Notes under the pieces: generated by a model | The model's input: the letters and a program-made list of their open reading frames with translations, nothing else | Databases searched by the model: none | What the model was told of the DNA's origin: nothing | In this document: piece by piece, positions 1 to 64,000 of the stretch | Layout: every line of letters begins with the position of its first letter | Numbering within the stretch: the first letter of the stretch is position 1 | NCBI GenBank assembly: GCA_964019135.1 | Contig: OZ025261.1 | Location: 34,028,820-34,092,819 of the forward strand | DNA length: 64,000 nt | Reading direction: 5' to 3' | Source: Arenicola marina | Lineage: Eukaryota; Annelida; Polychaeta; Arenicolidae | Position numbers and translations under genes: made by a program

Positions 1-420
1 GGACAACTCCCCCCCCCCCCCCTGGACAGCTCCCCGCCGGTAAGTTCCCCCCGAGACCATTCCCCCCGGAATACCCCCCCCCACCCCGACAATCCCCTCC
101 CACCGGACAACTCTCTCTGGGGGGGGGGACTGTCCGGGAAGGAGTTGTCCGGGGGGGGGGGGACTTGTCCTACCGAGGATTTGTCCGGGGGGTAGTTGTC
201 CGGGGGGGCGGGGACTTGTCCTAGCGAGGATTTGTCCGGGGGGTAGTTGTCCGGGGGGGGGGGGATTTTCCGGGGGGACTTGTCCTAGGAGGGAATTGTC
301 CGGGGGGGATTGCCGCGGCCGAGTTGTCCGAGAGGGAATTGTCGGGGGGGGGGGAGTCTGGGGGGCAATTGTCTGGGGGGGGGGGATCGTCCGGGGGGGG
401 AGTTGTCCTGGAACCGATCC
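1..420. repeat. G-run/C-run low-complexity repeat with an inverted start
   Basis: The stretch is made of short units built on GTTGTCC or ACTTGTCC followed by 6 to 12 G, with a larger unit of about 51 bp repeated twice near 160-265. The first 110 bases are the opposite strand of the same motif (GGACAACTCCCC followed by C-runs), so the array switches strand near base 115. Several G-quadruplex motifs are possible. No gene is seen here; the short open frames are by-products of the repeat. Confidence 0.75.
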
Positions 421-1656
421 AAGTTATGTCCTGCGAGTGGCGCTCGTCTTGCTAACTGCGTCCTCCTCGCTCCACTGTACATTGGGGTCAGCACAAAGCG
501 ATGCCGGGGTCCTTGTCGCAAGGTAACGGACCGAGTCACAAGCTCAACTGTTGTTCAATCCATTGAGGCAGCGTGAAACGGCGCGACAAGTGTCCCCACC
601 TGGTGGGTCATTCCATAGTTGTGGGACGAGTTTTCTGGTGGGTCACTTGGTACCAGATCGCAACTGCGCCCTCTGGTGCATACAGTACTCATGATTTTTT
701 TGGCATTAACACCTTTCTTAAAACAGCACGAGACTTGTCTGTGCAGAGAGGGTTGTTGGGGCGGAGGGAGGGAGCTTACTGAAGGTTTCTTTGTCAGTGA
801 GATCCGACAGCTAATGCGATAGTAATACGTCGCAGTCTAACTAATGTTGATGGTCTCGGTGTCGCGAGTCACCCTCAGTCACCCCCACACCCAGACCCCA
901 CCTCATCCCCGACATCGCAGTCCTAACGTCCCGCCCCACCCTCCACACAATCGTCAGCACTTCTCCGTCTCTCTACAGCCCCCCCCCCCCACCCCCCACC
1001 CCCTTCCCCTTACCTCACCCCGCTTCCGTGGCCAATTTCAAATAGATGAAACAATTTCAACTATGTGTAACTGAAGGTACCTTGTCCGGCACAAACCTTG
1101 TCGATCCCCTCCCCCTCCCTCCACCCCCACTGTCCATTTCTTATGGATGACGTGAGGATTTATTTATGTCAGTGGCCGGGAGTGTGGCATGGGTGGGGGG
1201 GCGGGGGGTGGGGGCACTGGCTCTCTTCTTGTGGGGAGGGGCATCAAAACAAACCTACTGAGCGCGGGACCCACCCATGAACCCTAGCCCCCACCCCCCT
1301 TCACCCCCACCCTACCCGCTACACGCCTGCACCACGACCATCGAACCGTGGACGCCGTGGTCGGCGGTGACCCTGATGCACCACTGCTCAGAACAGGGCG
1401 GCACGGGTGGGGTGAGCGGGGCACGTGGGGTCCGTGAGGAGCGTCTGTGTAGGGCGTGGGGCGTGTGGGGTGGGTGCGGTGAGCTGGGGCGGTGGGGTGG
1501 GTACGTTGGGTTCGTGAGGAGTGTCTGGGTAGGGCGTGGGGCGTGCAGGGTGAGCTGGTGGGGGGGGGGGGTTACGAGCGACGGGTAAGGACGGACATAT
1601 ACCACAGTTGAGGAAGGTATGATGCCTCACATATTCTGACCTCGTCTCCTGTCCAG
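421..1656. other. Non-coding stretch with a GT/G-rich duplication
   Basis: No supported gene. Around 1420-1570 a G-rich segment of about 82 bp (containing GTAGGGCGTGGGGCGTG) occurs twice in tandem. Polypyrimidine runs are present at 975-1020 and 1105-1140. The stretch ends at the splice acceptor of the exon starting at 1657, so at least its right part is probably intronic. Confidence 0.5.
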
Positions 1657-1890
1657 GGCGCGGGAGTTCTGTACCCGTGACGCCTTAAATAAGTTGGGTG
1701 CTGAGGGGGTTAATGGTTGGATAGCAAGCCAGTGGCGCAGGGTGATCTCGCTAGGGAACGGTCAGAAGCGGCTTGACCGGGCGAAGAGTAAGGTGACGAC
1801 AGGCCACATCGAAGGCTCCGGATTTCCAAAGCAGTTCGCAGGCCACGACGTCACCATGGAAGGATACATTGTCTATGACAGCTACGGCAG
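1657..1890 (+). CDS. Orphan internal coding exon, gene not recognised
   Basis: An open frame of 77 codons is bounded by a good acceptor (CTGTCCAG) and a strong donor (GGCAG|GTAAGG). It begins with one leftover base and ends with two. The peptide starts AREFCTRDALNKLGAEG and ends VTMEGYIVYDSYG; it is hydrophilic, with no membrane segment and no motif I recognise. Its end phase (two bases) matches the start phase of the exon at 6692, so it could be an upstream exon of the membrane-protein gene. It could equally belong to another gene whose 5' part lies left of the window. Composition and splice signals, not homology, support it as an exon. Confidence 0.5.
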
Positions 1891-2090
1891 GTAAGGTCGT
1901 CATTAATCAAAACAAATCATGCAACTGCGTATATCGGTCTATAAATAGTACTATTAGAGAAGGTTGCCTATTTACTTGACCAATAATATTCAGGGATGAA
2001 ACGCCTTTTGATAGTGCCCAAGGTGTCCATTGCATGGTCTGATAAGTTCTCAGCGATGAACGTGACATAAGGATAGAAAAATGTCAGAAT

Positions 2091-2310
2091 GTGACGTCCT
2101 GCAACGTGATATATCTTAGCGTGACGTGTCATAGCGTGACGTGTCATAGCGTGACGTGTCATAGCGTGACGTGTCATATCGTGACGTGTCATAGCGTGAC
2201 GTGTCATAGCGTGACGTGTCATAGCGTGACGTGTCATAGCGTGATATATCCTAGCTTGACGTGTGATAACGTGACGTGCCATAACTTGACGTGTCATAAC
2301 GTGACGTAAC
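2091..2310. repeat. 15-bp minisatellite (GTGACGTGTCATAGC)
   Basis: About fourteen copies of a 15-bp unit GTGACGTGTCATAGC. Each copy contains a TGACGTG core resembling half a CRE. Because 15 is a multiple of three the array gives open frames of pentapeptide repeats on both strands, which I regard as artefacts. Confidence 0.85.
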
Positions 2311-3942
2311 GTGCGACACGTTTCATAGGACACGTCTCATAGCGACACGTCTCATAGCGACGTCTCAGCGACACGTCTCAGCGACACGTCTCAGCGACAT
2401 GTCTCATAGCGACACGTCTCATAGCGACACGTCTCATCGGACACGTCTCGTAGCAACACTTCTCATAGCGACGTCTCATAGCGACACGTCTCATAGCGCC
2501 ACCTCTCATAGCGACACGTCCCACAGCGACGTCTCAGCGACACGTCTCATAGGACACGTCTCATAGGACACGTCTCATAGCAACACGTCTCATAGCGACG
2601 TCTCATAGCGACACGTCTCATAGCGACACGTCTCATAGTGACACGTCTCATAATGACACGTCTCATAGCGACACGTCTCATAGCAACACGTCTCCTAGCG
2701 ACGTCTCTGCGACACGTCTCATAGCGACACATCCCAGCGACACGTCTCAGCGACACGTCTCAGCGAAACGTCTCACAGCGACACGTCTTATAGCGACACG
2801 TCTCATAGCGACACGTCTCACAGCGACACGTTTCATAGCGAGACGTCTCAGCAACACGTCTCATAGCGACACGTCTCATAGCGACACGTCTCACAGCGGC
2901 GCGTCTCATAGCGACACGTCTCATAGCGACACATCTCATAGCGACACGTCTCAGCGACACGCCTCATAGCGACACGTCTCAGCGACACGTCTCATAGCGA
3001 CACGTCTGACAGCGACACGTCTCATAGCGACACGTCTCATAGCGACACGTCTCACAGTGACACGTCTCATAGCGACACACGTCATAGGACACGTCTCATA
3101 GCGACACGTCTCATAGCGACGTCTCAGCGACACGTCTCAGCGACACGTCTCAGCGACATGTCTCATAGCGACACGTCTCATAGCGACACGTCTCATCGGA
3201 CACGTCTCGTAGCAACACTTCTCATAGCGACGTCTCATAGCGACACGTCTCATAGCGCCACCTCTCATAGCGACACGTCCCACAGCGACGTCTCAGCGAC
3301 ACGTCTCATAGGACACGTCTCATAGGACACGTCTCATAGCAACACGTCTCATAGCGACGTCTCATAGCGACACGTCTCATAGCGACACGTCTCATAGTGA
3401 CACGTCTCATAATGACACGTCTCATAGCGACACATCTCATAGCGACACGTCTCAGCGACACGTCTCAACGACACGTCTCATAGCGACACGTCTCATAGCA
3501 ACACGTCTCCTAGCGACGTCTCTGCGACACGTCTCATAGCGACACATCCCAGCGACACGTCTCAGCGACACGTCTCAGCGAAACGTCTCACAGCGACACG
3601 TCTTATAGCGACACGTCTCATAGCGACACGTCTCACAGCGACACGTTTCATAGCGAGACGTCTCAGCAACACGTCTCATAGCGACACGTCTCATAGCGAC
3701 ACGTCTCACAGCGGCGCGTCTCATAGCGACACGTCTCATAGCGACACATCTCATAGCGACACGTCTCAGCGACACGCCTCATAGCGACACGTCTCAGCGA
3801 CACGTCTCATAGCGACACGTCTGACAGCGACACGTCTCATAGCGACACGTCTCATAGCGACACGTCTCACAGTGACACGTCTCATAGCGACACACGTCAT
3901 AGGACACGTCTCATAGCGACACGTCTCATAGCGACACGTCTA
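2311..3942. repeat. 15-bp minisatellite (GACACGTCTCATAGC) with a large internal duplication
   Basis: Roughly 110 units of a 15-bp repeat GACACGTCTCATAGC, with shorter variants lacking CATAG. A higher-order duplication is visible. The variant string around 2364-3118 recurs from about 3119, with the rare variants CATCGGACACG (2435 and 3194) and CAGCGGCGCG (2894 and 3709) in the same order. The offset changes from 759 to 815 because the second block carries about 56 extra bases near 3424-3480. Open frames across the array are repeat by-products. Confidence 0.85.
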
Positions 3943-4135
3943 ATGGCGTGACGATCCGTGATGTTCCATGGCCCGTCATATAGCTGTTGTATTATTGCTT
4001 TAAAATGTGGACGCACAGATTCACTGAGGCGAGAAGCATGTTCTTTTCTATCAGTATATTTTTATTCGACTGTCACTAATCTGGAGCTCACTTAAGACGA
4101 ACTACCTTAAGTACGAATATGGCGTATTGCAACAA

Positions 4136-4690
4136 TAGCGACACGTCTCACAGCGACACGTCTCACAGCGACACGTCTCATAGCGACAAGTCTCATAGCG
4201 ACATTCTCATAGCGCCACGTCTCATAGCGACACGTGTCATAGGACACGTCTCATAGCGACACGTCTCATAGCGACACGTCTCATGGCGACACGTGCGACA
4301 CGTCTCATAGCGACACGTCTCATGGCGACATGTGCGACACGTCTCATAGAGACACGTCTCATGGCGACACGTGCGATGCGTCTCATAGCGACACGTCGCA
4401 CAGCGACGCGTCTTATAGCGACACGTCTCATAGCGACACGTCTCATAGCGACACGTCTCATAGCGACACGTCTCATGGCGACACGTGCGACACGTCTCAT
4501 AGCGACACGTCTCATAACGACACGTCTCATGGCGACATGTGCGACACGTCTCATAGTGACACGTCTCATGACGACACGTGCGACACGTCTCAGAGCGACC
4601 CGTCTCATGGCGACGCGTGCGACACGTCTCTTAGCGACACGTCTCATGGCGAAATGTGCGACACGTCTCATAGCGACACGTCTCACGGCA
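4136..4690. repeat. Second block of the 15-bp GACACGTCTCATAGC minisatellite
   Basis: The same unit family resumes after a 193-bp unique spacer (3943-4135). Many units here are 15+9 variants, with CATGGCGACACGTGC inserted. The 20-mer TGACGATCCGTGATGTTCCA lies immediately after both this block (4691-4710) and the previous one (3949-3968). The two blocks therefore share their right-hand edge and are probably copies of one array plus flank. Confidence 0.85.
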
Positions 4691-4795
4691 TGACGATCCG
4701 TGATGTTCCAGGCCATTAACCACTATCAGTAAAGCTAAAGTGGTACTTTCTGACACCCTGAAAATGTCGGAGCCGCCCGGCCTTAGCAACACCCC

Positions 4796-5042
4796 GACAG
4801 TTCAGTGGGCTAGAGCGCTCGCATTAAGTGCTCTGGTCACCTGAGAGCCTAACGGCACGTGGGTCGGTGGTTCGAGCCCTGCTGTGGCCATGTCTGTGTG
4901 GTCGCAGGATAAAGATCCCATGTCTTTCTTCGTAAAGAGTAGGGGGTTACCCCCGGGGACATGGCTCCACTCTCCCTTCCTTCTCCCATTGACGCGATAT
5001 GACCAAAAGTGGTTAAAGCGTCCTGAATAACCAGCCAACCAA
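4796..5042 (+). mobile_element. tRNA-derived SINE, copy 1
   Basis: A 247-bp insertion flanked by a perfect 15-bp direct repeat, CCTTAGCAACACCCC (4781-4795 and 5043-5057), the target-site duplication of a retroposon. The head has a box A-like TTCAGTGGGCTAGAGCGC and a box B GGTTCGAGCCC, as in a tRNA. The body carries AGGATAAAGATCCCATGTC, and the 3' end is a short (CCAA)n tail. Three more copies in the window (16663, 36183, 61517) share this structure and orientation. Confidence 0.9.
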
Positions 5043-5057
5043 CCTTAGCAACACCCC

Positions 5058-6691
5058 AGCCACCCCTCGGGTTCCAAGGCCCACAGTTAGATGTACACCG
5101 AGTTTTGTGGAGATTTTTTGCGTCTTGGGTGGTCAAATAAATCCCTTACCATAGGAGTAGCGTCAAATAACATAAAACGTATTCTAAAATAAATGTACTT
5201 AGTTTTATGATTATTGAAGTGTCTAAGTAGCAGGTAGTGATCTACATAGGTATGCTGTGGGAGCCAGTGTCGATATAACACGCGTGTGGTCCCTTACAGT
5301 TCAAAACGGACCATTCATCTCGGAGAAAAACACCCACAACGTTCTTGATAGCTGTACACATGGAGTCAGGGTTGTGGACTGTTCTGTAAATAGATACACC
5401 ATCTAAGTTTTAATATACGCTCCAGCAAGATGAATATCGAAATACTTCAGTCGCAAGGCTTCGGAGTCAACAGTAAAACTACCGACAGATTATAAGGCGG
5501 TTTACCTCAAGAGACATGAATAAGTGATTGAACAAGGACATAACACGGCTTGTTGAGAATCGCGGCCTAATGTTAAAGCTACTTATACAACAGTTTCGCG
5601 CTGAATAATCAATTTCAGATTGTTTCGCATCAATGACTTGTATGCTTTGTTCGATCTATTTCAGTTATTTATCTTGAATTTAAGTGGTTAAATTAAAGCT
5701 TCACCAATGCCAATAGTTTGATGACGTAGTACACCAGAACGACAACTTTGCTGGCACTAGCTACCTGTACCCGTACCAGAAAATGTCTTCAAAAGCATAT
5801 CCTTGTTAGGTAATGTACACTATAGTATTGTCTTCATACAATAAGGACCTCAGTACATGATTTCCGTCGGAAAGATTGAACAAGTTTTACATGGGAACAT
5901 TTTGGTATGAGCAGCTTTAGTGGGTCCCTGTGGGCGTATGTGGCGTTGCATCCTGTGGGCTTCACAGAATAATTGACAATGGCAATATATGGGCCTATAT
6001 ATTTCGCCGTGACATTCTAGCCAATACAATTCGTGGAACACCGAACAAGAATGTAACCGCGAGTTATGTGAGTTGACAAAGGGCCGTTCACTCCATGTGG
6101 GGAGGAGGGGGCGGGGGGGGGGGGGAGGGGGGTATGGCAAGTCCAAATCGAATATAATAGAGCATGGGGGTGGGGGCGGAGGCGTGAACCTGTGCGAAGG
6201 TAGATGGGGCAAGGAGTGAAGGCATACGTGATGTCTATGTGAAGCCGCGCATGCGCAACATGCGATCAAACCTTGTGAACGATACAAGACAAAATGTCGG
6301 CATCGAAGTCGTACGCTAAAGGGGAAGCGAGAAACGATATATGCCTGGCAAGAGATTATAATGAAGATCTGCAATCAAATAATTTCAGAGATTAGCATTA
6401 ATATGTGTTAGAACAGAATTTGTTTAAATCCAAAACCAATTATTTTTTACCCGAAACATTGGACGCCCATTTGCTTGAATTCTCACTACTCTCCCCTAAT
6501 TTACCGAATCAGCGAACCAATGTCCTGAAGTAATTTTGACATATTGCATGCGGTAAGTCTGTATTGCATCGGTGTAAATTAATGGTGCATTTTCCAATAA
6601 CCCTTCTTCGGTAAAGAAAACTGAATCCTTGGTATATATAAACCAGACTAAGCACTGACTTATGCAACCGAATTCTCGCTTGCCCTTTCAG
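5058..6691. other. Non-coding stretch, possibly intronic
   Basis: No exon with family similarity is visible. The only marked feature is a G-run at 6105-6135. A 174-codon open frame on the minus strand (5850-6374) crosses the low-complexity G/C run and has no recognisable domain, so it is not called. If the exon at 1657 belongs to the membrane-protein gene, this stretch is intron. Confidence 0.5.
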
Positions 6692-8646
6692 TCGCCAGGA
6701 GTTACATGACCGCCAGCCCGCTGGCCGTCCGTGGCGCGCCCTGGTGATCGTTCTCACATTTTTCGTGCTGTTGACGGAAATAATTCTGGCTATCTTGGGC
6801 AGTTTTCCTAACATTGATACAGGTAAGTCTGTCCAGAAACTCGACAAGTAATATGCCGCCACCATTTTAAAATTAGTTACGAGTCCTCAAGATGATGGGA
6901 CATATTTATGAAGATCCTGCTATTATAGTTTGTTCTCCTCTCAGGTGACGTCATGAATTGCTACTGAATGTAATGTCTGTCACGTCGGCTCATAAAGTCG
7001 GTTTCGCTGAAATGCCACCACAGTTTATCGTTGTAATAAGTTATCTGGTGAATGAGTGCATCCATACTCATGAAGTTCGTACTATCGAAAGTGTATATTC
7101 AAAAACATTTCATATGAACCCGACAAAAACTGATCTACGTTTGGATTCCCTGAAGTATGCTTAATTGCCATAACGCTTGAGTGAGAGGCAAGACCATAAG
7201 AGGGTTCTTTTTCTGTGAGCTTCCTACTAAAAGTGATTGCTTGGATGTCTCACGGACTATGACGTATGCCATATGCCCTACCCGCTTTGAAAGCTTGGAC
7301 CGTTGTATTATTGCGACTATATTACACAATTAAAACAAAAACCCAAGATGATGACTAACGCACCTATTACAATTCAGTCTACTAGTAAGATAGAGGCACA
7401 CCAAGGAACATAACATAATTAAATCAACAACGGTTACCGTAACGATCATGGGAGCATTTTTTATTTCTACTTTTTTCCGCCATATGCATTTTCAGAGCTG
7501 TTCAACTCTGCCGTGGAAGAGGTTCCTTCCTCCGATGCCATCCAGCCTCACCCAGCCACCTTCTCCATCTGGTTCTTCATCTTCCTCTACCAGCTGATAT
7601 GGATGTGCTACGGGCTGTACCTTATAGGGGCCTCGGGGCCCGGTGGGTACGGCAACCTCTATTACAGTCCGCCCTACATCCCCACATCGCTCTACGTAGT
7701 CTTCATCCTGCAGAGCGTCACTATCGTCGGGTGGCTCTTCGCCTTCGACCGACGGCGCCCGGACATCGCCTTGGCGCTTCTCATGGCGACGTCGGTGCTT
7801 CTCTACATCTGTATCGTGATATCGGTCCGCGCCCTCTGGGTCCACGGACTCACCCTCTACCAGGCCGGCATGGGGGTGCACGTCAGCCTGGTGCGGGGGC
7901 TCATCCACAACGGCCTGGCCCTCTACGCCACGTGGGTAACCATAGCGACGCTTCTCAATCTGGGAACGGTTCTGCAGCAGTACGCGGATTTCGAGGATGA
8001 CGTCACGGGCACCGTTATCTTGGCGATCTTGGGGACGGAGGCTCTGGCGTGGGTCATTCTGGATTGGTGCATCCTGGAGCCCTATCTCCGGTACATCTTC
8101 ACGCCATATTTCGTCCTGCTGACCGCCCTAATCGGGATTATCGCTAACCGCTTCGAGCCGTGGACCGTGAACGCCATCTTGTTGGTGGCCCTCTTGGTGT
8201 TCGTCGGTCTGGCTACACTCATCAAACTCATCCTCTCCGGATCAAGAATCCAGACGATGACGGATCCGATCCTGGCGCGGGCCCCAGCTCCGAGCCAGCG
8301 CGACCCCAAAGCGACCGTTCCTAGGCAACCAGTCATGGTTGCTCAGGCGCCAGCTATGACGTACATGCAGCCGATGCCTCTTTCCCGTCTGCCGGAACAG
8401 CCTGTCAAGACGAGTTCCCCGGCTACAGGCGTCGTGTCTGCGTGGAGCGACCCCACCAATGCCGTCACGCGACCACAGATCGCCGGCCCAGTGGGCGCCA
8501 GCCACCGAGTTCCCGGATATGACGTCATGTACCAAAGCTCGCCGATGCTGGCGCCACACGCTTACAACGACGGCAACATGCACTCTAGCGCGCCCGCCTT
8601 GATCGCTTACCCCGTGCCTTACGAAGCGTACATGGCTACATATTGA
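6692..8646 (+). CDS. Multi-pass membrane protein of an uncharacterised animal family (last two exons)
   Basis: Two exons: 6692-6822 and 7496-8646 (stop at 8644-8646). They join in phase (ACA G|AG CTG) and encode 426 residues after an incomplete first codon. The first exon holds one membrane segment (LVIVLTFFVLLTEIILAIL). The second holds about seven more, beginning with FSIWFFIFLYQLIWMCYGL and including HNGLALYATWVTIATLLNL and TEALAWVILDWCILEPYLR. The last 120 or so residues are a hydrophilic, proline- and methionine-rich tail. The FSIW, HNG.G/A.YATW.TIATLLNL and LAW..D blocks match a metazoan family of TspO-like multi-pass proteins annotated only as uncharacterised; the likeness is from memory. 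No function can be given. The initiator exon is not located; the exon at 1657 is phase-compatible. Codon use in the large exon is GC-rich compared with the AT-rich flanks. Confidence 0.85.
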
Positions 8647-8915
8647 TCTGACTGCTGTAAGATTACTGGAGCCTTAATTCTGGGAATCTCGCACTATAGC
8701 CACCTACGATGAGCGCAAGAATCGCTGGACTGCTATAACAGATATCCCGCATGTAATCACATAAATTAATGAAATATATCTTGTAGTATGCTATGTCTTT
8801 CATTTTGATCTTCTCATGACAGTTCTGATGGTTAAACTGTGTATACATGTACTTATTTTACATGTTCCTTTACCATATCTTGTATCTTAGTGAGGGATCA
8901 ATTTCACATTGAGCA

Positions 8916-8921
8916 AATAAA
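8916..8921 (+). terminator. Poly(A) signal AATAAA for the membrane-protein gene
   Basis: The first AATAAA on the plus strand after the stop codon at 8646, giving a 3' UTR of about 290 bases. A second candidate lies near 9258. Confidence 0.5.
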
Positions 8922-9744
8922 GCAATCCCAATAAGAACAAAAGTATAATCATCACCTGATATTCAGCAGTGGGCGCTTGGAACAGACTAAAGATTAATGG
9001 CAAAGGGCCTGATACATCTATATCATATGTGGATATGGAAGACCGAAAATACCATAATAGGCGACCAGCGACTAGAGATGCCATTCACAAATGAACATAC
9101 CCTTAATTGTTCCATAGACGGTGCTTGGCGATATGCAGCATTTGACCACCTGGCTCGGTTTGTATTAACGCCAGTTATCTTCTCTTGCATATGTAGGTAT
9201 ACGTCTGAGTAAACGTGTCTTTCTACGTGTATCAATACATATACATACTGTGGCTGCAAATAAAAAGAGTTTAGGGTAGGTAATAATAAGGCCGGTTGTT
9301 ATATTGTTATTGTATTATAATTTATAAAATATCTAACAAATACTCACCTTTGTTATTGATCCTTTAATATCATATTATCGTTATCATATTCTTCATTGAT
9401 CTTCGTGATGTAGGCCGACTTGAGAATCGGGATGTACACCTCTACCTGCCTCTCTGTGATGGAGTTATACCGCGGAGAACGCTGATCGAAGAGTAAAATG
9501 CTCAAGATTATTTTCATACTCATCCTGCCCTCCCTATACATGACCTAGTTGAGACTTCAAATGGGAAAGTCCGCTTGTAAGGTTTTGTCAAAGAGATGTT
9601 TCCCATTCTGTGATTATTCAGTGTATCTGGTCGCGACCTCGTGTCTCCGGGTTTGAGACATTCAGCTTTACAGTTGTCCAAAACATTTAGGATTTAGGAT
9701 TCCTTCTGGAGGTGTAAGGTGTATGTTAGCTAACAAATGGTAAA
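8922..9744. other. AT-rich intergenic stretch
   Basis: I see no gene, RNA or repeat in this stretch. Confidence 0.5.
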
Positions 9745-10500
9745 AAACTGGTATATATTTCGATCTTGGGTGACTTACACACCATCTATCTGCGCAGGGG
9801 CGGATCTAGGAATTTGCCAAGGGGGGGGGGGGGTTGCTGTCTGAAAACTTCCGACCGAGGGGTGTGCTCTCTGAAAAACTTGCGACCGAGGGGCGGGGGG
9901 GGGGGGGCGTGCTCGGAGAAGCCGTATGTTCAGGTTCCCAAGGTGGGTGTTGCTCCATGAAAACTTGCGACCGGTGAGGGGTGGGGGGCGTGCTCGAAAA
10001 AGCCGACATTAACAGTGTATGTTCAGGTTCCCAAGGTGGGTGTTGCTCTCTGAAAACTTGTGACCGGGGGGGGGGGGCCTTGGGCTTGGAGAACCCGCCT
10101 TTAACAGTGTATGTCTAGTTTCCCAAGGGGGGGGGGGGGGGGGTTGCACTCTGAAGACTTGGGACTTTAACATGTACGTTAACATGTATGTTGTATGTTC
10201 TGGTTCCCAAGGGGGGGAGTTGCAGCCCCCTAACCCCCCCCCCCCCTAGATACGCCACTGCTGCGCACCTTGCAAATACGATTGATACGAGTATATTGTC
10301 GAATTTAGTGATGAAATAGAGCTGGAACAATAATTAATCACACAAATTGTACTGATATATATTTCGATATTGGGGTGACTCACACACTATCTATCTGCGC
10401 ACCTTTCAAATACGTTTGATACGAGCTGTAGAATTTAGTTATGAGATATTGCTGGAGGACAATAATTAAGCGCACAAATTGTACGCACGAATCAGGCATT
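9745..10500. repeat. Two-copy tandem duplication (about 145 bp), first copy split by a MITE
   Basis: The sequence around 9753-9794 continued at 10261-10355 (TATATTTCGAT...CTATCTGCG / CTGCGCACCTT...GATACGAG) is repeated at about 10356-10500. The second copy is uninterrupted at 10395-10399, where the first copy holds the MITE at 9795-10260. The intact copy therefore serves as a natural empty site. Confidence 0.75.
9795..10260. mobile_element. MITE with CAGGGGCGGATCTAGG-type inverted ends
   Basis: A 466-bp element. The left end is CAGGGGCGGATCTAGG and the right end, reverse-complemented, is CAGTGGCGTATCTAGG (14 of 16 identical). It is flanked by CTGCG on both sides (9790-9794 and 10261-10265), present once in the paralogous empty site. 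The interior consists of about five degenerate 60-80-bp repeats built on TTCCCAAG, long G-runs and CTCTGAAAACTTG. It has no coding capacity. Related sequence recurs at 61321-62335. Confidence 0.8.
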
Positions 10501-12929
10501 GCGTGAAAAATATTCGGAAACTTTTGAGTTTGATACACGAACTCTGAGACATCCAAGTACCCTTTTAAATCACATTGCGTCAACTTGGGTTAAACGCCTA
10601 TGCAGTAGCTGAATCATAGTGGATGGTGTATGTAATAGGGCGATCATCTGTTGAGAGGCCCACGGATTTAGGGTGTATATAGCCGTAATTAACCCGGTAA
10701 CGATTTCATAAACAATAGTAACAGCCGGTAAATAAAAAATCCATCCGTATTTAACGGTTATTATGTATTAAAAGATCAAATGTACCCGATATATGATATT
10801 AACATACATGTAATGTTTATACTATTGATGTTTTATCCGGCTGTGTACTAAGTGGGTCTCGACCCATGTACGTTAGGCCAGTTTAATTGCGACATGTCTT
10901 TAGCCAGGCCTGCATGGTGAGTCACCCCGGTCTCAGTCGGGGGTCTGTCTCTGGGCCATCGATCAGGTGCCTCGATGCAGTCAGAAGGACGGCGGCATGT
11001 CGTTATAGGTGTGGCCAGATACTTCAAAAGATGGACTCGAGTTCTTCGATCGCAGTCGTTAATGCAGTCGACACCACAGCTAGCCTCGCTAGCCCGCCTT
11101 CTAAGGGGAGTGGGTGGGGGGTGGGGGGGTGGCAGGGACATGCATGATTAATTAACAACGCAAAACAGCGAGTGTGTTTAATTATATACACAGCTTGTGT
11201 CAACACAGCAAGTTATTAACGGTACGAAAACGGGCTAGCTTCGCGGCTTTTTCACACCTTATCTAGGATTGTAAATGATAAAGGGTGGCGGAACGATAGT
11301 GGGGAGGGGGGAGGGGGGTAATTAAATGATCATAAACCTTGATCAACTACTATATGGGAACGTGGTGGCGGGGGATAATGGCTAACACCCCAGTTTCCGA
11401 AGCTCTGATTACAGATTCACTTCAGCTTCATTGCCATAGATGTCTAGCCCTAGTACACATCGCTGATTTTCGAGCGTCAGCACGGACAAACAATGTGAAG
11501 ATCACCGACAGATATAGCTGACCGGGAAATACGAGAATAAGTTACTTATTTCTTGGAATGCCACCCGTCCAAGTCAGTCACTAAGACAGATGGCCGGTGG
11601 GTATTTGGAAAGACTTCAGTCGCGACGGAAGACAGCCCTGTTAAGAGGCAGCGAGGTTCAGCCTGGTAATAAGTCAAGCCTGGTAATTATTTTATTTTAT
11701 AATTTTTTTTAGTGTACTCATTTTAGTATATATATTTTAGTGCGTTAAAATAAGGCAACCTAAAACAACCATTCACGCGGTTGGACATATAGTACTTGTG
11801 ATGGTTAAGTCGACATGCATGCGCCAGTTTAATTTGTGTTCGTAAAAATTTGGTGACGTCTCTGCGATCAGATAGGGTGTATAGGGGCCCGGGTGTAGTT
11901 CTAAACATTAAAAACATTTTTGCTAACTGCGTGTTATAATGGCTAATCTATTGATCGTGAAACGCCCCAACATTTTTAGCTATGTCTAATATTTGGCATA
12001 GCCTCAACATAACGCAACAAGATGTGCTTATAATAGCCGGGAGGCAAATTGGGAATTGAAGAAATTGCCAAAATATATTATGTATTCGCCTCTTTCATTG
12101 TATACGGGGACTTCTTCTTTTAATTCATCGTGACCTGGGAATAAAGAAATGCATTCTTCGTGACCTGACAACATCATTGCGCACATTTCATTTACTTATA
12201 ATTCATAGCACCAGTCAATCTATATACGGTATACTGATATTTTTTAATCGTTATCGGTTCAAGAGATGTTTTTGTGCAAGTTAACGTATAAACTGCAGCA
12301 AATACCTGTCGTACATGTCGTTTATCACTCTTTAGGGAGCAGGGTCGCCCCCCACTCCCTCCCCCAAAACATAACATAGACCTCCCTCCAACCGGTATTC
12401 TGCTTTTAATTAAGTTTTCTACGCCACGGTCGTTAAACATCACACTTCATTTTCACACTCTCGTCCTCTGGTATAATTGGCGTTAGAAAGTGTTCGCCTG
12501 GTATTGGTCCACGTGCTAAATCATCAATGTCCTGGCATGGGAGGCGCCTTAATTTGAAGTGTGTAATCTTTATGAAAATTGAAAGCTCGTTTAAGGCAAG
12601 GCTCAAACATGTCGTCGCTGTTAAATAAAGAGAACCTGCCTCCATGTCTTATGAAGGATATGACACACGCCAAGGACACGCCAGATTCTACTTGTGGAAG
12701 CACCGCAACGTCAACTAAAGTGAGCATATTCTGCGAAATAATGTCAACAAACATCTGACCAGCTGACTGACGTTACTGAGCATATCTTGTCAGAAACAAA
12801 CGCCCACGCTGGCAATACGTACAGTCAATGGTCCCTGCGCTATACCACGCGTGTGCTGCCAGACCAACAAGCTGGCTTTTCAAGGACAGGCATCATAACA
12901 TGGCATTAAACCCATGCCATGGCATAACA
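10501..12929. other. AT-rich intergenic stretch
   Basis: No gene is supported. Short open frames (for example 10848-11141 minus and 12192-12443 minus) have no domain, splice context or coding bias that I can see. A small G-run lies at 11117-11130 and another at 11298-11318. Confidence 0.45.
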
Positions 12930-13115
12930 TGGTACATTGTTATACCGAAACTGACTGAAACCGACCAAAACTGGCGTAATTATCAGATTATACCAAAACC
13001 AAGCCACCAGCATGTTGAAGACACATATGCTCTGGATGTAGCATTAGTACAGATAGAAATATGTCTAATATTAATTGTATTTATTGCCAGTAATAGCAGA
13101 TATGCCTGTCTTCTG

Positions 13116-14875
13116 GCATGGTGTAAAACGAGAAAGTCCAGTTTTTAGCTGAGGAAGTAGATGAACTTCTGAGGAAGTACTTTTAGGGCAGATATGGTGG
13201 CAGGTACACATATATAATTGATATGATCTGAAAGACTTACTTGTTTACATGTCTTACACGAAAATCCAACTTATTTAGTATCTATCTGAACAAGATATAT
13301 CCACTTCTGTTGAGGGCTGTTATTCAAATGACCAATATCACCGTTTGCGGCCTGCGGAAGTCTCGTCGGCAAACCGAAAATCTCGCGCCCTTGGCTACCA
13401 CCCGGGGTACGAGGTGTCGGCGTGGGGTGTGACGGGAGGGGGGGGTCAAGTCAAGTGCGGTACCTGTGAAACTGGGTTCATTTTCATCAATGTTAGGTTG
13501 GTTGTGGTGAAGCTGTAGACCGGGAATTGGATCGGATGCAATTATGATGCGTTATTTTATTTCAAGTGTTTCAAATTCTAATAACTGTTAAATTGGCTTC
13601 AGAGTGAGTCCAGTGCGGTACATTGAAGTGGGTGTTATGTTGCTTGATCTCTCCTTGAAGACTTCTTTGCGTCTTAACGTGTGAATTGGTTGACTGTAAT
13701 AGTTTTGCTGCAATTATAATGCATATTTGTGTTGCAGTAACTGTTAAACTGGCTTCATAGCTGACCGACATTGATGTTCCCTAGTGATGTTCATATATTG
13801 CAATCATTGTTGTGTTTGAACTTGTTTTCAGCAGGTAACAGATCTTATAAAAAGGTGCATAGACTTCAGATGGGTCAGATATATCCTTGACGTTGATGGT
13901 TGCATTACGTGTCGCTCTAGACGTCTACGATATTATTTTGGCTGACTTTACGTCTGCTGCGCTTACTTGCTACCCGTGCTTTGCTTTGCTGATCTCATCA
14001 CATTCTCATCACTTCTTCTCTCGTCACATTCTCATTGGGTCATTGCCATATTGTCATGGCACCTCTATCAGCGATCGTGATCGGCGACTCCATTGTGTGT
14101 GACTATTTCCCCTCTCGTGTTCATACAAGATCTTTTTCGGGGATCACAATCGAGGATCTTTGCCAACATTTGTTGGTTAACGATTCTCCGGATGTTTGGG
14201 TCGTCCATGTCGGGACAAATGATTTAGCCCCCCGTCACTGTACCATCTCTCCTTTGTTGGAGCGGTACGCCACCCTGGTGGCCATTCTCGGAGAGCTGCA
14301 CCCGACCTCTCGGGTGATCATATCTGCGGTGTTGCCACGGGGGTTGAACCCCTTTCCAGGTGCGTTCAATTCGTTCGGCACGACTTGATCAGTTAACAAA
14401 AGAACTCACAACAACATCGCTCGGTTTCGTTGTTTGTTGCGTGAATGTAAGAAGGCGGGGGTCGATGACTCAGTTTTATAACAGACATTAAACAGACCGA
14501 CACGTCTTTGAACACCAATAAAAACTAGCAATTTGAGAAACGAGTGATATTAATAGGTTACTTGTGAGAGCTTTTGATGTGAAACCTGACACTTCGCTCA
14601 ACCGGTCTAGACAGCAATTAGCCAATGTGCTATTCACTGTGCGTCAATCCACCCCCATACCCCCAACCCGCCCGCACTTAATCCGCCCTCCCCCTACTAC
14701 CTCTCCCCCTCCACCACCACCACCACTACCCATGCCAACTCTTGCCCAGGCTTCACCAACCAGCCAGCCATGACGGCGTGGCCAGCAATTCTCCACCCCC
14801 CAACTCCCCTTCCCTCCCGTCACACCCCACGCCGACACCTCGCACCCCGCGCACCACCCTCGATTTACACCATGC
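13116..14875 (+). mobile_element. TIR element nested in hAT copy 1, carrying an SGNH-like frame
   Basis: Comparison of the two hAT copies shows 1760 bp of extra sequence here. Its ends are inverted repeats: left GCATGGTGTAAAACGAG, right (reverse complement) GCATGGTGTAAATCGAG. CTG lies on both sides (13113-13115 and 14876-14878). The 5' third holds imperfect repeats of about 150-170 bp (for example AACTGTTAAATTGGCTTCA near 13584 and its variant near 13740). The centre encodes an SGNH-hydrolase-like segment, followed by a proline-rich segment. No transposase or polymerase is visible. A 3-bp CTG duplication would fit Harbinger, but the family is not proved. SGNH frames are also known from retroelements such as Ngaro-type YR elements, so that origin remains possible. 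It looks broken. Confidence 0.7.
14035..14490 (+). pseudogene. SGNH/GDSL hydrolase-like reading frame of the nested element (fossil)
   Basis: The peptide has the layout of an SGNH hydrolase. It has block I VIGDSIV with the nucleophile serine, then block III VVHVGTNDLAPR with the GTND motif, then a P.....I.SAVLPRG strand typical of the copies carried by transposable elements. The N-terminal part is well preserved over about 110 residues. The frame is broken at least once and the C-terminal catalytic His block is not evident. It lies wholly inside the TIR element at 13116-14875, so it is cargo or a core gene of that element rather than a host gene. Confidence 0.65.
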
Positions 14876-15562
14876 CTGCGGAAGTGGCTCAAACTGCTAT
14901 TGCATGCGCCATCTTGTTTGTTGACAAATGGCCACCAGGCGCCCCCAGCTGTCAGCACCTGTTATGTATACACAACTGCATAAACTGTAGCGCTGTCTCC
15001 TGGTGTTATCAAGTCACCAAAGAATTAGAGGACAAAGTATTCCCCTTGTATAGAATACATGATATTGAGATTGTTCAATATGAGTTTGTACATGAGATTG
15101 AGATTTTTCCATATGCGTGTACGGGGCCATTATGATAGATACAGGGGAGACATCTTCACACGGGGAACAATCCTTTTGTGAGCAATGCCTTGCAACACCT
15201 CAGGCAATTCAAGTGAGCAATTGACCCGTTTTGTGAGCGATACCAACACCTCAAGATACACTCCGCTTAGATGTTTTGCCTTCTGTGTTTACCAGTATTC
15301 TACAAGTCGCTTCGTCTCATGGCGAATGATACAGCGAACGTGATAAACAAGATGGCGCATGTATTCGACCGTTATGGCTTATTCCGCCCTTTTATGCTTC
15401 TACCTTATAGCAGTCTTCTGTATAGGTATAAGTGTGACCAGATCCCAACCGAAATCGATCTTCTGTGAGGTTAAACTGTTCCACGCAACTTGGTTTTGGT
15501 ATATTCAGGCCGGTTTCGGTCAGTTTTGGTCGGTTTCGGTATAACGATGTACCTGCATAACA

Positions 15563-16662
15563 TGTTGAAATCAAATTAACCAGCGCTGCATGGTCAAAAT
15601 GGGAGTAAACCATGATAATTACACAATTCTAACAGTCATACTCATAGATCTAATGCTTATATACAAGTAATTAAGTGACTGGTTGACACTATTTGACACA
15701 ATATGATGACATACAGCTTGTCGTGCAGTAATGGATCACTTCGCTGTTTACCATTGAATCGTTTCTATTAAAAGCCGCTAAATGTAATAAATATTATTTC
15801 AAAGATAATTAACCACTGACTGAAAACAAGTCCAGAAACATGAGGTGCCACCAATGTTTACACTCTCTTTTACCTCAAATGCACTTCCGGTAGTGAGCTC
15901 TTTGGTCTGTGAGTTCTCGTGCGAAATATCAACTTCCATTTCAACAGGCTACTCTTAATCAGATCCCTTGGTAAAGCAGAATTGCTGTTGTCAGCCAAAT
16001 TGCGTGCACTGCTTTCTCGGCAGTAACAGATCAGTGACACACATCTTTGCTGCCAAGCTTTACCGCCAAGCTTCACCGCCAGGTGGCATGGCATGAATCA
16101 TTGGCCCTATACCAGCAGCGGTACGGCTGCACAAATATTGAATTAGGCTATAAATTATTATATCACACCATAAACTATATGCAATAATAAATCGTCGACA
16201 ACCTGACTTCAGATTTTTGAGACAGTACCTGCATTAAGATACCTGCTTCACTGTCAAAACAGGCAGCAAGATGGCGTGATCCGCTACTGCCTGACAAACT
16301 GTACTGCTTTTCTTTAACCATCAACGAATTCTAAAAAATTGTCTGAATCTGTGTTTTACAGTAGTCAAACAATGGGTTAAGCCCCATATGTCATTCTTGG
16401 TTTCACACAATTTTACCCCAAGTCTATGCCATTACACCCTGTACTGTATGTATCAAATGTATGTGGTATTTTTATCTTAAGAACTTTTTTGAGTGTAGCA
16501 ATAGTTTCTGGCAGTATCTGGCAATATCCCTTATATTACACTGGTAGAAAATGACACAAAATGATAGTGATCAATGACAAGAAAATGTAATCTCATATGT
16601 AAGTTTATGTCCAAAGAATAAAATATTACTTGATAATAATAGGGTCTGACGGTGAACTCCAG
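15563..16662. other. AT-rich stretch between the hAT copy and a SINE
   Basis: No gene is supported. The initiator exon of MASTL should lie upstream of 17236, possibly in this stretch. I could not identify it, because that N-terminal segment is short and poorly conserved in the family. Confidence 0.45.
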
Positions 16663-16914
16663 GCAGCCCAATAGCTCAGTGGGCTAGAGCGCTTGTTCTG
16701 GCTACCTGAGAGCTTCACAGCACATGGATCAGAGGTTTGAGCCCCACTATAGTCATGTCTATGTGGTCGCAGGATAAAGAGCTCATATCTTTTTTTGCAT
16801 AGAGTAGGGGGTAATACTCTGTGGTCATCATGGTCATAGCTCCAATATTCCCTTCCTTCCTGTATTGACACTGACCAGAATTGGTTAAAGCATTCTGAAT
16901 ATAATACAACCAAG
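16663..16914 (+). mobile_element. tRNA-derived SINE, copy 2
   Basis: Same family as 4796-5042, with box A ATAGCTCAGTGGGCTAGAGC. Box B is degraded to GGTTTGAGCCCC. The body carries CGCAGGATAAAG and the tail ATACAACCAA. An imperfect target duplication flanks it (GGTGAACTCCAG at 16651-16662, GGTGAAGCCAG at 16915-16925). Divergence suggests an older copy than the first. Confidence 0.85.
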
Positions 16915-17235
16915 GGTGAAGCCAGAAGACCCATTGTTATCCTGTACTGTTTTTTTGAGAGGACATTAACTTATGTAAAATCTAAATGAGTGTGCAGTTT
17001 CTGACCTTATCCTTATAATCGCCCACACATAATAGATTATATCTCTATCGTATAAGCTTGAGCGATAATAGGGGTGAGGTCAGAAATTGCACAATCCCCC
17101 TATTCTTATGACTCAAATACGCAACATTACAGAAAAATAATGAGAAGGATGTGGTCCCAGTCAGGATTGAATGGTTGGTCTAAATCTTGACTATCAAGTC
17201 TATGTCAACTGAATCTATGGAACTTTTTATTTCAG

Positions 17236-20200
17236 CTGCCCTGTATAGAAGACTTCTCAATTTTAAAGCCAATCAGTCGAGGGGCATTTGGGTAAGCTAG
17301 TGTATGACCAGTATGACCCTGCATGTCTGTTACTTCACTACATCAATTTTTATCACTGTTAAAGTTAATAATTTTGTATATTAAGTGTGGGATGTTTTTC
17401 AATTGCTGATACAAAGATACCAACTGATAATTACTAGCAGTTATTGCCATAGCGCTGATTAAGATCACTGTTAATAGGTTAAGCCTGTAGGCAACAATAT
17501 ACTTTTCAATAACTTGCTTATTGATGACTTTTGCAGGAAGGTTTATCTTGGTCACAAGAAAAACATACCAGGCAAGAAATATGCCATAAAAGTTATGAAG
17601 AAAGCAGATATGGTCAATAAGAATATGGTCAGCCAAGGTAAGCTATGCTATTCTTCAACAAAAAGATTCTGTTTATTTAAATTTCAGCATCCAAGATATT
17701 TCTTGAATTTTGTGATGTGTAAATTTTTTATATTTAGTAAAATAAATATAAAAACCATCATTTTAGAGACATAATACTCAGCAAAATGTTTCCTGATACT
17801 TGGTTGATTCCCTTTGCCATTTATTTTGCTGCTGTAATATTATTGTGTTGGACGCTGGCTTTGTTTCCTTGCAGTGATTGCCGAGCGGGATGCCCTGGCT
17901 TTGTCCAAGAGTCGCTATATCGTCCGCCTCTACTATTCACTGCAATCCAAGCAAAACATCTATCTGGTATGTACCTGTCAAACATCTACCTGGTATGTAC
18001 CTCTTAAGCATCTATCTGGTATGTACCTTTCAAACATCTATCTGGTATGTACCTCTCAAACATCTATCTGGTATGTACCTGTCAAACGTCTACCTGGTAT
18101 GTACCTCTCAAACATCTATCTGGTATGTACCTCTCAAACATATACCTGGTATGTACCTCTGAGACATCTACCTGGTTTGTACCTCTCAGACATCTATCTG
18201 GTATGTACCTCTCAAACATCTACCTGGTATGTACCTCTTAAACATCTATCTGGTATGTACCTCTCAGACATCTATCTGGTATGTACCTCTTAAACATCTA
18301 TCTGGTATGTACCTCTCAAACATCTACCTGGTATGTACCTGTCAAACATCTATCTGGTATGTACCTCTCAATCATCTATCTGGTATGTACCTCTTAAACA
18401 TCTATCTGGTATGTACCTCTCAAACTTCTATCTGGTATGTACCTCTCAAACATCTACCTGGTATGTACCTCTCAAACATCTACCTGGTGTGTACCTCTCA
18501 AACATCTACCTGGTATGTACCTCTCAAACATCTACCTGGTATGTACCTCTCAAACATCTATCTGGTATGTACCTCTCAAACATCTACCTGGTATGTACCT
18601 GTCAAACATCTATCTGGTATGTGCCTCTCAAACATCTACCTGGTATGTACCTGTCAAACATCTATCTGGTATGTACCTCTCAAACATCTACCTGGTATGT
18701 ACCTCTCAAACATCTACCTGGTATGTACCTCTCAAACATCTATCTGGTATGTACCTGTCAAACATCTATCTGGTATGTACCTCTTAAACATCTATTTGGT
18801 ATGTACCTCTCAAACATCTACCTGGTATGTACCTCTCAAACATCTATCTGGTATGTACCTCTCAAACATCTACCTGGTATGTACCTCTCAAACATCTATC
18901 TGGTATGTACCTGTCAAACATCTACCTGGTGTGTACCTCTCAAACATCTATCTGGTATGTACCTCTCAAACATCTATCTGGTATGTACCTCTTAAACATC
19001 TATTTGGTATGTACCTCTCAAACATCTACCTGGTATGTACCTCTCAAACATCTATCTGGTATGTACCTCTCAAACATCTACCTGGTATGTACCTCTCAAA
19101 CATCTATCTGGCATGTACCTCTCAAACATCTATCTGGTATGTACGTCTCTGATTGGTTGACACATCTTGGTGCGATGTCTGATTGGTTGACACATCTTGG
19201 TGCGATGTCTGATAGGTTGAGATGTGTTGATGCGATGTCTGATTGGTTGAGATGTGTTGGTGCGATGTCTGATTGGTTGAGATGTGTTGCACTCCTTCAG
19301 GTGATGGAGTATCTCATTGGTGGAGACATCAAGTCTTTATTGGCGATCTATGGATACTTTGATGAGCCAATGGCCGCCATGTACACAGCTGAAGTGACCT
19401 TGGCCTTGGAATACCTGCACAGTCATGGCATTATCCACAGGTGGGGTTCCTTGCATGTTATTTATAAATAAACAATAATCCTATGTCATAAGTTAGAAAC
19501 TCCTCCAAAATGGTATATTGCACATTGTTAACATTGTTATTATATTTCTCTTCTTGATGACATTTTGCATATCATGGGAGTAAGATCAGGGGGAAATATG
19601 ATTCGACACAAGCTTTCATTGTTTCATTCAACTGTTTCATTCACTTTGCATTGTCATTTTTTACCATTATTTTGTTTCACTCTCTGCAGGGACCTGAAGC
19701 CAGACAACATGTTATTATCCAATGAGGGTCACATCAAACTAACAGACTTCGGGCTGTCACAGATTGCTCTCAATCGACGTACGTCTGAAGCTTGCTCGCA
19801 CTGTGCATATCTCACCGTCTAGAGTCTTAATTAAGTACCTGGGTGTAAGCTACTACAGTGTTATAATTTGGGCTTCAGACAACGTTCCTAATGATGGAAA
19901 CTACTCGTGTGTCTAACCAGAGTTTTGTATATATTATGGACTTTCGCTCGAGGCCTGGGGTTCATTTCGCTTAATGCTCGTTAACTTTTGGTTGTAAAAT
20001 TTAAAACTGGTATTGCGGGGCAGTGTAGGAAAGTGTTAAAATTATCATAAAACAATTGATTTGGTTAATATTGGCCAGAAATATATTAGCGTGTGGAAGA
20101 TATGATTATGAGCTCGCGATGATCCACAGGTCACAATTGTTACATATTATTATGTCGTTTAGACATTAGTGATTATAATTTGATAGTATGTGAGTGAGAT

Positions 20201-23200
20201 TTTAATGACATTTACGCCTCGCACATGTTTAATTACATGATTAATACTTTAATGACTTCCATTTGTGGCCGTAGACCGTTTTCTCATCTGTTACCGTTTG
20301 CAATATCTAAAATGTACCATGATTATCGTTGAAAAAAGGATGCACTCAATATTCATATTTGTAGTTATTAGTTAGTATTTTATTTCATGTTATGTTCCTC
20401 GGTGCAGATTTGGTGGTGCGCGACCTGGTGAACACGCCGTGTGTGAGCAGGAAATGTCCCCCGACAGAATACCGCACCCCGGGCCAGATACTCTCCCTGA
20501 CCAGCCACCTCGCATTTGTAAGCTACTGTTTCTCCCCAGCGGGTACAATTCTCCCCGATCACCATACTCATTACATTTGATTAGAGACATGTATTGATGC
20601 TGTCACGGGAGTGATAGTTCTATGTTCTCCCTCACAGTTATATTAACGTTATCCGCTGGTGCGTTAAACCTAAGATAATGCAAACTTAGCGTTAGCAATC
20701 TGGCAAATTGCGCCCAACTTTGTCACATTTTTAGGAAAAAAAATGTGGTACTAGGGACGTTTTGCTGGTAGGCATTTCCCATAAAACGTATTCGAATTTT
20801 TAACCTAGTGTGGCTCATATGATCATTGTTGAAACAAAATGTACTAACACAATTTTGTAGCGTCTGGAAAAATTAATTTGTCGACCTGATAATGCAAACA
20901 CGTACCATACACTATCCGTGGTTACCAGAACGCCAATCCAGCAATCTTTGAGCTCTATGGAACACTCTATTGTGTTTATGTTTTCAGACTCCCGGCATGA
21001 CGCAGAACCCGTTGCTGCGGGACGGCGCGACCAGCTTGTCGTGCCACGGTACGCCGGGGTTGTCGGCGTTCCCGTGGCTGGGTACGCCCGTGGACCACCT
21101 GACCCCCCCTCCCGTCCAGAGCCTGACGCCCACCCTGGAGGACTCGCGTGGCTGGATGTCCAGCGCCAGCGAACAGAGCTCCGTGGTCACCCTCGATGCC
21201 AGGGGGTCAAGGTTATCGCGGCCAATGTCAAGGTCTGCATCGACGTCGGCCTTTCGCAGTCGGACGGAATCCCTGACTGAAGGCGAGGATTCCGTGTTTG
21301 TGACTGGACACCATAAGCCCCACCACCATCACCATAGTCACCATCACCATAATCGCGGTCTTTGGCACCAGAACCACTACAACAGCGGCAGCAACCGGGG
21401 CGCCCAGGGCTCCGGGGTGTCTCAGAACCACCCCAGTCGGGTGTGGGGACGGCGACGGGTGATGTCCAGCCTGGTGGGGAGTGAAGAGGTGAGAGCGGGG
21501 CGGGGGGCGCTGGCGTGCCTGAGCGGGCGGCGGGGCGGGGAACCCGCCCCAGTCAGACCGGCCGCCGCCGACAAGGTGACCCCGCTCTTGTACCGCTCCA
21601 AGGACTTCTTCATCAACTCGTACTCGGCCAAGAACCTGAAGCAGATGCGGGAAGGGTCCTTCACTGACGACGCGGGGAGCCCGGCGGGCGATAATGGGGA
21701 GGGTGAGGAGACAGACGGGGCGGGTGGGGGCTCAGAGAACGTCTCTGTGTGCAGTATTGAGATGCGCCGAGACTGCGAGTCGTGTAGCTCCCCCGAGTTT
21801 CACAACGTCGCCAAACTCAACTTCTCCGTGGTGGCCGACCAAGACTCGATGACGTCACAGCCAGGCACGGGGGGCAAGAAGCGGCCCTTTTGTTGCGTGG
21901 ACAAAAGCCCCCTGCCGACCAAGGCGCCCAGGAACCGCGGCGCAGGGCTGGCCAGCACCGGGCTCACCATGGAGATTAAGGCAGTCTCCCTTGGCGACGA
22001 GCACCGCCTCAAGCGATCCAACTTGGCCGACCGGTGGAGCGCGAGCGCCAAAGGGGAGATGGAGGGAAACAGCGGCGACGCGCCTCGCGACTTGCGGCGT
22101 ACTGATTGGTCGACGGGAGAAAGCCCGACTGATGACGTAGACAGCGAGGATCCCGAGACACCGGTGGGTCACGCGGCGACGCCAGGTCACATGTCGCCCG
22201 CCGGCGCGACCGGACATAGATGCCACGGCGGAGGAGGGACGCCGGACGCGTTGCGGGTGACCTTGAACTCCCCGCTCGTTGCCTCGGGACAATCGACGCC
22301 TCGCGTGCGGATGCCGTCTGCTGCCCACGAGAGCGCTGATTCGCCGATGCAGGCCTCACCCAGGCTGCACATGTCCCGGCTCGCCGCAGCGGCGGAGAGA
22401 GGGTCCGGACGCGGGGAGAGCGACTCTGCCCAGGAGGTGGGCTCATCCTCGGGAATGTCGCGCACGACGGCGTCCGACGCCGATGAGCGAGACTCCAACG
22501 TCAGTCGGTCCTCGTCCAACGCCGAGATGTGCCAGTCGGACGGTGAAGGAGGCAGCATGAACTCTAGCTTGATGAGCCTCTCGCTGGAAGAACACGTGAC
22601 CACGACTTCGGGTGCGCCCTCTAGCGACAGACAGGGTGAGGGACAGGAGAGTGGTGACGGCGCCGAAAACGTGAAGGTCACCCCTGAGTATCCGCCGGCG
22701 GCGCCCGTCGCGCGCAGCGAGCCCGCCTTCTACGCCCCGTCACCCGTGACGTCAGTTCCGGCCTATAAGCCAATGGCGTTCCTGCGAAGTCGTCGGTTCA
22801 ACTTGAAGAGCTCCTCGGGAGAATCCGGAGTCGATGAGTTGCCGAGCATGCGCGAAGCCTTCTCATCAGTGGATTCTGAGCCAATGGGGTGCGATACCGA
22901 CGCCAAACCGGAAGTACTTCTTTCCGGACGCGACGGCCTCTCATCAGTTGAATCAGAGACAATGGCATCCGATGACTCGACTAAACCGGATGTCTCACCC
23001 GCCGAGATTCCGACTTTTCGCGAACCCTTATCCTCGGTGGAGTCGCTGGAGGCCATGTCCGCTGACGTGTCCACTTTACCCTCCTCCGACCACGGGGCCC
23101 ACGAGACAAGTCAGTCGGACAGCCAGTCCATGACTACTTCCCCTGCGCCCGACCCCCCGGCCCTTGTGCTACCCAGCCACGCGACGGACCTCCCCAAGGC

Positions 23201-26200
23201 GTGTCTCCGCACCCCGCTGGCCCCCCTGGGCGGGCGGTGGGAAGGGGTGCTGCCGCCCCGGGACCGCATGCCGCTCTCCACCTTCAAGAAGGTCACGAGT
23301 TTTATGAGTCTGCCGAGCTCCGTGTCGAGCGACGAACACGACCAGTCGAGTATGTTATACACCCCACTCGGCCACAGGGCGAGTCCCTTCGGTTACAGGG
23401 AATGCATGGTAGGTTGGCATACAATAAGTATCATTTGCAGATGCAGCATTCCTGACATTGATATGGAAATAAGTAGCAATCTTTAATTGCCGCAGTCCTT
23501 GCGTTGACATGGCAACAAGTACCATTCATATATTCTGAATTCAGCGTTGACATGGCAACAAGCATGGCAATATATATTATGTTTGCATTACCTCTCAGCC
23601 TTCTCGTGACAACACTATCCATTTTGTTAGCGCGCCCCAAGCGTTCCCATGGTAACTAACTAGCTGTGCTCTGGCCTCCATTGTGTCACTCCAGACGCCG
23701 GCGGGACAGATGCGTCTGGCGCACCAGACCCCCTACCGGACCCCCAAGAGTGTCCGGCGCGGAGCCCCTCCGCCAGAGAAGCCGAACCGGATCCTGGGGA
23801 CGCCAGACTACCTCGCTCCAGAACTGCTTCTCATGCAGGAACATAGTCAGTGTCTATATATATATAGCCAATATACATACAATGTTTCAGTTAATAGTTT
23901 GGCGCGTAATAATAATATATAATATATTTAATAATATATAATAATATAATATATATAATAATATATAATAATATATATAATAATATATAATAATATATAA
24001 TAATATATAATAATATATTATATATAATAATATATAATAATATAATATATATAATAATATATAATAATATAATATATATAATAATAATATATAAATAATG
24101 TTAAACAATGCCCCCCTCTGCCCCAGGTCCGGCCGTCGACTGGTGGGCGTTGGGCGTCTGTCTCTTCGAGTTCCTCACCGGAGTCCCTCCGTTCAATGAC
24201 GAGACGCCAGAAGCCATCTTCCAGAATATTCTCAACCGAGGTAGGTGCAACATTGGGGTGGGGTAGGCTACCCGCTATTATAGGTATGTAATGAAATATT
24301 GTTCAGATGTGTTATTATGTGTCTCTATGACGACATCTGTATAGGGTGTGTGTGGGGGGGGGGGGGGGGCGGGGCAGGGTAAACTAATTGTTGTGCCAGT
24401 CAAGACAGACAAACTATGTACCGAGGGTGACACAAGTGACGACATGGCGTCCGTTACAGATATCCCGTGGCCTGAGGACGAGGATGCCCTGTCCGACGAA
24501 GGGAGGCAAACCATCGAGGCTCTCCTGGACCTCAACCCCCTGGCCAGACCCGCCGCCAAAGGTAAGACACCCCCACCCCCTGGCCAGACCCGCCGCTAAA
24601 GGTAGGACACCCCCACCCCCTGGCCAGACCCGCCGCTAAAGGTAAGACACCCCCCCCCCCTGGCCAGACCCACCGCTAAGGGTAGGACACCCCCACCCCC
24701 TGGCCAGACCCGCAGCCAAAGGTAACACACCCCCAGCCCCTGGCCAGACCCACCGCCAAAGGTAACACACCCCCAGCCTCTGACCAGACCCACCGCCAAA
24801 GGTAACACACCCCCACCCCCTGGCTGGACCCGCCGCTGAGGGTAAGACACCCCCACCCCCTGGCCAGACCAGCCGCCAAAGGTAAGACACCCCCCCCCCC
24901 TGGCCAGACCCACCGCTAAGGGTAGGACACCCCCACCCCCTGGCCAGACCCGCAGCCAAAGGTAACACACCCCCAGCCCCTGGCCAGACCCACCGCCAAA
25001 GGTAACACACCCCCACCCCCTGGCTGGACCCGCCGCTGAGGGTAAGACACCCCCACCCCTTGGCCAGACCAGCCGCCAAAGGTAAGACACTCCCACCCCC
25101 TGGCCAGACCAGCCGCCAAAGGTAAGACACTCCCACCCCCTGGCCAGACCCGCCGCCAAAGGTAAGGTCCCCCCCCCACCCCACTCCCTTGCCAGTCCCA
25201 TCAAGCACTAGATCTGTTCATCAATAGATAGATAGTTTTACTGTTTTCTATGCCATCAGGCCCACAAAACATGTACGTTGTCCCTTACAACATGGTAACA
25301 CTGGTTCAAGTAAACACGTTTTAATAAGTTTAGTGGGTGAAGTTAAATGCTGGGTTTGACGTATTCAGTTCTCTCATGTAAAGCTTTCCAGGTATAGATT
25401 GATAAATTCTGGAGGATCAATTGCTCTTCCGATGACATTAATTCCATAAACTGTTCATGCGTTGGCTGGGTCCAATACATTTAAATTATATATACATGTA
25501 CATGCACTCCGCTTAATTTACTATTTGTCAGCAGAAAAGTTGCGATTATCCGAAGTTGGCGATTGGTATGATTGGCAGTCTGTTGACACGCACTGTAGTT
25601 ATTCATAATATTGTTTATTTCCTGCCCAGAGATGCGCTCGCAGCCGCTGCTGGCAGACCTGGACTGGGAGAACATTCACGACATGACCCCCGCCTTCGTC
25701 CCCAACCCTGATGACGACACCGATACCAGCTACTTCGACGGTAGGTGGCGCCACCGTACGGTCGATTTCCCGGTATCCAGAACTTTCATCAATATTCGCG
25801 AATCAATGATAGTAACTTCATACGCAGAGGGTGATACGATGAAAGCCATCGCTACAACAAGAGATTTTTTTATATATTGCTTTGATTTCCTATTCGGCCT
25901 GAAAATGTTGCTTGGAAATATCGCCGTCAAACGCCAAGAGCTATTGCGGAAGCGTCGTTTCTTATTACGTGTATCTCTGCCAAGAGGTTTGTTGTCCCGG
26001 TCTGGCACGTGTATCTCTGCCAAGAAGTTTGTTGTCCCGGTCTGGCACATGTATCTCTGCCAAGAGGTTTGTTGTCCCGGTCTGGCACGTGTATCTCTGC
26101 CAAGAGATTTGTTGTCTCGGTCTGGCACATGTATCTCTGCCAAGAGGTTTGTTGTCACGGTCTGGCACGTGTATCTCTGCCAAGAAGTTTGTTGTCACGG

Positions 26201-29186
26201 TCTGGCACGTGTATCTCTGCCAAGAGGTTTGTTGTCTCGGTCTGGCACGTGTATCTCTGCCAAGAGGTTTGTTGTCCCGGTCTGGTACATGTATCTCTGC
26301 CAAGAGGTTTGTTGTCACGGTCTGGCACATGTATCTGTGCCAAGAGGTTTGTTGTCACGGTCTGGCACATGTATCCCTGCCAAGAGGTTTGTTGTCACGG
26401 TCTGGCACGTGTATCTCTGCCAAGAGGTTTGTTGCCCCGGTCTGGCACATGTATCTCTGCCAAGAGGTTTGTTGTCCCGGTCTGGCACGTGTATCTCTGC
26501 CAAGAGGCTTGTTGTCCCGGTCTGGCACGTGTATCTTTGCCAAGTTGTTTGTTGTCCCGGTCTGGCACATGTATCTGTGCCAGGAGGTTTGTTGTCCCGG
26601 TCTGGCACATGTATCTCTGCCAAGAGGTTTGTTGTCCCGGTCTGGCACGTGTATCTCTGCCAAGAGGTTTGTTGTCACGGTCTGGCACATGTATCTCTAC
26701 CAAGAGGTTTGTTGTCACGGTCTGGCACGTGTATCTCTGCCAAGAGGTTTGTTGTCCCGGTCTGGCACATGTATCTCTGCCAAGAGATTTGTTGTCCCGG
26801 TCTGGCACATGTATCTGTGCCAAGAGGTTTGTTGTCCCGGTCTGGCACGTGTATCTCTGCCAAGAGGTTTGTTGTCACGGTCTATCACGTGTATCTCTGC
26901 CAAGAGGTTTGTTGTCCCAGTCTGGCACATGTATCTCTGCCAAGAGGTTTGTTGTCACGGTCTGGCACATGTATCCCTGCCAAGAGGTTTGTTGTCCCGG
27001 TCTGGCACATGTATCTCTGCCAAGAGCTTTGTTGTCCCGGTCTGGCACATGTATCTGTGCCAAGAGGTTTGTTGTCCCGGTCTGGCACGTGTATCTCTGC
27101 CAAGAGGTTTGTTGTCACGGTCTGGCACGTGTATCTCTGCCAAGAGGTTTGTTGTCCCGGTCTGGCACATGTATCTCTGCCAAGAGGTTTGTTGTCCCGG
27201 TCTGGCACGTGTATCTCTGCCAAGAGGTTTGTTGTCCCGGTCTGGCACGTGTATCTTTGCCAAGAAGTTTGTTGTCCCGGTCTGGCACATGTATCTCTAC
27301 CAAGAGGTTTGTTGTCCCGGTCTGGCACATGTATCTGTGCCAGGAGGTTTGTTGTCCCGGTCTGGCACATGTATCTCTGCCAAGAGGTTTGTTGTCCCGG
27401 TCTGGCACGTGTATCTCTGCCAAGAGGTTTGTTGTCCCGGTCTGGCACATGTATCTCTGCCAAGAGGTTTGTTGTCACGGTCTGGCACGTGTATCTCTGC
27501 CAAGAGGTTTGTTGTCCCGGTCTGGCACATGTATCTCTGCCAAGAGATTTGTTGTCCCGGTCTGGCACATGTATCTCTGCCAAGAGGTTTTTTGTCCCGG
27601 TCTGGCACATGTATCCCTACCAAGAGGTTTGTTCTCCCGGTCTGGCACATGTATCTCTACCAAGAGGTTTGTTGTCCCGGTCTGGCACATGTATCTCTAC
27701 CAAAAGGTTTGTTGTCCCGGTCAGGCAGGTGTATCTCTGCCAAGAGGTTTGTTGTCCCGGTCTGGCACATGTATCTGTGCCACGAGGTTTGTTGTCCCCG
27801 TCGGGCACATGCATCTCTGCCAAGAGGTTTGTTGTCCCGGTCTGGCACATGTATCTCTGCCAAGAGGTTTTTTGTCCCGGTCTGGCACATGTATCTCTAC
27901 CAAGAGGTTTGTTGTCCCGGTCTGGCACATGTATCTCTACCAAAAGGTTTGTTGTCCCGGTCTGGCAGGTGTATCTCTGCCAAGAGGTTTGTTGTACCGG
28001 TCTGGCACATGTATCTCTACCAAGAGGTTTGTTGTCCCGGTCTGGCACGTGTATTTCTACCAAGAGGTTTGTTGTCCCGGTCTGGCACGTGTATCTCTAC
28101 CAAGAGGTTTGTTGTCTCGGTCTGGCACGTGTATCTCTACCAAGAGGTTTGTTGTCCCAGTCTGGCACATGTATCTGTGCCAAGAGGTTTGTTGTCACGG
28201 TCTAGCACGTGTATCTCTGCCAAGAGGTTTGATGTCCCGGTCTGGCACATGTATCTGTGCCAAGAGGTTTGTTGTCCCGGTCTGGCACATGTATCTGTGC
28301 CAAGAGGTTTGTTGTCCCGGTCTGGCACATGTATCTGTGCCAAGAGGTTTGTTGTCCCGGTCTGGCACGTGTATCTCCACCAAGAGGTTTGTTGTCCCGG
28401 TCTGGCACATGTATCTCTACCAAGAGGTTTGTTGTCCCGGTCCGGCACGTGTATCTCTACCAAGAGGTTTGTTGTCCCGGTCTGGCACATATATCTGTGC
28501 CAAGAGGTTTGTTGTCCCGGTCTGGCACATGTATCTCTACCAAGGGGTGTGTTGTCCCAGTCTGGCACATGTATCTCTACCAAGGGGTGTGTTGTCCTAG
28601 TCTGGCAGATGTATCTCTACCAAGGGGTGTGTTGTCCCGGTCCGTTACGACTATTATCATGGTTGTGTCAGCCGGTTCTTTTATATAAGCTAAATTGAAC
28701 CGCGCTTGTAGAATAGCTCACGTATTATTCATAGCATTAACTACCATGGTCGATTGGGTGGATGCAAACCTGAAAGACATCCGCCCTCGCTTTATATTTC
28801 AACTCGGGGTGGTGCTTTCTGTGGCGTTGACACCGCAGTTTCCATTGCCCAATGTAGGTGTCTACCCCCATGCCACCCCTCCCCCACCTCACGGAATACC
28901 CTAAGATCTTGGGTCTTGTAACGTAACCCTGCTAGATGGCAATCCCTCTTAGGGAAAAATCGTTAAACAAATAATGTTTAAACAAATTGAAACAATGTAT
29001 ATATATATATACCGAGTAGGGGAAAGCGTGCATAATATTCATAGTTCAAATTAATATTGTGAAGCATATTATTTATGAACTTGTGAACCGATCGAACATT
29101 GTCCATATACAAACTTCAATGACCTGTTTCCTCTTGCAGCTCGGAACAACATGCAACATTTAAAGGTGTCTGCGATAGATGTCTGA
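17236..29186 (+). CDS. MASTL: Serine/threonine kinase Greatwall (MASTL)
   Basis: Twelve coding exons: 17236-17291, 17537-17637, 17875-17966, 19301-19440, 19690-19778, 20408-20517, 20988-23408, 23695-23845, 24127-24240, 24460-24561, 25630-25740, 29140-29186. All phases match; 1177 residues plus a missing short N-terminus. Greatwall is a mitotic AGC kinase that phosphorylates ENSA/ARPP19 and so inhibits PP2A-B55. Visible are the glycine loop ISRGAFGKVYLG, lysine in YAIKVMKK, the HRDLKPDN loop, DFG at about 149-151 and GTPDYLAPE at about 1038-1046. The roughly 890-residue insert between DFG and APE is the family hallmark; human MASTL totals 879 residues. Conserved TP sites remain: VNTP, RTPGQ and [13 protein letters not shown]. 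The C-tail keeps DTDTSYFD and ends HLKVSAIDV, matching the autophosphorylation-site region and lacking a hydrophobic motif. Exon 20988-23408 is GC-rich, with a His-rich run. Introns after 17966, 24561 and 25740 are mostly minisatellite. Confidence 0.97.
17954..19148. repeat. 26-bp minisatellite built from the MASTL exon end and splice donor
   Basis: About 45 tandem copies of AACATCTATCTG|GTATGTACCTCTCA. The first half of the unit is the last 12 coding bases of the exon ending at 17966, and the second half is the authentic donor GTATGT with the first intron bases. The array begins at the exon border and fills nearly the whole intron. Nearly every copy keeps CTG|GTATGT; common variants are CTACCTG for CTATCTG and GTCAAAC for CTCAAAC. 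The array is open in long stretches of all three forward frames. Confidence 0.95.
19147..19295. repeat. 30-bp repeat filling the 3' end of the same MASTL intron
   Basis: About five copies of a 30-bp unit, GATGTCTGATTGGTTGACAC plus ATCTTGGTGC, with a GAGATGTG variant in the last three. It directly follows the 26-bp array and stops a few bases before the acceptor CTCCTTCAG at 19300. The intron therefore consists of two tandem arrays and almost nothing else. Confidence 0.85.
23905..24098. repeat. AT microsatellite (ATAATATATAATA)n in a MASTL intron
   Basis: About 190 bases of pure A/T made of ATAAT and ATAT blocks, between the exon ending at 23845 and the exon starting at 24127. Confidence 0.9.
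24537..25176. repeat. 40-bp minisatellite built from a second MASTL exon end and splice donor
   Basis: About sixteen copies, including the exon itself, of a 40-bp unit. Twenty-five bases come from the end of exon 24460-24561 (CCCCTGGCCAGACC and CGCCGCCAAAG), followed by 15 intron bases GTAAGACACCCCCAC. Each copy keeps a donor of the form AAAG|GTAAGA, AAGG|GTAGGA or close to it. Some copies read CGCTAAAG in place of CGCCAAAG. This change puts TAA into the exon's frame from the first intronic repeat on. Confidence 0.95.
25968..28650. repeat. 40-bp minisatellite in the last MASTL intron
   Basis: About 67 copies of a 40-bp unit, GTATCTCTGCCAAGAGGTTT plus GTTGTCCCGGTCTGGCACAT. The unit has no stop codon in any forward phase, so all three forward frames are open for more than 2.5 kb (about 860-930 codons). 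Many copies contain CACGTG and the others mostly CACATG, a C-to-T change at a CpG read on the other strand. The array starts about 225 bases after the donor at 25741. Confidence 0.95.
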
Positions 29187-29401
29187 GGCGGGACGCCCTG
29201 GTCGTCATGGTTACCTGGTGGGGTCTGCGGAACAACAGCTGGTCTGAGTAGTGCTGACGTCACGCGTGGCTGTGACGTCATGCCGCGTGGTTCCCATCAT
29301 TGTGATTATTTTACGTCGATGCGCATGCGCACTATCAAATTAAAGGTGACGTCATTTGAGAAAGATCTTCTACCGTAATGTAAGTGCTGCCACCTGGGGC
29401 T

Positions 29402-29407
29402 AATAAA
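29402..29407 (+). terminator. Poly(A) signal AATAAA for MASTL
   Basis: AATAAA about 215 bases after the MASTL stop at 29184-29186, in GCTAATAAAGCC. Confidence 0.6.
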
Positions 29408-30715
29408 GCCAAGGTTTATCAATTTAAGGAAACGGTATAAGAGACTTATGACGCAGAAATATTTAAATCAAACCGACACATTGGATTTGTAGTATGGTCA
29501 AATTGGTATAGTGCTGAAATGTGCTTCTGCGCCGTGGATAGCATGGTATAAGTCCATAGTATTCTCATTGCGGGTAATAAGTGTTCTTCACTGGGGTGCA
29601 TAGCAGTAGCAATTAGTGTTTATCTTGGTGGTATGAATTGCTAAGGATTTGTGCGAATATGAACCGTGATTTTTGATTTGGTTACATGTTTGACTTGGTC
29701 AAAATTATCTCGCTACGGGTATATTTAATTAGAGATTGCGTTATTTAATCTGTATATCTAAATAACTTCTTGCCAGACTTCCCAATATTCATTTATGTTG
29801 GCTTTGAGTCTACATAAAGCGATTGAACGGAATTCACGATCAATACCCCTATGATAAACATGAATTAGGTAAGTTATTTGTTTTGGACGCATGCTTGGCG
29901 ACAATGCACACTTGTATGTGAGGCCATGATTTATTTGCATATATATAAATATATGAAATGTGTAGCCCTATATATGTACATGCCGTGTTTAGGACAAATG
30001 CACTTTTATATCCAGATAATGGCCTAATATTATTGAGATAAACCGATAAATGTGTTTTGATCGTTTGCTGGGTTTCTTTGGTCCTGCCCAACACATCTCT
30101 GTCCTGGATCGGACCTCGACCCGATATCTTAACCATCTTAACCCTATCTTTCCACTATTAACTTCAAGGGATAATGTTTAATGTTATAGGTGTATAGTGT
30201 AATTTGGTGGGATGTAGATAACTGTTGTTTTTTTTTTGTATATAAGAATCTTTTATTTTACCGTTTAGGCCTTGGGCCAAACAGTACATATATGTTTACA
30301 ACAATATATGAACGATATAAAAAATATACCTACATATTAAAGTGCAACTTAGTCGCTAAGTACCCTCAAATCTAGACAGATTGCAAGAACTGGGATAGTG
30401 GGATCTTATATTCGCATATAAAGGACACGTGGTTAACAAATGAAGGTTGGCTGTCTTCGACAAAGGGTGTGATGCATCGAGAGGGTTTGAGACTAATGGC
30501 AGAGATAGAATCCTGAAAGACCATTGTAATGTTTGCACAGTTGACCTGTTGAGGATATTGAAATGCGAATTGTCGCCTAGAAATGATCCAGTATTGGCCA
30601 TGTTATGTCAGATCTCAGAATGCGTGATTGGAATAAAGAACATAGTGCAATTACGGCTGAACTGTTGTGTGTGTTGGTATTACCCCTGCCAAGAATCAGA
30701 ATCAGTTTAATCTGT
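29408..30715. other. AT-rich intergenic stretch
   Basis: No gene is supported. At about 30245-30300 the motif TTTATTTTACC, then TAGGCCTTGGGCCAAACAGTAC resembles 51841-51895. Both may be the 3' ends of minus-strand retroposons of one family. A minus-strand open frame at 30356-30601 contains LLTTCPLYANIRSHY, faintly like the C-terminus of a LINE reverse transcriptase, but the evidence is too thin to call. Confidence 0.4.
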
Positions 30716-32243
30716 CAATATGTCTCATTACCCGTTCAACATGTCATTACCCGGCCGATATATGAATATCCTGTCCAATATATCTCTACACGGCCGATAT
30801 ATCAATATCCTATCCGATATATCTCATTACCTGGCCGATATATCAATATCCTGTCCGATATATCTCTACCCGGCCGATATATCAATATCCTGTCCAATAT
30901 ATCTCTACACGGCCGATATATCAATATCCTGTCCAATATATCTCTACACGGCCGATATATCAATAACCTATCCGATATATCTCATTACCCGGCCGATATA
31001 TCAATATCCTATCCGATATATCTCATTACCTGGCCGATATATCAATATCCTGTCCAATATATCTCTACACGGCCGATATATCAATATTCTATTCGATATA
31101 TCTCATTACCCGGCCGATATATCAATATCCTGTCCAATATATCTCTACCCGGGCGATATATCAATATCCTATCCAATAAATCTCTACCCGGCCGATATAT
31201 CAATATCCTATCCGATATATCTCATCACCCGGCCGATATATCCATATCCTAACCGATATATCTCATTACCCGGCCGATATATCCATATCCTATCCAATAT
31301 ATCAATATCCTATCCGATATATCTCTACCCGGCCGATATATCAATATCCTATCCGATATATCTCATTACCCGGCCGATATATCAATATCCTATCCGATAT
31401 ATCTCATTACCCGGCCGATATATCAATATCCTATCCGATATATCTCATTACCCGGCCGATATATCAATATCCTATCCGATATATCTCATTACCTGGCCGA
31501 TATATCAAAATCCTGTCCAATATATCTCTACACGGCCGATATATCAATATTCTATTCGATATATCTCATTACCCGGCCGATATATCAATATCCTGTCCAA
31601 TATATCTCTACCCGGCCGATATATCAATATCCTATCCAATAAATCTCTACCCGGCCGATATATCAATATCCTATCCAATATATCAATATCCTATCCGATA
31701 TATCAATATCCTATCCGATATATCTTATTACCCGGCCGATATATCCATATCCTATCCGATATATCAATATCCTATCCGATATATCTTATTACCCGGCCGA
31801 TATATCCATATCCTATCCAATATATCAATATCCTATCCAATATATCTCATTACCCGGCCGATATATCCACATCCTATCCGATATATCAATATCCTATCCG
31901 ATATATCTTATTACCCGGCCGATATATCCATATCCTATCCAATATATCATTATCCTATCCAATATATCTCATTACCCGGCCGATATATCCATATCCTATC
32001 CAATATATCAATATCCTATCCGATATATCTTATTACCCGGCCGATATATCCATATCCTATCCAATATATCATTATCCTATCCAATATATCTCATTACCCG
32101 GCCGATATATCAATATCCTATCCAATATATCTCATTACCCGGCCGATATATCAATATCCTATCCAATATATCTCATTACCCGGCCGATATATGAATATCC
32201 TATCCGATATATCTTATTACCTGGCCGATATATGAATATCCTG
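30716..32243. repeat. 41-bp minisatellite (CCGGCCGATATATCAATATCC...)
   Basis: About 38 units of a 38-41-bp repeat made of CCGGCCGATATATCAATATC, CTATCCGATATATCTCATTA and variants. Near 31670-32060 a 20-bp half unit is inserted repeatedly. The palindrome GATATATC occurs twice per unit. A 508-codon open frame crosses all phases of the unit and is a repeat by-product. Confidence 0.9.
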
Positions 32244-32735
32244 TAAGTATCCAGCCGGTTGATTGGACGGGCCGACCAGCCTCTCAGTATCTGACCGGTT
32301 GATTGGACGGGCCGGCCAGCCTCTCAGTATCTGACCGGTTGATTGGATGGGCCGGCCGGCCTCTCAGTATCTGATTGGACGGGCCGGCCAGCCTCCCAGT
32401 ATCTGACCGGTTGATTGGACGGGCCAGCCAGCCTGTCAGTATCTGACCGTTTGATTGGACGGGCCGGCCAGCCTGTCAGTATCTAACCGGTTGATTGGAC
32501 GGGCCGGCCAGCCTGTCAGTGTCTGACCGGTTGATTGGATGGGCCAGCCAGCCTGTCAGTATCTAACCGGTTGATTGGACGGGCCGGCCAGCCTGTCAGT
32601 GTCTGACCGGTTGATTGGACGGGCCGGCAAGTCTGTCAGTATCTAACCGGTTGATTGGACGGGCTGGCCAGCCTGTCAGTATCTGACCGGTTGATTGGAC
32701 GGGTCGGCCAGCCTCTCAGTACCTGACCGGATTGG
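32244..32735. repeat. 40-bp minisatellite (CTGACCGGTTGATTGGACGG...)
   Basis: About twelve copies of a 40-bp unit, CAGTATCTGACCGGTTGATT plus GGACGGGCCGGCCAGCCTGT. It starts within 20 bases of the end of the 41-bp array and the two share no sequence. It contains the palindromes ACCGGT and GGCCGGCC. Confidence 0.9.
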
Positions 32736-35229
32736 CTTGGACCACACTCCAGATCCGGCTACTGAACAAACAAGGCACGCCGACAGCCATGCCATGCGAC
32801 CGGCGCGTGAGCTGCCGTGCATTGATTCAGACGGAAGTGCTCGATATATAACGTTACGAGGCTGAAAGCCACGCGCGTAACACCGTATCCCCGGAAACAC
32901 GATAATATCGCGGACTGCACGAGATCTCCACATCAACACGGACTGTAACAACAATGGCAGAGTGGTTCTTGCTGTGGGGATCAACTGGTGAGCCGGGGGG
33001 GGGGGGGGTAGGCAATGACATTTATTATTATTTAAAACACACGACGGTAAAGCGTCATTTCCATTAAGACATTCACCAATTTTATTAGTTGGTACATGTA
33101 GTCCACCGTTACTTCTGGGCCTACCACACCCGTAACCACCCCCCCCCCCCTCGAACGAGATAAAAATTAACATGCTAAAAGTAAATTGCTACATAACTCC
33201 AAAACAAAGCAACTGGCGAGCATTATTAGCCAACCATGTTATCGGTCAGTACTGGGATTTTCGTTCACAAGCAAGGTCATTTAAATGTTACAATTTAGCC
33301 TCAACAGGGAGAATATCAGAAACGCCCCCCCCACCCCCCCATCCACCCCTGTTGGTCGTTCTTCCATGTAAGGACGAACCATTGTTTCAGCATATCTCAT
33401 GTATTACTCACGCCTAACGTTTACTACATTTCGTGGGTTCTTACATGAAAGATGGACGCCCCTGGTTACCGGGATATCCGTACAGCGTGGTAGGACGTGA
33501 AAGTTAAAGCGGGTGTCCAACCTAATTTAATCGCGATCTGCTCCAAAAGTTTACATCTTAAAATTAAATTGCCCAGTGTTAACGCTTCGATTCGGCCGAC
33601 TGGTAAGGAGAAAAAAATTAAGGCAACCCGCCCCGAGCAATGTCCAGCAGAGCGCCATTTTGCCGTGAGTAGTGACGCATATTGTGACTATTCATATAGT
33701 GCCGCCTTATGTGATAACTGGCGGAGAGAGAGATCAGGGCCGCGATTTACAGATGAACAGCGGCAGTTCCGAGCCTCGCAGTAGCGCAAGACCTTAGTGT
33801 TTTATTGAAAAGTACCGTCCAAACAAATTGATATACGTCTTGCGACGATTGACTCTGCAACAATGCCATGATTGGAGTTAGAATCGCAGCTATTTATATT
33901 AGCGATTATCACGCGCTCTTGTTTTGCTCACACACTAGGCGCAATTTCCGGTTTGAATAAATTAGAGTATCGCCTCTTGATTGGTCAATCGCGGACACGC
34001 CTCCAAAAAGGGCTGCCGCCTGGGTAGGCGGCGAAATCGTGCGTGGCGGTCACTTCTAAATTTTATTGTGAGCTACAGATAGAACGAAAAATTCTATAAT
34101 TTGGAGGATAGACAAATGGGTATTATATGAAACGGTAAAGCAGCGTTAGAGGCCGGGCTGGCGGTTCCCTTTAACGAGTATATGCCCACTTCGGTGTACC
34201 TGGGCCCTATTCTTAAACCCGCTAAGCAGGCCCACATTTTGGATGATGACGTCAGACCGCCAAGGCCCACCGAACACGCCGTGTTGCTCCTTGGGGTGGA
34301 AGTTTTAGCCTCCGGGCTGTTTGTAAACAAAAGATTTTCTCCCCGATGTGAAGTCGCCGCCATGGGTTTTATGATGGGAAGGGTTCTCCTTGCCACTCTG
34401 GACCGGGATTATGTATGACATATTCGATCACATTTATAAAAACAATCTTTAGATCGCAGGCTATCGGATCCCCAATGGAAACTCTACCACCAAACGCTCA
34501 CGTGCGACAAACAAATATGTCGACCAATGCAAAATCATAAGTAGCCCGGACTGCCTCTTTTGTGACAACTCGTTCAAGACATGCAATATATCATTGTTTC
34601 ATCAGGTGCAAGCATTTTACTCAGGCGAAAGCGTTCTTTAAAACCTTCTTTAATAAATTACTTGGGACCAGAAATGCCCGGAACTCCTTTTCGCTATATG
34701 CTTGGGATTCCCTTACACAGAACATGCCACTCTGCCGACAGAGGGCGCTCGTTCCTCACATCATGGACTATGGCGCAGGCGTAACGCCCTCTGCCGGGAG
34801 ATCGAGAACATGCATGCGCTGACCCCCCAACATGTTATTGTACATGTATACCTTTTACATTTATTTACTCGAAGTGGCTCTCCGGGAAATTTTAGGGTTG
34901 AGGGCAGGGAATCTCCAACCTGGTGTATTTTTTAACAACGCTTTATATAGTTCAATTGAAAGAGGGTTTTTTTTTTTTGCGCTCGCGACACCGCTTCGGC
35001 ATAAGCAGTTTTAGAAGTAAATGGGGTGGGGAGAATATTTTTTATGGGAATTATACGGGAATTTAAAACCTGCTGACTTTCTGAATAATTTGGCAATGAA
35101 AACAATTACAAAAAAGAAAATTGCCCATAAGATAGCTGAACACTATTGATGTATAATCAGTATTTACATTTCGCGTAAACTTACGATCGGTTGTTAAACT
35201 TACTGAATTGGTATTTTATACTGCGTTTA
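32736..35229. other. Intergenic stretch without a supported gene
   Basis: No exon with recognisable similarity. G-runs and C-runs lie at 32995-33009, 33138-33150 and 33325-33345. Around 33965-34035 is a GC-richer patch with GATTGGTCAAT (an inverted CCAAT-box arrangement) that could be promoter-like, but no transcript is evident. An overlapping open-frame pair at 34094-34418 shows no domain. Confidence 0.4.
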
Positions 35230-35382
35230 TGTCGATAAGGGCCAACGAACCTCCTGAGACAATGAAACTTCTGAGACGATGAATGATGATTGCGAAACGC
35301 CCCAGAAACATACCCGGATTCTAACCCAAGAGCTGTTAATCTACGGTGTAATACGCTGACCACTGCACCGGGGAGGCCCCCC
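35230..35382 (-). mobile_element. tRNA-derived SINE of a second family, degraded
   Basis: On the minus strand, from 35382 down, the sequence reads GGCCTCCCCGGTGCAGTGGT then CAGCGTATTACACCGTAGAT and later GGGTTAGAATCC. It thus has a box A-like and a box B-like element at tRNA spacing. The same head, GGCCTCCATGGTGTAGT, is the unit of the 53-bp array at 51040-51445. The 3' end of the element is not clear. Confidence 0.55.
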
Positions 35383-36182
35383 GATCAGTTACTAATTTAG
35401 CATGTAAACGGTGGCGGTACGAGCCGGTAAATCTTGGTGAAATAATCCCTATAGGTACTCCTCGAAACCGGTACAGTCACGTGGTGGCCATGAATAAGGC
35501 ATTGCTCGCGGCGATACGCCAAAGAGACACCATTCCACGCCTGCCTACCCACGTGACCCAAACGGGATTCGCTGAGCCGTGACTGTGGTGGCGAGGAGGT
35601 GAGGTGGTGGAAGGGGCGACTGTCATACAGGCGGGAAATCCATACTTACCAAAGATTCAACAGAACTCCTCCGTCTATCCTCCTTGTACCGCCAGAATAT
35701 GGGCTGTGGCGCCTTTAGTTGCCCTATAGAGCATGGGCAATTGTTACCGTGGCGTCGTCCCCAGCTAAATAATTGCGTGGTGGAAGGTATTGCGTACCGT
35801 GAGGTGGGGGGCGGGCGGTGGGGGGGGGGGGGGGCTACGTATTTCAGTTGTCTTCAGCCCCTATAGTCATTATAATTGTAGTCATTTTTTTTTGAAGTCG
35901 AGAACTTTAGAGTTGTTAAAATCATTACAAAATATACATATACAGTAAATATACGTACGAAATAAACCTTTATCTTACCTTACTCACGTATTATTTTGAA
36001 ATGTTCATATGTATATTAATGGGACACTCAAGTATGGTTTAGTGATTATAACGCTGTGGTCTGTCGAAAAGTCTCTACCAAGCTAGGCATCGTGTCAAAT
36101 TTCCGGGTTTCGCGTCGCGCTGTGCGAATAATTATGTATGTGATCGATAACTATCTCAGATCCTCCTTCAAAGCACCGTGGG
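35383..36182. other. Intergenic stretch
   Basis: Nothing recognisable apart from a G-run at 35809-35834. Confidence 0.4.
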
Positions 36183-36442
36183 GGCCGCCTCGATAGCTCA
36201 GTGGGTTAGCGCGCTCGACTTGAGTGCTCTGGCCACCTGAGAGCTTAATTAACGTCGGGTGGGTCGGTGATTCGAGCCCCGCTGTGGTCATGTCTGTATG
36301 ATCGCATGATAAAGATCCCATGTCTTTCGTCGCAGAGAGTAGAGGGTTACCCCGGGGACATGGCTCAACACTCCCTTCCTTCTCCCATTGACGCGATATG
36401 ATTAGAATGTGTTAAAGCGTCATGAATATACAACCAACCAAT
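36183..36442 (+). mobile_element. tRNA-derived SINE, copy 3
   Basis: Same family as 4796-5042, with the best-preserved head in the window: box A TAGCTCAGTGGGTTAGCGCG and box B GATTCGAGCCCC, then the shared ATAAAGATCCCATGTC body and a CAACCAACCAA tail. No clear target duplication was found. Confidence 0.85.
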
Positions 36443-37114
36443 CAACGCAAATATGGGTCCCGCCAGACCTTTTGACCATTTCCACTGACGCGATGTGATC
36501 TGATGATCACGGAGTAAACTCCATATCTTTCTCAAACTAGCGAATGTTCCTCATTGCACTCCCCAATTACAGCAATATAGCGTGAGCTCGAAAATGTAGA
36601 AAGAGGTTCTATAACAGGTAGCTTATTCAACATTATGTTGAATATGTTCGGATGTGTTGGTGTCCACGTAGAAGGAATGAACGCCCGACGAACATTCGCA
36701 ACGGGTATTAAAAGGCCATCTCTTTACGAGGGTCAGACGCTTAAATATTAAGGCCCCAGAGGGACTTTTTTAAGTCGAGTTTTTAAATCGACAACGCGAC
36801 ATATATCTCTTCTTAAAATCGACATGTGACATGGATATCTCCCATCAGGGGCCCTAAAATTGCATATTAACGTGTAGATTGACCGTTTTTAGTCCAAGTA
36901 GTATCGGGGTGAAGCAAGGCGGAGATGCGGAAAAGCTATATTTTTTTTTTCTACATTTTTCTACGACCTGATCGCCTAAAAAGGTGAGTGTGACGGCCTG
37001 CAGCAGCCATCCATCCATCCACCCATCGATCGGTCGGTCGGTCTCTCGGATCGGTTCCGACAACCCACCGACTTTACAACCTCCACTCACCGACAGGCCG
37101 TTGTCCAAGAAGAC

Positions 37115-40100
37115 ATGACAACGCGTCAACACAACTTCCCGGCTTATGCCGCAGGCCGCTCTGTTTACCACCTGCGCGCCGCATCCATGCAGCACACTAT
37201 GTAAGTGGGTGGGTGGGTGGGTGAGGGGGTGGGGTGGGGGTGGATGGGGCGGGGCGGGGCCCAGGCAGTGGGTGGGTGGGTGAGGGGATGGGGTGGGGTA
37301 GAGGTGGATGGGGCGGGGCGGGGCGGGGCCCAGGCCGCCGCACTATACGTGATGGCATAATACAAGGGTCCAATACGGCGTCCGTCAATCCGGTGCAGTG
37401 TCAGTGTCGGTCGGGGCAGGTCATATGGTCCCGGGGCATGGTCTCGGTCATGGTGAGGCCATGCGTAATGGATCTCTTCATACACTATAGTCTCCATGTA
37501 GAGGGCGCCGCAAGCAGGGGACCGGAGCCCACATAGAAACAGTTCAGTATCGGGGGTCTGTCATGGCAGCCCACCTAGATACATAATATAGACATATATT
37601 GAAGGCGTTCATTGAAGACTGGGGCCGGCCAATCCGGGGTTAACATCGCTGGGAGCCACTGGACCCCATACCAAGCGGTATAACCGCTCTGGCGGACAGG
37701 GGATATAAGTTGGTGTCAGGTATGGGATTTTTCTTTATTAGTCCGACCTTATGGATTTTCTCGTATATATTACTTTCCCTGTATGCCGGTCGGCTGAAGG
37801 AATAATTACAGAACAGATTAAGTGAAGTAGCGGATATTGAGCGGTGGGTGTTCGATCGCCACGTGTTGACCCGTCGTGCGCTGGCGCCAACCCTCCCTCC
37901 CTCCAGGCCTCCGAGGCATGTTCAATGATAAATGAAGGCTATAACTCCGCCTTGCGTGTCATATAGTGGTGAATATGGAACAGAGACAGGATGGTGAAGT
38001 CACGTGAGGTCTCGCGCACACCCGCGCGGTGTTATAGGAACGGAATAACGCGCGAAGACATGGACATCGCAAAATGGAGGAACTTTTTGAGGGACTAATA
38101 TTTCGTGCTTATAGACACAAACTGCCTTCTGATCAGACTGCGGGGTACGTCATTCGGCGATACAATAGTTCAATACTAACAAAAAGTGAACACGATAACT
38201 TCGGGGTAAGTCTTATATTATTTTAACGCAGTCCTCAAAACGAGGCGTAGACGTGTCAAGTGACTTGTAATCCACGGACGCCATATTCATCCACTTAACT
38301 ACAGCCTTGGTTACAAACATAACGATCCCTGTGAGAGATGACATGGATGAATCCATCACCGGGGTGAATCCATCACCGGGGTGAATCCATCACCGGGGTG
38401 AATCCATCACCGGGGTGAATTATTCACCGGGGTGAATCCGTCACCGGGGTAAAACCATCACCGGGGTGAATCCATCACCGGGGTTAAACCATCACCGGGG
38501 TGGAACCATCACCGGAGTGAATCCATCACTGGGGTGAATTCATCCCCGGGGTGAATCCATCCCCGGGGTGAATCCATCTCCGGGGTGAATTATTCACCAG
38601 GGTGAATCCACCACCGGGGTGAATCCATCACCGGGGTGAATCCATCCCCGGGGTGAATCCATCCCCGGGGTGAATCCATCCCCGGGGTGAATTATTCACC
38701 GGGGTGAATCCGTCACCGGGGTGAAACCATCACCGGGGTGAATCCATCACCGGGGTTAAACCATCATCGGGGTTAAACCATCACCGGGGTTAAACCATCA
38801 CCGGGGTTAAACCATCACCGGGGTGAAACCATCACCGGGGTGAAACAATCAACGGGATGAAACCATCACCGGGGTGAATCCATCACCGGAGTGAATCCAT
38901 CACCGGAGTGAATCCATCAGCGGGGTGAATCCATCACCGGGGTGAATCCATCACCGGGGTGAATCCATCACCGGAGTGAATCCATCACCGGAGTGAATCC
39001 ATCACCGGAGTGAATCCATCACCGGAGTGAATCCATCAGCGGGGTGAATCCATCCCCGGGGTGAATCCATCACCGGAGTGAATCCATCACCGGAGTGAAT
39101 CCATCAGCGGGGTGAATCCATCACCGGAGTGAATCCATCACCGGAGTGAATCCATCACCGGAGTGAATCCATCACCGGAGTGAATCCATCACCGGAGTGA
39201 ATCCATCACCGGAGTGAATCCATCACCGGGGTGAATCCATCACCGGAGTGAATCCATCACCGGAGTGAATCCATCACCGGAGTGAATTCATCCCCGGGGT
39301 GAATCCATCCTCGGGGTGAATCCATCACCGGGGTGAATCCATCACCGGAGTGAATCCATCACCGGAGTGAATCCATCACCGGGGTGAATCCATCACCGGA
39401 GTGAATCCATCACCGGAGTGAATCCATCACCGGAGTGAATCCATCACCGAAGTGAATCCATCACCGGGGTGAATCCATCAGCGGGGTGAATCCATCACCG
39501 GAGTGAATCCATCACCGGGGTGAATCCATCACCGGGGTGAATCCATCACCGGGATGAAACCATCACCGGGGTGAATCCATCACCGGAGTGAATCCATCAC
39601 CGAAGTGAATCCATCACCGGAGTGAATCCATCAGCGGGGTGAATCCATCACCGGGGTGAATCCATCAGCGGGGTGAATCCATCACCGGGGTGAATTCATC
39701 AGCGGGGTGAATCCATCACCGGGGTGAATCCATCACCGGGGTGAATCCATCACCGGGATGAAACCATCACCGGGGTGAATCCATCAGCGGGGTGAATCCA
39801 TCACCGGGGTGAATCCATCAGCGGAGTGAATCCATCAGCGGGGTGAATCCATCACCGGGGTGAATCCATCAGCGGGGTGAATCCATCACCGGGGTGAATC
39901 CATCACCGGAGTGAATCCATCACCGGAGTGAATCCATCACCGGGGTGAATCCATCACCGGGGTGAATCCATCACCGGAGTGAATCCATCACCGGGGTGAA
40001 TCCATCACCGGGGTGAATCCATCACCGGAGTGAATCCATCACCGGAGTGAATCCATCACCGGGGTGAATCCATCACCGGAGTGAATCCATCACCGGGGTG

Positions 40101-43100
40101 AATCCATCACCGGAGTGAATCCATCACCGGGGTGAATCCATCACCGGAGTGAATCCATCACCGGAGTGAATCCATCACCGAAGTGAATCCATCACCGGGG
40201 TGAATCCATCACCGGGGTGAATCCATCACCGGAGTGAATCCATCACCGGAGTGAATCCATCACCGAAGTGAATCCATCACCGGGGTGAATCCATCACCGG
40301 GGTGAATCCATCACCGGGGTGAATCCATCACCGGGGTGAATCCATCAGCGGGGTGAATCCATCACCGGGGTGAATCCATCACCGGAGTGAATCCATCACC
40401 GGGGTGAATCCATCACCGGAGTGAATCCATCACCGGGGTGAATCCATCACCGGGGTGAATCCATCAGCGGGGTGAATCCATCACCGGGGTGAATCCATCA
40501 CCGGGGTGAATCCATCACCGGGGTGAATCCATCACCGGGGTGAATCCATCACCGGAGTGAATCCATCACCGGAGTGAATCCATCACCGGGGTGAATCCAT
40601 CACCGGGGTGAATCCATCACCGGGGTGAATCCATCACCGGGGTGAATCCATCACCGGGGTGAATCCATCACCGGGGTGAATCCATCACCGGAGTGAATCC
40701 ATCACCGGAGTGAATCCATCAGCGGGGTGAATCCATCACCGGGGTGAATCCATCACCGGGGTGAATCCATCACCGGGGTGAATCCATCACCGGGGTGAAT
40801 CCATCAGCGGGGTGAATCCATCAGCGGGGTGAATCCATCCCCGTGACTTACGCGATCAACTTACACACCTCGATATACTTATGATCGCCATGACCTGGAC
40901 ATCGTAAGTTATCGTGAGCAGGAATCCTGTTGACATGCCCCCCTAGGTCACCCGTTCCGGACGAGTGGGCCATGGCTGAGGACATCGTGGCCCCGTGCCT
41001 GCCGGCGCGGTCCTGTTCAAACAGCCATGAGTCCCACACCGGTGTCACTGCCGAGACCCAGTCGCGTTGGCAGCGACACGGCCAAGTCTTCAGACAGCAA
41101 GATGTGATGAGCCTTGCGGAACATCTCACCACACGAATACTGCAGGACCAGCCAGCCAATATAGCCGTCTATTGCGCCGATCTCTTAGATAAAAAGCTGG
41201 CCAAGAGGAATCGTGCAGGTGAGAACTGTTTTAACGTGTGTATTACTCAGGCGGAGCAGTTAACGCGATTGTCAACTTGAAAGGTAACGAGCTAAATACA
41301 TCCTGGTGGTTTACATCGATGAAGCAATGTTGCCACCTGTACATGGCAGGCAATAACGCGTCTCAAACCAATCAGTCATTTGGTATGGTACAGGTAAGAC
41401 AATCAAACCAATTTGGTGCTGTACATGTAAAACATTGTACAGGCGAGACAATCAACGTCATTTGGTGTTATACAGGTAAGGCAATCAACGTTCTTTGGTG
41501 CTGTACAGGTAAGACAATCAAACCAATTTGGTATTGTACAGGTAAAACAATCAACGACATTAGGGGTTGTACAGGTAAGGCAATCAACGTCCTTTGGTGT
41601 TGTACAGGTGAGACAATCAACGTCCTTTGGTGTTGTACAGGTGAGACAATCAACGTCCTTTGGTGTTGTACAGGTGAGACAATCAACGTCCTTTGGTGTT
41701 GTACCAGTAAGACAATCAACGCCTTTGGTGTTGTACAGGTAAGGCAATCAACGTCATTTGGTGTTGTACAGGTAAGACAATCAACTGTCATGGGTGTTGT
41801 ACAGGTGAGACAATCACCGTCCTTTGGTGTTGTACAGGTAAGGCAATCAACGTCATTTGGTGTTGTACAGGTGAGACAATCAACGTCCTTTGGTGTTGTA
41901 CAGGTGAGACAATCAACGCCTTTGGTGTTGTACAGGTAAGACAATCAACGTCCTTTGGTGTTGTACAGGTGAGACAATCAACGTCCTTTGGTGTTGTACA
42001 GGTAAGACAATCAACTGTCATGGGTGTTGTACAGGTAAGACAATCAACGTCCTTTGGTGTTGTACAGGTGAGACAATCAACGTCCTTTGGTGTTGTACAG
42101 GTAAGACAATCAACTGTCATGGGTGTTGTACAGGTGAGACAATCAACGTCCTTTGGTGTTGTACAGGTAAGGCAATCAACGTCATTTGGTGTTGTACAGC
42201 TATGGCAATCAACGTCCTTTGGTGTTGTACAGGTGAGACAATCAACGTCCTTTTGTGTTGTACATCTGAGCCAATCAACGTCATTTGGTGTTGCACAGGT
42301 AAGACAATCAACGTCCTTTGGTGTTGTACCAGTAAGACAATCAACGTCCTTTGGTGTTGTACAGGTGAGACAATCAACGTCCTTTGGTGTTGTACAGGTG
42401 AGACAGTCAACGTCCTTTGGTGTTGTACAGGTGAGCCAATCACCGTCCTTTGGTGTTGCACAGGTAAGCCAATCAACGTCCTTTGATGTTGTTCAAGTAA
42501 GACAATCAACGTCCTTTGGTGTTGTACAGGTGAGACAATCAACGTCCTTTGGTGTTGTACAGGTGAAACAATCAACATCCTTTGGTGTTGTACATCTGAG
42601 CCCATCAACGTCCTTTGGTGTTGTACAGGTGAGACAATCAACGTTCTTTGGTGTTGTACAGGTGAGACAATCAACGTCATTTGGTGGTGTACAGGTAAGA
42701 CAATCAACGCCTTTGGTGTTGTACAAGTAAGACAATCAACGTCCTTTGGTGTTGTACAGGTGAGACAATCAACGTCCTTTGGTGTTGTACTGGTGAGACA
42801 ATCAACGTCCGTTGGTGTTGTTGTACAGGTGAGACAATCAACGTCCTTTTGTGTTGTACATCTGAGCCAATCAACGTCCTTTGGTGTTGCACAGGTAAGA
42901 CAATCAACGTCCTTTGGTGTTGTACAGGTGAGACAATCAACGTCCTTTGGTGTTGTACAGGTGAGCAAATCAACGTCCTTTTGTGTTGTACATCTGAGCC
43001 AATCAACGTCCTTTGGTGTTGCACAGGTAAGACAATCAACGTCCTTTGGTGTTGTACCAGTAAGACAATCAACGTCCTTTGGTGTTGTTGTACAGGTGAG

Positions 43101-46100
43101 ACAATCAACGTCCTTTGGTGTTGTACAGGTGAGACAGTCAACGTCCTTTGGTGTTGTTGTACAGGTGAGACAATCAACGTCCTTTGGTGTTGTACAGGTG
43201 AGACAATCAACGTCCTTTGGTGTTGTACATGTAAGACAATCAACGTCCTTTGGTGTTGTACAGGTGAGACAATCAACGTCCGTTGGTGTTGTACAGGTGA
43301 GACAATCAACGTCCTTTGCTGTTGTACAGGTTAGCCAATCAGCGTTCATGGGTATTGTACAGGTGAAGCAATTAGGGTTCTTTAAACCTGTAGCATGGGA
43401 TTGTTCCAAATATATCTAGTACCCTCATAAAATATACTTATCAAAAGCTCATACTTAACCTCGGAAGACCCACTTAATTACTTAATACCGTGATGTGCTG
43501 TATCTAAAGGATTAGCCTTTCATCGGGCTCTCGTTAATCCTCGATGCACACACGAAATAAGTGCTTGCGGTAAGCTGTGTGATATGACGAAATGAGGTAA
43601 CCTGGCGGCTACTGGTGTCGGCTGTACAACATGGTTGTGAGTCATGCGTACACGCACTAAGACTAGGATCGGCAGTGCATGGAAGATGGGTTAACTCACG
43701 GCGTGGAGACCCAGGAGCTTGCGATCAGTTGGATATCTATTTGCTCACGCCTGCGTATATGTTTACCCTGTGGGAACGCGAAAGGTAAACATGCGTGAGA
43801 TGATATACATTCATATAGGGTTATATCTGCCTTCAAATGTATTCGAGTATTTTCGACGAATGAGGCTAACATAGTTCAAAGTGTAGTTTGAAGAACCTTC
43901 TAGACAAAATAGGATGTTGCCAAGTCGTTTGCACGAGAATTGCTAGTGGCGATTACCAGTTCGTCATCTGCATAATTATTTTATTCCTTTATGTTCCGTA
44001 TATTATCGACTTGTTTCAGATACTATCAAGAAAATGGCGGAAGGTAGTGTGCAAGACGCCAAGTGGCGACATCGTCACATAAACGAGATGTCGTGCTCAA
44101 ACACGATATCGTATGTGGCTGAAAATGGCGGGAAAAGCCAAGCGCAGACGGCATTTGGCGGCCGCCGCGCGGCTGTCACTAAGCAAGGTAACAACGTCGA
44201 TGCCAAGCCACCACGCTGTCCGCAGTCATCGCCAGCTAGAGACGGCCAAGCGTGGGCCAGGGACGCGGGGAGAGGCAACCCCGACGTCGCCAAGTTGATA
44301 ATGGTGGGCACGTTAAGTGGACTTCATGGCGTCGCGCCAGTGGACCTTGACGGCGACAGCGCGCTGTCGGACTCCATGGCGACAAGCCTACGCTTTCCAG
44401 GCCGTCGCGTCGACGTACATTCAACAGCGTCGCATCTCCATGGAAACCCTTCGTGTCGGGCGACGCTGCTAGGTCACACCGGCGCCGTGACGCAGTTGTG
44501 TCTACTATCCCATTACGTGATGACGTCATCACTGGACCACACAATCTGTATCTGGGATGCGTGCAGTGCGCGGCTGGCCAAGAGGCTGGAGTGTGGTCAG
44601 GCCGTGCTCTCCATGTGCTGCGCTAGATACGAGAGCAAGGTATACCTCTTGTTAGCCGGTTGCCACTTCGGCAAGGTTCAAGCCTGGGCATTGAAGTTGT
44701 CGGACAACAGCATAGAAGTAGCGCTGTCAAACGTCTTCGAGTTCCACACTCCGAACCCGGTAGGAGTCATGACCATGTCTCCGGACCGCCTCTACGTGGC
44801 GACGGGCTGTTGCTACGCCAGCTACAAGATATCTGACAGGGCGCTGACGGACAGCGTCTGCGGGAACGTGAAAGCCTGGCGCCTGGAGGACATCGTGACA
44901 ACAGCCAAGGACACCTCGCACGACGACTTGCACGTACCCTGCATGGCCATCAAGACCGTGCGTCAGTTGCTGTCTAAAGGCCTCCCGCCGATGCTGCGTC
45001 GCGAAAGCTCCTATTTCCGCCTGCTTGTGGATAATGATTTAGGCAACGAGAGGGCGTACGGCGTGCGGAGCCTGGCCTACACGGCAGACAGTACCAAGCT
45101 GGTGGTGGCCCTGGGGCGGCCAGACGATCACGACGACGCCGTCCACCGCGGGAAGCTCCTTGTCTGCTGCTCCGAGTCGCTGGATACGCTCTACACGCTG
45201 GCACACAGCAGCCCTCACATCTGCTCCATCGTCACGCAGGTGATGGTCTGCCGGGACACTAGCCGCCCCAAGAACGCCGAATTCGTCTTGGTGTCTACTC
45301 CGGGCGGTTTGGAAGCCCTCCGCTTGAAGGGAACAGGTAATGTGGAGGGTGGAGTGATGGGCGGTGTGTGGTTCAATGCTGGTCGGCGTCTGTGAGATGT
45401 TGCTTAAAGCAATTTCGACAGTTATTTTCAGCAAGGTCATCTAAAGCTAAAGACTTGTTTGGAAAGAATAGTGCAAGCATGATCTATTCTTGTCGCTAAA
45501 CTCCATTGTCTCGAGCATGGCACGATATAGCCTTACAGGCTGAAAGTGCCGTTAAACCGCATTAAAGCGCACCGCAATTGGGTGTAAAATTATAACGTCA
45601 CGCACGCGCCGGGGGAAGCAGACGACAGATCTACTTTGGAAGCCAAAACACATGCATAAAAAAACCGACCGGGTGTACACGGACGGTGTGTTCGGATGGT
45701 ACAGTTCATATAGCGAAACGGTCCTGACATTTTGATGACAGAACCTGTAAACGTTACGTATTCACTATCGATTACACTGATGTTGTGTTAATAAATGACT
45801 AATTTCATAACTTCAGCGTCGGCCACGAAGAAGCTGCGGCTGGAGAAAGCGTGGCAGAGTTCCGGGAAAGATTCCAAGTCGAGGCTGGCTACCTATTCGG
45901 CCTCTCACGTCATTTTCGCAACGTATCCATGCGACCGATCACGTGGCGGTAGGGTACAAAAGTCAACAGCCAATAGGAGTCCAGAGATTATTCAGCCCGT
46001 CACGTTGGAGTATTACGACATTCAGAGCGGCGCCCTCATAGCGTCTCACGTGACAGATCACGTGGCCCAGGTGACTGACGTCCGGGTCTCTGCCGACACT

Positions 46101-46229
46101 AGCTGTGTGGTCACGGCCGACATAGCGGGGGTGGTGAAGATATGGAACACTGGCCAGGAGATGAGGGGGGCGGGAGAGCACAAGGAACCCCTGTACAGCA
46201 AACGTAACGACACGTCAACCCATCGATAA
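37115..46229 (+). CDS. WD40-repeat protein with an N-terminal docking-like helix, identity unknown
   Basis: Four exons: 37115-37200, 40947-41218, 44020-45336, 45817-46229; about 695 residues. Phases match at every junction. Exon 1 starts with ATG (MTTRQHNFPAYAAG) and joins exon 2 as AT|G, but it is supported only by frame and a strong donor (CTAT|GTAAGT). Exon 2 ends with SLAEHLTTRILQDQ and NIAVYCADLLDKKLAK, resembling the helix pair of RII-alpha/DPY-30 docking domains common in ciliary proteins. Exon 3 holds the first WD blades: LLGHTGAVTQLCL then MTSSLDHTICIWDACS, LAGCHFGKVQAWAL and SVCGNVKAWRLEDI. Exon 4 adds ASHVTDHVAQVTDVRVSAD and VVTADIAGVVKIWNTGQ. I do not recognise the orthologue. A ciliary scaffold role is a guess from the docking-like helix. 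Introns 1 and 2 contain 2.5 and 2.0 kb of minisatellite. Confidence 0.85.
37202..37335 (+). repeat. G-rich duplication directly after a splice donor
   Basis: The donor of WD40 exon 1 (GTAAGT at 37201-37206) runs straight into GGGTGGGTGGGTGGG and then a GGGGTGGGG tract. The G-rich segment is repeated once (from about 37268), with GGGCCCAGGC ending each copy. Four or more G-triplets with single-base loops form a strong G-quadruplex motif in the pre-mRNA. Confidence 0.75.
38341..40843. repeat. 17-bp minisatellite (GGTGAATCCATCACCGG)
   Basis: About 147 copies of a 17-bp unit, GGTGAATCCATCACCGG, the most numerous array in the window. It ends about 100 bases before the acceptor of WD40 exon 2. Common variants are AGTGAATC, ATCAGCGG, ATCCCCGG and GTTAAACC. 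Each unit is an imperfect palindrome (GGTGA/TCACC), and the junction between units, CACCGGGGTG, is another. It has stops in every frame and is not coding. Confidence 0.95.
41385..43365. repeat. 33-bp minisatellite carrying CAG|GTGAGA splice-site-like junctions
   Basis: About 60 copies of CAGGTGAGACAATCAACG plus TCCTTTGGTGTTGTA (33 bp; 32-, 34- and 36-bp variants occur). Most copies contain CAGGTGAGA or CAGGTAAGA, an excellent match to the 5' splice-site consensus. Each is preceded by a T-rich stretch ending TTGTACAG, which resembles an acceptor. Variants with CATCTGAG or CAGTAAG lack the full site. The array lies in WD40 intron 2, starting about 165 bases after the true donor GCAG|GTGAGA. Because the unit is a multiple of three it creates long 11-residue-repeat frames on both strands, here taken as artefacts. 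Confidence 0.95.
43366..44019. other. Unique part of WD40 intron 2
   Basis: No exon or repeat is seen between the 33-bp array and the acceptor TTGTTTCAG at 44019. Confidence 0.5.
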
Positions 46230-46284
46230 TTAATGGCCAATAGGAACCCGGAGATTAGTCACCTCGGCATATTGCACTTTTCTA

Positions 46285-46510
46285 ACTTTTCCGAACCCCC
46301 CCCCCCCTTTTTTTTGAGAAAGAATGTCGTTTTTCGATGGAAAATTTAGGCCAGCTGACGCTTGCACCCGCCCCCGCCCCCCCCCCCTTTTGATGAAGAG
46401 AGAACGCTAATCTAAGGTTTGCGTGGACCCCCATCCCCGGCCGCCAAAAAAAAAGTGGTGGACTACCCTGTCGCAATTTTATTTAAAGCCCGCCCCCCCC
46501 CCACTCCCCG
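46285..46510. repeat. C-run/T-run low-complexity patch
   Basis: Three C-runs of 9 to 13 bases, two of them followed by T-runs, separated by about 80-100 bases. This resembles the interior of the G-run MITEs at 9795 and 61321, but no inverted ends were found. It lies in the presumed 3' UTR of the WD40 gene. Confidence 0.4.
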
Positions 46511-46784
46511 CAGTCTCCCGATCTCAAGTTGTAATCAGCGGCCGGTGACTGGTGCAAACACCTCGTGGTGAATGCGTCTTCTTGTGATAAAAACTTCAAC
46601 ATATATGTTTGTAGAAATTGTTTTCTCTCACTTCATTAATCAATATGGTGAAGTCACGCATCAGGTTTGTGCCTTATTTAACATCTGCCAACATTATACA
46701 CAACTGCAACAACGGACACCCGCTACAACATACCAGCCTGTTGTAGCTGTAGCTACACGAAACAAACACGGTTTTTCATTTTTA

Positions 46785-46820
46785 AATAAACCCTTACAGC
46801 AGTGAAGTAAGCACAATAAA
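46785..46820 (+). terminator. Two poly(A) signals for the WD40 gene
   Basis: AATAAA at 46785-46790 and again at 46815-46820, about 560-590 bases after the stop at 46229. Confidence 0.5.
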
Positions 46821-46920
46821 GTCGTGACGAGTTCGCACGTGATTTGTGATCGTGTATGTTTGCATGAACAACCGACTCTCACAAAAAGACGAACCAACAA
46901 CATATGTATTAAAATAGTCT

Positions 46921-46926
46921 TTTATT
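46921..46926 (-). terminator. Poly(A) signal for CWF19L1
   Basis: TTTATT on the plus strand reads AATAAA on the minus strand (GAAATAAAAG). It lies about 1.2 kb after the CWF19L1 stop at 48143, and the interval 46927-48142 has no other gene. It is only about 100 bases from the WD40 gene's signals, giving a tail-to-tail pair. Confidence 0.45.
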
Positions 46927-48142
46927 TCACGCTGATAGCGCATAAAACGTTACAAATGCAGGTGAAATTCTGTACATCGTAATATAAAACCGCAGAATTA
47001 AAATCGATTGATAAAATACAATTATCGGAAGGCCAAAGTATATACATCTGAGATGATGCATCATTATATTTATGCATCATATATTTATACTTAAATTATC
47101 GATTTACGTCAAATTGTTGCAGTTAAGACTAAAACGAAGTTGAATATCAGGTATGTGTAACTGCCGTAATGAGCATTTCGCCATCGGCCACGGTTATATG
47201 CCTAGTTTATGCTATATCAGGCAAAAAGATATAGCTGACGATATACAAACATCAATCTGAAACTTACTGCAACACGGATCACAATGTAGTCCCTCAGTCA
47301 AATAACAGTAGTACTCAGCGAGACACCTCTAAAACCAGGTCAATATTTTATATAAATTCGCACTTTAGTTGCAGCTGCACGGGACTCCAATGACCTGAGA
47401 CGCGGACGATGAATGAGGCATGCGATCCACCCTGAAGGAATTATGACTCCATATACATACGGCTTTCACTTTAAGTAGTGATGTCCACCACTAAATGACC
47501 CATTGAGAATATTTCATGTCGATTACAAGTACATGTAACTATATAAAAATACAGCTGCTGCCTAAACCTGATAAACCGGACATAAGTGGCTGAAATCTTA
47601 CAGTATTTCAGTTGAGTTAGGCTTACGTCACCCTGTGCCCGTGCCATATACACGACTAGGACCGCTTCTTCTGGGTAAGTCCACGGCTGTTTTACCGGTT
47701 GCATGGAGAGGGCCACGCAAGGACCACAAATACGCCAGTCAGGGAGGAATGGATTTGGCGTTTTGTGCCAGCTTTATGTACACATGAGCTACACCGAGCC
47801 AAGGCACCCCAGGGATGCCAGTCACGGATGACGTCACGTGGTCAAAGCAGCGACGCGGGGTAGTTCAACTGATGGATGGGCGGATACTTCACTTGTTTGG
47901 TTTGTTTGGCGCTGACGGCATACCAGTATTCTGGGTCAGCACTGCAACAGTGGACGCCACACACCCACTGCGTCAGTGCCATGCTATGGAAAACAGGTTC
48001 TTATACATGCGTCTTTTTGTGTTTCTGTCAGTTCATAGCTGCCTTCTTTGTCCTGAATTATATCAATTTTAACTCACCCAACCGGTTTTAAATGCATCCC
48101 TGACTATGTCGGGAATAAATGGACTGTATTTTATGGTTGACA

Positions 48143-51100
48143 TCAGGCAAGGTTGAAGTCATACTTCTCGAAGGCGTCTCTGAATGTGGTGGCCATCTTG
48201 GATTCTTCCTCTTTGGAGGTCTTACACTGCCTCCAGTCCGCTCTCTGTGGCATGTTAAGGAGGCTCTGGTCGGCCATCGCCTCTCTATAACGGGTAAGTA
48301 AGTAAGTAATTTGTTTATTATAGTCACTTATGAGAAATACCACTGATAACATGCACAACAGAGTTAACACACAATATCAATCCTCACCCAGCCCTACTGG
48401 GCTTACAAGTGACTATAGAATTTATGGTCCTAGTACTACCGCATATCTCGGCGTCAAAAGGAAACGAAATTAATAATAATCATACTAATAATATTAATTA
48501 AAAAAGGGAAAAAAGGAAATTTAATAATAATAGCCTAAAAAACCTTCAGAAACGAAGGAAAATAGAGTGAAAAAAATAAAATAAATTACATTTCGGATAA
48601 CAAGCGATCACCATACTAAAGCCAACTATTATCTAGACGTAAAAACCAGGACTACCCTTGAAATCTCAGTTACATCATTACCATTAACCGAGGTTTACAT
48701 TTCATCTATATTTCCGGACCCGTTCCCGAGCACACGATATTTAATTTGACTAAATTATTCATCCACATCGATTATAAACAGTTTCAGTTGTGTTTCCAGT
48801 TAGTCTTTTATGATAATACCAGCACATTATGGCAATAAAGACTAGTATTAATACTGTATATTAAAGGATTTCCTGGTTTGGAATGAGTGAATCATTGGCT
48901 CTGACCTTCCGAACTGCAGCGGGAAGCCTTTAGCGATACGGTAGAACAGCTTCTCTCCCGTGGGCATTTCAGCGAAGAAGTACGGAGCGCCCTCCGGCAC
49001 CACCTGGAGAGACGATATCGGTAATCATCAATTACTCCATCCATCAAAAAGATTTTTTTGCATAAACTTAATTTTCTAACGATGTGTTCCATATCGAAAT
49101 TAACATTGAAATGATAACCTAAGACCAAGATGAGTAGTTTTTATATAGGTAAAATTTGCGTAGTTTTCTTATAGGTAAAATCTGCATACTTTTTATAAAT
49201 AAAAGTGTTTTGGGTCGTATTCCATAAATAAAGAATATATAAAATTTGCATACTATTTATAAATAAAAGTTTTTTTGGCTTGTATTCTTTAAATACACAA
49301 TATATAAATAGTATACAGATTTTGTAAACCTATGAAGTTTAATGGCATGTTTTCGAATGTTCTCACCTGTTTGAGATCCGACAATCGAGGTATTTCAGCC
49401 AGTTCGATATCCTGGCTCAGTGCCAAACCCATGAACGTCTCCTTGACCTCTGCGCCAAGGTCACGTGGCAAAGGGACCGCCTGAAATATACCCTCAGGTT
49501 TGGTTTAAACATATTTTTATTTCACAATCGGAAAACAGGCAAGGCCTATATTAATTCCTCTTGCAGGAATTAATTCCTCCTCAGGTTTATGATACAGGCA
49601 TGCATAGAATACAACAGGGGCAACAGCTGAACCTAAAATATCTGTTACATCAATTTGTGTACAGAGGTTTTTGGGGTCCCAAATGTTGCGCACGGTATCG
49701 TGACGTCATCTCATGTGACGTGGATCGCATTGCAACCACGCTTCAGGGTGTATATAGTTTTCTGTTTACGGGTATTCTAAGCTACGCTCTTCCGCATTTA
49801 CTCCTACGTATTACCCATCATCCTACCAATAAATACAACCTGTGCATCAGCTTCGATGACTTTGTCAAAAATAATAGAAGACCTACCACGGGATTCATTA
49901 CTGGGTAAAACACATATAAGTCGCCGTTCTTCAAATCCTCGCACGGCAGCCTGAATGGACATTTACATCGGCTGGTAAGAAATCCCACCTGTATTTGCAT
50001 ATGTTGTGTCTTGTAATTACGCTCGAAGAAGACCACAGCCTTGTCTTCCGCCTTGAAGAACTTCCGCAGAGCCGCTTTGTATCTGGCGGTCCTGTTAAGG
50101 GGTCTTCGCTATGGGAGAGGCAATAGGCTGCCTACCTTTAATGCCATGTGACGATATATAGAACAGAGTCCGCGGGCGTACACCAAAACCCACGTTGTAA
50201 GTGTATATGGGGATGAGCATACAAGTGACATGTACGATGAAGCAAATCACCCAATGCCTGTTGCCTTCAAAAGTGTCAAATATTTCCGGTTCAACGTGTA
50301 AGTTGTAAACATGTCAGAGAGACTATCTGTCTAAATCAGCCAGTTCATCCCACCCCTCAACTCGGATAAAAGAGATTCTACTATCAAAATATACTTTTTA
50401 ACTGATAGCACGTGACTCCACGATTACGGCGTCTTGTTTGTTTTAATAAACAACATGTGCGTCATATGTTGCCAAGGATACGTTTCAGCCTCTTGGATGA
50501 CTTCAGTGGGCGCGCTGACTGTCGACTGGTGGTGAACGATCGGTGTGATCAGGATGTGGTTCGGGGTCAGACCTCCCTTGGCCAAGGCTAAGTAACACTG
50601 GAAACATCAGAGCAGCGAAAAAAATTAACCAGAGTCACTTCGATCCAAGCCAGCGTCAAGACACACTGAAAACATAATACAGCGGGGCAAGAACTGACCC
50701 AAGCCAGAGTCAAGTGACATTGAAAACATCATAGACCGAAGGAAAGAAAAGACATCGTTGGCTGGTGATCAGATGAACCATGACTTAAAGGTACTCGTGT
50801 TCTCACTCGCATATTAATAGTGGAGTTTTATCGCTCCTTGCACGTTTGCTGTCAGGAGAACAACGATTTGCATCCGTTGTTAAACAGATTCGTAATTAAC
50901 CAGTTTTAAGTTTATTGCAAACAGAGAGTCAATACCTTGCAATATATCTGAAATTAAACCAAAAGAACACGCCAAAATGGCGTCTTGGCTAGAAGATAAA
51001 GATGGTCGATTTGTGAAACAACTAAAAAAAACTATTGATCTGCGGTCCACCACTACACCATGGAGGCCCCAAAGACCGATTGATCTGCGGTCTAGTGCGC

Positions 51101-54100
51101 TAACTACTACACCATGGAGGCCCCAAAGACCGATTGATCTGCGGTCTAGTGCGCTAACTACTACACCATGGAGGCCACAATGACCTATTGATCTGCGGTC
51201 CAATGCGCTAACCACTACACCAGGGAGGATTCGAACGCAGGACCTATTGATCTGCGGTCTAGTGCGCCAACCACTACACCATGGAGGCCCCAGGACCTAT
51301 TGATCTGCGGTCTAATGCACTAACTACTACACCATGGAGGCCCCAGGACCTATTGATCTGCGGTCTAGTGCACTAACTACTACACCATGGAGGCCCCAGG
51401 ACCTATTGATCTGCGGTCTAATGCACTAACTACTACACCATGGCGGGCACCTCCTTGTTGTGCGATGTGCATTATGCTAGGAGCGGGCAGGTGTGGGGGT
51501 AGTTCGGTCATGGAGTGGAATGAAGAGAGAAGAGACGACCACTGACCTCAGTGCCGACGCTGACCACGAGATGCTTCTCAACCTCTGGGCTGCCCAGGCA
51601 GAACCAACAGGGACCCGTCGCCATGGCTACAACATAGAGACGGCATAATGTCAATATCCTCAGTGGCTGATTTTTTCTGGAAAGGTCTTCAATTATGGAC
51701 TATATAGTGCATCGAAATCATCGATACTAGATGAAACTGTTTGTGATACCATTTGCCCTTGGATTAGTCACAGTACATGCACTTTCAAAAATATTCTTTC
51801 TATTTAACATTTTGTAGGAGAGCGAGCCAAATATAAGGTTTAGGTTTAGTTTATTTATAACCAAATGGCCTCAGGCCTAAGGTACAAAACAAAAAGAACA
51901 ATGACGAGTTAAATATTTACATCAGTCATGCAAAGTTAACATCGTTCGTCGCAGAAGCAGAGCATGGTATATATAAAAACTTAACTTATGGAGAGTATCT
52001 TGATTTTTTGTTTTCATTAGATGAAATATAAACATTATTTGAAGACGACAATGGTACCATAAACTTTAAAAAACAAATAGATTCATTGTACGAGTGTGAA
52101 GATTGTCATATGCGAAACGAGGAAAAGAGTTATGGTTAAGCATAGGTATAAAATGCTCACGTTTCTTTCGTTCCGCACCACCCCCCGGTCTGTCCTGGTG
52201 ACGCTTTCGGCCACCCTGTCCGGGGCCTCCCCTCCCCAGGGCCTTGGCGTCGTAGAAATACTGGGCCGCCTCATCGCCCTGGAAGCACAGGTGACATATC
52301 TGTAATACTTGGGGCCATTCTCGTCTGGCAGATAGACATAACGAATCAAGAAAAAACGCAAAGTTGGTACAAAAGAAAATAATGATAATTATGTGGCGTT
52401 TCACTGAGAGTCACCAGCTCATCCACCAAGGCGGACAACAGCCGTGGTGAGACCCACCAAGGCTGACAACAGCCGACGTGAGCACCACCAAGGCTGACAA
52501 CAGCCGACGTGAGCACCACCAAGGCTGACAACAGCCGACGTGAGCACCACCAAGGCTGACAACAGCCGACGTGAGCACCACCAAGGCTGACAACGCTAGT
52601 CATTAGTTTACCCCAGATTCTCGGACTCTGAGTAGCGAGGAGTCCACCCTGTAGGGACATTCCGTCACATCCTGGGGCTGCGTAATCAACTCCACGGGAT
52701 CCATTTTCTTCATTGGAGTTATGTTGAAGGCGTACAGGAACTGGAGACAATGTAATCGATCACATGACATTATTATCATAACTGCTGGATCTCTTTAATA
52801 CACCCATGAAATGTCTGGTTTGAAACAAACGATCGTGTAACCTCCAAGCCTTACTCACCAAAAACATTATAATTATCTTAATGATAATGATCATATAGCG
52901 GTAAATTATTTTATCGAAGGCCATATCAATGTCTCATAATAAGACTGTTGCGTCTTTGAGTACCGAATATTTTATATGTATGATAACAACTTTAGGATAT
53001 ATAAGAAGTCGCACGCACTTTTTTTTTCTGGGGATTTCCAACTTTCGCCAGTGCGATAAACCTGGTGATGTGCTTGGTGCTGTCTTGGAGAACCTTGTGG
53101 TTTCTTAAATGATGACACATAACGGATTTAGAAATACCTATATAAAGAGTAAAATAGAGCAATCAATTATACGTTTTAACTCGTTGTGTGTACACTAAAC
53201 TCTACGAGGTCGTTTAGTTACATCTGAATCATGCATAAAATATTCGCGAAATCATTTCATCTCCTAAAATGATGTTACCGCTGACACATTCGATTACGCA
53301 CAAAAGGAGCGGTATTAAAATAGTAGCATGCAAACACCACTAAAGATCCTTTGGCAGACAACAAGTAACACCTTAAAACATGCAGAAAGGTGCATGGTCC
53401 AAAACGTATTACGTTTCTTAGACAAAACAGGCTAAACAGGAGAAAATGGTATAATATAATTCAACAATAGAAACACATACATTTATAAATCAATACATGT
53501 TAAAGTTCAATATTATATAGAGGCACTGCAGTCTTGATACATACCTGTAAGGCAAACGTTCGTAATAGCTTCCTTCCTGCCCACAGAAATGATACCTGGG
53601 CTTCAGTGTCCGGGCTACCTGCGCGATCACCTCGCTACCCACTGAACTAGAATCCATCCCATCCTTGAAGCAAGAACGAGAAGGCAAAGGTAGGACAATA
53701 CTGCCAGTCATGTATAAAACGGCCTGAAGCAAGGATATTTAAATGTAGTTTGTTTTTTCTAGTGATAAAGTACAATGACCAGAGCTTTGCTTGGCATATA
53801 ATCTACGGGTACCCCGGGTAGATTTTTACACGCAATAAACCAATAAAACGGATTATATGTTATATGTTTCCTACATTACAATACGAGAGCAACATAGATA
53901 CTTAGCCTTAATACAAGACTTAGCCAGTAGCCACAAACAACTGCGTGCATGATCGACAAGATATACAGGTACATGTCTAACTAAACTTCGACATTAATGT
54001 CTAAGACTTCTTGAGTGACAAGTTTACACAAACAAATGTGATTTTGCGAGAGCAGCAGCACGTGGTAACAGCATCATATTTTATCCATGTTTATCGAGAA

Positions 54101-55557
54101 ATGGAGCAATTCCACAAACAAAAGAAACGTACCACATCTGTTGCATATTTGGCCACTCCCTTGGGCCACGGTGACGTCAGGAGAAGGTCGACCCCTTTGA
54201 ACCTGGCGTCTGACGTCAGAGGCACGTGCAGGGCTTCCACATCCTTGCCGGTGAAGCAGGTTGAGGCTGTACTGGGCTTTGAGCCGAAGACGCCATCCAC
54301 ACCGCTTAGGTAGGCCACTGTCAGTCCCGAACTCTCAGTGTACAATCCTTTCTTGCCTAAAATTGAGTATGAAAATAAATTAATGCGTCACGAGTTACTG
54401 TCAACATGTCCCACTGACTGCCGACATTGTCTCATCAAAAATTCGTTATTAGTAGTACTTAAGGACTGCATAGAGGACTCCAGGAGATCAGGTGGCACAA
54501 TGCAATCATCGTTATCATAAAGCATAAGGTGATTACACTCGTCATCCACATGTCATATATCTCACCTAAATATGTGACATTGTTACACAATTCACAACCA
54601 TCTATATCTGGATAGTAGCTGAGCCGATCATCTCTGTTCGGTCCTAGTACAAACGTCGGCAAAGGCACTGCAAAAAGAGAGCAATTTAATAGCTAGCATA
54701 TACCGATATATAAAAAGCTGTACTTTTTGTACATACATATACATATTCCACCAGATCATTCCCTGAAATATCGGTATCAAACAATAAATGTTGCAATTTC
54801 ACTCACAAGACTACACAGACAAATATTTGTTTAATCCATGTACACATTGCAACCACAATAACCATAACATATTATCACTATTCCTGCAATGTTTGGTGCC
54901 ATCATAATACACATAGAGGCAGCATAGATTTAATAAGTACCGTAACTGTATGATTGTATATAAGAAAAAGTATTTGCCTAATCTGATTGGGGCAGTTTTA
55001 AACAATGTACAAGTATACAACACATTATCAGAATAATTGTCATATTTCTTATACAGTTTAATGCAATGGTGATATGTAATACTGAAAGAATTATAGGTCA
55101 ATAGCATCAGCATAATTTTATTTTGTAGATGAGATAAAGAAAACATTGATGCACAGGTTGACATATATATGTACCTATATAAGAGCAAGTTCAACTAACC
55201 AGTGTTTTCACCAGACTTATATTTCTCCCATTCTGTATTATCATCTCCAAAGAAATCTCCAATGCAAAAGAGCATCTGAAATGGTAAAGAATATATCTTT
55301 CTTGAGGAATACCACCAGATACTGGTACATATAATAGTATGCTGGTCAGGTTTCACTTGCAATTATACATTCTAAAGCATTATCATGTAATTTATCTTAA
55401 AAGCAAATAAAATAAATGATAGATCAGAAATTAATTATTACCAGTAATGACATTGATGTGTACAGAACTTACATCAAACTGTCCTGCCTTCTTTTGAATG
55501 GAATTGATTCTTGCAAAAAGAGGACCAAATCTTCCCTCCACATCGCCACTAACAAGG
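48143..55557 (-). CDS. CWF19L1: CWF19-like protein 1 (CwfJ family)
   Basis: Fourteen coding exons, 5' to 3': 55473-55557, 55200-55275, 54566-54667, 54133-54356, 53545-53663, 53019-53103, 52612-52740, 52161-52278, 51547-51626, 50482-50597, 49989-50091, 49367-49480, 48906-49003, 48143-48284. All junctions keep frame; 529 residues against 538 in human. Only a start exon of roughly ten residues is missing. The N-terminal half is the metallophosphatase-like domain ([69 protein letters not shown]). The C-terminal half has the CwfJ domains: [55 protein letters not shown], then [25 protein letters not shown] and [12 protein letters not shown]. Family members are linked to late spliceosome/lariat processing. 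Introns carry 31-bp and 53-bp arrays and a retroposon tail. Donors are partly non-consensus (GTCAGT, GTGCGT, GTATCC). Confidence 0.97.
48290..48430 (-). mobile_element. 3' end of a retroposon with a (TTAC)n tail
   Basis: On the minus strand the sequence contains an imperfect hairpin (TATAGTCACTT... AAGTGACTATA, near 48318-48330 and 48407-48418), then ATAAACAAATTACTTACTTA, a typical LINE/SINE-style simple-repeat tail. The tail ends only about ten bases upstream of the acceptor of the last CWF19L1 exon (48284). Confidence 0.5.
51040..51445 (-). repeat. 53-bp tandem array of tRNA-like heads
   Basis: About eight copies of a 53-bp unit. On the minus strand each reads GGCCTCCATGGTGTAGTAGT then TAGCGCACTAGACCGCAGAT and CAATAGGTC. 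TGGTGTAGTGG is a good tRNA box A. One copy (about 51222-51288) also retains GCGTTCGAATCC, a box B, so it is a near-complete tRNA-like sequence of about 65 nt. It lies in the CWF19L1 intron between 50597 and 51547 and is read in the same direction as that gene. Confidence 0.85.
51835..51905 (-). mobile_element. Possible retroposon 3' end
   Basis: On the minus strand TGTACCTTAGGCCTGAGGCC is followed by ATTTGGTTATAAATAAACTA and AACCTAAACC. A GGCCT hairpin before an A/T-rich, short-repeat tail is typical of LINE or SINE 3' ends. Similar sequence lies at 30245-30300. Confidence 0.35.
52419..52598. repeat. 31-bp minisatellite in a CWF19L1 intron
   Basis: About six copies, the last two partial or divergent, of a 31-bp unit containing ACCACCAAGGCTGACAACAG and CCGACGTGAGC. 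The array lies in the short intron 52279-52611 and takes up more than half of it. It does not copy exon sequence. Confidence 0.9.
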
Positions 55558-56651
55558 CTACAAATAATAAAAATGAACTGTAGATGCACTAATATATAGA
55601 AGTATGAATGGCCTTAAATGAAAAAAATATATTATGTTACATCCATCAAAAAGGCCAAAAAAATGTTTGATACTGATACCTCAGTACAACTACATTGAAG
55701 GCACAATTATGTCTGCATTGTAGGTTTCCCCCCTAAAATATTACTGCAGCGGCAGAATATCAAACAATTCAAATCTAGCACAAGTACCATATTTCACATC
55801 TTTTCTGATACCTCTTAAAAGCCAGAAAATTTAAATAATAAACTTAGTGCACTTTAAGTTTTTAGTTTTTAAATTTTTCATGCATATACATGTTTTCCGA
55901 CATGCTTCAGACCTTAGAAACAAAACAGTTCAACACTTGTAGAATGACTTTTCATCACTTTTGAGGCAAGTTTACTGATAAGGACAAAAAGCTACAAGAT
56001 GGACAGACAGCCCCACAAATTACCGGACTCACGTGGGTTGTACTTCAAGGCTCTATCGCAAGTAGGGTACCAATGCGTATAAGCAGCCATGCATCAGGGC
56101 AGTTCACACCCATTTTGACTACTGGACGATTTGACCACCAGTGGGGTTGAGGGGTAAAGTTTATATATGCATATGGTGTGGACAGTTTTGTAAGAAATAT
56201 TTGAAAGGGTAAAGGCATGCCCAGGTAATGAGGGATTGAGATAGCTGGTTGTTATCAGTAATCAGCTGAAATATGGCAAAGTGGGGCAAGCAACAGGAGA
56301 GGGCATCACTGGATGGCTGCATCAGCGCCGCATCAACTCCAGCTGGAATACAGGGTTGGATATCACAGGGCCAATAAGCTAGCTGCCTGCCTGGAGTAGC
56401 GAGACAGAGTCCAATTCCGCAATCCCATATGAGGCCTTCCCCTCCACACTTCCAGTCAAATCATCTAGCGGTCAAACAGACCGCTGTAAAAAGGGTTTTG
56501 TAAAAAGTGGGCCTATAGGCTCATACCATCAGATCGATTGCCTACCAAAGCTTATGTCAAAGAAATGCGCCCCCCTTCTGCCTGAATCAAGTGATTGTTT
56601 CATTCACAATCGCTTAGATTTGTTGGCAATAACACCACTAGGTCTGCTCAG
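55558..56651. other. Stretch upstream of the second CWF19L1 coding exon
   Basis: This should be intron 1 or upstream sequence of CWF19L1. The start exon needs to end with two leftover bases before its donor; I could not single out a convincing candidate. No other feature is seen. Confidence 0.4.
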
Positions 56652-57459
56652 TGGTACATCGTTATACCGAAACCGACCAAAACTGACCAAAACCGACCAA
56701 AACTGGCGTAATTATACCAAAACCAAGCCGCTAGCATGTTGAAGACACATATGCTCTGGATGTAGCATTAGTACAGATAAAAATACATCTAATATTAATT
56801 GTATTTATTGCCAATAATAGCAGATATGCCTGTCTTCTGTCTGCGGAATTAAGTGGCTCAAACTGCGAATGCCTGCGCCATCTTGTTTGTTGAAAAATGG
56901 CCACCAGGCGCCTCCAGCTGCCAGCAACTATTATGTATACACAACTGCATAAACTGTAGCGCTGTCTCCTGGGCCCGTAAGTTCGAAACCGCGAGGGCAA
57001 AACATCTTGCCCCCGCGTGACGTTTTGCCTTTATTTGGCCTCGCCCCCAACTTTTCGCCCTAATCGGTAAGTTCGAAAAACTCCCCCTGAAATTAGCCCC
57101 GAATTTACCTCTACTTTGCCCCAAATGAAGGACAGCTTCTGAGCCGGCCCTGATCGGGGGCTAAAAGCGGGGCAAGGTCTGCATGCATTGACGAGTGTTC
57201 TTGCGGACCACTTAGACGATTTGATTTCATTTCCAAGTACTAATGAAAAGCTACGCAACAGTTTTTATGAAATTACGGGTAATTATATGACGGATTATAT
57301 ATATATATCCTAGGCCTACTCACGTAATGTGTCATTAGTGGATATCCAATGTTCATACACTGAAATTGTGTTACTTGTTCTTGATTATCTTCTAGTTGTC
57401 TAACGCTATATGCTTGTTATCGTTATGTATGGTGCTAACTTATTGTACCATGGTATTAT

Positions 57460-57786
57460 CAAGGCTTTCCTGGTAAAACTGGTGCAATTGATTGCACTCA
57501 CATCCTCACAAAGCTGTTGTTTCATATTAATATTATATTCGCAAAATGTTTCCGTTACAAAACTGTAGTGATCATCAATGCCATCATGGAAGACAAAAGG
57601 GACGATATCCCAGGTGCGGGGCTATGTTTTTTGGGTAGAGGCAAACACATTTTCTTGGGGTGCGACGACGGGTGCATTTATGTTTTGGGCCATGGGGAGG
57701 TTAAACTTTTTTACTCGGGCATTATGTGTTTCTTAGGAAATAGAGGATGTTTTTTTGGCAAAGGGCAAAGCACGTTTGTTTTTTAA
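57460..57786 (+). pseudogene. Harbinger transposase (HARBI1-like) relic
   Basis: The frame reads GFPGKTGAIDCTHILTKL from 57463, matching the GFPNV.GAIDGTHI block around the first catalytic Asp of PIF/Harbinger DDE transposases. The next residues keep the expected hydrophobic spacing through RYKTVVIINAIMEDKRDDIPGA. Beyond this the sequence no longer resembles the family, and the second and third acidic residues were not found. The normal D in GTH context is C here (IDCTH). Only a fragment of about 50 residues of the usual 350 or so is recognisable, so it is a decayed copy. Confidence 0.7.
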
Positions 57787-58254
57787 AACTAACTACAGAG
57801 CCAAAGTTTTTTTTACAAAACAACCATTGGTCAGTAGTCTCTAAGTGTAAGATACTTTGCAAATGTGACGGCTTTAGCCACAATAAGTGAGAAAAATATG
57901 GACATAGTTAATTGCTTTATTATTGTCTGTTTAACCTCCCCGAATGTTTTTACTGTTACTACTTGAAATTCTTATGAGACATCAAAATACATTTTTGCTA
58001 CTCGTTGTTGATGACATATATAGGTCAATAAACCGGAATGCGAGGCGAAGAGGACAGCAAGCAGAGGTAAAGTTGCGAACCAATACTTCGAGTTTGGCCA
58101 CGTATACATATGACTCATGTCCACCCCCCCCCCCACCCCCCCCCCCCACTACCCGCCTGAACTATGAATGATAAGACGAACGCATCTTATAATCTATCGT
58201 TTATTCAACTTCATTCAAGTACAGCACAATGGCGTCGCTAGCCGAGCACGACAG

Positions 58255-58449
58255 CTAAGGGTCACCAGACTCTAATCTGTCAAGTGTAGCTTCCACATAG
58301 AGGGTTTTGGTATCGGCCAGTCTCTGCTGCGCAGCATAAGAGGCCGTCATCTGTCGGTACAATTGCAGCTGGGTATCTGCCACGACGTGCCTAATCTTGC
58401 GCTTAAACTGCTGGTCCGGCATTCGTGTAGCTGATGCAACTGTACACAC
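58255..58449 (-). CDS. Open frame in the Harbinger element, possible second-ORF C-terminus
   Basis: A 64-codon minus-strand frame ending at 58255. The last 55 residues (from MPDQQFKRKIRHVV to YVEATLDRLESGDP) are a predicted amphipathic helix rich in Q, R and L, in the style of the C-terminal coiled coil of the Myb/SANT protein encoded by Harbinger elements. The bases just upstream (TTGCATCAG) could be a splice acceptor. I recognise no specific family. Being inside the TIRs at 56972-60679 argues that it belongs to the transposon and not to a host gene. Confidence 0.4.
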   Translation of the reverse strand: MCTVASATRMPDQQFKRKIRHVVADTQLQLYRQMTASYAAQQRLADTKTLYVEATLDRLESGDP

Positions 58450-59975
58450 GTGCGAAATAAAACATTGATTTACAAATCATTTGCTGCGTTAAGATCTCTG
58501 TCGTCCAGCTTTTTTTCCCAATAATAGATGATTGGTTTGAAGAGTAACTACAGATATGTAATTAATGCATTATTGCACTAACAGCAAGCCCACTTACCAG
58601 CTGTGTTAGAAAACTTGAGAATGTGTGATTAATAATCATTATTGGAGTTAATAAATATTACCTTAGTTGAGATCAACAAATAATTCACCTTTATCAGCCA
58701 AGCCCCAAAAGACCTTACCTATGACAATAGCAGAATTAATAAACACAAAGTCCAGTATGTGTGTGAACTTGCTGGTATCATTCACCAATGTTCAGTTGAG
58801 TGACACTGCAGACCATTGATCACATTCTCTGAAACAAAGCTTCATATATTAATCAACAATGAATATGTTTGGGAGGTTTATGCTTTATTTTCTTTGCTGG
58901 CATGTTAAAGTACTACATAAGCTGTCATAACATGCTTAAATCATAGAAATGTGCCACATATCATATATTTTGTAAGTTCATATTGTGGAGACCAATCAAA
59001 TATTTCCTGTCTATGCACATGATTTAATTTAGAACTCATTAACTGTTTATACCATACTATTAGTACAGTGCTAATGTAAAAGAAAGTTTGAGGAAATAAT
59101 ATTACAAATATTACTATTAAATGGCATTGTCAGAATGAACCATCGCATACTCAGGATAGAATTCACAAAAAGTGGCTTCATTAAGTAAGTAATGAATTTC
59201 AATCAAAACTCACATGGCCACAGGATATATAAACATGTAATTGTAACTGATCCAATACAAAATAGACATATAACTGTCAGATATAATAATCAGACCAGTG
59301 ACTTGCATGTAACAGGGATTGCGCACTAAGGCAAAACGGTAAAACTGATTTGAAGATCACTTAGAATGTTATAAAATAGACATGAAAACATGTCAGGTAA
59401 TATCATTTAAATCACTTAAATTTATATGAATAAAATAATGAAAGTGCATTTTTCCAAGTCAAGTAACTAATTACTGGTTCACCTGCTATAAGCCTATGTA
59501 TACCATATTATTATTCTAGATTATCAACAACTGTATACTTTAATATTAAGCTTAGATCTATTACATATCTATTATGTCAAGAATCTATAGCCCCAATTGA
59601 GTCGATCAATTAAAAAAATAAAGCCTAACCTAGAAAATGTCACACAGAACTAACTGCAATTATAATACATTTAACATCCACTTATATTATATATGGGTTG
59701 GACATTGTCAGTGACATTACACCACAGCCACGAGTGCTCACTTACCTCTGTCAATCACAATCAGGCCTAGTATATATCCAACATCATCATCAACATCAAC
59801 ACCAGCCCCCTATGTATAATGTTAATACAGTATCCATCATGCACCAGCCCCAAGGGCATGGAGGGGGGGGGGGGTGTGTGATGGTGTGTGATATGTGATG
59901 GTATGTGATATGTGATAGACACAGTACTAATTATGATCAACAGAGATGAACGCTTGTGATTACAGCAGCCTGAAT

Positions 59976-60067
59976 GGTAGCCTGAATGTTCAGACGTTAC
60001 AGTCTTGACACTTGTTCTTGTGACAGAACAAGTGTCAAGACTGTAACGTCTGAACATTCAGGCTACC
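59976..60067. repeat. Perfect 43-bp inverted repeat (hairpin) with a 6-nt loop
   Basis: The arms are 59976-60018 and 60025-60067 and are fully complementary; the loop is TGTGAC. The left arm contains CCTGAATGTTCAGACGTTAC followed by AGTCTTGACACTTGTTCT. An 11-bp direct repeat, CCTGAATGGTA, flanks or overlaps it (59969-59979 and 60066-60076), as if a palindromic segment had been inserted or copied by template switching. It lies inside the Harbinger element. Confidence 0.95.
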
Positions 60068-60955
60068 TGAATGGTATAGGTGGCGACTGCATGTAAAACA
60101 TGAGTCAAATCTGTCATATAAAAAAGTGTTGCCATGTACCATGGTTCCCACACACCACCCACCTGCCATTGGCATTGAGGCTCCGGTGCTGACACTGCCC
60201 TCGACGCCCTCGATTCTACAAGCCCCCCCCCCCCCCCACCTCCCCGAGATGTAAACACTGTCACGGCAAATTTGCGCGCAAGCACATAACTTACCTGCTA
60301 ATGAAGCTTGTAATGTAAGTCCATGCCATGCCTCTTGGCGTTTGCCCTTCGTTATAGAGCAGCCTTAAAAAGGCCCGATATACATGGGTTTATTGTCATT
60401 GACGCCTTTTAACAACATCCTGCCTTCGCTCGTCTGGCAACATCCTTGTTTACTGTCTGCACTTCCGCGCATGTATTGCAGGAAATAGTCATCTCGGTAA
60501 AATCTCGCGGTAGAAACTCGCCCCCGGGAAATAGTTTTCGGGGCCAAAAGCGAAATGCATTCGAACTTACGGATCGGGGCCTTTTTTCGAAAAACGCCCC
60601 GCCTTGGCCTTGCCCTGAGGCAAGACACAATTCCCCGCCCCCGTTCTGCCCGCAATTTGCCCTATCGAACTTACGGGCCCTGGTGTTATCAAGTCACCAA
60701 AGAATTAGAGGACAAAGTATAAAATACATGATATTGAGATTGAGATTGTTCCATGTGAGTTTATACATGAGATTGACATTTTTCCATGCGCGTGTACGGG
60801 GCCATTATGATAGATACAGGGGGGGGGGGGGGGGGGAGGGGACATCTTCACAAGGGGAACCATCCTTTTGTGGGCAATGCCTTGCAACACCTCAGACAAT
60901 TCAAGTTGACCCATTTTGTGTCAGTTTCGGTCGGTTTCGGTATAACGATGTACCC

Positions 60956-61320
60956 CTGTTCAGCAATGCATGATTCCATGAAACCTATATATAAGCGGTT
61001 GGTTCACGCCAATGCGTGAGCGATAATTGGCGCATATACCGAAATCTTATCCGAAAGCAAACCAAACTAACACGTTTTATGCACACTTACATCCGTAATG
61101 GCTTAGACATGTTGTGAGACTGTAAAATATAATTTATGGTTGAAACTCAATTGAATTGGGCTTTATAAGTAAATGATATCCTCCCGGTGCCAAATCACAT
61201 GGTAGATTTAGACACGTGGAGTTTCTAGCCGCGCAAATTTTTCGAAAGATGGACCGCTGGTAGATCTATACAACTCTGCCTTCGTCCTCATTTTAAGCGT
61301 CGTGGCAGAGCCGCCTCATT
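60956..61320. other. Intergenic stretch
   Basis: I see no gene or repeat here. Confidence 0.45.
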
Positions 61321-62335
61321 AGGGGCGGATCTAGGGATTTGAAAAGGGGAGAGGGTCCATTGAAACTTGCGACCGTGGAAGTGGGGGGGGGATCCACGCC
61401 GCATCAGATAGCGGCTTTCCTCAAAAATGGGGAATCCGACGGGAACTCTCACCCCCCACTGGGTCCGCCCTTGCCTCTTAAATTCGGCCAGTTTGTTGAA
61501 TCATACAACGATACGGGGCAGCGATCATTCAGCGCTCTGGCCATCTGAAAACCTAACCGAGCACGTGATCGGTGGTTCGCGCCCCGCTGTGACCATGCCT
61601 ATGAAGTCGCAGGATAAAGATTTCATGTCTTTCATCGCAAAGAGTAGAGGGTTACCCCCGGGGACACTCTCACTCCCTTCTATTGACGCGATATGATCGA
61701 AAGTGGTAAATGAGTCTTAAATGTACAACCAACTAACTATATACAGCACGCCAACGCAGTGCATACCTGGGTAGGAGGGCTGCGGAAGCCTCAAATTCGC
61801 GGGGGGGGGGGTCTGCTCTGAAGACCTGTGACCGGGGGGGGGGGGGAGGCTTGGGCTTGGAGAACCAGACTTTAACAGTGTATGTTCAGTTTCCCAAGGG
61901 GGGTTGCTCTCTGAAGACTTGAGACTTTAACATGTATGTTAACATGTATGTTGTATGTTCTGGTTCCCAAGGGGGGGTGCAACCCCCCTACCCCCCCCCA
62001 CCCCCCTAGATCCGCCACTGCGGATCGTGCTTTCATTGGGGGGGGGCGTTTCGTTGGCGCTATAATTCGTCGAAAAACCACTACAGTGTATGCTAAAGTT
62101 CCCAAGGGGGGGGGGGGGGTCAATCCATCTACCCCCGACAGCCCACTAGATCCGTCCCTGCTGTAAACGTTAAACGGCGCTTTCTTCTTGATGTCTGGCA
62201 GGGGGGGGGGGTCAATCCATCTACCCCCCCCCCCTCCACCGCCCCCCGACAGCCCACTAGATCCGTCCCTGCTGTAAACGTTAAACGGCGCTTTCTTCTT
62301 GATGTCTGGCAGGGGGGGGTGGGGGGGGGGCGGTG
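61321..62335. mobile_element. Cluster of MITE copies related to the one at 9795, with a SINE inside
   Basis: It begins with AGGGGCGGATCTAGGG (61321) and contains right-end motifs CCTAGATCCGCCACTG (near 62006) and CACTAGATCCGTCCCTG twice (near 62145 and 62256). The interior repeats the G-run and TTCCCAAGGGGGG units of the 9795 element. A segment of about 112 bp (TCTGGCAGGGGGG...GTAAACGTTAAACGG) is tandemly duplicated between about 62110 and 62320. Individual copy borders are uncertain. Confidence 0.65.
61517..61737 (+). mobile_element. tRNA-derived SINE, copy 4, 5'-degraded
   Basis: Same family as 4796-5042. Box A is not recognisable; box B is GGTTCGCGCCCC. The body has GTCGCAGGATAAAGAT and the end has GTACAACCAACTAA. 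It sits within the MITE cluster. Confidence 0.8.
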
Positions 62336-62775
62336 CCAATCCGATTTCCGCGATTGGCATCCAGGAATTCTTGGAGATTAATGAGTTATCTGTGCAATTC
62401 CTGGTTCAACGTGAAAACCCTTTCCCGATTTGCCGGGATCCGTTACAGCAGTCTTTCAGCAATTTTCGCGATATCACCTTAAATTTAAGGTGTTTGTTCT
62501 CGCACACAGTCTTGAGCAGTTTTCGCACTTCTCCTCGCATACATTGTGATCTCAAAACGCGCCTTTCAACTTTTGTAAGCTTTGGACTCAAATAAACACT
62601 TTGTAATGTCGGTTTTTGATTATCAGCTGCAGATCATGCAGATGATATTTTATCAAATTTGTTTCAGACCCCACCCTCCCGCTCCCGAAGGCAGAACAAA
62701 GGGTTGCATAAAGGGCTAAATTGCAATATTCACGCATTTCTGTGACGGCAGATTCGACCACGGGTATCTAACGGA
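62336..62775. other. Stretch between the MITE cluster and a second repeat
   Basis: I see nothing recognisable here. Confidence 0.4.
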
Positions 62776-62991
62776 AGGGGTCTGGAACGGGGATCCATTG
62801 TCGATTTTTCAAAATTCTCAGTGTCGAATGTCGATTTTTCTAGACCTTCCTTGTCGCTCTTTGGCTAGGAGTCGTTTTTTTTCAAAAATCTGTGTCGATG
62901 TCGCTTTTTCATATCCTCATTGTCGGAATTTGGGAGACATTGTCGAAGGTCGATTTTTCAAGTATGCCTGGGTCGCCTTTTTCAGACCCCT
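62776..62991. mobile_element. Probable MITE with AGGGGTCTG ends
   Basis: A 216-bp segment begins AGGGGTCTGGAA and ends TTTTTCAGACCCCT, an inverted repeat of about 12 bases. The interior is four or five degenerate units of TGTCGATTTTTC. TATCTAA occurs on both sides (62766-62772 and 62991-62997), a possible target duplication displaced by a few bases on the left. Confidence 0.5.
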
Positions 62992-63891
62992 ATCTAATCG
63001 GGAGTCTAATCTATTTAATCACAGCACCAGAGTAGAAGCCATCTCAGGCGTACGGCATCGATTCGGAGCAATAGCCGACTTAGCGACAGATCACAGAGAG
63101 CCTACTTGAAACCAGATAACATTATACATTACTATTGTAATTAGTCGATTGCAGTACCCATCCCTATGGAGGTGCCTCATCCGATCTCTATTCATGCCAA
63201 ATATTGACTGGTGCACTACTTGTTTATTTGCCAAACATCTTGTGATGACATAGGGTTAGTAAAGCTGGGTAGATGTGCCAGACAGACCTCCTAACATTCT
63301 GCACCTATTTATGTTGTCAAATTTCACCATATTGGTATGTATAACACACTATCTTTTCTATGCATGCCTTCTCAGGTCTTCAACTAGCCCAGGACCCTAT
63401 GCTGGGTGTGGGCTGATTCTTCAACCATAGCCATGGGTTCATAGCTAGTCTTCAACAGGCATGCAGAGGCTACTTTGTGCTGATTCTGCATTATATTTAT
63501 GTGGACCATGGAAGTAATTATGTGTAGTTGATTCAATGTCATTACCAGCAAACAAACATGATATAAATATTTATTAAGTTATATGAAAATGCAACAAGAA
63601 TGTGAAGCAATAAGAAACTAAAAATCATATGAACAACTTAATATTCCAAGTTCAGTGAATGACTTAACTTCCAAATAAATTTAAAAAAAAGAGAAGATAT
63701 ATTCTAATTATTAGCTCCAAATTGAATAACCGGTTAATAATAACTTTAACCATATTAGAAGCATATGGAGTGAATTAACTGATCCCAAACTTGGTAAAAG
63801 TGGGTCTAGAAACATACTTGAAGCAATGAAAACAAAATACAGGCACCAAAAGTACAGGTGATATAGAACCAGACTTCTAAGGAATACAACT
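62992..63891. other. AT-rich stretch before the right-hand gene
   Basis: No exon or repeat is recognised. Confidence 0.4.
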
Positions 63892-63897
63892 TTTATT
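63892..63897 (-). terminator. Poly(A) signal for the right-hand gene
   Basis: TTTATT on plus is AATAAA on minus (GAATAAAAG), 13 bases after the stop codon at 63910-63912. This implies a very short 3' UTR. Confidence 0.5.
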
Positions 63898-63909
63898 CAT
63901 AAGAAAAGT

Positions 63910-64000
63910 TTAATCATCTGCAGTAATGGAAAGTCCTCTGATGTCTGCAAGCTTCTGTTGTAATAGTTCATCTGTATCCTGCTCACCATCATGTGTCTGA
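63910..64000 (-). CDS. Terminal exon of an unidentified gene (partial, runs off the right edge)
   Basis: The minus-strand frame from the window edge reads QTHDGEQDTDELLQQKLADI then RGLSITADD and a stop (TAA at 63910-63912). The acidic stretch followed by a short leucine-rich helix and a close poly(A) signal look like a genuine C-terminus. Only 29 residues are visible, too few to name a family. The frame has no start inside the window. Confidence 0.5.
   Translation of the reverse strand, partial: QTHDGEQDTDELLQQKLADIRGLSITADD

Follow-up and report, generated by a model that had tools for sequence, protein, structure and literature searches.

Tandem arrays carrying an exon end and its splice donor in a predicted annelid MASTL gene

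A predicted MASTL gene with repeat arrays at two exon ends

We analysed a window of 64 kb, part of a 41.5-Mb contig in an assembly of 867 Mb, and placed the exons of a kinase gene on it. Five exons (17236-17291, 17537-17637, 17875-17966, 19301-19440 and 19690-19778) joined into an open frame, and this N-lobe frame aligned with Greatwall 5loh at an E-value of 5.5e-76, the next family being STK38 (E 1.2e-41). Further downstream, five exons between 23695 and 29186 joined into a frame that was open up to a stop codon, and the product, from the C-lobe to the tail, matched Greatwall 8v5h (E 3.8e-62), with no other molecule found at E-values up to 1e-40. Based on these two alignments, the gene is therefore assigned by sequence similarity as a MASTL (Greatwall kinase) orthologue, both lobes being nearer to Greatwall than to other AGC kinases. 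Greatwall has a long non-conserved stretch between its kinase lobes; here an 844-codon open frame, with provisional exon edges and no match to a Pfam family, was found between the lobe exons.

The exon at 17875-17966 (plus strand, ending in ...NIYL) has canonical AG/GT edges, and its last 13 nt together with the donor form the first copy of a tandem array at 17954-19149 on the same strand. According to Tandem Repeats Finder (TRF), this array consists of 46.0 copies of a 26-bp unit (92% match, 0% indels, score 2042), with the consensus AAACATCTATCTG|GTATGTACCTCTC. Each unit combines 13 exonic nt (17954-17966 in the exon itself) with 13 intronic nt; the original prediction had counted 12 coding bases, one less than is copied. 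The array of about 45 copies of exon end and donor that it had described in this intron is real, since TRF and our copy table both give 45 copies beyond the exon's own. In the copy table, which includes the exon's own copy (n=46), there were 19 distinct versions, GT was kept in 45 out of the 46 copies (copy 45 has GC), and the exact junction CTG|GTATGT, predicted for almost every copy, was present in 40. The predicted exon end at 17966 was also confirmed, as the joined open frame aligned with Greatwall 5loh straight through the junction NIYL|VMEYL. An array of this length and score, with a coding end and a donor in its unit, is not a chance match.

The intron that follows is 1,334 nt long and the 26-bp array occupies 1,183 nt of it. 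A second repeat (19148-19289, plus strand, 30 bp, 4.7 copies by TRF) directly adjoins the first and fills nearly all the remaining intron, so that only 11 intronic nt lie outside both arrays, and these separate the 30-bp array from the next exon (19301-19440, plus strand, VMEYLIGGD..., open frame with a Greatwall 5loh match). Every unit of the 30-bp array contains CTGAT, which we take to be a putative branch-point-like word. When the first 187 bp of the 26-bp array were searched as DNA against the whole genome, 19 matches were obtained: 10 were within the array itself and the other nine, all weak (70-74%), were in a 22-bp array on contig C17, which was taken as unrelated because of its different unit. 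On that contig, locus L012 holds two large 22-bp arrays (2368-3610 and 5107-6899) which have the same unit and are flanked by similar repeats; they seem to stem from a segmental duplication.

We also found a second donor-spanning array in the same gene, unmentioned in the original prediction. The exon at 24460-24561 (plus strand, ending in ...ARPAAK, part of the five-exon open frame matching 8v5h) contributes its last 27 nt and its donor as copy 1 of an array at 24535-25166 (plus strand, 40 bp, 16 copies; TRF and copy table), the unit being 27 exonic plus 13 intronic nt. GT was present in all 16 copies, 12 of which were distinct, and copies 4-6 reappeared as copies 10-12. This block duplication shows the turnover expected of ordinary tandem repeats. 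The next exon (25630-25740, plus strand) continues the open frame that matches 8v5h, and the following intron, between exon edges 25740 and 29140, holds a third repeat at 25970-28642 (plus strand, 40 bp, 66.8 copies by TRF) which touches no placed exon and shows that arrays in MASTL are not confined to exon ends. At both donor-spanning arrays, the conserved kinase frame is read from the exon-proximal donor, and this would presumably be the donor used in the cell.

Other repeats were observed in the window. Some 200 nt downstream of a probable exon end (41219) lies a 33-bp array of 58.4 copies (41435-43366); AGGTRAR, which makes a good donor, occurs in 45 out of its 59 pieces, in the orientation of the neighbouring WD40 gene. 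A long array with 15- and 30-bp units of the GCGACACGTCTC type (2117-4685) was unrelated to any placed exon.

Donor-spanning arrays at other genes

We examined exons of myosin-head and kinesin genes, which were chosen by protein similarity and blind to repeats. The sample comprised 70 matches: out of 77 for myosin we took the top 30, and out of 133 for kinesin we took 40, in listed order after leaving out contigs C390, C504 and C536 and the match C14:37963794, which runs through stops. Several exons of the sample share one gene, and exon edges were judged by eye. Arrays that start inside the exon and span the donor were found at seven out of the 70 matches and acceptor-spanning arrays at one, although the true donors examined are fewer than 70 because some matches end within an exon. 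In particular, the units measured 62 bp (25 copies) at L052, 37 bp at L059, 100 bp (15 copies) at L072, 126 bp at L073, 71 bp at L080 and 97 bp at L086, and a kinesin exon, L105 (G000:C14:21551617-21552135), had arrays at both ends, with a 61-bp unit over the donor and a 32-bp unit over the acceptor. For kinesins, the stretches reached only 180 bp past the match; thus, long units were possibly missed, and this limited length is part of the reason for the low copy numbers at these loci.

Three further donor-spanning arrays at neighbouring exons (L059, 32 bp; L065, 33 bp; L074, 46 bp) were outside this count. Other arrays were judged by eye and not counted as spanning, on the donor side at L047, L048, L066, L069, L093, L096 and L097 (the array of L047 begins within the donor, without an exonic part) and on the acceptor side at L050, L077, L087 and L104. 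An apparent degenerate donor array at an exon neighbouring L061 was left uncounted. We also excluded 30 kinase loci (L015-L044) from the exon count, since many were single-exon or ciliate-like; among the arrays that TRF reported there to within 80 nt of the match ends, none overlapped such an end by more than one base.

The similarity searches returned other observations. Many of the 122 kinase-domain matches were located at about 45.5-57.1 Mb of G000:C3, where their frames are alike, unbroken and about 280-320 codons long, which suggests a local expansion, and five equal-score kinase matches spaced by about 8.5 kb at G000:C5:5402476-5437356 are apparently a tandem gene duplication. In the small contigs C330, C390, C443, C465, C504, C536 and C652 of G000, kinase or kinesin matches were broken by TAG and/or TAA and not by TGA; these contigs resemble ciliate sequence within the assembly.

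In the myosin flanks (90,000 bp), 58 minisatellite arrays with units averaging 67 bp accounted for 27% of the sequence; in the window, the minisatellite share was 22%. From the flanks, a point placed at random had a 4.3% chance of falling within an array's founding unit, which gives about 3.0 expected among 70 donors; this forecast is rough, as the 58 arrays include boundary-spanning ones and some were counted twice in overlapping loci. The seven donors observed exceeded the expectation with P 0.03, and the comparison of seven donor with one acceptor array gave a Fisher P of 0.06 and a paired P of 0.03, all of these values being computed over exons that are not independent when they belong to one gene. 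The excess of donor-spanning arrays over chance thus appears mild, and a minisatellite-rich genome in which donors tolerate arrays can yield most of the phenomenon. These same counts would be in line with array birth being biased to donors by a mutational process, in place of uniform birth followed by a filter of tolerance. We regard such a bias as unlikely, as the sample is small and clustered, the forecast is rough, the two tests of donors against acceptors gave P 0.06 and P 0.03, and a tolerance filter accounts for the same asymmetry.

Constraint on the copied donors and their effect on the frame

In the 12 donor-spanning arrays, which include the 12 real donors, GT was intact in 148 out of 149 copies, contrary to the decayed donors that the original prediction had associated with a neutral array. 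Homogenisation among copies could be the cause. The single GT loss was too few if cells are treated as independent (P 1.2e-4), whereas by columns one out of 24 GT columns was variable, versus 95 out of 556 others (P 0.15). Similarly, pooled cells gave 2.2% variation in donor columns versus 5.8% elsewhere, which looked strong before masking; once misaligned stretches were masked and columns counted, 15 of 108 donor columns were variable versus 81 of 472 (P 0.47). The nine donor columns were nevertheless less variable than the rest in all seven arrays with at least nine copies (P 0.016). Finally, we scored donor strength in the 58 flank arrays with a matrix written from general knowledge: the mean was 2.5 on the sense and 2.6 on the antisense strand (P 0.58), with 10 strong sites in sense versus four in antisense; boundary-spanning arrays are part of this count, and some arrays enter it twice.

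Each of the 46 donors of the 26-bp array was also joined in silico to the exon at 19301, and the frame was read through the exon at 19690-19778. The frame stayed open with the exon's own donor and with copies 4, 7, 10 and 13, and the other 41 of the 45 alternative donors led to a premature stop. The ladder of 26-residue in-frame steps that had been predicted therefore exists as four rungs, and beyond them it ends in stops. Across the 12 donor-spanning arrays, the unit length was a multiple of three in two and would shift the frame in the other 10, so nothing favours frame keeping.

Long introns are shielded from premature polyadenylation by U1 snRNP. The extra donors might act as decoys, either by gathering U1 snRNP and so shielding the intron, or by leaking into stop-containing transcripts and so tuning the level of MASTL. 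The near-complete retention of GT, the low variation at the donor columns of the larger arrays and the stop-containing transcripts expected from most alternative donors would all agree with this; however, the masked column test and the GT columns gave no clear difference, and donor strength was not higher in sense than in antisense despite the larger number of strong sense sites. We consider a decoy role rather improbable.

According to the original prediction, the array may buffer splicing or generate MASTL isoforms of variable length, each step adding 26 residues at the kinase hinge. The intact donors, identical in 40 out of 46 copies, and the four copies that keep the frame would suit this proposal, which nevertheless found no support: only four of the 45 alternative donors keep the frame open, most unit lengths shift the frame, the insert would sit within a conserved hinge, and unrelated genes carry similar arrays about as often as, or slightly more often than, repeat density would predict. 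We thus hold it to be very unlikely. An assembly artefact, in the array or in its copy number, is hardly credible even though long tandem repeats are difficult to assemble, given 19 distinct copies in the first array, 12 in the second with internal block structure, and comparable arrays at a number of loci spread over different contigs.

Origin of the arrays and comparison with known systems

We consider it likely that the MASTL array is a near-neutral "mirage" minisatellite, which grew from a tandem duplication spanning the donor and is tolerated because the exon's own donor survives. By chance, a short duplication would have covered the end of the exon together with its donor; slippage or unequal exchange would then have extended it into the intron. 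If the first donor of the exon is the one used in splicing, the later copies would be intronic passengers and the array would be close to neutral. Three features of the locus are in agreement: the array begins within the exon, the junction is carried in each copy, and the kinase frame continues from the exon's own donor. Donor-spanning arrays would survive since the original junction is kept, in a genome that makes many minisatellites; acceptor arrays may be rarer because the first AG past the branch point is favoured and upstream copies would interfere. The arrays at other genes suggest that they are probably a tolerated by-product of repeat growth and not a switch.

A similar arrangement was found where no splice site is involved. 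At L028 (G000:C19, near 24447172), an array of 13.6 copies of a 107-bp unit (2238-3663) starts close to the final codons of a kinase-domain gene and carries the stop codon in its unit; the reading ends in ...FERVF, reminiscent of CDK9. As both this array and the donor arrays leave the original protein end intact, tolerance is favoured over a function in splicing. Against near-neutrality stand the loss of GT in no more than one of 149 copies, the lower donor variability in every larger array and the number of donor arrays above the forecast. In addition, experiments with duplicated donors often favoured the intron-proximal copy, so faithful use of the first donor would be surprising: either exon context or the order of synthesis picks the first donor, or faithful first-donor use is wrong. 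The far-reaching combination, in which a non-cephalochordate lineage carries donor arrays at around a tenth of its donors, reliably splices the 5'-most of up to 46 and keeps the others as selected decoys, seems to us doubtful.

To our knowledge, the choice among identical donors has been studied mostly in built minigenes with few copies. The genes described here are natural cases: at several loci, as many as dozens of near-identical donors follow one another, and the protein fixes the right answer. Should splicing invariably take the first donor, the choice has to depend on position or exon context and not on the sequence of the donor. Gene predictors may also misplace exon ends in genomes with such arrays.

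We conclude from the mitochondrial gene order that the host is an annelid. Amphioxus, considered as the source because of the mirage literature, was rejected once the mitochondrial protein genes proved to lie on one strand in annelid order. On the mitochondrial contig (15,942 bp), all recognised genes were on one strand, except for a doubtful tRNA call, and their order was cox1, cox2, atp8, cox3, nad6, cob, atp6, nad5, nad4L, nad4, two rRNAs, nad1, nad3 and nad2; names were assigned from frames and tRNA positions, the rRNAs from gaps, and a family match was used for cox1 only. This order meets the annelid derivations listed in the available text of PMC2639372, and a non-coding stretch between atp6 and trnH is at the same place as that text gives for Clitellata, Maldanidae and Terebellidae.

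No report of donor-spanning arrays in annelids was present among the matches listed in our literature searches, which covered mainly open-access papers. In the accessible portions of PMC12783039, earthworm metallothionein genes are described with intronic minisatellites and with fourth-exon duplications that are absent from the transcript. Our arrays resemble these as minisatellite-sized intronic repeats of annelid genes, but the earthworm repeats are not described there as carrying an exon end and a donor. PMC3087553 discusses a model in which new introns arise when splice signals are duplicated in tandem. The MASTL array likewise starts from a duplication carrying a splice signal, but no new intron is formed and the MASTL frame needs the original junctions only.

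The closest known systems are the mirage minisatellites of amphioxus, tandem repeats over exon-intron boundaries that the available text of PMC3087553 and PMC3902484 describes in Adh3, the globins BflGb6 and BflGb9, troponin C and PGBD5. Their units measure 10-72 bp in Adh3, those of the globins are longer, at about 150-160 bp, two BflGb6 haplotypes carry six and three copies, length and somatic instability are described, and regular splicing is apparently undisturbed (PMC3087553, PMC3902484). The present arrays also span the exon-intron boundary in many copies that keep the splice signal (GT in 45/46 and 16/16 copies). They differ from what that text describes in their annelid host, in reaching up to 46 copies compared with the six and three of BflGb6, and in their frequency, at 7/70 sampled exon matches. 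Mirage-type arrays may thus not be limited to cephalochordates. Judged by their sequence organisation, the MASTL arrays satisfy the structural definition of mirage minisatellites and belong to an already known kind of array.
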